Source: Saprospiraceae bacterium
GTDB lineage: Bacteria; Bacteroidota; Bacteroidia; Chitinophagales; Saprospiraceae
Assembly (NCBI GenBank): GCA_029263015.1
Contig: JAJCYI010000021.1
Location: 1 to 45,959 of the forward strand
Direction of reading: 5' to 3'
Length of the DNA stretch: 45,959 nucleotides
Made by a program: the position numbers and the translations under genes. Shown in pieces: positions 1 to 45,959 of this stretch (position 1 is its first letter; each line of letters starts with the position of its first letter). Under the pieces are notes generated by a model. It was given only the letters and a program-made list of their open reading frames with translations. It did no database searches and had not been told where the DNA came from.

Positions 1-296
1 GAAAATGTTACGTACCTACGGCACGAAAAATACCGTTGGTTTGGCATTGCTACCCATGTTCCGTCCCTAACGGGACAATCAAAGGACTGAAACCGCCATA
101 AGCTCTTGATTGTCAAGGATTATTATCCAGAACTCACGTTATTTAGTGCTTTGTCCAATATCCTACCAACTGCTTTTTGCTATTGAAACATTTTCTCCTT
201 AATATCGCATTTCTGGTTCTTGGTTCTTAGTTCTTGGTTGTTCATAACTCAACAACTCAACAACTCATAACTCATAACTCAATAAACTCAATCTCC
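1..296. repeat. Intergenic region with REP-like hairpin and simple repeats
   Basis: No gene is visible before the first coding start. A short hairpin GTCCC-TAAC-GGGAC lies at 63-76, of a kind often scattered through Bacteroidota intergenic DNA. Positions 215-290 are low complexity: TTCTTGGTT units followed by repeated AACTC/ATAACTC units running up to the start codon at 297. An open frame continues upstream to 234, but its extra 21 residues would be encoded by these simple repeats and would spoil the signal peptide. Confidence 0.5.
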
Positions 297-3200
297 ATGC
301 GACACACGATTACACTCTTTCTTTTTTGCCTCACGGCAAACCTTTCCCTGATGGCACAGCAGACCGAAGATGCAGTGGTGCCCATTTCTGCTACCCTTGA
401 TATGGCAACACCAACAGTTACCCTGAATTGGGAACTCAATGCAGCTATTGCAGACCTGTTATTGATACGTCGGGAAAAAGATGCTTCCACCTGGTTTATC
501 ATGTTGGACACAATGGGAGCCGACTTGACTACTTTCACAGATCCCTTTGTAACTGCTGGCGAAACTTACGAATATGGCATGATCCGCGCCGTCAACGGCA
601 TCAATGCTTTTGGATATATTACCGTTTCTTTAGAAAGCCCTGTGGTTGACGGCAGGGGCACGATGTTAATATTCGTGGAAGAGGCTTTGCAGGTGCCACT
701 CAGCATGGAATTGGAACGATTGGAATATGACCTGGCTGGCGATGGTTGGAAAGTTATATGGCATCCAGTTGCGACCGATGCCACCGTTGCGACGGTGAAA
801 TCCCAGATTGTTACAGATTATTCTGTTTCCCCGGCAAGTGTACGGTCAGTCTTATTGCTTGGGGAAATCCCTGTTCCCTATTCTGGTAATTCAGCTTGGG
901 ATGGGCACAGCAACCACCAAGGAGCTTGGCCTGCCGATACTTATTATGGCGATATTGATGGGGTTTGGACGGATGAGATCATAAATAATACAACCCCCAG
1001 CCGACCAGCCAATGACAATGTGCCCGGTGATGGAAAATTCGATCAAAGCATTACGCCTTCTGCACTTGAAATCGCTGTCGGAAGAGTTGATTTTTCCAAC
1101 CTTAACGAAACGACTTTTGGTACGACCCGCACAGAACTGATGCGCCGCTATTTAGACAAAAACCACAATTGGCGAACAAAAAAATACACCGTATCGAACC
1201 AAGCAATGGTGGACGACAATTTTGGCTACTTCGGCGGAGAAGCCTTTGCTGCCAATGGCTATCGCAATTATTACCCTGTGGTTGGGGTGGACAATGTGAT
1301 GGATGCTGACTTTTTTGATGATACCGATGACCAAAGTTACTTGTTTGGATATGGTTGTGGCGGTGGTAGTTACACCAGTGCCAGCGGTGTCGGCACCAGC
1401 GACAATTTTGCATCTGATACGGTCAACATTGCTTTTGCTATGCTGTTCGGCAGTTTTCACGGTGATTGGGATTCTGAAAATAATCCATTTATGCCGAGTG
1501 CTCTTGCATCGGAAGGTGGTATTTTAAGCTGCTCATGGGCTGGCCGACCGCATTGGTTTTACCAAGCGTTGGCCGCCGGAGAAACACTTGGTTATTGTGG
1601 TCTTGCCACACAGAATTCATGCGACAACATCGGTTATTTTGGTTCTATTGGCGAGTGTGGTGCGCATGTCACATTGCTTGGCGACCCCTCCCTGCGCGTA
1701 CACGTAGTTGACCCTGCTACCGCCCTTACAACATCAAATAAATGCCATTCTGTAGAACTTGCCTGGTCTGGTTCGGCTGCGCCAAATGTGGAAGGCTATC
1801 TTGTGTATAGGGCAAATTCATTACATGGGGATTACACCCGTCTCACTCCTCAACCCATGATGCCGACGACATTTACCGACAACAATCCAAACGATGGTGA
1901 CAATTACTATCAGATAAAAGCTGTGGTGCTGGAAACCACGCCGAGCGGTTCGTATTTCAATACAAGTACAGGCGTGTTAGCGAATACTTTCTTTGAAACT
2001 GGAACGCCGCCCTCCATCGCCATTGTGGCTGATACATTGACCTGCCTGAACCAAATGGTTACCATAGCTGCAACAACTGATGCTGCCCAGCCAACATACC
2101 AGTGGACAGGTCCTGGCAATTTTTCAAGTAATGAACCGACTATTGTAGTTGATATAATTGGAGAATATAACCTCGTTGTAACAGATGGAATTTCAGGTTG
2201 CACCAATATGGAATCGGCAACAGTTGTGCAGGATGCCAGTCTCCCAGTGGCTGCCCCTGCTGCAAGCAATGATTTTGATTGTGTAAATACAACCGTGCAA
2301 TTGTTTGCAAATCCAGAAATGGCGGGGTACACTTTTGAATGGACAGGGCCAAATGGTTTTACCTCATCGGAAGAAAATCCATTTGCCACCACGATAGGTG
2401 ATTACTTTTTGGTTGTCTCAGCACCCAACGGCTGCATCGGGGCTTACTCGACAGAAGTTATTGAAAATACGGATGTGCCGATAGCCATGGCCACAAATGG
2501 AATGTTGAATTGCTTAACTCCTGAAATAATATTGGACGGCTCTGGTTCTTCCTCTGGCCCTAACTATGTTTACCAATGGTCAACTTTAGATGGAATTATT
2601 GTTTCTGGTGGAAATACGCTGACACCTATTGTAGGTGATTGTGGAACTTATACGCTTACCATTGTGGACGTTTCAAATGGTTGCACAGCAAGTACATCTT
2701 TGGAAGTAGTATGCGACCTTGAATTGCCTGACCTTTCATTGGAAGGGGATACTGAAATTTCTTGTGCAGAGGATTTAGTGACCTTAACTGCTTCTTCCAC
2801 TACTCCTGGAGCTACATTCGCATGGGAAGGGCCTGGCATTATTAACCCGGGCAATCCAACACAAACAATTGCTGCTGGACTATATGTCATTTCGGTTATT
2901 GGCCCAAATGGATGTTCCAATAGCCAGGCTGTCCAATTGGTAGGCCCAGACCAGATGCAGGTCAGTGTCATTACTGTATTGGTTGACTGCAATGGCTTCG
3001 AATCAATTGATGCAATAGTTACTGGCGGGGTCGCCCCTTACATTTACGAATTCACGCCAATGCCCCCGATTCCTCCAAATACAGATTACTCAGTTGTAGT
3101 TACCGATGCGAACGGGTGTACAGCAACAGCGATGGGCACGACCCCAGATTTCGAGCCATTGATGGTGAATGTTTCACATACCGACGAAACAATCAGTGGG

Positions 3201-3653
3201 ATGAATGACGGTACCGCCACGGCCAATGGGATGAACGGTGTACCACCTTACTCATATGAATGGAGCAATGGCGGAGACACGCAGACCATTACGGACTTGC
3301 CTCCTGGCTTGTATTCCGTTACCATAACTGATGGAAATGGCTGTGCCGCCACGAACTTAGTCGAGGTAATGGGCGGCGCTTTGGCAGCGGAAGATATTCC
3401 AGGCTTGCAATCATTGTCCCTGTCTCCAAATCCGACAAGTGGCGCATTCGAGATTTCCATTAAATTGGATGCTCCCAAGCCAATTTCGGTGGAGGTTGTG
3501 GATGCTATTGGCCGAACTGTATTTCAGTCAGTGGTGGAATATTCTGCTGCAAAGACTTGGCTGCTCGATCTGAGTAATGTACCTGCTGGTATTTATTTTT
3601 GTAAAATAAAAATTGGAGAACAAACGGTGGGCAAGAGGGTAGTGCGGTTGTGA
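297..3653 (+). CDS. Secreted gingipain-like C25 family cysteine peptidase with T9SS sorting domain
   Basis: The protein has 1118 residues. The start at 297 gives a clean signal peptide ending near LSLMAQ. An N-terminal beta region (about 25-120) is followed by a C25-like domain (about 130-470) with DTYYGDIDG, a candidate catalytic His388 in GSFHGDWD, Cys412 in ILSCSW, and the family end motif LLGDPSLRV. A fibronectin III-like segment comes next, then several Ig/PKD-like repeats with the pattern YxWxGPxGF, then an SprB-like SVTITDGNGC repeat. The last 80 residues form a type A T9SS sorting domain (LSPNP, GIYFCKI, KRVVRL). It is probably exported through the outer membrane by T9SS and displayed or released as a protease or adhesin. 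Membership of C25 rests on motif spacing. The His-Cys distance is shorter than in RgpB, so activity is uncertain. Confidence 0.8.
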   Translation: MRHTITLFLFCLTANLSLMAQQTEDAVVPISATLDMATPTVTLNWELNAAIADLLLIRREKDASTWFIMLDTMGADLTTFTDPFVTAGETYEYGMIRAVNGINAFGYITVSLESPVVDGRGTMLIFVEEALQVPLSMELERLEYDLAGDGWKVIWHPVATDATVATVKSQIVTDYSVSPASVRSVLLLGEIPVPYSGNSAWDGHSNHQGAWPADTYYGDIDGVWTDEIINNTTPSRPANDNVPGDGKFDQSITPSALEIAVGRVDFSNLNETTFGTTRTELMRRYLDKNHNWRTKKYTVSNQAMVDDNFGYFGGEAFAANGYRNYYPVVGVDNVMDADFFDDTDDQSYLFGYGCGGGSYTSASGVGTSDNFASDTVNIAFAMLFGSFHGDWDSENNPFMPSALASEGGILSCSWAGRPHWFYQALAAGETLGYCGLATQNSCDNIGYFGSIGECGAHVTLLGDPSLRVHVVDPATALTTSNKCHSVELAWSGSAAPNVEGYLVYRANSLHGDYTRLTPQPMMPTTFTDNNPNDGDNYYQIKAVVLETTPSGSYFNTSTGVLANTFFETGTPPSIAIVADTLTCLNQMVTIAATTDAAQPTYQWTGPGNFSSNEPTIVVDIIGEYNLVVTDGISGCTNMESATVVQDASLPVAAPAASNDFDCVNTTVQLFANPEMAGYTFEWTGPNGFTSSEENPFATTIGDYFLVVSAPNGCIGAYSTEVIENTDVPIAMATNGMLNCLTPEIILDGSGSSSGPNYVYQWSTLDGIIVSGGNTLTPIVGDCGTYTLTIVDVSNGCTASTSLEVVCDLELPDLSLEGDTEISCAEDLVTLTASSTTPGATFAWEGPGIINPGNPTQTIAAGLYVISVIGPNGCSNSQAVQLVGPDQMQVSVITVLVDCNGFESIDAIVTGGVAPYIYEFTPMPPIPPNTDYSVVVTDANGCTATAMGTTPDFEPLMVNVSHTDETISGMNDGTATANGMNGVPPYSYEWSNGGDTQTITDLPPGLYSVTITDGNGCAATNLVEVMGGALAAEDIPGLQSLSLSPNPTSGAFEISIKLDAPKPISVEVVDAIGRTVFQSVVEYSAAKTWLLDLSNVPAGIYFCKIKIGEQTVGKRVVRL

Positions 3654-3658
3654 TGAAA

Positions 3659-3743
3659 TGTAGTGCGGATTTCTCAATCTGCACTTTTGTTGCCGGATTT
3701 GGAAATCCGCACTACATTCTTGCTGACATTTTGAAATGCACCC
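3659..3743. repeat. Palindromic element sharing a terminal repeat with the 22.1 kb MITE
   Basis: A perfect 14-bp inverted repeat (3659-3672 with 3703-3716, TGTAGTGCGGATTT and its complement) directly follows the protease stop codon. The right edge at 3725-3743 reads GACATTTTGAAATGCACCC. It matches the terminal inverted repeat of the element at 22065-22177 with one difference. No matching left end is visible, so this is probably a partial or diverged copy. The hairpin may also act as a transcription terminator. Confidence 0.6.
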
Positions 3744-3759
3744 CAGTAATTCTAATTTT

Positions 3760-4485
3760 ATGAACAAGCTTTTTATTCTATTTGGAATTTTCCTGATCCT
3801 TTTTGGTTGCCAAAACTCAAATAAAGAATCTGCAAAAGCTTCTAGCAATAGTCCTCAAAACGAATCACTAAAAAGATCGGTGGAAAATAATATCCTGATT
3901 TCCAACGAACTACCTAAAATCAAAATTAAAGTGGATGATGAATTTAGTTTTATCGGAAATTTTGATTTTGAAATTATTGCCTCTTCGGATGAATATTCAG
4001 AGGACATGTTGGGCAAGCCAATTGCCGAAGGTGAGCGGTTTGTTTTTGCAGTTTCGGATTCCAATAGTGCTGTTGAAAAATTATTTATCGTACAATTTGA
4101 GGGTTTTTTGTCCCATATAGATTTGACGTACAATTATAATTTTGAAAATGCTGGTTTTATTGGGGAGAATAAATATCGACACAACACTTGGTTTTATGAT
4201 GCTAAAAAATCAGCACTAGAAAATCCCAAAAATGAAGGAGCCAAGACCAGGGATTTTTTAGAGGACAAAGGTTTTAAATTAGAAGATCATTTCATGATGT
4301 CCAGATTTGTAGGTTTGGCAAGTGACGACCGAAAAAATGAAATCATTATTTATTATCTTGAAATGCTAAAAAGGACGACTGACTATTCTTTGGAAGAGTA
4401 TGAAAATTCAATATCCAGTGAAGAATCGGCCTCCATTGAGCGTTCCTTTGTTGATCGATCAAAGAATAGTTTTACCATTTATTAG
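3760..4485 (+). CDS. Lipoprotein of unknown function
   Basis: The protein has 241 residues. The chosen start at 3760 gives MNKLFILFGIFLILFGC, a typical SPII signal with lipidated Cys17. An ATG 24 bases upstream lies inside the terminal repeat of the preceding palindromic element and is unlikely to be used. The mature part is acidic and serine-rich near the front, then mixed alpha/beta without a recognised motif or membrane segment. The gene lies 27 bases upstream of a pseudouridine synthase on the same strand, so the two may be cotranscribed. I do not recognise the family. Confidence 0.7.
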   Translation: MNKLFILFGIFLILFGCQNSNKESAKASSNSPQNESLKRSVENNILISNELPKIKIKVDDEFSFIGNFDFEIIASSDEYSEDMLGKPIAEGERFVFAVSDSNSAVEKLFIVQFEGFLSHIDLTYNYNFENAGFIGENKYRHNTWFYDAKKSALENPKNEGAKTRDFLEDKGFKLEDHFMMSRFVGLASDDRKNEIIIYYLEMLKRTTDYSLEEYENSISSEESASIERSFVDRSKNSFTIY

Positions 4486-4511
4486 AAATTTCCAATTTCT
4501 AAATTTCAATA

Positions 4512-5204
4512 ATGAAATTTAAAATCCCTCCTAAAAGATTTCACCCCAAGGGGCTTTCAATCCTCTATGAAGATCACGATATATTGGTAGCAGATAAAGT
4601 AAGTGGTTTATTGACCGTGAGTACTGAAAAAGTCAGGGAAAAGACCGCACATTACCTCTTAAATGAATACGTAAGAAAAGGCAACCAGAAATCAAGAAAC
4701 CGGGTATTTATAGTACACCGTTTGGATAGGGATACATCGGGGATTATCGTATTTGCCAAAAATGAAAGAACCAAACGATTTCTCCAAGAAGAATGGCAAG
4801 GATTCAATAAAAAATACTATGCTGTAGTGCATGGGACACTAGCGAAAAAAGAGGGGCTGATTACTTCCTATCTTGCTGAAAACCGGGCCCATATAATGTA
4901 TTCTGTTGATGATCCTAAAAAAGGCAAACTCGCTAGGACGGGGTATAAAGTACTGAGGGAATCAAAAAATTTGAGCCTGCTTGAAATAGAGTTGTTTACA
5001 GGAAAGAAAAACCAGATACGTGTTCATTTTTCTGAAAAAGGCTGTCCTGTAATTGGGGATAAAAAGTATGGTAAGAAGGAAAAGGGAATTAAAAGACTTG
5101 CACTGCATTCGGCTTCTTTGACGATATTGCATCCCGATTCAAAAGAGAAGATGACTTTTGAAACAGCTGTTCCTGCATATTTTAATTCACTTGTAAATGG
5201 TTGA
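4512..5204 (+). CDS. RluA-family RNA pseudouridine synthase
   Basis: The protein has 230 residues. It isomerises uridine to pseudouridine in rRNA or tRNA. The family motif HRLDRDTSG sits at 69-77, with Asp72 as the expected catalytic residue. Other family segments visible are ILYEDHDILVADKVSGLLTV (17-36), KKYYAVVHG, and KKNQIRVHFSEKGCPVIGDKKYG near the end. There is no N-terminal S4 domain and the length is short, which resembles RluA or RluC-like single-domain enzymes more than RluD. The exact target uridine cannot be read from the sequence. Confidence 0.88.
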   Translation: MKFKIPPKRFHPKGLSILYEDHDILVADKVSGLLTVSTEKVREKTAHYLLNEYVRKGNQKSRNRVFIVHRLDRDTSGIIVFAKNERTKRFLQEEWQGFNKKYYAVVHGTLAKKEGLITSYLAENRAHIMYSVDDPKKGKLARTGYKVLRESKNLSLLEIELFTGKKNQIRVHFSEKGCPVIGDKKYGKKEKGIKRLALHSASLTILHPDSKEKMTFETAVPAYFNSLVNG

Positions 5205-5378
5205 TGATGTTCTTTTATTTTGATATTGCCTGAGCTGGAATAAATAATTGATAATCAATGAATAATAAATATTTGATTTGACAAATTTGATATGGGATGT
5301 CATGAGAAATTGTTAATATTGTTACTTATAATTGGCAATCAGAAAATCAAAAAATGATAATTAAATACAGTTATTTAA

Positions 5379-5440
5379 GTGGAGGCCAGAACCCACTCGA
5401 AAAAACGGGGCGTAACCGAAAAGCCATACGAGTAGGAAAA
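5379..5440 (+). ncRNA. Candidate structured 5' leader RNA of the Bor-like gene
   Basis: The 60 bases before the Bor-like lipoprotein are GC-rich within AT-rich flanks. They can fold as a multi-stem element: CCCACTCG (5392-5399) pairs with CGAGTAGG (5429-5436) with one mismatch. This encloses CGG/CCG (5406-5408 with 5416-5418) or alternatively GGC/GCC. A purine-rich A-tract loop and a GTGGAGGCC segment precede it. It ends about 15 bases before the start codon. I cannot match it to a riboswitch class that I know; the assignment as RNA is inference from pairing and position. Confidence 0.3.
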
Positions 5441-5454
5441 CTAAAATATTAAAA

Positions 5455-5748
5455 ATGAAAAAAACAATTTTTAGCCTATCCCTAGTTTTTGGACTTTCGC
5501 TTCTCATGTCATCTTGTTACACCTACACGCATACCGTAGGGAAAGGTGCACAAACCGGAGTTGAAGTAAAAAACCCAAACCATTATTTTATTTTTGGTCT
5601 TGCGCCTGGCAAATTATCAAACCCAAGAGAAATGGCAGGCGGAGCTGAAGACTATGAAGTAACTATTACGCATACATTTGTTGATGGGCTATTGAATGCC
5701 CTAACATTTGGCATTTACACTCCAACCACTACAATTGTCCAGAAGTGA
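5455..5748 (+). CDS. Bor-like lipoprotein
   Basis: The protein has 97 residues. The signal MKKTIFSLSLVFGLSLLMSSC gives a lipidated Cys21. The mature part carries the pattern of the Bor/Iss family as found in Bacteroidota: YTHTVGKGAQ, then HYFIFGLAPG, DYEVTITHTFVDGLLNALTFGIYTPTT. Lambda Bor is an outer-membrane lipoprotein linked to serum resistance; in free-living Bacteroidota the function is unknown. The gene stands alone behind an unusual GC-rich leader. Confidence 0.75.
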   Translation: MKKTIFSLSLVFGLSLLMSSCYTYTHTVGKGAQTGVEVKNPNHYFIFGLAPGKLSNPREMAGGAEDYEVTITHTFVDGLLNALTFGIYTPTTTIVQK

Positions 5749-5856
5749 AGCACTTTGCTTAGTAGTGGTGACTCCACTCCAAAAAGTCTATTTAATTTGA
5801 AAATCAAATTAATGTTAAAATTTTAAATTGTAAAAAGTATTAATCCATTTGGCTGC

Positions 5857-5889
5857 AGCAGTGACGCTTTTTATAGAAGCGTCACTGCT
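5857..5889. repeat. Perfect 13-bp stem hairpin
   Basis: AGCAGTGACGCTT (5857-5869) and AAGCGTCACTGCT (5877-5889) form a perfect stem with a 7-base loop. No T-run follows, so it is not a classical terminator. It lies in the 267-base gap between the Bor-like gene and a small membrane protein, next to a GC-rich stretch (5890-5930) that differs from its AT-rich surroundings. Confidence 0.6.
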
Positions 5890-6015
5890 CGGCACTTTCC
5901 ACTTTTCGGCGTGAGCTTAACATTGCTATCGTGTTTCAAAGATAAATGAATATTATTCGGTATAAAATAACAACTAAAATGTCCAGTATCGCTAAAGCCA
6001 AAAATAAATAAACAC

Positions 6016-6210
6016 ATGAAATATGTTATTCTAATAATTGGAATTATTCTAATCATTGGTTCATCCATTTCTATTGGACAATATATTTTTGATTATGAAA
6101 GATTATCTCAATATGGAAAAGGATTTATCTGGGGCAAAATATTTTTATTTATAGCTGGACTGCTTTTTATTTATTTTGGACTGAAAAAACCAAAGAAGCC
6201 CATTCCATAA
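6016..6210 (+). CDS. Small two-helix membrane protein
   Basis: The protein has 64 residues with two hydrophobic segments, VILIIGIILIIGSSISIG (4-21) and GKIFLFIAGLLFIYFGL (41-57), and a basic proline/lysine tail. The ATG follows an A-rich stretch. I know no family for it. The start and size fit a real small gene, but the assignment rests only on composition and an open frame. Confidence 0.45.
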   Translation: MKYVILIIGIILIIGSSISIGQYIFDYERLSQYGKGFIWGKIFLFIAGLLFIYFGLKKPKKPIP

Positions 6211-6290
6211 TACTCCATTTAACAGCTTGATTTTGAATTTTCAGGAATATCGTTTATTCAGGGGCAGTCTTGATAAATAAAAAAAACAAA

Positions 6291-6599
6291 ATGAAAAATA
6301 AGCTAACCACCCTTACTCTTGTTTTAATTTTAATAACCGGATGCAAAACCAAGGAAAATAAATTAGAAGAAATTTCTCAATATCCACAAGTTATGTGCGC
6401 TCCCGTTTTGACGGATAAAGAGTGGTACAAATCAGATAATACAGCTCCCATAATTGAAGGACTTGATGTCTTGCATTTTCCGATATCTACCAAAAATGAG
6501 TTGGCTCAGAAATACTTTAATCAAGGCTTAGTATTGGCCTATGGGTTCAACCATGCGGAAGCAGCGCGGTTTTTTTGCAACAAGACATACCACTTTTAA
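6291..6599 (+). pseudogene. Truncated TPR lipoprotein gene (N-terminal remnant)
   Basis: The frame starts with a lipoprotein signal (MKNKLTTLTLVLILITGC). It then carries the N-terminal signature of large Bacteroidota TPR proteins: GLDVLHFPISTKNELAQKYFNQGL, LAYGFNHAEAAR. In the intact family this continues as the first TPR helix and several hundred more residues. Here it runs into RFFCNKTYHF and a stop at once. The 476 bases that follow hold only short frames, so most of the gene has been deleted. The family assignment is from recall of the LAYGFNHAEAAR motif. Confidence 0.65.
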
Positions 6600-7075
6600 A
6601 GGAGACCGTTTTATACGAACATTTAAATTAAAGGCTCTTTGACTATTCTTGTGAAACTTATTGAAAATCAATTACGGTGCGCTGCACCTTGGAACGGTGA
6701 AAAAATAAGATACCACTTTCTGATGGGTTTCGGTACAAAAATGCAAGACGACCGGAATTATATTGTGAAATTATTGGGAAGGAACATCAGCCTATAACCA
6801 AACCAATTTGGATGCAAGATTAAAAAAATAATTTTTTGACAAATTCCTTGAAAGCACGGATTAGAAAGCTTGCAAAGGTTTCTAACCCATTCATTTTAAA
6901 GGCTTTCTAATCTTTGCAAGCTTATGAACCCAGACTCTCCAAGGGATTTTTCAAAGAACTGGAATGAGAAAATAATATTGTATATTTTATTATTATTTCA
7001 TTCCTTTCAAGAGGTAATTGTTTAATAATAGCAGCAACTACTTTTACGATTAAATCATAACAAAACATATTTAGT
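6600..7075. other. Non-coding remnant region with interleaved inverted repeats
   Basis: No convincing gene is present. A frame of about 50 codons around 6640-6796 lacks an ATG and a recognisable motif. Two overlapping inverted repeats lie at 6859-6923: GATTAGAAAG (6859-6868) with CTTTCTAATC (6903-6912), and AAGCTTGCAAAG (6866-6877) with CTTTGCAAGCTT (6912-6923). This fits deletion scars plus a palindromic repeat. The last 60 bases are AT-rich and probably hold the promoter of the next gene. Confidence 0.45.
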
Positions 7076-8521
7076 ATGAAATCAAGAATAACTTTCCTCG
7101 CATTATTTTGCTGCTCAATTTCGATCTCAACATTTGGGCAAAATGCAATTTCAAAAAACAAACAGGATGTCATTAATTCTGTCGAAACACACCAAAAGGA
7201 ACTGATCGAGTTGAGCGATCAAATCTGGGGTTTTGCAGAGACGGCATTGCATGAATTTAAATCTTCTAAAGTTTTATCCGATTATGCGGAAAAACAAGGA
7301 TTTAAAGTGGAAAAAGGAGTGGCCGGAATGCCAACGGCATTTATTGCATCGTATGGATCGGGCGAACCAATTATCGGAATATTGGGTGAATTTGATGCTT
7401 TGCCAGGACTATCACAAAAAGCGGCATCCAACAAAGAAGCATTGGCCGATGGGAAGCCCGGCCATGGTTGCGGCCATAATTTATTTGGCCCCGGTAGTTT
7501 AGGAGCGGCACTGACGATCAAAGAATTGATGCAAGCTGGAAAATTAAAAGGGACCATCCGGTTTTATGGGACACCAGCTGAAGAAACCATTGGCGGGAAA
7601 TTATACATGGCAAGGGCAGGACTTTTCGATGACCTGGATATATGTCTCGATTGGCATCCTGGTGATGATATAGGGGCCAATACGCAAAGTTCCCAGGCGC
7701 TGATCGATTTCCGTGTTTCATTTAAAGGCAAAGCTGCCCACGCTGCTTTTGATCCTTGGAATGGTGTGAGCGCTGTTGATGCGATGGAACTGTACACGAC
7801 GGGCATCAACTATTTGCGGGAACATGTAAAACCAACTGTGCGGATTCATTATCTCATCGAAAATGCCGGGGATGTGGTGAATGTGGTTCCTGAAAATGCA
7901 ATGATCTGGACAAGGGTGCGTGACCGTGACCGTGATGGTATGTTTGCCGTGCATGAAAAGGTGAAAAAGATCGCTGAAGGCGCAGCCCTGATGACGGGTA
8001 CAGAATATTCCATTGAATTGATTTCTGGCATGTATGAAATCTTGGTGAACAGGACCGGGGCGGCCGTTTTGCAAAATAATTTGGAATTACTGGGAGCAAT
8101 TGAATATACGGAAGAGGAGACTGCCTTTGCAAAGAATATTCAGACGGCTACCGATAAAGAGCTTTTGGGACTTGATGGCAGAATACATGCATTAAAAGAA
8201 ACAAAAGAAGATCCCCCAGGTGGGTCCACCGATGTTGGGGATGTGAGTTGGATCGTCCCCGAAATCAGCCTTTCCACCACTTCTGCCCCAAAAGGCACAC
8301 CCTGGCATTCTTGGGCAGTGGTTGCGTGCGGCGGCATGTCGATTGGCCATAAAAGTGTGCTCTATTCGTCAAAAGCACTTGGCATGACCATGGTCGATTT
8401 ATTTGAAAATGAAGAATTGGTGGCAGCCATGAAAAAAGAATTCAAAGAAAGAAAAGGGGATAAGGGATATGAAGCCATTTTGCCAGAGGGGCCACCGCCT
8501 GTTCCTAATTCAACAAAATAA
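7076..8521 (+). CDS. Exported M20-family amidohydrolase (AbgB-like)
   Basis: The protein has 481 residues. A signal peptide ends near SISTFGQ, so it acts in the periplasm or outside. Metal-site motifs of the M20D group are visible: GHGCGHN (129-135, Cys132 and His134), PAEE (168-171, with the catalytic/metal-binding glutamates), DWHPGDD (His194), STDVGDVSW and PWHSW near the C-terminus. The dimerisation lid is the middle segment around FRVSFKGKAAHAAFDPWNG. Relatives include AbgB (aminobenzoyl-glutamate hydrolase) and aminoacylase-type enzymes; the substrate is probably an N-acyl amino acid or peptide conjugate. It stands alone. Confidence 0.88.
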   Translation: MKSRITFLALFCCSISISTFGQNAISKNKQDVINSVETHQKELIELSDQIWGFAETALHEFKSSKVLSDYAEKQGFKVEKGVAGMPTAFIASYGSGEPIIGILGEFDALPGLSQKAASNKEALADGKPGHGCGHNLFGPGSLGAALTIKELMQAGKLKGTIRFYGTPAEETIGGKLYMARAGLFDDLDICLDWHPGDDIGANTQSSQALIDFRVSFKGKAAHAAFDPWNGVSAVDAMELYTTGINYLREHVKPTVRIHYLIENAGDVVNVVPENAMIWTRVRDRDRDGMFAVHEKVKKIAEGAALMTGTEYSIELISGMYEILVNRTGAAVLQNNLELLGAIEYTEEETAFAKNIQTATDKELLGLDGRIHALKETKEDPPGGSTDVGDVSWIVPEISLSTTSAPKGTPWHSWAVVACGGMSIGHKSVLYSSKALGMTMVDLFENEELVAAMKKEFKERKGDKGYEAILPEGPPPVPNSTK

Positions 8522-8800
8522 ATGGCATCCAACATCTTTGATATTAGGTGTTGGTAATGTAAGTAATCGAGGTTAAATAATTTGTTGTGAAATAAGCTGT
8601 TTTTTGCTTGAAAACGTCGAACTTAGACGGATATACGGTGTTCCGTCTTTTTAGCGAAATTGACATATATCCGAGGATATGGGTATGCGTAATATTGTGT
8701 GTGCTCGGTAGTTCCTCGCCATGAAAAAAGAAAAAGAAATCAAACCATCTGAAAACTCATCAACCAAAGAAAAATCACTTCAAAATTAAAACCAAAAAAA
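8522..8800. other. Gap before the restriction-modification system
   Basis: No established gene is seen. A 22-codon frame (8721-8789, MKKEKEIKPSENSSTKEKS) is lysine/glutamate-rich and could be a chance frame or the remnant of another start. GTTCCTCGCC at 8711-8720 is the inverted counterpart of GGCGAGGAAC at 11143-11152, beyond the nuclease gene. The pair may mark the edges of the restriction-modification insert. Confidence 0.4.
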
Positions 8801-8845
8801 TTTGTCTCAATCAATTTGTTCCCTAAATTTGTCAATTATTGACAA
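8801..8845 (+). promoter_or_regulatory. Promoter with overlapping controller operator (C-box)
   Basis: TTTG at 8801-8804, 19 bases, then TAAATTTG at 8824-8831 match the Bacteroidota promoter consensus TTTG-N19-TAnnTTTG exactly. A perfect palindrome TTGTCAATTATTGACAA at 8829-8845 overlaps the -7 box and the expected start of transcription. The first gene downstream is an XRE-type regulator of the kind that autoregulates restriction-modification operons, so binding here would adjust transcription of the whole C-M-R set. Binding is inferred. Confidence 0.7.
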
Positions 8846-8864
8846 GTAAATAAAATCAAGTCAA

Positions 8865-9191
8865 ATGAGACCTAAATTTGGCGAATATATTAGAAAATTA
8901 AGAGTTGATAATGAATTGACTCTTACTCAATTAGCAGCAAAGCTTGGAATTGACTCAGCCAATTTGAGCAAAATCGAAACAGGTAAAAGAGATTTCGATG
9001 AAAAGCGAATATCAATACTTGCAGCGGTTTTTAATCTAAATCCAGAAGAACTGAAAGAGGAATTACTTAGTGAGAAAATTGCTCAAAAGTTATATAAATT
9101 AGATTGCTCTGAAAAAGTACTTTACTTGGCTGAACAGAAGGTCAAATATTTACGCCACAAGCATACTGCTCAAGGAAAACTCAAATTGTAA
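8865..9191 (+). CDS. XRE/HTH_3 controller protein of the restriction-modification system
   Basis: The protein has 108 residues. A helix-turn-helix at about 7-60 reads YIRKLRVDNELTLTQLAAKL, then IDSANLSKIETGKR, the classical HTH_3 pattern. The tail (70-108) is basic and probably helical. The gene lies 18 bases upstream of the methylase and directly behind a palindrome that overlaps its own promoter. By analogy with C proteins it would delay or limit nuclease expression, although here C, M and R are all read in one direction, unlike the divergent PvuII arrangement. Confidence 0.85.
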   Translation: MRPKFGEYIRKLRVDNELTLTQLAAKLGIDSANLSKIETGKRDFDEKRISILAAVFNLNPEELKEELLSEKIAQKLYKLDCSEKVLYLAEQKVKYLRHKHTAQGKLKL

Positions 9192-9209
9192 AAAAATAAA
9201 GAAATAAAT

Positions 9210-10154
9210 ATGTACGATTTTAAATTCAAAGAAAAACCATACTATCAGTCAAAAATAGGTGGAGCGTATCTTGGTGACAGTTTAGAATTAATGAAAAAGA
9301 TTCCTGAAAATTCAATTGATTTAATATTAACCTCCCCTCCTTTTGCTTTAACTCGAAAGAAGGAATATGGAAATGAACAAGAAGAAAAATATATTGAATG
9401 GTTTCTCCAATTTAGTAAAGAATTTTATAGGATTCTTAAAGATGAAGGTTCGCTTGTAATTGATTTAGGTGGTGCTTATCTCCCTGGATTTCCAGTTCGT
9501 AGTATTTATCAATATGAGTTACTTGTTAAATTGTGCAGAGAACAAAATTTCTTTCTTGCACAAGAATTTTTTCATTACAATCCATCAAGATTACCCACAC
9601 CTGCGGAATGGGTAACGATTAGAAGAATAAGGGTTAAAGATTCCGTCAATGTGGTTTGGTGGCTATCAAAAACTCCAAACCCAAATGCAAGCAATAGAAA
9701 GGTATTGAGACCATATAGCAAGAGCATGAAGAATCTAATTAAAAATGGATATAAAGCTAAGATGCGTCCAAGTGGGCATGATATTTCAAAAAAATTCGGC
9801 ACTGATAATGGAGGTTCAATACCACCAAATCTTTTGGAATTAGCTAACACCAATTCAAACGGACAATACCAAAGGAGGTGTAGAGAAAATGGAATGAAAC
9901 CTCATCCTGCAAGATTTCCAAAAGGCTTTGCCGAATTCTTTATTAAATTTTTGAGCGAAGAAGATGAAATTGTTTTAGACCCATTCGCAGGTTCAAATAC
10001 AACTGGTTTCGTAGCTGAAGAATTAAACCGAAAATGGATTTCTTTTGAATTAAACCAAAGCTACTTAGACGGAAGTCTTTATAGATTTGAAGATGAACAA
10101 AGTCTTTTTCCCTCAAATATTAAAGTACATGGCATCAAGACATCGAAAATATGA
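9210..10154 (+). CDS. N4-cytosine DNA methyltransferase, PvuII/SmaI-like
   Basis: The protein has 314 residues. It transfers a methyl group from SAM to DNA to protect host sites. Motif IV is TSPPF (41-45), typical of N4-cytosine enzymes, and it precedes the SAM-binding motif I DPFAGSNTTG (257-266), which gives the beta-class order. Long segments recall M.PvuII: FALTRKKEYGN, DLGGAYLPGFPVRSIY, RIRVKDSVNVVWWLSKT, RPSGHDISKKFGTDNGGSIPPNLL, KPHPARFP. The PvuII resemblance is from recall; the recognition site is therefore not proven to be CAGCTG. The last 26 bases overlap the nuclease gene, which suggests translational coupling. Confidence 0.92.
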   Translation: MYDFKFKEKPYYQSKIGGAYLGDSLELMKKIPENSIDLILTSPPFALTRKKEYGNEQEEKYIEWFLQFSKEFYRILKDEGSLVIDLGGAYLPGFPVRSIYQYELLVKLCREQNFFLAQEFFHYNPSRLPTPAEWVTIRRIRVKDSVNVVWWLSKTPNPNASNRKVLRPYSKSMKNLIKNGYKAKMRPSGHDISKKFGTDNGGSIPPNLLELANTNSNGQYQRRCRENGMKPHPARFPKGFAEFFIKFLSEEDEIVLDPFAGSNTTGFVAEELNRKWISFELNQSYLDGSLYRFEDEQSLFPSNIKVHGIKTSKI

Positions 10155-11127
10155 TTTACTTGACTTGCTTTTGCAAGCAATAAACGATGACGGTTGGAGT
10201 ACGCTGTATCTTTCAGACCCAAAATCCCATCCGTTTCATCTCAAAATATATAATGAATCCGAAAGCTATAATCTCAGGATTTACATTTGGAATCTAACTC
10301 ATGGAGGAGGTCGAGCAAGACCTGCCGATGAATATAGAGTTCAAATTACTGGTGTAAATCAATTTGAACAGTTAGAAAATGAAAAGACTCTAATCCTTGG
10401 TTGGTGGCGGGAAGGAGGCGTTTTTGCTGGATTTGATTACAATAAGCATACTGGTATTTTGGGGAGGTCACCTTCTATTCAAATCAGAGAGGAGGCATTA
10501 AGAAAAGCTAATACTTTAGGTATTTCAGCCATAACAAAAGAGAATGAAGAAATAGCGACTGCTTTTCGCCCTGATTTTATTGTAGAATATATACAAAATT
10601 TAGAGTCACTTCATTCGTTTGGAGAATCCGCAAGTGATTTAGCAGTTTTAGAAGAAGTAACAACAGACCCAAATGCTGTAAATGATGCACAGATTTCTTC
10701 CGTTAGTCAAGAAAGACAAACAACTGTTACCAATGTAAGAAAGAAAATAAGGGACAATAGTTTTAAATCGAGAATTCTAACCTCTTACAACAGTAGATGT
10801 GCATTTTGCAGCGTACAATTAAAACTGATTGATGCTGCCCATATAGTTCCAGTCCAGCACAATGGAACTGATGAAACGAGCAATGGAATTGCTTTATGCG
10901 CTTTACATCATAGAGCATTTGACAGAAACCTTATCACCTTCAATGAAGAATATCAAATTATTTACAGCGAGAAAAATTTTGGTAAATTAAGAAAAATTGG
11001 ATTAGACGGAGGTGCTGATGAATTTATTGGAGACCTGAGAGCAGTAATAAACCTTCCCCCTGCAATCGATGATAGACCTCATGTCGAATATGTGAAATTT
11101 GCAAACGAAATCCGAGGTTGGAATTAA
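10129..11127 (+). CDS. HNH restriction endonuclease
   Basis: The protein has 332 residues from the ATG at 10129; another in-frame ATG at 10087 would add 14 residues. The N-terminal half (about 1-160) has no motif I can name, but is likely to bind DNA (HGGGRARPADEYRVQITG). The C-terminal HNH domain shows CAFC (224-227), AAHIVP with His238, NGIALCALHHRAFD with Asn252 and His260/His261, fitting HNH_2-type nucleases with a beta-beta-alpha metal fold. Overlap with the methylase gene makes it the cognate nuclease. PvuII itself is a PD-(D/E)xK enzyme, so the methylase here has a different partner type. Confidence 0.82.
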   Translation: MASRHRKYDLLDLLLQAINDDGWSTLYLSDPKSHPFHLKIYNESESYNLRIYIWNLTHGGGRARPADEYRVQITGVNQFEQLENEKTLILGWWREGGVFAGFDYNKHTGILGRSPSIQIREEALRKANTLGISAITKENEEIATAFRPDFIVEYIQNLESLHSFGESASDLAVLEEVTTDPNAVNDAQISSVSQERQTTVTNVRKKIRDNSFKSRILTSYNSRCAFCSVQLKLIDAAHIVPVQHNGTDETSNGIALCALHHRAFDRNLITFNEEYQIIYSEKNFGKLRKIGLDGGADEFIGDLRAVINLPPAIDDRPHVEYVKFANEIRGWN

Positions 11128-11142
11128 CAAAGAAGAGAACAC

Positions 11143-11195
11143 GGCGAGGAACAAGGTGCAAAACGGCAATAGCCCCTATGCGGGGTGTTTGCACC
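11143..11195. repeat. Boundary repeat and hairpin downstream of the nuclease gene
   Basis: GGCGAGGAAC (11143-11152) is the exact inverse of GTTCCTCGCC at 8711-8720, upstream of the system. It is followed by a hairpin: GGTGCAAAAC pairs with GTTTGCACC (11155-11164 with 11187-11195, one bulged A). Inside it CCCC-TATGC-GGGG pairs again. A second hairpin with the same TATGC loop and a GCAATA left arm lies at 44508-44543, also just after an accessory gene. Confidence 0.55.
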
Positions 11196-11236
11196 AACCG
11201 TAGCCATGCATTATAAACCACGAAAAAAAATAAATT

Positions 11237-11947
11237 TTGACAAATAATATTGATGCTGAGAACAATGTATCGGGACAACTTAATCATAAAGGATTTTTGA
11301 TCGATTTAATTATTTATATCTCGGTGATGTTTTTGGTCAGAGAAATATATATACCAAAAATTGGGTTCCTGGCCAATGGGCTTTTTTGGTCATTTACAAC
11401 GTTGGTTGTGGCAACCTGGAGGATGAAAGTAAGAGGCGTAACCTGGAAAGAATTAGGTTTACGCAAGCCAAAATATTTTTGGAAAACATTAGGTGTTGCA
11501 GTTTTAATTCTTGCAACGGTAATGATTTCTATACTGACCTTTGAGATAATAAAAGACCATTTACCGTTTTCAATAACTCCAGATGATTCATCGGAAAGTG
11601 CTCCTTCTAAATTTGGAGATCTTAAAGGAAACTGGCTGCTCTTTTTTTCAATTATTCCGTTAGTTTTGGTGGAATCATTCCTGGAGGAACTATTAGATAG
11701 AGGGTTTTTGATAAATTGGATTGAAGGTCTTTTTTCTAAGACTTCTTTAGCTACAGCCATTGCAGTGCTATTTCAGGCTGCAATTTTCGGATTCAGGCAC
11801 TCTTATGATCTATCAGAAAGATCAATAACGGTTGGCATTATTGGATTAGTTATGGGAATAGCATATGTGAATTTTGGACGGAATTTATGGCCATTAATTA
11901 TCGCACATTGCATATTGAATACAATGTCTATGATAAATAGAGTGTAA
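11237..11947 (+). CDS. CPBP family intramembrane metalloprotease
   Basis: The protein is about 236 residues with several membrane helices. Three CPBP/ABI motifs are visible: EELLDR (EExxxR), FGFRH (FxxxH) and HCILN (HxxxN). The family includes CAAX-prenyl proteases and bacteriocin-immunity or membrane-regulatory proteases. The only start that keeps the full N-terminus is TTG at 11237; an in-frame stop lies just upstream at 11231-11233, and no ATG occurs before the first helix. The true start is therefore unusual or uncertain. The gene stands alone between hairpins in an AT-rich accessory stretch. Confidence 0.75.
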   Translation: MTNNIDAENNVSGQLNHKGFLIDLIIYISVMFLVREIYIPKIGFLANGLFWSFTTLVVATWRMKVRGVTWKELGLRKPKYFWKTLGVAVLILATVMISILTFEIIKDHLPFSITPDDSSESAPSKFGDLKGNWLLFFSIIPLVLVESFLEELLDRGFLINWIEGLFSKTSLATAIAVLFQAAIFGFRHSYDLSERSITVGIIGLVMGIAYVNFGRNLWPLIIAHCILNTMSMINRV

Positions 11948-12085
11948 AAGAATTTATAAGAATTTGTCAAAATTAAAACTGAAGATACTTTAAAATAAAA
12001 ACGGCATGCCAGCATAAACTAAGTTGACCATCTGCCCAAAAAGGGCACAGGGCATTTATCCAAAACGTTAGTCAGAACTACAATA

Positions 12086-12511
12086 ATGAAAAAACACTTT
12101 TGGCTATTCCTTATACTATTTTTCCTTTCAAAATATTCCTATTCTCAAGAATTAAATTTAACTATTGAGATATTGGGGATTGATGAAATGAAAGGTCTAA
12201 TCCAAATAGGTATATACAATGAAAGAGATGCATTCCCAAAAATTGGAATGGAATACAGGCTAGAGTATTTTACAGTTGTCTCAAAAGAAATGACAGTTAG
12301 GATAAAAGATTTACCCTATGGCGAATATTCAATTGCATTATTTCACGATATAGATAGTGATGGCGAATGTAATCTGAACTTCATAGGAATTCCCAAAGAG
12401 CCATACGGTTTTTCTAATAATATCAAACCAGTATTTAAAGCTCCTTCATTTGAATCAACGAAAGTTGTTTTAAATACCAATAAAATAATTCGAGTTGAAC
12501 TTATAGATTAA
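12086..12511 (+). CDS. Exported DUF2141 protein
   Basis: The protein has 141 residues. A signal peptide ends near KYSYSQ. The mature part matches DUF2141: LTIEILGIDEMKGLIQIGIYN, LPYGEYSIALFHDIDSDGECN, GIPKEPYGFSNN. The family is a periplasmic or secreted beta-sandwich of unknown role. The stop lies 10 bases before the PLOD-like glycosyltransferase, so the two are probably one operon. The 74 bases upstream contain a small hairpin, GCCC-AAAAA-GGGC, at 12034-12046. Confidence 0.8.
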   Translation: MKKHFWLFLILFFLSKYSYSQELNLTIEILGIDEMKGLIQIGIYNERDAFPKIGMEYRLEYFTVVSKEMTVRIKDLPYGEYSIALFHDIDSDGECNLNFIGIPKEPYGFSNNIKPVFKAPSFESTKVVLNTNKIIRVELID

Positions 12512-12521
12512 ATTTTTTTTC

Positions 12522-13385
12522 ATGAAACTTTTTACCGTAGCAACAAAAGAAGAAGGTTGTTTTGATTTATTAAAGCATACTGCAAATAGATGGGGTTACG
12601 ATTTACATGTTTTGGGATGGCAACAAACTTGGAAGGGATTTTCATGGAAGCTGGATCTATATATTGAAGCCTTTAAAAATTTACCATCTGATGAACCAGT
12701 GATTTGTGTGGATGGATATGATGTAGTTGTTATTGCTCCAGCTAATGAGATGTATAAAAAGTTTAAAAGTTTTAACCGACAAATCATATTTTCTGGTCAA
12801 CGTTATTTTCCAAACCAAAGATGGATACAAAAACTTGCTGATCAAGTAATGAGTTTCGACTTACCAAAAAACATTGATAAAGGCCCGCATAATTCTGATA
12901 GCTACAGCAGACCATGTATGGGGTTACTCGTCGGATATGCAGGAGAATTGTTGAAGCTTTTCCAAAATTTGATGGTCATAGAACGTCAAAGATCTTTAAA
13001 TGATGATCAGACATTGTTGAATATTTACTATTCCAACTTTCCAAATTCTATTAATTTAGATTATAAATGCTTAATGTTTCAAAACCTTTGGCGAACAAGA
13101 GGAGGTGTTTACGGAAAAGTCTCTTCAAAAGATAAAAATGCCGAAATTGAGGTGTTTTATGATAAAACAATAGAATCAATTCGAGTAAGGAATAAACAGT
13201 TTAATACTGACGCTTGCTTTATCCATGGACCATTTAATCTTGATATGGAATTACTTCTTAAAGAACTTAATTTATCATCTCCCAAGAGAAACTTCAAGAA
13301 AAGTTGGCATTATTGGAGATATAGTATAATTCACCATATAAAAAGGGCTATAAGACTATATATCTCTTTTTTAAAAAGTTACTAA
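12522..13385 (+). CDS. PLOD/procollagen-type glycosyltransferase domain protein
   Basis: The protein has 287 residues and no signal peptide, so it is cytoplasmic. It starts MKLFTVATKEEG and continues LHVLGWQQTWKGFSWKLDLYIEAFKNL, then PVICVDGYDVVV (about 59-70), with the acidic metal/UDP-sugar-binding pattern of lysyl hydroxylase-associated glycosyltransferases. SRPCMGLLVGYAGELLKLF and NDDQTLLNIYY (Asp-Asp-Gln) are further family landmarks, and FIHGPFN near the end carries the conserved His-Gly. The acceptor is unknown. The C-terminal 30 residues are basic and aromatic. It is coupled to the DUF2141 gene upstream. Confidence 0.72.
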   Translation: MKLFTVATKEEGCFDLLKHTANRWGYDLHVLGWQQTWKGFSWKLDLYIEAFKNLPSDEPVICVDGYDVVVIAPANEMYKKFKSFNRQIIFSGQRYFPNQRWIQKLADQVMSFDLPKNIDKGPHNSDSYSRPCMGLLVGYAGELLKLFQNLMVIERQRSLNDDQTLLNIYYSNFPNSINLDYKCLMFQNLWRTRGGVYGKVSSKDKNAEIEVFYDKTIESIRVRNKQFNTDACFIHGPFNLDMELLLKELNLSSPKRNFKKSWHYWRYSIIHHIKRAIRLYISFLKSY

Positions 13386-13461
13386 TTTTTTTAATTAGTG
13401 ATTTGTTGATGATTTTTTCTACAACTACAAATAAAAAGTATTGTGCCCATGGTCTAGCCCC

Positions 13462-13634
13462 AGGGCTGTTAAGTTCTCGTTTTAAAATTTAAAATTTAAA
13501 ATGATGAATTTAAAATGTAAAAATGGCCTGCACGTAAAATACTCGCCATCAGGTAGGTACGTGTGTCTGATTTTTACATTTATTATTTATCATTTTACAT
13601 TTTACATTAAAACCCTTAGCACTTAACAGCCCTG
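13462..13634. mobile_element. MITE-like element with TIRs and flanking direct repeats
   Basis: The ends are inverted repeats of AGGGCTGTTAAGT (13462-13474, with ACTTAACAGCCCT at 13621-13633). With two more bases of complementarity on each side, the perfect match is 15 bp. An 11-base direct repeat GGTCTAGCCCC flanks it (13451-13461 and 13635-13645), as a target duplication would. Subterminal sequence is AT-rich with repeated AATTTAAAATG/CATTTTACATT, so the whole element could fold into one long hairpin. No coding capacity is present. It fits a non-autonomous MITE. Confidence 0.6.
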
Positions 13635-13708
13635 GGTCTAGCCCCTATAAATCAGACAAAATTACAGACGGTTATTAAAGTGGTTAATTGCTGTAGTATC
13701 TTTACAAA

Positions 13709-13831
13709 ATGAAAAAAGACTTGGATAAACTCGATAAAAGGGAATTAATGAAAATGATCCTTGAGTTGTGCAAAAGAAAAAAGTCGGTCAGGGAAGAAGT
13801 GATGTGGGAATTGGGATATGAGGTAGAATAA
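13709..13831 (+). CDS. Small charged protein, 40 residues
   Basis: The frame ATG 13709 to TAA 13831 encodes a 40-residue lysine/glutamate-rich peptide, MKKDLDKLDKRELMKMILEL, then CKRKKSVREEVMWELGYEVE. A -7-like box TATCTTTA (13697-13704) sits just before the ATG, a spacing common in Bacteroidota genes with very short leaders. The predicted helix is strongly amphipathic. I know no family. It could be an antitoxin-like or regulatory peptide, or a chance frame. Confidence 0.35.
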   Translation: MKKDLDKLDKRELMKMILELCKRKKSVREEVMWELGYEVE

Positions 13832-14017
13832 TCAGATACGTCTAAAAACCACCGAATTTATGAACCCCTTTGATTTCTTTCCACAATTGAATACTTTAGG
13901 GGATTAAATTAAAGGTTCGAACAAAATAAGTGCTCATCCTTTCTAATTTTCAGCAGTACTTTATAACTAGATAACCCCCTCAAACCATCCTTTCCAATCA
14001 GTAATCAGTGAACAACG

Positions 14018-14689
14018 ATGAAAAGAATATTCCTTTCCTATCATTTTGACGACGAAATAAAACCGCTGGCCATGAATTTGGAGCGGCTCATCAAAAGCCA
14101 CGACCTGGAGGTGGTGGATGGGCAGCGATTGGCAGGACAGCCATTGTCACCAGCAGTTCAGGGCTTGATCGAAACTTGTGACGCCATGGTTATTTTATTG
14201 ACCACCAGGGAACAGGGCAAAAGCAATGATTGGGTCAAACATGAACGGACCACTGCTTATAATTTGAAAATACCGTTCATCGCGGTGGTGGAGCAAGGGG
14301 TGCAGGATAATGGCCCTTTTGATGCGTTTGAATACATCAATTACGATTCTGAAAACTTCCTCGAACCAGTCCTCAAAATTTCGGAATCCATTAATAAATG
14401 GAAACTCGATATTGGTGAAGTGGTCGAAGCCTACCTTGAACCAGATATTATAGTCAATGCGGTGCGGGATAATATCGATAGGAATGAAATTGTCCGATTT
14501 CGGTTTTTTGATCAAAGGAATCAATGGGGCGAGTGGAAAAAGCCTGTCATAAAGCCCGCTGCTGGCGGGGTCAGCCTTTACCTCGACGGGATCAAAAAAG
14601 ACTCTGAAATACAAATACAGGTGCGTACAGACAACAATACCTGGAATTCAGATGTCATCAATCAAAACTTAAGAATATCCGTAAAATGA
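14018..14689 (+). CDS. TIR domain protein with C-terminal beta-rich domain
   Basis: The protein has 223 residues. The TIR domain (1-135) begins KRIFLSYHFDDE, with DGQRLAGQPLSPAVQGLIETCDAMVILLT and NDWVKHERTTAYNLKIPFIAVV. Glu76 in WVKHE holds the place of the catalytic glutamate of NAD-cleaving TIRs. The C-terminal part (about 150-223) is beta-rich (VRFRFFDQRNQWGEW, GGVSLYLDGI, EIQIQVRTDN) and could be an Ig-like or YEATS-like sensor; this is inference. Its stop overlaps the next start (ATGA), so the pYEATS-TIR protein is translated with it. Likely role: stress- or phage-triggered NAD depletion or signalling. Confidence 0.82.
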   Translation: MKRIFLSYHFDDEIKPLAMNLERLIKSHDLEVVDGQRLAGQPLSPAVQGLIETCDAMVILLTTREQGKSNDWVKHERTTAYNLKIPFIAVVEQGVQDNGPFDAFEYINYDSENFLEPVLKISESINKWKLDIGEVVEAYLEPDIIVNAVRDNIDRNEIVRFRFFDQRNQWGEWKKPVIKPAAGGVSLYLDGIKKDSEIQIQVRTDNNTWNSDVINQNLRISVK

Positions 14690-15396
14690 GAAATTCAAAT
14701 CTATATACCGTTGCTCAAACGTCTTCCTTGCGGCCCTCTTCCAAAAAGAATTATTTTGATTGGGAAATATGGTTGGAAGATGGTGACAAACCAATCTCAG
14801 AAATTGACTCTGTAGAGTACCTATTGCACTCTACTTTTATTAACAGGTTGCGGACTATTAAAGACCCAAGCACAAAATTCAAACTTAAGTTAAGTGGTTG
14901 GGGGGAATTCATGATCCAGGTATTGGTTTATGAAAAATCCGGTGAGGTGGTTCATCTAAACCACTGGCTCAAGTTGGGGGACAATTATTCCAACATCGAA
15001 GAAATTCCGGAAGAAAAGGAAACGCCGAAAAAAATATTTTTATCCTATTCCAGTTCCGATGCTAAATTTGCGAAGGCCGTTGAGTCAACATTAATTGAAT
15101 TAGGCATAGACGTAAAAACTTCTTCTGATATTCCTACCGAAATGTCGATCAGTGAATACATTGATGATTCTATATCCTCTTCTGATGCGGTCGTTGCCAT
15201 TGAATCGGATTATAAAGACCATTGGCAGGAGAAAGAATTGGAGATTGCAAAAAATGCAGAAAAGCAGACAATTTCTATTAGTACTGAAACCAAATCGGCT
15301 GCTAGTAAAATGGAAGGGAAGTTTGCTTCATCTACCATGAATGCTTCAACTGACCCTGATATTATATCGTTGGCGCAAAGCATTTTGAAGTTGTGA
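14686..15396 (+). CDS. pYEATS-TIR fusion protein
   Basis: The protein has 236 residues. The N-terminal domain (about 23-97) matches prokaryotic YEATS: FDWEIWLEDGDKPISEIDSV, EYLLHSTF, KFKLKLSGWGEFMIQVLVY, HWLKLGDN. After a short acidic linker, a TIR domain runs from 116 (KKIFLSYSSSDAKFAKAVES) through SISEYIDDSISSSDAVVAIES to HWQEKELEIAKN. Glu184 stands four residues after Trp180, the expected catalytic position. YEATS domains in eukaryotes read acylated lysines; in prokaryotes they are proposed sensors in conflict systems. It overlaps the upstream TIR gene by 4 bases. Family roles are known; this pairing as a working system is inferred. Confidence 0.85.
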   Translation: MRNSNLYTVAQTSSLRPSSKKNYFDWEIWLEDGDKPISEIDSVEYLLHSTFINRLRTIKDPSTKFKLKLSGWGEFMIQVLVYEKSGEVVHLNHWLKLGDNYSNIEEIPEEKETPKKIFLSYSSSDAKFAKAVESTLIELGIDVKTSSDIPTEMSISEYIDDSISSSDAVVAIESDYKDHWQEKELEIAKNAEKQTISISTETKSAASKMEGKFASSTMNASTDPDIISLAQSILKL

Positions 15397-15409
15397 AAAT
15401 GAACAAAGA

Positions 15410-15600
15410 GCAAAGGTGACACCTTCTGGAAAAGTGTCACCTTTGCTGTAAAGCGAATCACCAGATTCGCCCTCTGATACGTCTGTTTAAGGGCGAATCT
15501 GGGGATTAGCTTTACAATCATCGTATTTAAGTTGTTGAGCAAGGTGTCGGACGCCCTTCGAGGCGTCGGACACCAAGGCCAAGAACTGGCGTCCGACACC
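15410..15600. repeat. Cluster of three palindromic elements
   Basis: The 303-base gap after the TIR operon holds three separate hairpins. The first, GCAAAGGTGACAC with its complement (15410-15422, 15434-15446), may terminate the operon. The second is nested: TGTAAAGC with GCTTTACA (15447-15454, 15509-15516) around GATTCGCCCT with AGGGCGAATC (15464-15473, 15490-15499). The third is GGTGTCGGACGCC with GGCGTCCGACACC (15543-15555, 15588-15600), with a near copy in direct orientation between them at 15562-15574. Confidence 0.7.
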
Positions 15601-15699
15601 TGAACTATTAATTTTAGGTGCGTGCATTATTATTTGCATAGCACCTAACTTAATTTTTGTCTGATTTACCATCATAAAAATTTAACAATATCTCATTTA

Positions 15700-16623
15700 A
15701 TGAAATCAATCATCAAGATTATCCTGTGCCTATTTATTGGAACAACCGTTACTTCATGTGTGAGCAAAAAGCAGTTTTTAGCATTGCAAACTGATTACGA
15801 TAACGCCAATGCGGAATTAGGGAAATGTGGCGAAAGTCTCAATCGGTATATGACTGAATTGGGTGTCTGTCAAGAGGATTTGAGTAGGCTGGGGAACAGT
15901 AATAAAAATACGAAAAATACCCTTGCGCTCCGCCAAGAACAAATTGTGGATTTGAGAGAACAGCTTGCCGATTGCAAAGGACAAAGGGACAGGCAAATGA
16001 CCCAAGTTGGAGATCTTACTGTACTTTCCCAAGCTGCAAATGATAACATTCGGGAAACGCTTTCGCAATTGGAACATAAGGACAAATACATCCAATTGTT
16101 GCAGGCTGCCAAAACCAAAGCAGATTCTATCAATTTGGCATTGGCTGTCAATCTTAAAGGGGTGTTGCAAGCTGGAATCGACGACAATGACGTGGAAGTG
16201 AAAGTGGACAAAACAGTGGTATTCATCAACCTCTCGGACAAGATGCTTTATGAAAGTGGAAGCGCAAAAATAACTTCCCGCGCAAACGAAGTATTGGGCA
16301 AAATAGCCAAGATCATTGAGTCGAGGCCAGAGCTTGAAGTGATGGTAGAAGGATACACAGACAATGTTCCTATTAAAAATGACTGTATCGACGATAACTG
16401 GGATTTGAGCGTGAAAAGGGCGTCATCGGTCGTTCGGGTTTTGCAGCACACTTACAATATTGACCCTAACAGGTTGATCGCAGCCGGACGTGGCGAATTC
16501 AATAGCCTTGCCAGCAATGATACGGAAGAGGGCCGTTCGACCAATCGGCGTACGCGGATTATCATCATGCCAAAACTGGATCAGTTTTATGACTTGCTGA
16601 ATCCTGGGAATGCTCCAGATTGA
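15700..16623 (+). CDS. OmpA-family lipoprotein with coiled coil
   Basis: The protein has 307 residues. The signal MKSIIKIILCLFIGTTVTSC gives lipidated Cys20. Residues 25-150 are a long coiled coil (QTDYDNANAELGKC, LREQLADCKGQRDRQ). The C-terminal OmpA/MotB domain (about 165-295) shows GSAKITSRANEVLGKIAKII, VEGYTDNVPI, NWDLSVKRASSVVRVL, AGRGEF and STNRRTRIIIMP, the peptidoglycan-binding pattern. It would tether the outer membrane to the cell wall. The gene is alone and followed by a strong terminator. Confidence 0.88.
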   Translation: MKSIIKIILCLFIGTTVTSCVSKKQFLALQTDYDNANAELGKCGESLNRYMTELGVCQEDLSRLGNSNKNTKNTLALRQEQIVDLREQLADCKGQRDRQMTQVGDLTVLSQAANDNIRETLSQLEHKDKYIQLLQAAKTKADSINLALAVNLKGVLQAGIDDNDVEVKVDKTVVFINLSDKMLYESGSAKITSRANEVLGKIAKIIESRPELEVMVEGYTDNVPIKNDCIDDNWDLSVKRASSVVRVLQHTYNIDPNRLIAAGRGEFNSLASNDTEEGRSTNRRTRIIIMPKLDQFYDLLNPGNAPD

Positions 16624-16714
16624 TAGGTCTATCTCCAAACGAACTTCAGAAACGACGCTTTTCTAAAAAAGGGTCGCTTCTCGGCTAGGGCCTTTCAAAT
16701 ACGGTTCTTCACCA

Positions 16715-16753
16715 AATCCGTCTGTCGCCATTGAGCGGCAGACGGATTTTTTT
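16715..16753 (+). terminator. Intrinsic terminator of the OmpA-like gene
   Basis: AATCCGTCTGTCGC (16715-16728) pairs with GCGGCAGACGGATT (16735-16748), one T-G wobble and a 6-base loop, followed by a run of T to 16753. The stem and T-run fit a classical intrinsic terminator on the plus strand. Confidence 0.85.
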
Positions 16754-16881
16754 GCCCTTCCGTACATGTCCGTCCATAACCGAACACTTCTATTTTTGTT
16801 TATCATTTATAACCTTCTGATAATTAGATAGTTGTAGGCAATGGCATGTGGCTTGATGTGTTTTGGCAAACACCACTTTAC

Positions 16882-19323
16882 ATGTTGCATAATTTTTTCA
16901 AAATTTCCTTCCGTAACCTTTGGAAACACCGGGGTTACACATTCATCAATCTTGCAGGCATGGCGGTCGGCATGGCTTGCTGCTTTTTGTTGCTTATTTA
17001 TGTAAACCATGAAATGCATTATGATGAATTTCATCCAAAATTGGATAGGCTTTACCGTGTAAACTACCATGCTACTTTTTCAGAATCAGAAATGGTAATG
17101 GGACAGATTCCTGCACCTTTTGCTCCGTTGATGATCCAGGATTTCCCACAGTTGGAACAAGTGTCGAGGATGTATAACCGCAGCATCAGCGTGCGGGAGA
17201 TCAACAGCAATCAAAATTTTGAAATTGAAAACGCTTATTTCACCGACAGTACTTTTCAGGAGGTATTTGGCTTTGAATTCTTACAAGGCAATCCCGAAAA
17301 TTCCTTGCATAAGCCATTTTCAATTGTGTTGACAGAAGAGACGGGCGAAAAGTTATTTGGAGATGAAAACCCAATGGGCAAGCAGTTGCTGTTGGCCAAT
17401 CAAGGGCCTTTCACCGTTACAGGGGTTTTAAAAGATTTGCCAGAAAGCACGCACCTCAATTTTGAGATGCTGGTGCCTTATCAAAATATGGCCGATGTGG
17501 AACCTCCACATGCACGGGCAAGTATTGATTATGTGCTGAACAGGAATTTTCTTGCTTCCCATTCCATGACTTATGTATTGTTAAAACCTGGTGTCGATCC
17601 TGAAGAATTTCACCAAGATATGAGGGGTTTTCTGGAGCGTTATGGACACGAAAAATTGATTGCAAATCAGGATTTTAAACTATTTCCTGTAAAAGATATT
17701 CACCTCGAATCAGATGCTTCTGGCGAAACTTCGGCCATCACCTATTTGAAGTTTTTCATGGCCATTGGGTTTATGATTCTACTGATTGCCTGCATCAATT
17801 TCATTAACCTCTCCACTGCAACCTATTTGACCCGGACTAAAGAAGTTGGTGTAAGAAAAGTGCTCGGAGCCGGGAGAAGAAATTTGATTTGGCAGTTCAT
17901 GGGGGAAACATTGTTGGTAAGTTTTATTGCCTTTCTTGTTTCACTGGTTGCCATTGATTTGTTCTTGCCACATTTAGGAAATCTAGTAAATACGGAGCTG
18001 ATATTCAGTTATTTAGAGAACTGGGAATTGTCATTGGCATTTGCCGCCGTATTTGTCGTTTCGGGAATATTGGCAGGTGCTTACCCAGCGTTTTACGCCA
18101 CTCAATTCCGTCCTGTTGAAATTTTTCAGGACAAAGTAGGGCAGGGTAGTGGCACCTCTTCAGGATGGTTGAAGAAGGCATTGATTACGGTGCAATTTGC
18201 AGTCGGTATTTTATTAATAAGTGGAACGCTAATCATTTTATCGCAGATCAATTTTTGGCGAGACCAACCACTTGGGTTTGATCACGACATGGTTATTACA
18301 GTACCGATGCTCAGTCAAAATATGAACTCGCTTTTTGCCCCTGCTGATTCTACCCTCCGAGCACGGATGAAGTCATTTGAGGACAGACTGTTGCAACACC
18401 CAAATGTTGAAGCCGTGACCTTAGGCTCTGCAATGCCGGGCCTGGGCAGGGTGTATCATCCTGTCACCACTGATCAGATTGCAATCGATGAAAACCTGGT
18501 CCTGCCTGCGAATTCAGTCGATTATGATTATGTTGAAACGTTTAAAATGGAAATAGTGGCTGGCCGTGATTTTGATGAAGAATATGGAACGGATCATTTG
18601 ACAGGATTTCTTGTAAATGAATTAGCGGTGAAAGAGTTGAGATGGGAAAGCCCAGAAGATGCAATCGGTAAAAAGATAAGCTATGGTGGGAAAGAGGGAA
18701 ATGTGGTCGGTGTGGTGAAAGATTATGCTACCACAGGACTTCAAACAGGAATTGAACCTTTGGTTCTTGATCTTTCTCCAGGGCGGTTTTCGAGTTTTGC
18801 AATTAGGCTCAAAAGTAATGATGTGCCTGAAACCCTTAATATGTTAGAAGATACATGGCGGGAGTTTTTTCCTGCCAAGGCGTTTGATTATTCCTTCATT
18901 GACGAAGACTTGGCGGCAAGATATGAGGATGAAGGACGGTTGGCATCATTGGGCAGTCATTTTGCAAGCATAGCTATTTTCCTCTCCTGTTTCGGCTTGT
19001 TTGGCCTCATCTCCCTGACGGTTCAGCAACGGGCCAAAGAAATAGGCATCCGCAAAGTTCTGGGAGCTTCTGTTTCAGGTATTGTTTCCCTGTTGTCAAA
19101 AGACTTTTTGACCTTGGTGCTGGTGGCATTGGCTATTGCCACGCCGATCACTTGGTATGTTATGAACCTATGGTTGGAGGATTTCGCTTACCGGATCGAA
19201 CTGCAATGGTGGCATTTTGGACTGGCGGGTTTAGGGACTGTTTTGGTTGCTTTTTTGACCATGAGTTTTCAAAGCGTGCGTGCTGCTATAGCCAACCCTG
19301 TCAATAGTTTACGGAGCGAATGA
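16882..19323 (+). CDS. ABC transporter permease, MacB/FtsX type (paralogue 1)
   Basis: The protein has 813 residues from the start at 16882 (MLHNFFKISFRNLWKHRGY), which matches the starts of its three paralogues; an ATG 36 bases earlier is less likely. Layout: one N-terminal helix, a MacB-type periplasmic core domain, an FtsX domain (about 280-410, TRTKEVGVRKVLGAGRRNLI), a second periplasmic domain, and a second FtsX domain (about 680-805, QQRAKEIGIRKVLGASVSGI). It ends ANPVNSLRSE. Such permeases work with a separate MacB-type ATPase to move or extract envelope substrates mechanically. No ATPase gene lies nearby. Confidence 0.85.
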   Translation: MLHNFFKISFRNLWKHRGYTFINLAGMAVGMACCFLLLIYVNHEMHYDEFHPKLDRLYRVNYHATFSESEMVMGQIPAPFAPLMIQDFPQLEQVSRMYNRSISVREINSNQNFEIENAYFTDSTFQEVFGFEFLQGNPENSLHKPFSIVLTEETGEKLFGDENPMGKQLLLANQGPFTVTGVLKDLPESTHLNFEMLVPYQNMADVEPPHARASIDYVLNRNFLASHSMTYVLLKPGVDPEEFHQDMRGFLERYGHEKLIANQDFKLFPVKDIHLESDASGETSAITYLKFFMAIGFMILLIACINFINLSTATYLTRTKEVGVRKVLGAGRRNLIWQFMGETLLVSFIAFLVSLVAIDLFLPHLGNLVNTELIFSYLENWELSLAFAAVFVVSGILAGAYPAFYATQFRPVEIFQDKVGQGSGTSSGWLKKALITVQFAVGILLISGTLIILSQINFWRDQPLGFDHDMVITVPMLSQNMNSLFAPADSTLRARMKSFEDRLLQHPNVEAVTLGSAMPGLGRVYHPVTTDQIAIDENLVLPANSVDYDYVETFKMEIVAGRDFDEEYGTDHLTGFLVNELAVKELRWESPEDAIGKKISYGGKEGNVVGVVKDYATTGLQTGIEPLVLDLSPGRFSSFAIRLKSNDVPETLNMLEDTWREFFPAKAFDYSFIDEDLAARYEDEGRLASLGSHFASIAIFLSCFGLFGLISLTVQQRAKEIGIRKVLGASVSGIVSLLSKDFLTLVLVALAIATPITWYVMNLWLEDFAYRIELQWWHFGLAGLGTVLVAFLTMSFQSVRAAIANPVNSLRSE

Positions 19324-19332
19324 TGTGAACTT

Positions 19333-19379
19333 TTTTTTCCAAGAGGGTGGGAATTAAATTCCCATCCTCTTGGAAAAAA
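19333..19379. terminator. 23-bp hairpin, probable bidirectional terminator
   Basis: T-tract, CCAAGAGGGTGGGAATT, then its complement and an A-tract form a 23-bp stem around a single A at 19356, with one G-T pair (19347 with 19365). The flanking T and A tracts allow termination on both strands. It lies 12 bases after the first permease and downstream of the convergent hydroxylase gene at 19545. Confidence 0.75.
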
Positions 19380-19544
19380 GGGTCTTTCAAATAATAAATT
19401 CGACAATTAGAACGCTGGAATTTTGGTTTTAGGCGATGAAGAAAAAACGAATATAGCCAATGCTACATGAGTTTTATTATGAAGAAGAATAAAGCCAAAA
19501 GGACAAGTTAAAATGTCGAATTTATTATTTGAACGATCCTAAAC

Positions 19545-20822
19545 TCAATTCAAACTATATTCTCCACCTTGCACGCCCATGATTTCTGTTTTCGTGAAAT
19601 AAAGAACAACAAGGAACGACACAACGAAATAGCCCCCCAGCATGTAAACCAAACTTTGTGAAATTGCTGCTAACCCGAACCAGTCATTTCCTTGTACCCA
19701 AATAAGGCTAAAACCAAACATTGCCTTTATAAATTCTGTGATAATTGCCCATTTCGATTTGTCCATCAAAATAGTATAACTGATTATATTCACCGTTAAG
19801 AAAGCGCCATATACAAGGATGGCAGGCATCCCGATGTCAGCTATATTATTGAAAAGGTGCAGCATGAGCAAAAATGAAATAAACAATTGTAGCCAGGACC
19901 AACTGAGGAGCGGTGTCGAGAGTTTTGGGTTGTATTTTTCAAAAGCATCTAAGTCTTCAACGATAGTTACTGGGTATTTTTTAGCCACATCAGCTGGCCG
20001 CCAGCCAGTTGGCATAAACCACAGCCGGAATTTGTCCCACCAGTTTTTGGTGCGCCAAGCGTCTGTGAACAACAACCAGAAATGTTGGAAATTAATGAGA
20101 AAAGGGTTCCATGTTTTGGCAGGTCGCTTTACCCCATAAACTGGGGGCACTTCGGTCAGTTCAGGTTGAAAACTGCCAAATAATTTATCCCATAAAATAA
20201 AAACCTGACCATAATTTTTGTCTAAATATTCTGGGTTGATGGAATGATGGACCCTGTGGTGGGATGGCGTGACAATAATGCGTTCCAGGAATCCCATCTT
20301 GCCGATCAACCGCGTGTGGTACCAAAACTGTGCAAACAAGTGCAAGGGAGCAACCACCGCAATCACTTTGGCTGGGACACCAAGCAACGCGGCTGGCAAC
20401 ATTAATAATGCGAATATGGAAAACACCTCTGAAACGCTTTGACGGAGGGCACAGGAAAGATTGAATTCTTCGCTGCTGTGATGAATGATGTGCCGATTCC
20501 ACAGGAAATTGATCTCATGCTCCCATCGGTGCATCCAATAGCCAGCAAAATCTTTGGCGACGAAGGCAATTACCACAACTACCCAGGTTGTTTGGATTTC
20601 AAATAAGGCCACTTTGTCCACCAACCAGCCGTAACTCACAATAGCAATGCTCAGTCCGAGCACATCTTTGATGGTGTTTGAGTTGCCTGAACTCAAACTC
20701 GAAATAGTGTCAGCTCCCCGGTTTACCTTTATCCCCATAAAGTGGGCAGCTACTTGTTCAATAATGATAAGGGAAACAAAAAATGGGATAGCGTAATTGA
20801 GTACCTCTGCATAGGTTTCCAT
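19545..20822 (-). CDS. Membrane fatty acid hydroxylase / alkylglycerol monooxygenase-like protein
   Basis: The protein has 425 residues. It is an integral membrane di-iron enzyme of the sterol desaturase/fatty acid hydroxylase superfamily. The histidine clusters are HRWEH (98-102), HIIHH (111-115) and HHRVHH (188-193), with HLFAQFWYHT between. Helices precede residue 100, and three or four more follow 320. The spacing recalls AGMO/TMEM195, which cleaves ether lipids, but lipid hydroxylation is equally possible. It is read against its neighbours as a single gene. Confidence 0.85.
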   Translation of the reverse strand: METYAEVLNYAIPFFVSLIIIEQVAAHFMGIKVNRGADTISSLSSGNSNTIKDVLGLSIAIVSYGWLVDKVALFEIQTTWVVVVIAFVAKDFAGYWMHRWEHEINFLWNRHIIHHSSEEFNLSCALRQSVSEVFSIFALLMLPAALLGVPAKVIAVVAPLHLFAQFWYHTRLIGKMGFLERIIVTPSHHRVHHSINPEYLDKNYGQVFILWDKLFGSFQPELTEVPPVYGVKRPAKTWNPFLINFQHFWLLFTDAWRTKNWWDKFRLWFMPTGWRPADVAKKYPVTIVEDLDAFEKYNPKLSTPLLSWSWLQLFISFLLMLHLFNNIADIGMPAILVYGAFLTVNIISYTILMDKSKWAIITEFIKAMFGFSLIWVQGNDWFGLAAISQSLVYMLGGYFVVSFLVVLYFTKTEIMGVQGGEYSLN

Positions 20823-20905
20823 CTGAAAATCGTTAGTAAAAGTTTATTGCCATATTGACCCAGCAAAATTAATAGGTAGAAATGGTATGGCCAAATCAAC
20901 TTACG

Positions 20906-21065
20906 AGCTTGTTAGGGATTTAGTTTACGGCGAAAACCCGCCACTTTTTTGATAATACTTCGTTATAAAATTGGTCACGTAGAACCACTATGCTCTCATC
21001 TTTTTGCCTCGTCTCATCAAAAAATTATCAATTTTTCACTCGAAACCTAAATCCTTAACAAGCTC
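20906..21065. mobile_element. MITE-like inverted-repeat element
   Basis: The ends GAGCTTGTTAGGGATTTAG (20906-20924) and CTAAATCCTTAACAAGCTC (21047-21065) are inverted repeats of 19 bases with one mismatch. The 160-base element has no coding capacity. No clear target duplication is visible, so it may be an old MITE or another dispersed palindrome. It occupies most of the 409-base gap between the hydroxylase gene and the next small gene. Confidence 0.45.
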
Positions 21066-21231
21066 CAGACTGTCCGAATTTGAACGAAAAACTTAATTCT
21101 TGTTCATTTTTAAACAGTATTTCTAATTGTAAAAAATATACATCGTGTTGTAAATCAGTTGTTTACCTGTTCTGGCACGTCCATTGACCTTGTATTGACA
21201 AAATCACCCGACTTTTTTAAATTTTAGAAAA

Positions 21232-21498
21232 ATGAATGATTTTCAAAATAAAGTACCTGGCTTGCATGATGAAAAGAAAGCCAGTGAGTTTTTTAAGGTA
21301 TATGGCATTACGATTCTCTTGGCATTTGCCATGATTTCTTTTTTTCGTTCCCATTTGGAAGGCGAAATCACCGCTTTATTTGAGCATAAATCAATTGAAG
21401 TGGAAGAGGTTGTAACGGCTAATATGCCGATAGCCAGTACCGATGATTTACTTTGTTTTGATCGCATTAAAATTTTGATTAATAATATATCCTTCTAG
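21232..21498 (+). CDS. Small membrane-anchored protein, 88 residues
   Basis: Residues 1-23 are polar (MNDFQNKVPGLHDEKKASEF), followed by one membrane helix, VYGITILLAFAMISFF (23-38), and an acidic tail that ends hydrophobic (IKILINNISF). A strong intrinsic terminator begins 24 bases after the stop, and the ATG follows an A-rich stretch, so this is probably a real single-gene transcript. No family is recognised. Confidence 0.5.
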   Translation: MNDFQNKVPGLHDEKKASEFFKVYGITILLAFAMISFFRSHLEGEITALFEHKSIEVEEVVTANMPIASTDDLLCFDRIKILINNISF

Positions 21499-21521
21499 AG
21501 ACTTTTGAGAGATGAAGTTGA

Positions 21522-21558
21522 ATGCCGATACAGCGATTGTTGTACCGGCATTTTTTTT
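21522..21558 (+). terminator. Intrinsic terminator of the small membrane protein gene
   Basis: ATGCCGATACA (21522-21532) pairs with TGTACCGGCAT (21541-21551) with one mismatch and an 8-base loop, followed by a T-run to 21558. Confidence 0.8.
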
Positions 21559-21879
21559 GTTATTTAGGTCAGTGCTTTGACACACTATAGACTTCGATTA
21601 TTCTGGATAGTCATAATTTATTAGTTTCAGTTATTATTAGTGAATCCTTAATTGTATGAAAACTGAAACGTTACTGCTTGGCATATTTATGCACTGTTCT
21701 TCATTGCTTCGCTGCAACCTTCTTTTACCCAAAATTCTGATTTATTAGTTGCCAGCCGAAACACAAATTCCGTAAAAAAATATGATGGGAATGATGGTTC
21801 TTTTAAAGGTGATTTTATTTCGCCAAATTTAGGAGGATTAAATGCGCCGCAAGAAATCCTTTTCCACCTTGAGGGATAT

Positions 21880-22027
21880 TAGAGTTGTTCGGCGTTGTTG
21901 CATGAACATTTTTCCTTTGGTCAAAGCGAATTTTCGATCACGGAAATTTTTTAAAAAATCTTTTCCATGAGAAATATTTGGCAAAAATCAAATAAACCAA
22001 ATAAGATTGTTTCATGCAACAACTCTA
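21880..22027. mobile_element. IS-derived or MITE-like inverted-repeat remnant
   Basis: GTTGTTGCATGAA (21894-21906) is the exact inverse of TTCATGCAACAAC (22011-22023). The repeat extends outward as TCTA on the right and TAGAGTTGTT at 21880-21889 on the left, where ten extra bases interrupt it. No transposase frame is present between the ends. It sits where the body of the secreted-protein pseudogene has been lost. Confidence 0.5.
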
Positions 22028-22064
22028 CTGTATTTGAACGTAACTTAAATGCTGGAAAACATAC

Positions 22065-22177
22065 GGGTGCATTTCAAAATGTCGGTAAGGAGGTAGGCCG
22101 GATTTCCCAACCCGGCTGTAAATAGGGCGGATTGGGAAATCCGGCCTACGTTTCCACCGACATTTTGAAATACACCC
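22065..22177. mobile_element. 113-bp MITE with 8-bp target site duplication
   Basis: The terminal inverted repeats are 21 bases with one mismatch: they begin GGGTGCATTTCAAAATGTCG at 22065 and end CGACATTTTGAAATACACCC at 22177. An inner palindrome, GTAGGCCGGATTTCCCAA with its complement, makes the element fold into one hairpin. AAACATAC lies on both sides (22057-22064 and 22178-22185) as an 8-bp duplication. Deleting the element and one duplicate joins the codons for AGKHT and IPVDF in frame. A related right end occurs at 3725-3743. Confidence 0.85.
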
Positions 22178-22285
22178 AAACATACCATACCTGTAGATTT
22201 TGAAAATTTTACCAGTGGAAAATATTTGTATGAATTAGAAGTGGGAGGATTGAAAAATGGTGGAAAATTGATTTACGTGAAATAA

Positions 22286-22366
22286 TAGTCTTGTTCACAA
22301 ATAACAGATTAGAATACGAAAAAATCTAATTTCCATGTCCTCAATTCTTATTTATGAACAAGACTA
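22286..22366. repeat. 19-bp inverted repeat after the pseudogene
   Basis: TAGTCTTGTTCA plus AAATAA (22286-22304) pairs with TTATTT plus TGAACAAGACTA (22348-22366), with one mismatch. An inner ATTAGA/TCTAAT adds a further short stem. The hairpin lies directly between the pseudogene stop and the next gene and may be a terminator or another dispersed palindrome. Confidence 0.55.
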
Positions 22367-22386
22367 ATCTCTTAAAACAATAAATA

Positions 22387-24060
22387 ATGTTTTGTAAAAA
22401 AGCTTTTTTACTGTTAACATCTTTTTTGATCACATTTAATATTATTGCTCAAACAATTGGTGTCACGCATACCTCTGAAGAAAGTCTGCAAGGATATACT
22501 TTTTTTTCTCCTTTTTCAGGAACAAAAGCCTACCTGGTGGATAATTGCGGATATTTAATAAATGAGTGGGACAGGGGGACCCGGCCTGGCCTTTCTGCTT
22601 ATTTTTTAGATAATGGTTTAATGTTGCGGACGTTCAAGCCATCGTTGGTCGGGCCGTTCACATCGGCAAGTAATGCGGGTGGTTTGGAGTTGGTTGATTG
22701 GAATAACAATACGGTTTGGGCCCATGAATTCAACACCGCAACATGGCTATCGCACCACGATGCCGTTTATATGCCAAACGGGAATATTTTGGTACTTACC
22801 TGGGAATTGGTTTTTACTGATGAACTAATTGATTTGGGACGTGATCCGAATGAAATAGCCAACGAAGGGTATATGTGGTCTGAGCGGATAATTGAAATAG
22901 AAACAATCGGTTCGGATGACATGAATATTGTTTGGGAATGGCAAATTAGGGATCATTATATCCAAAATTTTGATCCATCCAAATTGAACTTCGGAGTTGT
23001 ATCCGAACATCCAGAACTGTTTAACATCAACCTCCCGGAATTGAATAGCAACAATTCAAATTCAACTCGTGATTGGAATCATTTTAACGCAATTGATTAT
23101 AATCAGGATTTGGATCAAATCCTGATCAGTGTCCGAAATTCTGATGAAATATGGATATTGGATCATAGTACAACTACTGCAGAAGCAGCCTCGCATGAAG
23201 GAGGACTTTATGGAAAGGGCGGAGATATTTTATACCGCTGGGGGAATGCTTCAGCGTACGAACGGGCGTCAGTCGGTGATCAAAAATTATTTGGACAACA
23301 TGGCATTAATTGGATAAAAGATGGACTTGAAGATGCCGGAAAAATCCTAATCTACAACAACGGGAATGGCCAACCGGGGCCTGATTTTTCTACTGTTAAT
23401 TTACTGGTTCCGCCACAAGATGCCAATGGAGGTTATTTATTAATTGGTGATGAACCATTTGGACCGGAAGATCCAGAATGGACTTATGGTGATCAGCCTG
23501 CCGAGAATTTTTATTCTCCATTTTTATCCAATGCACAACGATTGGTCAATGGAAATACCTTGGTAAACGCAGGTTCCCCAGGACACGTTTTTGAAATTGA
23601 TCCCGATAAAAATATTGTCTGGGAATATATTATCCCTTTGAGTGGTGATTTCCCTTTTACACAGGGCCAGAATCCAAACAACAATGCCACTTTTCGAGCT
23701 TATAAATTTGGGCCTGATTTTCCTGGATTGCAAGGAGTCGACCTGACGCAAGGGTCTACCATTGAATTGGGGAACAGTCCTGTTGATTGTGAAATTATCG
23801 TGGATGTAATCGAAAGAAATGATCTGGCCAATATAAATGTCATTTATGATCCAGTCGATAAATCCATCTTGGTGGAAAACCCAAATCGGTTAGATTTGAG
23901 GGTTTCTCTGGTAGATATTTCTGGTAAAACCCTGTTTTTGAAAAGTACCAATTTAGACCTTGAGCTGTTTCATATTCCGGCTATTCCAGTAGGCATTTAT
24001 TTTGTACAATTGCTCAACAATGGTGCACTAAAAGTCGATAAAATATTTATTGGGCGATAA
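22387..24060 (+). CDS. Arylsulfotransferase (ASST)-like T9SS-secreted protein
   Basis: The protein has 557 residues. The signal peptide ends near FNIIAQ. The body is a propeller of the arylsulfotransferase type: YLVDNCGYLINEWD, GLELVDWNNNTVWAHEF, then LSHHDAVYMPNGNILVLTWE with His123/His124, DWNHFNAIDYNQDLDQILIS, FGQHGINWI, and VFEIDPDKNIVWEY. ASST enzymes move sulfate between phenolic donors and acceptors through a histidine. The last 80 residues (ILVENPNRLDLRVSLVDISG, GIYFVQLLNNG, KIFIGR) are a T9SS sorting domain. Whether it is an active transferase or a structural homologue is open. Confidence 0.75.
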   Translation: MFCKKAFLLLTSFLITFNIIAQTIGVTHTSEESLQGYTFFSPFSGTKAYLVDNCGYLINEWDRGTRPGLSAYFLDNGLMLRTFKPSLVGPFTSASNAGGLELVDWNNNTVWAHEFNTATWLSHHDAVYMPNGNILVLTWELVFTDELIDLGRDPNEIANEGYMWSERIIEIETIGSDDMNIVWEWQIRDHYIQNFDPSKLNFGVVSEHPELFNINLPELNSNNSNSTRDWNHFNAIDYNQDLDQILISVRNSDEIWILDHSTTTAEAASHEGGLYGKGGDILYRWGNASAYERASVGDQKLFGQHGINWIKDGLEDAGKILIYNNGNGQPGPDFSTVNLLVPPQDANGGYLLIGDEPFGPEDPEWTYGDQPAENFYSPFLSNAQRLVNGNTLVNAGSPGHVFEIDPDKNIVWEYIIPLSGDFPFTQGQNPNNNATFRAYKFGPDFPGLQGVDLTQGSTIELGNSPVDCEIIVDVIERNDLANINVIYDPVDKSILVENPNRLDLRVSLVDISGKTLFLKSTNLDLELFHIPAIPVGIYFVQLLNNGALKVDKIFIGR

Positions 24061-24227
24061 ATGAGAATGGGTAACTGCTGCACGAGTACGTTTTTCCGAA
24101 CACCTGCCGTCCGAAAATGGACAGAATCTACCTGTTTATTTTATTTTATTTACATGTAAAATACAGATAACCAAATAGTTGTGACGCATGGCACATCCCT
24201 TGATTCGTTAAGTGAAAACAAATCCTT

Positions 24228-26597
24228 ATGCTGCGCAACTATCTCAAAATAGCTTACCGGAATCTTTTCAGGAATAAAGTTACTTCCACGATAAACATTG
24301 TTGGATTGTCCTTGGGAATGACTGTTGTGCTATTGATTGGCCTGTATATTCACCATGAGAAAAGTTATGACCAGTGGATGGAGGGGAAGGATAATATTTA
24401 CCGGGTTTTTCGGGATTGGGGGGATGATTCAAATACGGTCTGGACACCTGGACCGCTGGCAAAAAAACTTGCAACGGATTTTCCAGAAGTAATTGCATCG
24501 TCAGGACTTGGCCTAAATGGCGAGACAATGGTTGAGTACCGAAATGATAAATTGTATGTTGAGGAAGTAGCATTTATTGACAGTACCTTTTTTGAAACGA
24601 TGCTTTTGCCGTTTAAATATGGAAACCCGCGCCTGGCCATGAACAAACCAGAGGGAATGGTTGTCAGCAGCAAATTATCCGACCGGCTGTTTGGTGAAAT
24701 TAATCCAATTGGCGAGGTAGTAAAATTAAATGGCGAGGAGGAATATACCATCACGGGTGTGCTTGATTTGGAAAATAAGAACACGCATTTGAATTATGAT
24801 CTCTATTTTCAATTCAATTGGGACGCGCCCAATTGGACTGGCAATAACAGGGCAACATACATCCGCATTCAGCCTGAAGCTTCCGTTGAAAACCTGCAGG
24901 CTAAGATCAATGTCGAAGTTAACAAAATGCTTGAGCTGGAGTATTTAGCCAACAATTTCCAAACAACTCCTGAGGACTACCCGGAATGGCGATTGCAGCC
25001 TGTAGCTGATATCCATTTGCATTCTTCAAACTTTAGTTGGATCGCTGACAACGAGGGAAGTATGCGACATATTTATATCTTTTTTGTGATTGCTATTTTG
25101 GTTTTGGCGGTAGCTGTGGTTAATTATGTAAACCTCTCCACCGCCCAGGCCACCAAGCGTACTAAAGAAATTGGGGTCAGGAAAACGACTGGCGCACGGA
25201 GGACACAATTGACCGCCCAATTCTTGACAGAGACACTCTTCCAGTCATTTATTGCGATGATTGTGGCTCTTTTGTTGACTGAAATATTGCTTCCCGTATT
25301 CAATAATATTATAGATCGTGAGCTCCACTTTTTTGGTGAAAACATAAAGTGGATGATTCTACCGGCCATTGGAGTTGCTATCCTGATAGGTGCATTGGCT
25401 GGAACCTACCCAGCGTTGGTAATGTCTGCATTTAGTCCAGTTTCCGCTTTAAAATCAAGTTTTTTGAAAACCAGTGAAAAAGGTATTTTTCGAAAGGTTT
25501 TGGTTTCAGGACAATTTACCATTACGATCGCGCTGTTGGTGGTTATGGCATTTGTTTACAGGCAAGTCAATTATATGATGGAACACGATCTTGGGTTTCA
25601 TCCCGACCAGGTTATGGTTATTCCCATGAATTTTAATGACTCCCATCGAAAAGTTGAATCCCTTAGGTCTGAATTATTAAATATACCTGGGATCGAGTCA
25701 ATAAGCACAGCATCGAAACTCCCTGGACAGCATCTCCCAGATTGGGGTATGCTGATGGAAGGTAAGGATGAAGACATGAATCCAAATGTAATATTTGCTG
25801 ATGAAAATTATGCCCAGACCATTGGCATCGAAATGAAAAAAGGGCGTTTCCTACAAACCGACATCAGTGCGGACACCATTAACAATTTTGTGGTCAATGA
25901 ATCCTTTGTGGAGCGATATAATATTGAGAATCCAGTGGGTACAAAGGTGAAATTTTCCTTTGAAAAAGAGTATGGGCAAATAATTGGAGTGATGAAAAAT
26001 TTCCACTTCAATGGGCTAAACCGCAGCATCAGGCCATTGATAATCAATGGACAACACAATCGATGGTATGCCTCGATCAACTTAGCAACTAATAATATAG
26101 CTTCAACGGTGGCCAGCATTGAAAATTTGTGGGCGAAGGTAGAACCAAAGCACCCAATGCGGTTTTCTTTCCTTGATGAAGATTTTAATAAGCAATACGC
26201 TGAACAGCAACGGTTTGGAGATACAATACTCTATGCCACGTTGCTTACTTTGTTCATAGCTATGCTGGGCTTGTTTGGCCTGGCGGCATTCAGCGTTGAA
26301 AGGCGGACCAAGGAAATCGGCGTTCGTAAAGTATTGGGAGCTACAACCGCTGGGATTGTTGGCCTTTTATCAAAAGATTTCTTGAAACTGGTATTGATCG
26401 CTGTTGTGATCGCCGTGCCAGTTGGCTGGTATTTTAGCAATTTATGGTTGGAGGATTTTGCATTTAGGACAAATCTAACATGGTGGGTATTTGCGCTCGC
26501 CGGTATGTCTGCAATAATCGTTGCTTTTTTGACAGTGGGTTTTCAAAGTATGAAAGCTGCCTTGGCCAACCCCGTGAAGTCATTGCGGAGCGAATAA
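24228..26597 (+). CDS. ABC transporter permease, MacB/FtsX type (paralogue 2)
   Basis: The protein has 789 residues. It starts MLRNYLKIAYRNLFRNKVTS with one N-terminal helix (INIVGLSLGMTVVLLIGLYI). The first periplasmic core domain is followed by an FtsX domain (about 280-400, KRTKEIGVRKTTGARRTQLT), a second periplasmic domain (about 450-640) and a final FtsX domain (RRTKEIGVRKVLGATTAGIV). It ends ANPVKSLRSE like its paralogues. It lies 74 bases before paralogue 3 in the same direction. It probably forms part of an envelope-spanning mechanotransmission complex, but its ATPase partner must be encoded elsewhere. Confidence 0.88.
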   Translation: MLRNYLKIAYRNLFRNKVTSTINIVGLSLGMTVVLLIGLYIHHEKSYDQWMEGKDNIYRVFRDWGDDSNTVWTPGPLAKKLATDFPEVIASSGLGLNGETMVEYRNDKLYVEEVAFIDSTFFETMLLPFKYGNPRLAMNKPEGMVVSSKLSDRLFGEINPIGEVVKLNGEEEYTITGVLDLENKNTHLNYDLYFQFNWDAPNWTGNNRATYIRIQPEASVENLQAKINVEVNKMLELEYLANNFQTTPEDYPEWRLQPVADIHLHSSNFSWIADNEGSMRHIYIFFVIAILVLAVAVVNYVNLSTAQATKRTKEIGVRKTTGARRTQLTAQFLTETLFQSFIAMIVALLLTEILLPVFNNIIDRELHFFGENIKWMILPAIGVAILIGALAGTYPALVMSAFSPVSALKSSFLKTSEKGIFRKVLVSGQFTITIALLVVMAFVYRQVNYMMEHDLGFHPDQVMVIPMNFNDSHRKVESLRSELLNIPGIESISTASKLPGQHLPDWGMLMEGKDEDMNPNVIFADENYAQTIGIEMKKGRFLQTDISADTINNFVVNESFVERYNIENPVGTKVKFSFEKEYGQIIGVMKNFHFNGLNRSIRPLIINGQHNRWYASINLATNNIASTVASIENLWAKVEPKHPMRFSFLDEDFNKQYAEQQRFGDTILYATLLTLFIAMLGLFGLAAFSVERRTKEIGVRKVLGATTAGIVGLLSKDFLKLVLIAVVIAVPVGWYFSNLWLEDFAFRTNLTWWVFALAGMSAIIVAFLTVGFQSMKAALANPVKSLRSE

Positions 26598-26671
26598 TTT
26601 GCCAAAAGGTGTCAACTTTTAAACTCAATGTTTCCTAATTTCTCAATTTTATAAAATAACAAACATTTTCA

Positions 26672-29107
26672 ATGTTTCTGAATAACCTGAAAATAGCCTG
26701 GCGCGCAATCGGCAAAAACAGGATATATACTTTTATCAATATCCTTGGCCTGACAGTGGGGGTGGCAGCAGTGCTGCTCATTTACCGAATGGTAAATTAT
26801 GAACTGAGTTTTAATAAGGACTTTCAAAATTATGACCGCATTGGGCGAGTTGTTTCAGTGGTGAATAATCCAGCAGAAGGGGAAAGTCACAATGTTTGTA
26901 CGCCGATCCCGGCAATGGATGTGATGGAAAACACGGTGGGGCAGTTCGAGCAAATGAGCCGGGTACGGGAGCTTTGGTCAACGATTACGATACCCAATCC
27001 CAGTGGAGGGTCGCCGTTGAAGAAGTTTGGGATGGCACGACAAGAGACTGCTTTTTTTGTTGAAGGCTCTTTTCTGCAAATATTTGATTTTCAATGGCTT
27101 GCGGGAAATCCAAACGCAGCATTGAATGAACCGAACACCATCGTTTTAAGTAAGTCGTGGGCGGAAAAATGTTTTGATAATTGGGAAAAAGCACCAGGGC
27201 AAACTATTTTGCTTGATAATTTGGTGCCTGCCGTTGTTAAAGGAGTGATTGAAGATTTGCCAGATAACTGTGACTTTACCTTTCCATTTTTGGTCTCCTA
27301 CCAAACCGTAAAAAATAATGCAGACCTGTTTTTTTTCGATGATGGGAGTTGGGGCAGTTGTAGTTCAAACAACCAGGTTTATGCTTTGTTAAGAGATCCC
27401 TCATTACTAGATGCAGCTAGTTTGGTTTTGGCAAAAGTTGGTGAGGAAGAGTATAATGAAAACAGTGATGGAAGAACCAAACGGCATGAGTTACAACCTC
27501 TTTCTGACTTGCATTTTGACGAGCGCTATGGTCATTCTGGCACTCATACGATCAGTAAAAGCAGGTTGAATATTTTATCTGCCATTGGGGTATTGATTCT
27601 GATAATGGCTTGCTTCAATTTTATCAACCTCGCCACAGCGCAATCATCGTTGCGCGCAAAGGAAGTTGGCGTGAGAAAAACATTGGGGGGCAGACGTGGA
27701 CAATTGATTGGCCAGTTTATGAGTGAAACTGGAATGATCGTATTTATTGCGGTACTGTTAGGCGTCAACCTTGCATCCATGAGCGCACCATTGTTGAAGC
27801 ATGTTTCAGATGTCCCAGACGCCCAGCCGTTTTTTTCTAATCCAGTTATTTGGGTTTTTATACTGCTCATGGCACTGCTCGTTACACTATTGGCGGGGCT
27901 TTACCCCGCACTTACCCTAGCTGGATTTCAACCAGTGAGAGCATTGAAAAGCAATATTAGTAACAACGCGTTTGGAGGGGCAGGACTTCGCAGGTCACTG
28001 GTCGTATTGCAGTTCGTGATCGCACAGGGCCTGATCGTCGGTGCCATTATCACCATTATGCAGTTGGATTACATCCAATCAAGGGATTTGGGATTTAGCA
28101 AAGACTTGGTTTACCACTTTGGGTTCAATGCCGACAGCACTTCGGTGGCAAGGCAGGATGCTTTGAAACAGCAATTGTTGCAAATCCCTACTGTGGAAGC
28201 GGTAAGCCTGAGCAGCGACCAGCCACTATCGGGCAATACCTGGTCATCCAATTTCAGATATGCTTCGAGGCCAGAGGACGAACAATTTGGCATCAACCTC
28301 AAATTTTGCGACAAGGATTACCAAGAGGCTTATGGTATCAAACTATTGGCTGGGAAATGGTTGACCCAATCTGATACCATGCGTGAAGCTGTGGTGAACA
28401 TGACCCTTTTAAGGAAACTCGGTTTACCAAACCCAGCAGAAGTGGTTGGGCAAAATATCCGATTGGGCAGTAGGCGGATGCTCAAGATAGTTGGAGTAAC
28501 TGCTGATTTCCACACCCATTCCCTGCGGTTGGAACACGAGCCATTGTTGATGAGTACCCGCAAGGAATATTATTGGGAAGCTGGTCTTAAAATCCGTCCG
28601 GATGATATCGCCGCTACCACCTCCGCCATCAACAGAGTGTTTGATAAGGTAATGCCAGAGCAGGTATTTACTGGTGGTTTTTTGGATGATAGCATTGCTG
28701 AATTTTATGAAGATGACAGCCGTCTGTCAGCCACTTGCAGGGGCTTTGGATTATTGGCCATTTTTATATCTTGCCTTGGTTTATTTGGGTTGGCCACGCA
28801 TGCTGCGGCCCAGCGGATAAAAGAAATCGGCATCCGCAAAGTTCTCGGAGCTACCACCTCCAGCATTGTGACGATGCTGTCCAAGGATTTTGTATTGCTG
28901 GTGCTTGTTGCAGCGGTTATTGCCGCCCCACTTGCTTGGGTACTGATGAGTCAATGGCTTGACAATTTTGTGTTCAGGATCAATATTACCTGGTGGGTTT
29001 TTGTACTGGCTGGTGTCATTGCAGTGGGGATCGCTTTTTTGACAGTAGGCTATCAGGGTGTGCGTGCGGCGCTGGCCAATCCAGTGAAGTCGTTGCGGAG
29101 TGAGTGA
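26672..29107 (+). CDS. ABC transporter permease, MacB/FtsX type (paralogue 3)
   Basis: The protein has 811 residues. It starts MFLNNLKIAWRAIGKNRIYT and has the same plan: N-terminal helix, periplasmic core, FtsX domain with LRAKEVGVRKTLGGRRGQLI, second core, and FtsX domain with QRIKEIGIRKVLGATTSSIV, ending ANPVKSLRSE. The periplasmic core is the most diverged of the four (DRIGRVVSVVNNPAEGESHN). That suggests a different substrate or partner, which is inference. A 44-bp-stem hairpin separates it from paralogue 4. Confidence 0.88.
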   Translation: MFLNNLKIAWRAIGKNRIYTFINILGLTVGVAAVLLIYRMVNYELSFNKDFQNYDRIGRVVSVVNNPAEGESHNVCTPIPAMDVMENTVGQFEQMSRVRELWSTITIPNPSGGSPLKKFGMARQETAFFVEGSFLQIFDFQWLAGNPNAALNEPNTIVLSKSWAEKCFDNWEKAPGQTILLDNLVPAVVKGVIEDLPDNCDFTFPFLVSYQTVKNNADLFFFDDGSWGSCSSNNQVYALLRDPSLLDAASLVLAKVGEEEYNENSDGRTKRHELQPLSDLHFDERYGHSGTHTISKSRLNILSAIGVLILIMACFNFINLATAQSSLRAKEVGVRKTLGGRRGQLIGQFMSETGMIVFIAVLLGVNLASMSAPLLKHVSDVPDAQPFFSNPVIWVFILLMALLVTLLAGLYPALTLAGFQPVRALKSNISNNAFGGAGLRRSLVVLQFVIAQGLIVGAIITIMQLDYIQSRDLGFSKDLVYHFGFNADSTSVARQDALKQQLLQIPTVEAVSLSSDQPLSGNTWSSNFRYASRPEDEQFGINLKFCDKDYQEAYGIKLLAGKWLTQSDTMREAVVNMTLLRKLGLPNPAEVVGQNIRLGSRRMLKIVGVTADFHTHSLRLEHEPLLMSTRKEYYWEAGLKIRPDDIAATTSAINRVFDKVMPEQVFTGGFLDDSIAEFYEDDSRLSATCRGFGLLAIFISCLGLFGLATHAAAQRIKEIGIRKVLGATTSSIVTMLSKDFVLLVLVAAVIAAPLAWVLMSQWLDNFVFRINITWWVFVLAGVIAVGIAFLTVGYQGVRAALANPVKSLRSE

Positions 29108-29115
29108 AATTTTAT

Positions 29116-29203
29116 AGACCTGTCAGGTTGTTTTTTTTATATATGTCAGAAGTGAAATTAATTTCACTTCCGACATATATAAAAAAAACAACCTGACAGG
29201 TCT
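29116..29203. repeat. Very long near-perfect hairpin between permease genes
   Basis: Both arms are 44 bases (29116-29159 and 29160-29203), with a single mismatch (29148/29171) and no loop. The outer part is AGACCTGTCAGGTTG followed by a T-tract; the inner part is GAAGTGAAATT with its complement. It begins 8 bases after one permease stop and ends 13 bases before the next start. It could terminate transcription on both strands or be a dispersed palindromic element. Confidence 0.85.
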
Positions 29204-29216
29204 GAAATAAGGAACC

Positions 29217-31646
29217 ATGCTTCAAAATTATATCAAAATAGCATTTCGTAACCTGTTGAAATCAAAAGGTTATTCAGCCATCAACATCTTTGGACTGGCT
29301 ATCGGTATTGCAAGCTGCTTATTGATTGTACAGCATCTTCGTCACGAATTGAGCTATGACGCTCACCACGATGAGCTGGGTCAATTGTACCGCATAGGAA
29401 GTACATTCAAGATAGGTGATAAAGAAACAAAAACTGCTACCAGCCCATCTCCGTTGGCTTGGGCCATGGTACAGGATTACCCGGAGGTAAAAGAAGCGGC
29501 TCGTGTACTGGTAGCGCCTAACACAACAGAATATCTGATCAAATATGAAAACCAGTCTTATTTTGAGCAAAATGGTTTGCTGGCCGATAGTACCTTTTTC
29601 CGCCTGTTTAAATTTGATTTTGTAGAGGGAGACCCGGTTAATTCACTGAATGAACCATACCATGTTGTTGTTTCTATTCAAATGGCCGAAAAGCTTTTTG
29701 GAGAAGCGAAAGCATTGGACAGGACCATCAAAATCGGTGACCAATGGGGCGAAAATGATTATAAAATAACTGGGGTGTTCAATCCAGAAACTTATCCTAC
29801 CTATTTGAATGGCAATTTTTACATGAACATGCGCAGCGGGGAAGTAGGGCAGTATTTTTATGCCTTGCCTGAGTGGGCTGGAAACAACTTGTTTTACACC
29901 TATGTCCTTTTAAATGAAAATGCCAGCGCCGAATCTTTGGCAGCTAAATTCCCAGCACTTATTGAGGAAAAAGCGGGACAAAGGTTGAAAGACCTTGGTT
30001 TTGAAAAAACGCATTTCATCGAGCCAGTCAAAGATATTTACCTGAGATCAGATGCACAATATGAGGTTGGTTTAACAGGGGACATCACCTTTGTTTACAT
30101 TTTTGCTGCGATTGCTGCATTCATCCTACTCATTGCTTGTATTAACTTCATGAACCTGTCCACCGCAAAAGCGACTATCAGGGCACAGGAAGTGGGGGTT
30201 CGAAAAGTGGTTGGTGCAACAAGGAGCATGTTGTCTGCGCAATTCTTAACTGAAGCATTCGTCTATACCTTTTTGGCTGTGATTTTGGCTTATATAGGGG
30301 CTGAAATGGTGTTACCTATTTTCAATCAGCTTTCGGGGAAAGAGCTGGATCTGAATCTGATGAATGACGGTGTGCTGGTAACCTGGCTGGTTGCCATTTT
30401 GATTCTAACTGCTTTACTGGCTGGGAGTTATCCAGCTTTGTATTTGTCCTCATTCAGCCCAGTTAAAGTATTTAAAGGGAATTTAGGTGACAGGTTTTCA
30501 GCAAAACAAGTCCGAAAATTTTTGGTAGTCGTGCAATTTGTTGTGTCGATCGCATTGATCCAGGGGATATTGGTAATCAATCAGCAAATGGACTATATGA
30601 GGCAAAAAAAATTGGGCTTTGAGCCTGAAGCCAAATTGGTCATTCCGTTAAATACTTCTGACGCTGCGCTAAATTTTCAAACACTAAAAGAGCAATTTTT
30701 GCAGATTACAGATGTCGAAGCTTTAGGTGGGACATCTACGGTGCCCGGCACACCAAACATTGAGGATATGTTGATATTTGGTGAAGGACAGAATAACGAT
30801 GAGTCCGTTCATGCCAACCAAATTTGGACAGACCCAGGTTATTTGCCAATGATGGATTTCAACCTATTGAAAGGGCGTGTTTTTGATGAATCCCGATTTG
30901 CTGATACGACCGATGCAGTGGTCATCAATCAAAAACTCATGACGAAGCTCGGTTATGATTTCGATAATGTGATCGGTAAAAAATTATATTGGAATTGGGA
31001 CGGGACTTTGAATTCACATGAAATAATCGGGGTCATTGATAACTTCCATTCAAGTTCGCTTAGGCAGGAGATTGATAATCATGTGTTTCATTGGAATCCA
31101 AATAGGTATTTGCGGTACATGGTTGCTTCTGTTTCAACCAATGATTTGCCCAACCTTATTGATGATTTGAACAATAATTGGGACCAAATAAATGCCGGCG
31201 AACCTTTCGATTATTTTTTCATGGACGATAAATTGCAACAAGCTTACGACACCGACCAAAGGATGGCAGGGCTGATTTTCTCGTTTACGCTTTTGGCCAT
31301 TTTGATTTCCTGTCTCGGATTGTTTGGGCTGGCTGCTTTTTCAGCTGAAAGTAGGACAAAAGAAATTGGCGTCCGAAAAGTTCTTGGAGCGACTAACGGT
31401 GGAATTGTGGGATTACTCACCAAAGAGTTTATTTGGTTGGTTGTCATCGCATTGGCCGTTGCAACTCCATTTGCCTGGAGCTTAATGAATAGTTGGCTTG
31501 AGGGATTCCATTATCGCGTAGATATGCCTTATTGGGTCTTTGTTGCGGCAGGGATCGTTGCCATTTCCATCACTTTTATAACGGTCGGATATCAAGGCTT
31601 GAAAGCTGCACTGGCAAATCCAATTGAGTCGTTAAGAAGCGAATAG
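29217..31646 (+). CDS. ABC transporter permease, MacB/FtsX type (paralogue 4)
   Basis: The protein has 809 residues. It starts MLQNYIKIAFRNLLKSKGYS, with helix INIFGLAIGIASCLLIV. The first FtsX domain carries IRAQEVGVRKVVGATRSMLS (about 315-340) and the second ESRTKEIGVRKVLGATNGGI (about 705-725). Between them is a second periplasmic domain with VIGVIDNFHSSSLRQEIDNH. It ends ANPIESLRSE. Its start closely follows the long hairpin, so its translation signal (AAGGAACC before the ATG) lies just outside the stem. Confidence 0.88.
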   Translation: MLQNYIKIAFRNLLKSKGYSAINIFGLAIGIASCLLIVQHLRHELSYDAHHDELGQLYRIGSTFKIGDKETKTATSPSPLAWAMVQDYPEVKEAARVLVAPNTTEYLIKYENQSYFEQNGLLADSTFFRLFKFDFVEGDPVNSLNEPYHVVVSIQMAEKLFGEAKALDRTIKIGDQWGENDYKITGVFNPETYPTYLNGNFYMNMRSGEVGQYFYALPEWAGNNLFYTYVLLNENASAESLAAKFPALIEEKAGQRLKDLGFEKTHFIEPVKDIYLRSDAQYEVGLTGDITFVYIFAAIAAFILLIACINFMNLSTAKATIRAQEVGVRKVVGATRSMLSAQFLTEAFVYTFLAVILAYIGAEMVLPIFNQLSGKELDLNLMNDGVLVTWLVAILILTALLAGSYPALYLSSFSPVKVFKGNLGDRFSAKQVRKFLVVVQFVVSIALIQGILVINQQMDYMRQKKLGFEPEAKLVIPLNTSDAALNFQTLKEQFLQITDVEALGGTSTVPGTPNIEDMLIFGEGQNNDESVHANQIWTDPGYLPMMDFNLLKGRVFDESRFADTTDAVVINQKLMTKLGYDFDNVIGKKLYWNWDGTLNSHEIIGVIDNFHSSSLRQEIDNHVFHWNPNRYLRYMVASVSTNDLPNLIDDLNNNWDQINAGEPFDYFFMDDKLQQAYDTDQRMAGLIFSFTLLAILISCLGLFGLAAFSAESRTKEIGVRKVLGATNGGIVGLLTKEFIWLVVIALAVATPFAWSLMNSWLEGFHYRVDMPYWVFVAAGIVAISITFITVGYQGLKAALANPIESLRSE

Positions 31647-31652
31647 AAAGTT

Positions 31653-31769
31653 GGTGTAAAAGTGTACTGGTTTATCGGTTTAAAGGATGGAATGGGGCAA
31701 GTTTGTCTATGTAGCGTTGCTTGTAAACCAATAAACCAATAAACCAATACACCATTACACTAATACACC
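31653..31769. repeat. Imperfect inverted repeat with AAACCAAT units
   Basis: A left arm starting GGTGTAAAAGTGTACTGGTT at 31653 is loosely complementary to a right arm made of three AATAAACC-type repeats ending ACTAATACACC at 31769. The loop contains a short unique stretch. It fills the gap after the fourth permease and may act as its terminator. Confidence 0.4.
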
Positions 31770-31787
31770 ATTTAAAAATCTTTAATT

Positions 31788-32078
31788 ATGCCATACATTG
31801 CGATTCCTATCCCGCCCGGCAGGGGCAAACAAGACATTGAAATTGAGATGAAAATCAACGGTGAGAAACAGCAATTGCAGTACCGCGTCGAACTGTTTTA
31901 TTGGGCGGACTGCAAAGTGCCTATGGTGAACCGGGTGGAATGTATCCGTGACATTCTCAGTGAGTATGATGAGTCGTGGATGCTTTACTTTATCGGTGAG
32001 CCGAATGAAGATTTTGTCCCCATTACTTTTGTGAAAAAAGAAGATTGGGCCAAAAAACGGCAGATGATGGTTGGATAG
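31788..32078 (+). CDS. Conserved-looking hypothetical protein, 96 residues
   Basis: The protein is soluble, with no signal peptide or membrane segment. It starts MPYIAIPIPPGRGKQDIEIE, then has a two-strand region (KINGEKQQLQYRVELFYW) and an acidic helix (RVECIRDILSEYDESW). It ends in the basic KKEDWAKKRQMMVG. Its stop lies two bases from the end of the convergent thioredoxin-like gene, with no room for a terminator. I do not recognise the family. Codon use resembles the neighbouring core genes, so it is likely real. Confidence 0.6.
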   Translation: MPYIAIPIPPGRGKQDIEIEMKINGEKQQLQYRVELFYWADCKVPMVNRVECIRDILSEYDESWMLYFIGEPNEDFVPITFVKKEDWAKKRQMMVG

Positions 32079-32080
32079 AA

Positions 32081-33616
32081 TTATCCACCGCTTTCATCCT
32101 TCTTTTCAAACTCCTTCACCTTTAATATATGGTCAATTACCTCGGGTAGTTGTTCCGAGCCAATTCGTTTGGATATAATGGATTTGTCTTCGTCCAATAC
32201 GTAAACCTGTGGTGTGGACTTTATATCGTAAATCGTTTTATAGCGGGAGCGGTGATATGGATCAACGCTGTTCCAGAAAACATCCAATTCATTTTCTTCG
32301 ATATAACTCCAGCACTTATTTACTTCCTCCATAGAAAATCCCCCCTCATCGGTACGGGTGACCAGTTTTGTGCAAACAGCAAAAACGGAGACGCCCTTTC
32401 CTTTATAAGCTTTTGCAAATTCGACCATTTCAGGCATTGACTTTTTACAGTGACCACAATCAGGATCCCAGAAAAATAGCACCGTAAGTGGTGATTTGAA
32501 ATCATGCAGTTGTATCGGACTGCCATCCTGCTCTTCCATCTGGATGTTCGGTGCTATTTTGCCAATAAGCAACGGCTCAAGCTTTTCAGCATTGTCAATG
32601 ATCTTGGCCAACTGTTCCTCATCGGTCCAAGGTGCGAGGCCAGTTCTATAGTATTTATTGGCTATGTGGACATATACAGCATCCATTCCAACTATCTTGG
32701 ATTTGGCATAATCATTCAAAAAATGGATCAGGTAATATTTGAATGTTTCTTCGGCAGATTTGGTTTTTTCCAACACTTTGTCGATTGCGATGGACAATGA
32801 ATCAGGATGCTGTGGGGTCATTTTTTCCACGAAGTGAGTAATCTTTTGAAACAGGAATGGCGTCCTAACCATGCGGGAATCACTCAAGTCGATGTTGTCG
32901 AACCAGTGTTCTCGCATCCAATAAAAGCGCAGGCGGTCCGTTTCCTCCTTAGTCCCTGAAAACGCTGGTGGAACCAATGGTTGGTTTGCTTTGATGATTG
33001 CAGCAGTTATGGTTTTGGGGTAATTTTTCGAAATATCATCTTGGTATGACAATACCGCTTTATCTATTTTTTCCATTTCTGCCTCAAGCTTGGCTTTCTT
33101 TTTTTCATCGTCTTCAGCTTCACTCATTTTTTTGCGCAGTTCATCAGCTTCAGGTCTTTTTATGCTGAGGAAATTGAGGTAACTATAAAACTGCTGATTG
33201 TCAATTGAACCCTCAATTTTCATATTGGTATCGAATGCTGGCACTTTTGTTTCGGCTGAAAACCACTGCTCGTCCTCATTGATCAAAATTTGAAAATACT
33301 TGTTGTCAGGAGGCATGACAACCATATAATTTCCTGGCGTCAACTTTTCATTTCCTTCAAAATAAAATTTTCCATCAGCTTCAATATATGCAGTATCCTT
33401 GATGTACTGTTTGTCACCATAAAAATAGCCGAGGTAAACTTCATCTTGCTCAAACTCATCAATTTTCAATTTGATCTGGTAACCAACTTTTTGTGAAAAA
33501 ACCATTGAAGGTAATAAAAAAGAGACGATGAAAGCTAATAAAATGGAGGACTGAAAAATGCTGGGGGAGGAATAGTTATAGTACTTGTGGGTCATAATTT
33601 TTAATAACATAGTCAT
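32081..33616 (-). CDS. TlpA-like thioredoxin-family protein with N-terminal DUF4369-like domain
   Basis: The protein has 511 residues. A signal segment (SILLAFIVSFLLPSMVFSQ) lies at 24-42; an alternative start at 33595 would shorten the N-terminus by seven. Residues 45-150 resemble DUF4369 (YLGYFYGDKQYIKDTAYIEA, DGKFYFEG). The middle is helical and charged (DUF5106-like). The C-terminal thioredoxin fold (about 350-500) has FFWDPDCGHCKKSMPEM with the redox pair Cys387/Cys390. It probably reduces or rearranges disulfides in the periplasm. The next gene upstream on this strand is lepB. Confidence 0.82.
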   Translation of the reverse strand: MTMLLKIMTHKYYNYSSPSIFQSSILLAFIVSFLLPSMVFSQKVGYQIKLKIDEFEQDEVYLGYFYGDKQYIKDTAYIEADGKFYFEGNEKLTPGNYMVVMPPDNKYFQILINEDEQWFSAETKVPAFDTNMKIEGSIDNQQFYSYLNFLSIKRPEADELRKKMSEAEDDEKKKAKLEAEMEKIDKAVLSYQDDISKNYPKTITAAIIKANQPLVPPAFSGTKEETDRLRFYWMREHWFDNIDLSDSRMVRTPFLFQKITHFVEKMTPQHPDSLSIAIDKVLEKTKSAEETFKYYLIHFLNDYAKSKIVGMDAVYVHIANKYYRTGLAPWTDEEQLAKIIDNAEKLEPLLIGKIAPNIQMEEQDGSPIQLHDFKSPLTVLFFWDPDCGHCKKSMPEMVEFAKAYKGKGVSVFAVCTKLVTRTDEGGFSMEEVNKCWSYIEENELDVFWNSVDPYHRSRYKTIYDIKSTPQVYVLDEDKSIISKRIGSEQLPEVIDHILKVKEFEKKDESGG

Positions 33617-33801
33617 AAAGGGATTCTTATTTTGTAGATCTATAAAGGGTCAGGTGAGAGGAGTCAAGAGTCAGAAATTAGGAACCTGACCTCGCTCACC
33701 TAACTTGTGAAATAACGCTTAATCCATTTGGATGTTTCCTGCGGTGTAAAGAGAAAATATTGCCAAGAATACATAGATATAAAATAGGGTCTGGTATAAT
33801 C

Positions 33802-33841
33802 GAAAATGGAGAATAACACTCACTGGTCATTCTCCATTTTC
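33802..33841. terminator. Hairpin between lepB and the thioredoxin-like gene
   Basis: GAAAATGGAGAAT (33802-33814) pairs exactly with ATTCTCCATTTTC (33829-33841). It lies 26 bases after the lepB stop on the minus strand. The A/T-rich outer stem could give a weak terminator. Next to it is a run of TTCACC-type simple repeats at 33844-33865. Confidence 0.45.
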
Positions 33842-33867
33842 TATTCACCGTTCACCATTCACCATTA

Positions 33868-35454
33868 TCACATCTTGTTCGCCCCCGTGAAGATGCGATC
33901 CCAATTTATTCCGTTGAACATGTTCCCGTTTTTAGTAGAAAACCAAATAAACAGTGGTTTACCAACCACATGATTGGCAGGCACAAATCCCCAGACTCTA
34001 CTGTCTTCTGAATTGTGGCGGTTATCACCCATCATCCAATAATAGTCCATTTGAAAAGTATAGGAGGTCGCTTCGTCACCATTTATGTAAATCTTCCCGT
34101 CTTTTACAGCTAAATCATTTTCTTCATAATTGCGGATGACCCGCTCGTACAAGGCAATGTTCTCAGGGCTTATTTCAATACTTACGCCTTGCTTGGGAAT
34201 GTAAACTGGGCCATAATTATCGACTGTCCAACCTTGGGTAATGGAAGGGTCATGTGGAAAAAGGTGATCTGGCCCTTGATTGGGTGGCGAAAGAACTTCA
34301 ATAGAAACATTATCCCCCCAAGCTTTGATTTTTTCACGTTGGTCCTCATTGAGGAAATAGATGCCCTGCTGTTGGTAGCTTTCGTTAAGGTTGACGCCCA
34401 TCTCATCGAGCTTATCTGCGTTCACACCATTCGGAGAAATGATCCTGGTCAGGTGTTGCATTTTGGATGGATCTTTTGCGGCCTCACCATTGAGATATAC
34501 TTGTCTGTTGATGACTTGTAAACTATCGCCTGGCAACCCAATGCACCGTTTGATATAGTGGTCCATTTTGTCGATGGGCCGAACCACAAGGTCAGCCTTG
34601 CCTCTTTTAACCTCCCTTGCCCGGTTGTTAGAGATGGCTCCTCGCCTGTAATCGTTGATGCTCCACGTTCTTTCTGGAAAAACATAAACACTGTCTCCTT
34701 CAGGAAAATTGAAAACAACTGGATCGTATCTTTCGATATTGTCAATTGACGGGAATCTGTAAAATGGCAAGTTTGGCTTTGAAATGTAACTTTCTTTATT
34801 AACGCCTGGAATGCGGTTGTGTAAAAGCGGAAGCATCAAAACCGTTTTTGGTGTGCGGATGCCGTAATGCGCTTTGCTCACAAAAAGAAAGTCGCCAACT
34901 TTTAAAGAACCTTCCATGGAGGAAGTCGGAATCGTATAGGCCTCAATCAAAAACATCCTGATAAATGCAGCTGCGAACACAGCAAAGATGATTGCCTCCG
35001 CCCATTCCCTTCCCGCATCTTTTTTATATGGGTTGTTGCGGATGAGTTTTTTCAACTCCCTGGTATTATTGCTTTCTTGGGCTTCTGCAACTTTTGTAAA
35101 ATATTCTTTTTCCATCAATAAGGTAGGCCCAAGGTACTTGTCACCATTGTTTTTCCCGATCTTGAAAAAGATGATTGCAGGGTAAATGACTGCAAGTGCG
35201 CTATCCAAAAAGCTGTATTTGCCAAATGACCTGACCATGTCCACACACAAGCCAACAAATATGAAAATATTGACAATCGGCACCAACAACCAAGCTGCAT
35301 GTGCGCTGTTGCGACCGACCAATTTGCACATGATGATGAAATTCAGCCCAGGAACGAGTGCTTTCCATCCATCTTCTCCAGCTTTGTCAAACAACTTCAT
35401 CATGGTGATGCAGAACAGTAGATAGGCAATAATTAAATAGATCAGTATGGCCAT
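33868..35454 (-). CDS. lepB: Signal peptidase I, Bacteroidota long form
   Basis: The protein has 528 residues. It removes signal peptides from exported proteins at the inner membrane. The N-terminal 110 residues form extra helices with KAGEDGWKALVPGLNFI (DUF5684-like), a feature common in this phylum. The catalytic part follows helix 153-170: IPTSSMEGSLKVGDFLFVSK with nucleophile Ser179, and HYIKRCIGLPGDSLQV with general base Lys302. YYWMMGDNRHNSEDSRVWGFVP is the box E region. A large insertion separates the Lys motif and box E, also usual in Bacteroidota. Confidence 0.95.
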   Translation of the reverse strand: MAILIYLIIAYLLFCITMMKLFDKAGEDGWKALVPGLNFIIMCKLVGRNSAHAAWLLVPIVNIFIFVGLCVDMVRSFGKYSFLDSALAVIYPAIIFFKIGKNNGDKYLGPTLLMEKEYFTKVAEAQESNNTRELKKLIRNNPYKKDAGREWAEAIIFAVFAAAFIRMFLIEAYTIPTSSMEGSLKVGDFLFVSKAHYGIRTPKTVLMLPLLHNRIPGVNKESYISKPNLPFYRFPSIDNIERYDPVVFNFPEGDSVYVFPERTWSINDYRRGAISNNRAREVKRGKADLVVRPIDKMDHYIKRCIGLPGDSLQVINRQVYLNGEAAKDPSKMQHLTRIISPNGVNADKLDEMGVNLNESYQQQGIYFLNEDQREKIKAWGDNVSIEVLSPPNQGPDHLFPHDPSITQGWTVDNYGPVYIPKQGVSIEISPENIALYERVIRNYEENDLAVKDGKIYINGDEATSYTFQMDYYWMMGDNRHNSEDSRVWGFVPANHVVGKPLFIWFSTKNGNMFNGINWDRIFTGANKM

Positions 35455-35664
35455 TATAATAAGGATTGAAGGAATCAGGTTATGCTGAAATTAGAAATTA
35501 ATAAATTAAAATTTTTTAATCGACTGATTTTTAATTCATTATGTAATTTCTAAATTTTTCAAATTTTACATATTAAACAGAGTCTTGGCGACCGTGCTCT
35601 TTTGAAGTGGCAAATATAATTTAATTGGAAAATTTGCGCAGTTTGTAAGGATGAAAAATCAACA

Positions 35665-36024
35665 TCATTCGACGTAACCCTCGATGTATAGCTTTTCGCC
35701 TTTTTTCTGAGTGGAGAAATACACTGTAATCTTTTTTCTGAAATAGCCGGGTTTCTTCGCATCAAATTCGATTTGGATTTTACCTTCGGCATCTGGAGGA
35801 ATTACCTTTTCGTCCCAATCAGAAGCAGTACATGTGCAGTTCATGCGGACGTTGTCGATGGTCATAAGTTCGGCACCTGTATTTTTGAAACGGAAATCAA
35901 TGAATACAGGTTTGCCAATTGGTATGTCCCCAAAGTCATGGACAGTCGGACTAGTCCAATCTACATCAACATTGGATTGCGGAGGAAGCAAGAAAAATAC
36001 GGAAAATAAGATTTGTACTATCAT
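35665..36024 (-). CDS. DUF1573 Ig-like periplasmic protein
   Basis: The protein has 119 residues. A short hydrophobic N-terminus (MIVQILFSVFFLLPPQ) serves as a signal. The mature part matches DUF1573: VHDFGDIPIGKPVFIDFRFKNTGAELMTI, MNCTCTASDW, KIQIEFDAKKPGYFRKKITVYF. The CTC pattern is conserved in the family, which has an Ig-like fold of unknown role. It lies in a minus-strand run of genes toward lepB, with 210 bases between them. Confidence 0.85.
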   Translation of the reverse strand: MIVQILFSVFFLLPPQSNVDVDWTSPTVHDFGDIPIGKPVFIDFRFKNTGAELMTIDNVRMNCTCTASDWDEKVIPPDAEGKIQIEFDAKKPGYFRKKITVYFSTQKKGEKLYIEGYVE

Positions 36025-36099
36025 GGTGGGGATTGAGTTTCTGAGTTTTTATGTTGTTAAGTACCCAGAGCAAGGTCGAATCTCAAGAACTCACTAACA

Positions 36100-36531
36100 T
36101 TAAACGAGTATTTCCCAGGTATGGTCTGCAAGTAATTTGACAGTTGCCATGAAAGCTAGAGGATTGGTGCGGCCCCATTCAGTTGGTGCAATCATAGAAA
36201 GGATTTTTTCACCACTATCCCGTTCGTATAAGTGGTAAATGTGGCCGATGAGGGGTTTGAAATTCATTTGGCAAAGATAAATTTGTTCAGAAATTTCGAT
36301 CCGGTGTTGGATTGATTTTGCTTGTTCGACCAATAATGCAATTTGCTCTTTTATCTGGTCGAGCTGCATGTCCGTCTGTTCATACATGGCGGAAACTGCC
36401 AATCCTTTCACCCTTCCTTTATCAATGGGTTTGATAACCGCTCCACCAACCGTATGGGCATAAGGCAGGTTATTAGGCGAATCAGTTACCTTGTCTTCAT
36501 CAATTGGATTTATGAATACCTTTTCTTTCAT
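36100..36531 (-). CDS. DUF2452 protein
   Basis: The protein has 143 residues, is soluble and has no signal. The family pattern is clear: NPIDEDKVTDSPNNLPYAHTVG, GAVIKPIDKGRVKGLAVSAMYEQTDMQLDQI, RIEISEQIYLCQMNFKPLIGHIYHLYE, LSMIAPTEWGR, VKLLADHTWEIL. No biochemical role is known. It sits between DUF1573 and the coiled-coil protein on the same strand, with short gaps. Confidence 0.85.
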   Translation of the reverse strand: MKEKVFINPIDEDKVTDSPNNLPYAHTVGGAVIKPIDKGRVKGLAVSAMYEQTDMQLDQIKEQIALLVEQAKSIQHRIEISEQIYLCQMNFKPLIGHIYHLYERDSGEKILSMIAPTEWGRTNPLAFMATVKLLADHTWEILV

Positions 36532-36688
36532 TATGGTAGGAGGGAAATTAAGAAATTAGAAATTTCCAGAAGGCCATCGAGATAAAAATCATGGGAAAAA
36601 TATTGATCAGTTGTCAAATACATACAGAATTATTTTTCTTGCAGAATTTCTAATTTCTAATGTCTAATGTCTAATTTCCAATCCAACC

Positions 36689-37675
36689 TCATTTCAGATC
36701 AAAAGTACTTTTTCCAGCTAAATGGCCCTTGTTGTAGATTTCAACTTGGTATTTACCATTCTGGAAGTTGCCGACGTTTGGGTTCCAGTTAAAGCAGATT
36801 TCTGTTTCATCGTTATTGTAATCGTATTCCTTGATAGATGTATATCTGATTTCGTCCCCCGTACTTTTATCCACCAGGACACCAGATCCGAGGTCGTCTA
36901 TGGCCATTGTTTCGCCGATAGGGCTGATGATTCGGACAAAAAATTCTTCAACTCCGGGGTAGGTAACATTGTTCGCCTCGGTCGAAAAGCAGACACGGAG
37001 CTGGTCAACATTCTTGGCGTACCTTTTTTTAACCAACTTTCCATTGTTCCGTTTTTTCATTCCGGTGACCGATATTTCTTTTACATTAATAACCGATGCC
37101 AGAGTGACCTTGTCCGTCAGCCTGCTGTTCTCTTGGGTTAATTGAGATTTAGTAGTTGCCAAATCTTCATTTTCATTGGCAAGTTGATCGTTGATAGACC
37201 GTTCATTTTCAAGGGTTTGAGTGAGTTGATCGGTTTGAGTTGCCAGTAACTCATTTTCACCGCGTAAGTCATCATTCTCTGATTTGAGCAGCTCGGCCTG
37301 ACTAATATATTTCCTCACTTTAGCAGTTAGGTTTTTCACCTCGGCCCTGGCTCGGTCTAGATTGCCTTCGTTTGCGAGCAGGGCATTTATTTTCAAACGT
37401 TGCTGCCTCAGTTCTTCTTTTTGTTGATCGATGAGGGCATTCAAATCTTGATTACCGGTGCGCATTTCTTCCAATTCTGCCAAAGCCTCGTGGTATTGTT
37501 TTTCCAACTCAATCTTCAGTTTGTCCGCCTCTGCTATTTCAGATTTTTGCTTTACTATGATTTGGTCTTGACTGTATTTATTGAAAAGGAGGACAGCATT
37601 TACAGCCAGCAATGCAACCACAACAATTGCTGCAATTGCCAGGAGTCGTTGTTTGGAAGCTTCGGAAGTTACCAT
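36689..37675 (-). CDS. Membrane-anchored coiled-coil protein
   Basis: The protein has 328 residues. One helix near the N-terminus (LLAIAAIVVVALLAVNAVLLF, about 11-31) is followed by a long coiled coil (about 38-195; EIAEADKLKIELEKQYHEAL, then ELLKSENDDLRGENELL). A compact beta domain ends it (about 197-328; VNVKEISVTGMKKRNNGKLV, EICFNWNPNVGNFQNGKYQV). This plan recurs in Bacteroidota as an uncharacterised family; the beta domain probably lies in the periplasm. It is the first gene of the minus-strand run. Confidence 0.7.
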   Translation of the reverse strand: MVTSEASKQRLLAIAAIVVVALLAVNAVLLFNKYSQDQIIVKQKSEIAEADKLKIELEKQYHEALAELEEMRTGNQDLNALIDQQKEELRQQRLKINALLANEGNLDRARAEVKNLTAKVRKYISQAELLKSENDDLRGENELLATQTDQLTQTLENERSINDQLANENEDLATTKSQLTQENSRLTDKVTLASVINVKEISVTGMKKRNNGKLVKKRYAKNVDQLRVCFSTEANNVTYPGVEEFFVRIISPIGETMAIDDLGSGVLVDKSTGDEIRYTSIKEYDYNNDETEICFNWNPNVGNFQNGKYQVEIYNKGHLAGKSTFDLK

Positions 37676-38013
37676 ATTGAATGTATTTTAAGTAGTTGGA
37701 CATATTTATGTTGATATTTTGGCGAGTTTATTTTTAGTGAGGACAAGACAAAAAAATTAAGCATAGCCTTATGCTACGGTTCCTTTTTTTAACGCAGTCA
37801 TCGCTGAAAAAAAGCCGCCAAAAATGTTAAGATAAATTCGTCCGACTACTTAGATTACGCAAATTTACTTGATTATATGGAAAGCCTTTGGTCTTTTGTT
37901 GTTTCCCGCAGGCTTTCGGAATTTAATGCACCTGCATTCGTATTTCATCAACATAAACATTGGATTGTCATAACTTCGCCTCATGTACCACGCAGCTCAA
38001 TAAAACTTTGAAA

Positions 38014-38766
38014 ATGATAGACTCCATTGATCTCACCAAAATCCTGTTCCTCGATATAGAATGTGTTTCGGGAAAACCTACATACGATGACCTGGACGAA
38101 ACGTTCCAAGAATTGTGGGCACATAAATCCAAAGGCCTGCTTAGGCGGACCATCCCAGAACCAACTGGAGAGGACATCGCCAACAGCTATAATGAACGGG
38201 CCGGCATTTATGCAGAATTCGGAAAAATCGTTTGCATCTCTGTTGGATTCATAGCAAGGGACGCTGATAAAAAATTAGTCGTTAGGCTGAAATCTTTCGC
38301 TAATGACGACGAAGCTGTTTTACTGAAAGAATTCTGCCAATTGCTCAACCAGCATTTCAATAATCCGAATTTCCACTTTTTTTGTGGTCACAATATCAAG
38401 GAGTTCGACATCCCGTACATCTGTCGCCGGTTGGTTGTCAACCAATTGCCTTTCCCCGTGCTCTTGCAATTACATGGTAAAAAACCATGGGAAACCAAAT
38501 ACATGCTTGACACGCTTGAGCTTTGGAAGTTTGGAGATCATAAAAACTATACTTCGTTAAAATTGCTCGCTGCCACCCTCGGGTTTCCTTCTCCCAAAGA
38601 CGATATTGATGGCAGTGATGTGGGACGGGTTTATTGGGAGGAAAAAGATTTGGATCGGATTGCACTTTATTGCGAAAAGGATGTGCTGGCCACGGTGCAA
38701 TTGTTCCTCCGCTTCAGAAGATTGCCGATTTTGGAAGAAGGTCAGGTGATTCATATAGGGGAATAG
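38014..38766 (+). CDS. 3'-5' exonuclease, PolB-like DEDDy type
   Basis: The protein has 250 residues from the ATG at 38014; an upstream TTG-initiated extension to 37960 is unlikely because the family motif begins near the chosen start. Exo I is LFLDIECVSG (Asp14, Glu16), Exo II is FCGHNIKEFDIPYICRRL, and Exo III is LYCEKDVLATVQLF (Tyr and Asp). The pattern is that of the DNA_pol_B_exo2 family. It would trim single-stranded 3' ends in DNA repair. A possible -7 box, TAACTTCG, lies at 37971-37978. Confidence 0.88.
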   Translation: MIDSIDLTKILFLDIECVSGKPTYDDLDETFQELWAHKSKGLLRRTIPEPTGEDIANSYNERAGIYAEFGKIVCISVGFIARDADKKLVVRLKSFANDDEAVLLKEFCQLLNQHFNNPNFHFFCGHNIKEFDIPYICRRLVVNQLPFPVLLQLHGKKPWETKYMLDTLELWKFGDHKNYTSLKLLAATLGFPSPKDDIDGSDVGRVYWEEKDLDRIALYCEKDVLATVQLFLRFRRLPILEEGQVIHIGE

Positions 38767-38816
38767 GGGTCAGGAGTCTGATGAAGAAATAGACGGCTCC
38801 TGGTCGAATTCTATCC

Positions 38817-38846
38817 CAAACGATTCTTCCAAAAGGATGGGAATTT
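38817..38846. repeat. Left arm of a 30-bp inverted repeat around the hicBA segment
   Basis: The arm starts CAAACGATTCTTCCAAAAGG and ends ATGGGAATTT. Its inverse, with one mismatch, is at 40287-40316, about 1.5 kb away. The segment between holds a toxin-antitoxin pair and two gene remnants. The inner part (AAGGATGGGAATT and its like) also recalls the hairpin at 19333-19379. Confidence 0.75.
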
Positions 38847-38879
38847 AATTCCGTCCTTTACTTGCTGTGTAGCACCTGT

Positions 38880-39026
38880 ATACAGAACATCAAAGGCAGC
38901 TGCCGTATGTGTGGCTGCAAAGTGGCCGATCGGGTTACTTTCCTCGATAGGTATAAAAAAGTGGGCTGGAGGGAGTTTTTGGTAGATGCGGCTTGCAAGT
39001 TGAAAAAGTGGCCTGAGTATTTTTAG
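38880..39026 (+). pseudogene. Possible 3' remnant of a cysteine-rich protein gene
   Basis: An open frame without a start codon runs into TAG at 39024-39026. It encodes CIQNIKGSCRMCGCKVADRV, then TFLDRYKKVGWREFLVDAAC, then KLKKWPEYF. The CxxCGC and ACxLKKW patterns look like a genuine C-terminus rather than noise, but I cannot name the family. The frame continues upstream through the 30-bp repeat arm, so the 5' part has been replaced. Confidence 0.3.
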
Positions 39027-39256
39027 AGGGAATCCAATGTATCGAAAAACTCTTTCCAAGATTTACCAATCGTTCTGAGATTGTTCCTAATGTGAAATTC
39101 TGGAATATTTTTGTTACCTGACTGGATGATTACTGGCCGTATCATCCCCGCTTTTGACCATCTTTGGTGACTTCCTTTAGTGCCTCGGTGGGTGAGTCCC
39201 CAATGTTTTATCACTTTTATGAAGTTCCTGGTTTTTACAGATTGCTTGCTTCCCAT
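39023..39256 (-). CDS. hicA: HicA-type mRNA interferase toxin
   Basis: The protein has 77 residues. It carries the HicA double-stranded RNA-binding-like core: NFIKVIKHWGLTHRGTKGSH (catalytic His30 in GSHQRW), RPVIIQ, IPEFHIRNNLRTIGKSWKEF. HicA toxins cleave mRNA on ribosomes and are neutralised by HicB. The gene follows the HicB-like gene by 11 bases. Toxin-second order is less common than hicAB but well known. Confidence 0.85.
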   Translation of the reverse strand: MGSKQSVKTRNFIKVIKHWGLTHRGTKGSHQRWSKAGMIRPVIIQSGNKNIPEFHIRNNLRTIGKSWKEFFDTLDSL

Positions 39257-39267
39257 TTTAAGGGGGA

Positions 39268-39636
39268 TTAAGCGAAGGCATGTTGTTGATTGGAAACTTG
39301 GAACTTGTCTACTCCTTTCGAGGACATTATTTCCATAGGATCGTAAGAAGGTGGGTTGAATTTTTTTCTTAAAAGCTTTTGGTGTCTCCAGCCTAATTTA
39401 TGCAAGTCTTTTTCGATGGTGTTTTCCTCGTTCACATGGTCAACGTAAAGCATTAATGTTTCCTCCATCGCTTTATAGGCTTCTTTTTCATCATCGCCAT
39501 AAGCGTAGAGGTCTAAAGCAGGGGTAAACAAAACGAAAACATCTTCATCTTTATCCTCATATCCGAGGATAGTCAACCTAAATGCAGCCACTCGGCCATT
39601 TTTAATCTTGATCTCGTCTTTGAATTTTGAAGGCAT
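39268..39636 (-). CDS. hicB: HicB-like antitoxin
   Basis: The protein has 122 residues. The N-terminal part shows the partly degraded RNase H-like fold typical of HicB: VFVLFTPALDLYAYGDDEKEAYKAMEETLMLYVDHV. A linker and a charged C-terminus (HKLGWRHQKLLRKKFNPPSY, ending SNQQHAFA) replace a clear helix-turn-helix, as in other hicBA pairs of this phylum. It is the first gene of the pair and overlies its own promoter region at 39637 and above. Confidence 0.8.
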   Translation of the reverse strand: MPSKFKDEIKIKNGRVAAFRLTILGYEDKDEDVFVLFTPALDLYAYGDDEKEAYKAMEETLMLYVDHVNEENTIEKDLHKLGWRHQKLLRKKFNPPSYDPMEIMSSKGVDKFQVSNQQHAFA

Positions 39637-39799
39637 CTAACTATATGTTTTTCAATGGGTTGAGTAGAAAGGAATGTAATTATACTATTATATCGGATTG
39701 ACTGATGCAAAAATTGTGATAATTTTCTAATTCTTCAACATTTTTTCGACCTATTGTAATGCTATAACACAAAAATGACAGTCGGGGTTTTCATTTCCA

Positions 39800-39891
39800 G
39801 TTGTTTGCTAAACTGCAAACAACCGTTGTCTAAACAGACAACTGTTGCACCTCCCTACAAAAAAAAGCCCAACCTTTCAGCTGGGCTTTTT
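39800..39891. terminator. Hairpin group and bidirectional terminator
   Basis: The best element is A-tract GCCCA (39862-39871) pairing with TGGGC T-tract (39882-39891), which terminates transcription in both directions. It serves the antirepressor remnant on the minus strand. Two small hairpins lie beside it: GTTGTTTGC-TAAACT-GCAAACAAC (39800-39823) and GTTGTCT-AAAC-AGACAAC (39825-39842). The whole 274-base gap otherwise holds no gene. Confidence 0.7.
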
Positions 39892-39910
39892 CAATGATTG
39901 CAATTTGTAA

Positions 39911-40138
39911 TCAGTTCATCTTGTCAAAAATACTCATTTGTCGGTTGACCAAGTTTACATCCATTTTTTCCTCATTGGCCAATCTTTCCTCAAGCACATT
40001 GGTACGGATCGTAAGCGCTCCATGGAAATGCTCAAAAAGAATGTCGCAGCATTTAAGTTTATAGTTCAGTAATTTATCACTATCTGTTTTTACCGAAAAC
40101 AACCAACCATAAATGTATTTTTCAGGTAAACACACCAT
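39911..40138 (-). pseudogene. Truncated phage antirepressor (P22_AR_N-like) remnant
   Basis: The frame encodes 75 residues: CLPEKYIYGWLFSVKTDSDK, LLNYKLKCCDILFEHFHGAL, then an acidic helix and NRQMSIFDKMN. In phage antirepressor N-terminal domains this segment is preceded by about 80 more residues. Here the frame begins directly at MVCLPEKY, next to a perfect hairpin, so the front of the gene has been lost. It indicates an old phage-derived or mobile insertion within the inverted repeat. Confidence 0.6.
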
Positions 40139-40159
40139 TTTTCTAATCCGGTCATCGGC

Positions 40160-40191
40160 GGCAACTGTATGCTGTTCAGCATACAGTTGCC
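40160..40191. repeat. Perfect 15-bp stem with a two-base loop
   Basis: GGCAACTGTATGCTG (40160-40174) and CAGCATACAGTTGCC (40177-40191) pair fully around TT. It lies at the broken 5' end of the antirepressor remnant. No T-run follows. The element probably belongs to the dispersed palindrome class. Confidence 0.65.
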
Positions 40192-40286
40192 CTAATATTG
40201 CACCGATAAAAAATACAGGGCAAGCGTGACTTTTATTATAGCGAAACGGAGTGCATTTGCCAAATGACGATTTGGATGCCCTGTTA

Positions 40287-40316
40287 AAATTCCCACCCTT
40301 TTGGAAGAATCGTTTG
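40287..40316. repeat. Right arm of the 30-bp inverted repeat
   Basis: This is the inverse of 38817-38846 with one difference (C instead of T at 40295). It ends TTTTGGAAGAATCGTTTG. It lies just downstream of the phosphopantetheinyl transferase gene on the minus strand. Confidence 0.75.
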
Positions 40317-40370
40317 AGGTTTCTTTGAAATCGAATGTTACTTCTAATCTGACTCCTCTCCCCTGACTCC

Positions 40371-41018
40371 TTAAAACCGTTCTAGGCTGAATACCAAAAA
40401 ATATTCCCCTATTTTTTCATAGAACAATTCGTGCTCCATGTGAAAATCCCCTTTTGATACGATTCCAGTTGATTCTGTAATCAATTGGTAGTCAAAAGGT
40501 TTTGTAATAATGTGTTCCTTGAAGTCCAACTGTCGGCGTCCGTAACTTTTATATAGTGCTTCCTTGGCGCCCCAATAAAGATGCAAGTGTTCCAACCTAT
40601 TGTTTTCATCCAAACTTTCGAGTTCTTCGTCCCTCATGAATTTGTGGGCAATGGCATCGATCCGTGGCACAAATTTTTGAATGTCAATACCGGTAGTTTT
40701 ATTTGCAATAATCACGGCTGCAAATTCATGGGAATGTGAAAAGGACAAATCAAGGAGAGTGCCGTACAAGTGAGGTTTGCCAAATTCATCTTTTACCAAA
40801 GGGGTTCGGCCCCATTCAGGTTCATCGGAAAGCATGAGGTGGATGAGGTGGCGGCTGGCAAGCCACTCAACCCTCCGGCGTCCTTTTATTTTTTTTAGCT
40901 CTTCCTGTTCTATTGGCAATAAATCAAGTTTGGCCGAGAAATAACTTTCCGGTTCTTCCAGTTTCCAGATGCCCAACTGGTATCCATTGCCCCATCCTTT
41001 TTCAAACCAAAGTGCCAT
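40371..41018 (-). CDS. 4'-phosphopantetheinyl transferase superfamily protein
   Basis: The protein has 215 residues from the preferred start at 41018 (MALWFEKGWGNGYQLGIWKL); a further ATG at 41048 adds ten. It activates acyl or peptidyl carrier proteins by transferring phosphopantetheine from CoA. The motifs are LDLSFSHSHEFAAVIIA, TGIDIQ (metal-binding Asp) and LYWGAKEALYKSYGR (Trp-x-x-Lys-Glu). A domain duplication is hinted by the N-terminal RRRVEWLASRHLIHLML. The Sfp-like pattern suggests a secondary or fatty-acid carrier role. Confidence 0.85.
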   Translation of the reverse strand: MALWFEKGWGNGYQLGIWKLEEPESYFSAKLDLLPIEQEELKKIKGRRRVEWLASRHLIHLMLSDEPEWGRTPLVKDEFGKPHLYGTLLDLSFSHSHEFAAVIIANKTTGIDIQKFVPRIDAIAHKFMRDEELESLDENNRLEHLHLYWGAKEALYKSYGRRQLDFKEHIITKPFDYQLITESTGIVSKGDFHMEHELFYEKIGEYFLVFSLERF

Positions 41019-41090
41019 AAATTTGAACTGGTTATTTCTAAGTAACAAAGCCTACTTATTTGGGTATTTTGAGAATATCTTTTTCCACTA

Positions 41091-41110
41091 CCTGCCTGCC
41101 GGCAGGCAGG
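41091..41110. repeat. 20-bp perfect palindrome (REP-like)
   Basis: CCTGCCTGCC followed by its complement GGCAGGCAGG, extended to 22 bases by flanking A and T. Such units occur in many Bacteroidota genomes as dispersed palindromes. It lies 72 bases upstream of the phosphopantetheinyl transferase start. Confidence 0.75.
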
Positions 41111-41168
41111 TTTTCCTCGAAAAAATAAGTCCGTAACTTGGCTATGCACTGATCTTTTCAAGAAAATT

Positions 41169-41222
41169 ATCGAAAAAATCTTACCCTCAAAATTTACCCA
41201 AACAATTAACCTTAGTTATTTA
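41169..41222. repeat. Copy 1 of a 54-base direct repeat
   Basis: The stretch from ATCGAAAAAATCTTACCCTC to TTAACCTTAGTTATTTAC recurs at 45551-45604 with only a few differences. Both copies precede short units and end in a promoter-like TTAACCTTnGTT. It could be a duplicated promoter block. Confidence 0.55.
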
Positions 41223-41239
41223 CCTTGTTCCCTATTGGA

Positions 41240-41383
41240 ATGCCAAAAGAACGAAAATACCTTTTACCGAAAAAGGGGGAGACCTTTTCGAAAGGTTTCA
41301 CCTTTGGGAAATTGAAGACCAAAAATAAAAAAACCGACAGCAACATAACGGCTAAGAGAGTCTGGGTAATCACTTTTAATTAA
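41240..41383 (+). CDS. Possible 47-residue basic peptide
   Basis: The frame begins ATG at 41240 and ends TAA at 41381-41383. It encodes a very basic peptide (MPKERKYLLPKKGETFSKGF, then TFGKLKTKNKKTDSNITAKR). It lies 18 bases after the promoter-like repeat copy. No family is known. It may be a chance frame in an 815-base gap; the next 480 bases up to meaB contain no supported gene. Confidence 0.25.
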   Translation: MPKERKYLLPKKGETFSKGFTFGKLKTKNKKTDSNITAKRVWVITFN

Positions 41384-41553
41384 CCATTTTTTGCCGATGC
41401 TTGCTGCCGGGGACGTTGAAAAAGGTATTTGGTAAATTGTTTTCTGGGCCGAGGCCTCCATGTTTTAGAAGAGCGTGTTTTGGATTATTATTAAGGATGA
41501 TGTTTACACAATCCCCAATCTTATTACATAGCTTTAGATTTCTGTTTGAAAAA

Positions 41554-41580
41554 GTAGCACGGCCCAAAAGACCGTGCTAC
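41554..41580. repeat. 9-bp hairpin in the gap before meaB
   Basis: GTAGCACGG (41554-41562) pairs with CCGTGCTAC (41572-41580) around a 9-base loop. There is no T-run. The stretch from 41581 to 41863 holds no further structure I can support beyond an AT-rich promoter-like region before the meaB ATG. Confidence 0.5.
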
Positions 41581-41863
41581 GTGAATGAAAAAAGTATTGC
41601 CTGTTCACAGGGACAAAGAAAAGGAGAGGGCTATTTTTAAGCAACTTTAGTGCATAGCCAAACTGGTGGTTTAATTTGAATTTAACCTCTTTGGGAGTTA
41701 ATGGGGCAACTGTTAATTTCTAAAAGATTATTTAAGTTGTTGAAATGCAGCGTGTTGTAAATAATGTTAAAATAGTAATTTGTTGTAGTTAAATTCCTTT
41801 AACAGTTTTTCTGCCGAGTTTTCTGGCGCCTTGTGCCTAAATTATCGCTTTACAATAATCTAA

Positions 41864-42856
41864 ATGACGACTGATAAAAAGATAAGACCCATTCATGAGT
41901 ACGTCGAAGGTATTCTTGGTGGAAACCGCATTTTGTTGAGCAGGGCCATTACCATGATCGAGAGTAAAAAGCCGGAGCATCAATCCTTGGCCCAGGAGAT
42001 TATTGAAAAATGCCTGCCTCATACTGGCCATTCTATCAGGATTGGAATCACCGGTTCACCGGGCGTAGGGAAAAGCACCTTTATTGAAGCGTTTGGAACT
42101 TATTTGATTCGGGAACAAAAAAGGAAAACTGCCGTCTTGGCTATTGACCCGACCAGCCAAAAAAGCCATGGAAGTATTTTGGGGGACAAAACAAGGATGG
42201 ACAAACTATCCATCAATGAAAACGCATTCATCCGGCCAAGCCCGGCAGGCGAATCATTGGGAGGAGTTGCCACCAAAACGAGGGAGACGATGCTGCTGTG
42301 CGAAGCCGCAGGGTTCAACACTATTTTGATTGAAACGGTCGGGGTGGGGCAGTCGGAAATTGCGGTACATAGCATGGTCGATTTTTTCCTTTTGCTCCTA
42401 CTCCCTGGAGCTGGCGATGAATTGCAAGGCATCAAAAGAGGCATTGTGGAAATGGCAGATTTAATTGCCATCAACAAAACAGATGGTGACCAGATTGATC
42501 TTGCAAAATCGGCAAGGAAGGACTATTCCATGGCTTTGCATTTATTTCCCGAAAAAGAGAGCGGCTGGACGCCTAAAGCAGTAACATGTTCTTCTCAGGA
42601 AAAAGAAGGGATGGCTGACATCTGGCAATTGCTCCTGGATTTTCAGCAATTGACATTAGCAAACGACTGGTTTGAAAACAATCGAAAACAACAATTGAAA
42701 AACTGGTTTTATGATTTGATCGATTTGGGTCTAAAACATTGGTTTTATAGAGATGTGGAAATCAAACAAGAATTACGAACTATTGAAAAAAAAGTGGTTG
42801 CTGGAAAAATATCAGCTGCAAAAGCTGTTTCGCAATTACTTGAAAAGCTGATTTGA
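41864..42856 (+). CDS. meaB: Methylmalonyl-CoA mutase-associated GTPase MeaB
   Basis: The protein has 330 residues. MeaB uses GTP to protect and load the B12-dependent methylmalonyl-CoA mutase. The P-loop is GITGSPGVGKST (61-72). Family landmarks follow: LAIDPTSQKSHGSILGDKTRM, FIRPSPAGESLGGVATKTRE, ILIETVGVGQSE (switch II), PGAGDELQGIKRGIVEMADL, NKTDGD (guanine recognition). The C-terminal helix pair ends KISAAKAVSQLLEKL. The mutase genes are not in the window. Confidence 0.93.
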   Translation: MTTDKKIRPIHEYVEGILGGNRILLSRAITMIESKKPEHQSLAQEIIEKCLPHTGHSIRIGITGSPGVGKSTFIEAFGTYLIREQKRKTAVLAIDPTSQKSHGSILGDKTRMDKLSINENAFIRPSPAGESLGGVATKTRETMLLCEAAGFNTILIETVGVGQSEIAVHSMVDFFLLLLLPGAGDELQGIKRGIVEMADLIAINKTDGDQIDLAKSARKDYSMALHLFPEKESGWTPKAVTCSSQEKEGMADIWQLLLDFQQLTLANDWFENNRKQQLKNWFYDLIDLGLKHWFYRDVEIKQELRTIEKKVVAGKISAAKAVSQLLEKLI

Positions 42857-43111
42857 CCTTATAATAAATTTTAGTGATTAAATATATGATTTTACTAATG
42901 GATTTTTGTGATATGATTTATATATTCGGTTATTATATATTCGTACTTTATTGACAAAAAATAAATTAGTCAAATATTTTACACCTTCGGGCAATGTAAT
43001 ATATAAGTGATATTAACCGCACGAGGTGCGTTGATATACGAGTTGGTGGCAATTAGAAAAAAATGAAAACCATCATTCCAGTAAAAGGAATTGAGAATTT
43101 TACAAAAAAAA
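42857..43111. other. AT-rich gap before the redox cassette
   Basis: No gene is seen. A GC-richer stretch at 43010-43055 contains CGCACGAGGTGCG and ATACGAGTTGGTGGC, unlike its AT-rich surroundings, and may mark the edge of an inserted accessory segment. An 18-codon frame at 43063-43116 runs into the promoter of the next gene and is not supported. Confidence 0.4.
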
Positions 43112-43143
43112 TTTGATTTAGTTAGGAATCCTTCCTAATTTTG
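43112..43143 (+). promoter_or_regulatory. Promoter with MarR-type operator, site 1
   Basis: TTTG (43112-43115), 20 bases, then TAATTTTG (43136-43143) fit the Bacteroidota promoter consensus. A perfect palindrome TTAGGAA-TCC-TTCCTAA (43122-43138) fills the spacer and touches the -7 box, so a bound dimer would block transcription. Similar TTAGGA/TCCTAA sites lie before the next two genes. Confidence 0.72.
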
Positions 43144-43182
43144 CGCCAGCAATTTTGCAATCATCATTTTAATCAATCAAAA

Positions 43183-43416
43183 ATGAGTAAATCAGTTTTT
43201 TATCATGCAGGATGCCCTGTTTGTGTAAGCGCAGAACAAGACATCATCAATCTAATTGGAGAATCCAATGTAGAGATTGTTCATCTTGGAAGTGACCGCA
43301 ATCGAATCTCTGAAGCAGAAAACGCAGGTGTAAAATCTGTTCCTGCCTTGTTAACACCTAATGGCAATGTATTACATCTCAACTTTGGTGCTTCAATGGC
43401 TGATGTTAAAGGTTAA
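43183..43416 (+). CDS. Small thioredoxin-fold protein with CPVC motif
   Basis: The protein has 77 residues from the ATG at 43183; a TTG-initiated extension to 43141 would overlap the promoter and is rejected. MSKSVFYHAGCPVC gives redox-active Cys11 and Cys14 after the first strand. It continues with a helix (VSAEQDIINLIG), a strand (VEIVHLGSD) and the cis-Pro segment KSVPALLT. It is a glutaredoxin/thioredoxin-like cytoplasmic protein. It is the first gene under the palindromic operators and is probably repressed by the MarR protein downstream. Confidence 0.78.
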   Translation: MSKSVFYHAGCPVCVSAEQDIINLIGESNVEIVHLGSDRNRISEAENAGVKSVPALLTPNGNVLHLNFGASMADVKG

Positions 43417-43428
43417 GTCTATTTTTTC

Positions 43429-43466
43429 AACACAAAGGTTAGGATTCCTAACTTTTGTGTTTTTTA
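43429..43466 (+). promoter_or_regulatory. Combined terminator hairpin and MarR-type operator, site 2
   Basis: AACACAAA-G-GTTAGGA at 43429-43444 pairs with TCCTAAC-T-TTTGTGTT at 43446-43461 around one T, giving a 16-bp stem with one G-T pair. A T-run continues to 43466, so RNA from the thioredoxin gene would end here. The core GTTAGGATTCCTAAC (43438-43452) is also a perfect operator-like palindrome, beside a -7-like TAACTTTTG. One sequence may thus terminate one transcript and control the next. Confidence 0.65.
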
Positions 43467-43514
43467 AATATGGCTATATCATTACTTTTAGTGTTCAATT
43501 CATAATTAAGATAA

Positions 43515-43871
43515 ATGAAAAAAATTGTAATTATTACAGCTGCTATTTTCATGATAGCTGCTGCTTTTCAAACTTTAAAATCTCAAAATAAAATGCAGCA
43601 AATAACTAAAAAGATAAATGTATGGGATACCTATGTAACAAAGAAAGATGGGACAATTATGCATTTTGACATCCTTGCTCCTGTAGAAATTAAGGATACA
43701 ACAATAATTTATGATTATGGAAAAGAGTATCTTAAAACCAAAGGACAAGAGGGACAACCACTTAACTCCAAACAATGTAGATTATGCCACGTCGAAACGC
43801 TTAGACCCGCTTGGGGAAAAGAGATTGATGAAAAGGGATATTATATCATTGAGATGGAAGGATGCAAGTAG
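43515..43871 (+). CDS. DUF2024 protein with added signal-like N-terminus
   Basis: The protein has 118 residues. From residue 34 it matches DUF2024: INVWDTYVTKKDGTIMHFDI, EYLKTKGQEGQPLNSKQCRL, CHVETLRP, GYYIIEME. Cys88 and Cys91 (CRLC) are conserved in the family. The usual DUF2024 starts directly at the first strand; here MKKIVIITAAIFMIAAAFQT precedes it as a likely signal peptide or anchor. A downstream ATG at 43593 would give a near-standard cytoplasmic form. The gene is the middle one of the three linked by the palindromes. Confidence 0.75.
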   Translation: MKKIVIITAAIFMIAAAFQTLKSQNKMQQITKKINVWDTYVTKKDGTIMHFDILAPVEIKDTTIIYDYGKEYLKTKGQEGQPLNSKQCRLCHVETLRPAWGKEIDEKGYYIIEMEGCK

Positions 43872-43880
43872 CAAATTTAA

Positions 43881-43912
43881 ATTAGGATTACTAACTTTAC
43901 AGTATTCCTAAT
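43881..43912 (+). promoter_or_regulatory. MarR-type operator region, site 3
   Basis: ATTAGGATTACTAAC (43881-43895) and ATTCCTAAT (43904-43912) repeat the TTAGGA and TCCTAA half-sites seen at sites 1 and 2. They lie just before the MarR gene, with TAACTTTA and TAATTTTTA as possible -7 boxes. Autoregulation by the MarR protein is the simplest reading. Inferred. Confidence 0.55.
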
Positions 43913-43929
43913 TTTTACTCAATATCTAA

Positions 43930-44508
43930 ATGATGAAATTGGAATCGAAAATACTGAATGGTTTAGAACGACTTTCAGAAGTACTGAAATCATTGCTTTG
44001 GGAAAAAGCTAAAAAACATGGTATTAGTCCTATCCAAATACAAATAATCCTATTTGTGTCAAATCATCATTTGGACATTTGTAATGTCAGTTCTTTAGCC
44101 AAAGAATTTAATGTTACTAAGGCCACAATTAGTGATGCAGTAAGAGTTCTATTAAAGAAGCAGTTTCTTGAAAAAGATTTTTCCCCAAGTGATAACCGGA
44201 GGTACAATTTATTGATAACAGAGGGAGGAAGGAAGATAGTTTATGACTTGTCAGAATACTCATTACCACTTACGAATTCATTAGCCAACTTTAATAATCA
44301 AGACCTTGTAAGCTTATATGAAGCTATTTCAAAATTAATATTTCAATTAAATCATATAGGAATAATTCAGGTTCAGCGGACTTGCTTTAATTGTCAACAT
44401 TACCAGGGGGATAAAAAAAGTCAACATTTTTGTAGTCTCTTAAATGAAAAATTAAAGAGTCGCGATATAAGATTAGATTGTAAAGAATTTGAAAAAAAGC
44501 CAGCATAA
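43930..44508 (+). CDS. MarR-family regulator with C-terminal four-cysteine tail
   Basis: The protein has 192 residues; a second ATG directly follows the first. The winged helix spans about 30-105: GISPIQIQIILFVSNHHLDI, NVSSLAKEFNVTKATISDAVRVL (recognition helix), then the wing DNRRYNLLITEGG. After the dimerisation helices comes an unusual tail with Cys152, Cys155, Cys168 and Cys184 (CFNCQHYQG, HFCSLL, RLDCKEF). The spacing CX2C-X12-C-X15-C could bind zinc or an iron-sulfur cluster, or act as a redox switch. The palindromes before this gene and the two upstream genes are its likely targets. Confidence 0.82.
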   Translation: MMKLESKILNGLERLSEVLKSLLWEKAKKHGISPIQIQIILFVSNHHLDICNVSSLAKEFNVTKATISDAVRVLLKKQFLEKDFSPSDNRRYNLLITEGGRKIVYDLSEYSLPLTNSLANFNNQDLVSLYEAISKLIFQLNHIGIIQVQRTCFNCQHYQGDKKSQHFCSLLNEKLKSRDIRLDCKEFEKKPA

Positions 44509-44543
44509 AACAGCAATATGGGCTATGCGCCCATATTGCGTTT
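44508..44543. repeat. Hairpin with TATGC loop after the MarR gene
   Basis: GCAATATGGGC (44513-44523) and GCCCATATTGC (44529-44539) pair perfectly around TATGC. The stem extends after a bulged A with AAAC/GTTT (44508-44511, 44540-44543). It begins at the last base of the stop codon. It matches the hairpin at 11155-11195 in loop, left arm and downstream AACCG. It is followed by GACGTTCTCGCC, which recalls GTTCCTCGCC at 8711. Confidence 0.7.
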
Positions 44544-44579
44544 AACCGGGACGTTCTCGCCAAGCAGAAAAAACAAAAA

Positions 44580-45542
44580 ATGGATAGCATAACCCAAGGA
44601 GTTTTAGGAGCAGCGATTGGAGAGGCGGTACTTGGAAAAAAAATTGGAAATAAAGGGGCAATAATTGGAGCAATTGTAGCTACCATTCCTGACCTTGATG
44701 TAATTCTGTATTTATTCTACGACAAACTTGAAATGTTAAGCATTCATAGAGGGTTTAGTCACTCCATAGTATTAAGTATTTTAGCGGCATTTTTAATTGC
44801 CTTTGTTCTAAGTAAAACAAAATGGTTTCAGGGCATCAATTTCAAAACACTACTATTGTTTGCTTGGTTATGCCTGTTTACCCATATGCTATTAGATACT
44901 TTTACAGCATATGGAACTCAGTTATTTTTGCCTTTTAGCAATAGAAGATTAGGTTTTGATAGCATAAATGTTGTTGATCCTGTTTATACTATTCCTTTAA
45001 TTATTGGTTTGATTCTAAGTTTATGGGTATATAAATCGCACCGAAATAGGTTAAAATTTAATCGCTATGGATTAATAATTAGTTCCTTGTATTTGATTTT
45101 TACACTCCTAAATAAAGAAGGGGTAAAGGCTGGAATTTCAAATAGACTGTCTAATGAAAAAATTGAATACAATTCTTTGTTAACAATGCCTGTCGGAATT
45201 GCGAATATCAATTGGTATGGCGTGGCAAAAGGAAGGGATAGTATTTATATGGTGAAACACGAAATCCTTTCCGATAAGGATAATCCAATTGAAGTATTTC
45301 CAATCAATGAAGACCTCTTAAATCAAATTGATAAAAATGTCGCCGAGAAAATGCGTTGGTTTGCCAAAGGATTTTATACCGTTGAAAAAGAAAATGGAAA
45401 AATCAGAATTTATAACCTACAAGTTGATATGCGGGGAATAGTAAATATTGGAGATAAAAAAGCACCGACAGTAGGATATTTTGAAATATCAAATAAAAAT
45501 GGGGAAACACAGTTTTCTTCCGGAAGTATAAAAAGTGAATAA
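44580..45542 (+). CDS. YdjM-like metal-dependent membrane hydrolase (DUF457)
   Basis: The protein has 320 residues. The start MDSITQGVLGAAIGEAVLGK matches the family. Membrane helices carry the metal motifs: IPDLDVILYLF, IHRGFSHSIVLS (His-x-x-x-x-x-His), and FTHMLLDTFTAYGTQLFLPF. After residue 180 a soluble beta-rich domain follows, longer than in YdjM itself. The E. coli homologue is LexA-controlled; no LexA-like box was noticed here. The substrate is unknown, perhaps a lipid-linked phosphate. Confidence 0.8.
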   Translation: MDSITQGVLGAAIGEAVLGKKIGNKGAIIGAIVATIPDLDVILYLFYDKLEMLSIHRGFSHSIVLSILAAFLIAFVLSKTKWFQGINFKTLLLFAWLCLFTHMLLDTFTAYGTQLFLPFSNRRLGFDSINVVDPVYTIPLIIGLILSLWVYKSHRNRLKFNRYGLIISSLYLIFTLLNKEGVKAGISNRLSNEKIEYNSLLTMPVGIANINWYGVAKGRDSIYMVKHEILSDKDNPIEVFPINEDLLNQIDKNVAEKMRWFAKGFYTVEKENGKIRIYNLQVDMRGIVNIGDKKAPTVGYFEISNKNGETQFSSGSIKSE

Positions 45543-45550
45543 AAAAGCCA

Positions 45551-45604
45551 ATCGAAAAAATCTTATCCTCAAAACTTACCCAAATAATTAACCTTTGTTA
45601 CTTA
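45551..45604. repeat. Copy 2 of the 54-base direct repeat
   Basis: It matches 41169-41222 with a few changes, from ATCGAAAAAATCTTATCCTC to TTAACCTTTGTTACTTAAT. The end TTAACCTTTG resembles a -7 box. About 40 bases later an intrinsic-terminator-like hairpin follows, so any transcript started here would be very short unless it reads through into the lipoprotein remnant. Confidence 0.55.
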
Positions 45605-45638
45605 ATGCAGTAATTTTTTGGTATTATTTTATCATTTG

Positions 45639-45670
45639 GAAAGCCCAATGTTCAGGTTGGGCTTTCTTAA
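45639..45670 (+). terminator. Hairpin terminator before the last lipoprotein remnant
   Basis: GAAAGCCCAA (45639-45648) pairs with TTGGGCTTTC (45657-45666) around an 8-base loop, followed by TTAATTTT. It resembles the GCCCA/TGGGC terminator at 39862-39891. The next start codon is at 45681, so it may also act as an attenuator. Confidence 0.6.
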
Positions 45671-45680
45671 TTTTATAAAT

Positions 45681-45911
45681 ATGAAATCAATTTTGTTTCC
45701 CTTTTTTATCATGTTACTGATGGTTGGGTGCATCGGAGATGATGTAATATTCGATGAAGTTGACGAGGCAGTGAGAATTATCAATCCTGTTGATACGATT
45801 GGTTTTGGGGAGACCTACCTATTTAGGGTTTCCTCAGAAAAGGAAGTTTTGGATTTCAGCGAATCTGACCAGGTTAGTGATAAAAAGGACGGCTCCTATC
45901 CAGCATTCTGA
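45681..45911 (+). pseudogene. Truncated lipoprotein gene
   Basis: The frame encodes 76 residues: signal MKSILFPFFIMLLMVGC with lipidated Cys17, then IGDDVIFDEVDEAVRIINPV and DTIGFGETYLFRVSSEKEVL. It ends in SDKKDGSYPAF and a stop. The start recalls the N-terminal Ig-like part of longer Bacteroidota surface lipoproteins, so a truncated copy is more likely than a complete small protein. An upstream TTG extension to 45618 runs through the terminator and is rejected. The remaining 48 bases of the window hold nothing further. Confidence 0.45.
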
Positions 45912-45959
45912 AGTATCCTTTAACTTAGCTTTAATCTTGTTCAATTCGTATCCCTGTTT

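Follow-up and report, generated by a model that had tools for sequence, protein, structure and literature searches.

A TIR-X and pYEATS-TIR gene pair of Saprospiraceae as a candidate two-gene conflict module

Prokaryotic YEATS domains are reportedly parts of conflict systems, as treated by Burroughs and Aravind (J Bacteriol 2020), and gene pairs related to the one described here may already appear there. In the eukaryotic YEATS reader Taf14, the acyl-lysine is sandwiched between F62 and W81; it forms hydrogen bonds with T61 and W81 and a water-mediated one with G82 (PMC6212594, available text). The question whether bacteria employ acyl-lysine readers such as YEATS domains is posed in the accessible part of a 2021 review (PMC8556138). 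Two described systems are relevant to the pairing of proteins. In staphylococcal Thoeris, a capsid protein binds ThsB1, and ThsB2 is then recruited and activated (PMC12578639, accessible part). In EAD-coupled systems, the available portion of PMC7159879 gives the principle that one EAD copy is carried by a core component and another by the effector.

The window analyzed in this study (the whole stretch of DNA, 45,959 nt) contains two TIR genes with a 4-base ATGA overlap, as the first-pass annotation had proposed from the sequence alone; the open reading frames and Pfam analysis confirmed this arrangement. The features of the pair are as follows.

14018..14689, + strand: gene 1, TIR-X protein, 223 aa (ORF, Pfam, relatives)
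14018..14416, + strand: gene 1 TIR domain, about residues 1-133 (Pfam residues 4-110, AF2, Foldseek)
14243..14245, + strand: Glu76, candidate catalytic residue, SNDW-VKH-E motif (sequence)
14480..14686, + strand: X domain, residues 155-223, beta-rich, unnamed (leave-out profiles)
14686..14689, + strand: ATGA overlap of gene 1 and gene 2 (sequence)
14686..15396, + strand: gene 2, pYEATS-TIR protein, 236 aa (ORF, Pfam, relative)
14755..14970, + strand: pYEATS domain, gene 2 residues 24-95, with T50, F51, W72 and G73 (Pfam PF20305, Taf14 alignment, Foldseek)
15034..15393, + strand: gene 2 TIR domain, from residue 117 (Pfam TIR_2, residues 117-195)
15235..15237, + strand: Glu184, candidate catalytic residue, HWQEKE (sequence)

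TIR, pYEATS and EAD11 are already known. Literature searches on pYEATS, on prokaryotic YEATS with TIR and on Thoeris with YEATS found no paper within a coverage that leaves out most subscription papers. In agreement with the annotation, no described system with this two-gene plan was found in the literature searched, and no paper on an X/pYEATS pairing; given the incomplete coverage, this is not proof of novelty.

Searching with protein 1 across 100 relatives revealed matches in two of them, namely the own genome (at two places) and Saprospirales bacterium GYS_P2D (32% identity, contig WUUP01000003.1). The next gene in GYS_P2D encodes a pYEATS-TIR protein of 227 aa with 35% identity to protein 2; the two genes overlap by 11 bases, and the pYEATS domain scores 79.5 bits (PF20305). 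Conserved co-occurrence, on the absence of which the annotation had agreed to be rejected, was found: the pair is intact in this second genus. Among 398 family genomes, a sample from a larger group, protein 1 matched in 8 and protein 2 in 44, and matches over the full length including X, or over both domains, occurred solely in the own genome and GYS_P2D. The other six of eight genomes (protein 1 matches ending before X) and 42 of 44 (single-domain protein 2 matches) were left out of the pair counts. The full TIR plan is rare (2 of the 398 sampled family genomes), yet it is kept together across two genera. Recurrence of this plan in a second genus, with identities of 32% and 35%, makes the pair more than a chance arrangement.

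The own genome also carries a paralogue, a TIR-TIR-X gene on contig C96 (9100-10176 of locus L014, + strand; 358 aa, 24% identity to protein 1). Its first TIR has the Glu, its second has Asp instead, and no pYEATS gene adjoins it. Since the own genome has one pYEATS match in total, the C96 protein might, as a speculation, work in trans with the pYEATS-TIR protein of gene 2. Gene 1 had no match among plasmids; gene 2 had one, from Stanieria, covering pYEATS only, and no relative in viral contigs (188 pattern stretches). One pattern-limited scan of genome contigs with gene 1 returned GYS_P2D and, over residues 1-114 only, a TIR protein from Elusimicrobia.

Comparison with TIR NADases indicated a TIR fold in both proteins. 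Pfam placed TIR_2 at residues 117-195 of protein 2 (E 5.9e-11, above the cut-off) and at residues 4-110 of protein 1 (E 8.6e-6), the latter at 26.7 bits, a little short of the 28-bit cut-off. The spacing that the annotation had noted, a Glu four residues past a Trp, holds in both proteins (Trp72 to Glu76, Trp180 to Glu184), and these residues correspond to the conserved Glu of TIR NADases. In the GYS_P2D pair Glu is likewise present in both proteins, and Trp is present in protein 1 and absent from protein 2. AlphaFold models were built from two-sequence alignments. The model of protein 1 has a mean pLDDT of 69.7, with block means of 63-90 across residues 1-130 and about 50-60 in X; that of protein 2 has a mean of 72.1, with residues 202-219 below 50. 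The beta-rich C-terminal domain that had been claimed for protein 1 reappeared in its model as four predicted strands from residue 159, at a pLDDT of only about 50-60. Foldseek matches listed for protein 1 included SARM1 (5.5e-5), ThsB (5.7e-4), SPARTA TIR and DNPH1; the top row was an NAD kinase (rmsd 17.7), GTPases and flavodoxin-like folds were also listed, and query-normalised TM-scores were modest, at most 0.44 among the 50 matches listed. The predicted model and its Foldseek matches support a TIR-like fold and do not prove an NAD pocket. Protein 1 had no match among PDB sequences at E up to 1; profile matches in PDB, at E 0.37 or worse, were unrelated and were dismissed.

The same results bear on whether the TIRs are NAD-cleaving enzymes at all. 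They could be assembly or adaptor domains of a signalling or scaffold complex, immune or not, and the sub-cut-off score of the gene 1 TIR, the poorly predicted end of the gene 2 TIR and the loss of Trp in one relative and of Glu in another would all suit such a role. We consider it rather unlikely, as the two full pairs retain Glu in each of their four TIR domains at an overall identity of just 32-35%.

Scans against defence-system profiles, which the annotation had proposed, returned TIR_2 and pYEATS, at most weak ThsB matches, and no STING, SAVED or cyclase Pfam domain in the pair or in the eight neighbours scanned. No NCBIfam family was found for either protein at E up to 0.01, and no PADLOC family, ThsB included, for protein 1 at E up to 1. 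The PADLOC matches of protein 2 were spbK (1.6e-7), SAVED_TIR (3.9e-4) and ThsB (0.0091); they cover residues 99-191, mainly TIR, and the SAVED_TIR match is to the TIR region only.

The surroundings of the pair were compared between the two genomes. Nine bases downstream of the GYS_P2D pair a convergent gene run begins (locus L013 10971-19498, - strand), encoding LRR-Roc-TIR (1088 aa), patatin (564 aa), TIR (205 aa) and CHAT-TPR-S (572 aa) proteins, with a nucleoside-deoxyribosyltransferase-like gene, just under the cut-off, between the last two. The immune role proposed in the annotation is supported in that this copy adjoins a cluster of conflict-type genes. In the window, the pair lies between a PLOD-type glycosyltransferase gene upstream and an OmpA protein gene downstream. 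About 3-5 kb upstream (8865-11127, + strand) are a control-type HTH gene, an N6/N4 DNA methylase gene and an MTaX1-HNH gene, likely a type II restriction-modification set. A 40-aa ORF, MKKDLDKLDKRELMK..., lies at 13709-13831 (+ strand) between gene 1 and the first of the following context features.

13451..13644, no strand: MITE-like element, context and probably outside the module (27-nt terminal inverted repeats, 89% complementary)
15409-15447, 15447-15516 and 15542-15601, no strand: three hairpin-forming palindromes, context (resemble dispersed genomic repeats)

Both kinds of repeat flank the pair, as the annotation had stated. Their use as a sign of mobile defence is weakened because both are dispersed genomic repeats; the MITE-like family has at least 10 other genomic copies with at least 150 aligned bases and at least 81% identity (40 of 78 candidates scored). 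A mobile defence island was consequently dropped, both repeat types being scattered through the genome. A Bacteroidota-type promoter pattern was absent from 13601-14030; the whole stretch had 5 occurrences against 4.0 expected.

Like Thoeris with ThsB1 and ThsB2, as given in the available text of PMC12578639, the gene pair consists of two co-encoded TIR proteins and has a TIR followed by a beta-rich C-terminus. It differs in that its second protein is pYEATS-TIR, in that no ThsA-type gene occurs among the named neighbours of the pair in the own locus or GYS_P2D, and in that its ThsB profile matches are weak (in the GYS_P2D proteins, 8.5e-4 for protein 1 and 0.0016). It is possible, if on balance unlikely, that the two TIR proteins form the sensor or synthase half of Thoeris-like signalling, making cyclic ADP-ribose on which a separate receptor, for example TPR-S, executes. 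According to Burroughs and Aravind 2020, TPR-S is said to read NAD-derived signals. The convergent cluster adjoining the GYS_P2D pair includes the CHAT-TPR-S gene, and the own genome has one TPR-S match, in a protein of contig C242 that resembles an alpha/beta hydrolase by eye; this gene is, against such a partnership, on a different contig from the pair. The weak ThsB matches of GYS_P2D protein 1, the co-operation of two TIR proteins in ThsB1/ThsB2 (PMC12578639, in part) and the C-terminal beta sheet that ThsB also has past its TIR (PMC10022894, in part) agree with Thoeris-like signalling, whereas a ThsA-type gene adjoins the pair in neither genome and the X profile found no PDB sequence below E 0.15. 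A search for STALD/SLOG receptors matched in none of four genomes, and the control genomes likewise gave nothing.

Analysis of the X domain revealed that it occurs in other company. No Pfam, NCBIfam or PADLOC family was found for X at the thresholds applied. Two further genomes of this family, G602 and G797, each have a stand-alone pYEATS gene (105 aa in G602, 101 aa in G797) immediately preceded by a gene whose product consists of EAD11, a linker and a C-terminal X-like domain; the two genes overlap by 4 bases in G602 and are separated by 10 bases in G797. The EAD11 match is above the cut-off in G797 (E 1.1e-9) and below it in the G602 EAD-X protein (5.7e-5); the G797 protein also has a weak PADLOC JetC match (0.0012) outside X. 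Leave-out X profiles were scanned over 3203 segments. The profile of the three TIR-X sequences recovered the held-out G797 at E 4.2e-5 and G602 at just E 4. With G602 added, G797 was matched at 5.7e-10; with G797 added, G602 was matched at 1.3e-4, and in the same run the long frame L040 (genome G887) at 1.8e-4, a comparison to be read with the enrichment of L040-type frames among the segments, since L040 had entered through a weak X match. The reverse profile (G602 and G797) matched the C96 copy at 7.1e-4, gene 1 at 0.022 and GYS_P2D at 0.54. At the level of sequence, the X link of the G797 EAD11-X protein is firm; that of G602 is marginal by sequence alone and owes its support to resemblance to G797 and to its position before pYEATS. 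Gly-Gly, Ile and Ser are invariant in the five X sequences.

Further X searches added no locus. Among 395 class genomes, the X profile gave 11 matches at E up to 0.05, strong in the own genome only, with the other ten at 0.0025-0.046; matches in 2 of 198 order genomes, 1 of 21 genomes of the G797 genus and 1 of 3 of the G602 genus were all loci already known. pYEATS was found in 9 of 395 phylum genomes. In 23 pYEATS neighbourhoods, including twelve from the family search and eight from the phylum search, X stands directly upstream of pYEATS in four (own locus, GYS_P2D, G602, G797), a count obtained with a profile built from the five X sequences, which these four loci match by construction, and 19 are without X. 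Conversely, four of the five X loci known here directly precede pYEATS (three with overlapping genes, by 4, 11 and 4 bases, and one across a 10-base gap). Since two genomes have an X-like domain joined to EAD11 before stand-alone pYEATS, X is not restricted to TIR proteins; the core is therefore better read as X and pYEATS, and it looks as if TIR or EAD11 is an exchangeable part.

The G602 run additionally contains EAD11-CHAT and amidohydrolase genes. The EAD11 domains of its EAD-X and EAD-CHAT proteins are identical at 17 of 81 positions (none of 300 shuffles equally good), and such a resemblance is expected from the EAD principle (PMC7159879, available portion); between EAD11 of G602 EAD-CHAT and that of G797 there was no resemblance (169 of 300 shuffles equally good). 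EAD11-X and EAD11-CHAT in one run fit the core/effector pattern of EAD-coupled systems, and the accessible parts of PMC7159879 and PMC8195603 do not mention an X and pYEATS core. The gene pair itself is without EAD by Pfam scan, EAD11 being found in its G602 and G797 relatives.

These relatives also bear on a toxin-antitoxin-like arrangement, in which the TIR activity of one protein would be restrained by the other. Two small overlapping genes are what such a pair would look like; given that both proteins have a TIR with Glu, that stand-alone pYEATS partners EAD11-X, which has no toxin domain, and that the C96 TIR-TIR-X gene stands without an adjoining partner, we regard this arrangement as very improbable.

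The pYEATS domain claimed for the second protein is well matched: residues 24-95 belong to PF20305 at E 1e-20 and 73.8 bits against a cut-off of 26.9, and the 50 Foldseek matches listed for protein 2 are YEATS chains (E from 1.6e-5). Among the loci examined, the pYEATS-TIR fusion was found in the two full pairs only; at the others pYEATS is stand-alone, membrane-linked or part of a long multidomain protein. One of these is a 2527-aa protein (L065 517-8100, + strand) with four EAD11 stretches, a caspase, a sub-cut-off iSTAND match and a C-terminal pYEATS. In three genomes of one genus (L066, L067, L069), 134-aa pYEATS genes overlap a long-protein gene (1685-1687 aa in the complete copies). Another genome, from the gene pair's own genus, has an EAD11-SH3 gene (L070 4865-6507, - strand) that shares 4 bases with a membrane-linked pYEATS gene, whose product is without the Trp.

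Alignment with Taf14 (HMMER, 2l7e; numbered by hand) placed T50, F51, W72 and G73 of gene 2 at Taf14 T61, F62, W81 and G82, so that by alignment gene 2 has an allowed residue at every YEATS contact position (Thr/Ser, Phe, Trp/Tyr, Gly/Ala). These four contact residues are common to Taf14 and gene 2, which differs in being bacterial and TIR-fused. Judged by eye, all four X-linked rows have these same four letters, as do 6 of the 17 remaining pYEATS rows, which means that the pocket is not a feature of X-linked pYEATS alone; Trp is absent from 7 of the 17 non-X rows, three membrane-linked ones included. Support in the pYEATS tree was too weak to group the X-linked members. The Taf14-like pocket suggested by this alignment does not reveal the ligand. 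An acylation-reading immune sensor, in which pYEATS would bind acyl-lysine on an infection-altered phage or host protein and so license NAD cleavage by TIR or EAD-recruited proteolysis, is a tentative and in our view unlikely proposal; if true, bacteria would have an acyl-lysine reader coupled to a cell-suicide effector.

Our main reading, to which we give a probability of about 0.5, is a two-gene conflict module in which X and pYEATS form the sensing core and the two TIRs, probably NAD-cleaving once brought together, form the effector. For the gene pair we infer NAD cleavage, defence, a ligand and the X-pYEATS contact. Sensing would rest on X and pYEATS binding one another or one common ligand. 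Where EAD11 is present, this core would recruit a separate EAD11-tagged effector, for example the CHAT protease, through EAD-EAD contact. In the gene pair the effector would be built in, the TIRs replacing EAD, with the second TIR copy on pYEATS; as the TIRs stand in the place of EAD and the second copy sits on pYEATS, a core-bound trigger could unite them. A trigger bound by pYEATS, X or both would thus join the two TIRs into an active NAD-cleaving assembly, and NAD depletion or an ADP-ribose signal would then stop the infected cell. ThsB1/ThsB2 provide a tested precedent for two co-operating TIR proteins (PMC12578639, accessible part). Also in favour of the module are the conservation of the pair across genera, the position of X directly before pYEATS in four neighbourhoods, the leave-out recovery of G797, the EAD11 and CHAT assignments, the conflict-type cluster in GYS_P2D and the Glu in both TIRs. 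The low model confidence of X, the C96 gene without pYEATS and the 19 of 23 neighbourhoods without X count against this module, as do the dependence of the G602 case on gene order, the poor recovery of gene 1 and GYS_P2D by the reverse profile, the gene 2 TIR, which looks reduced, the modest TM-scores of protein 1, its lack of a PADLOC family and the restriction of the PADLOC matches of protein 2 to its TIR region. From the NAD-targeting immune module proposed in the annotation, the TIR-type domains with Glu at the NADase position and the kept pair stand; the C-terminal domain proved not to be TIR-specific, and the repeat argument lost weight.

The gene pair resembles the effector side of a small immune-type module with two recurring parts, X and a YEATS relative. 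With its Taf14 contact residues, the gene 2 pYEATS domain lends itself directly to testing the reader question posed in the accessible part of the review (PMC8556138), and the TIR in the same protein offers a measurable output for it. Overall, our analysis suggests a small core of X and pYEATS that accepts different attached parts, either TIR or EAD11 linked to CHAT, so that NAD loss and proteolysis may be alternative outputs of one sensing unit.
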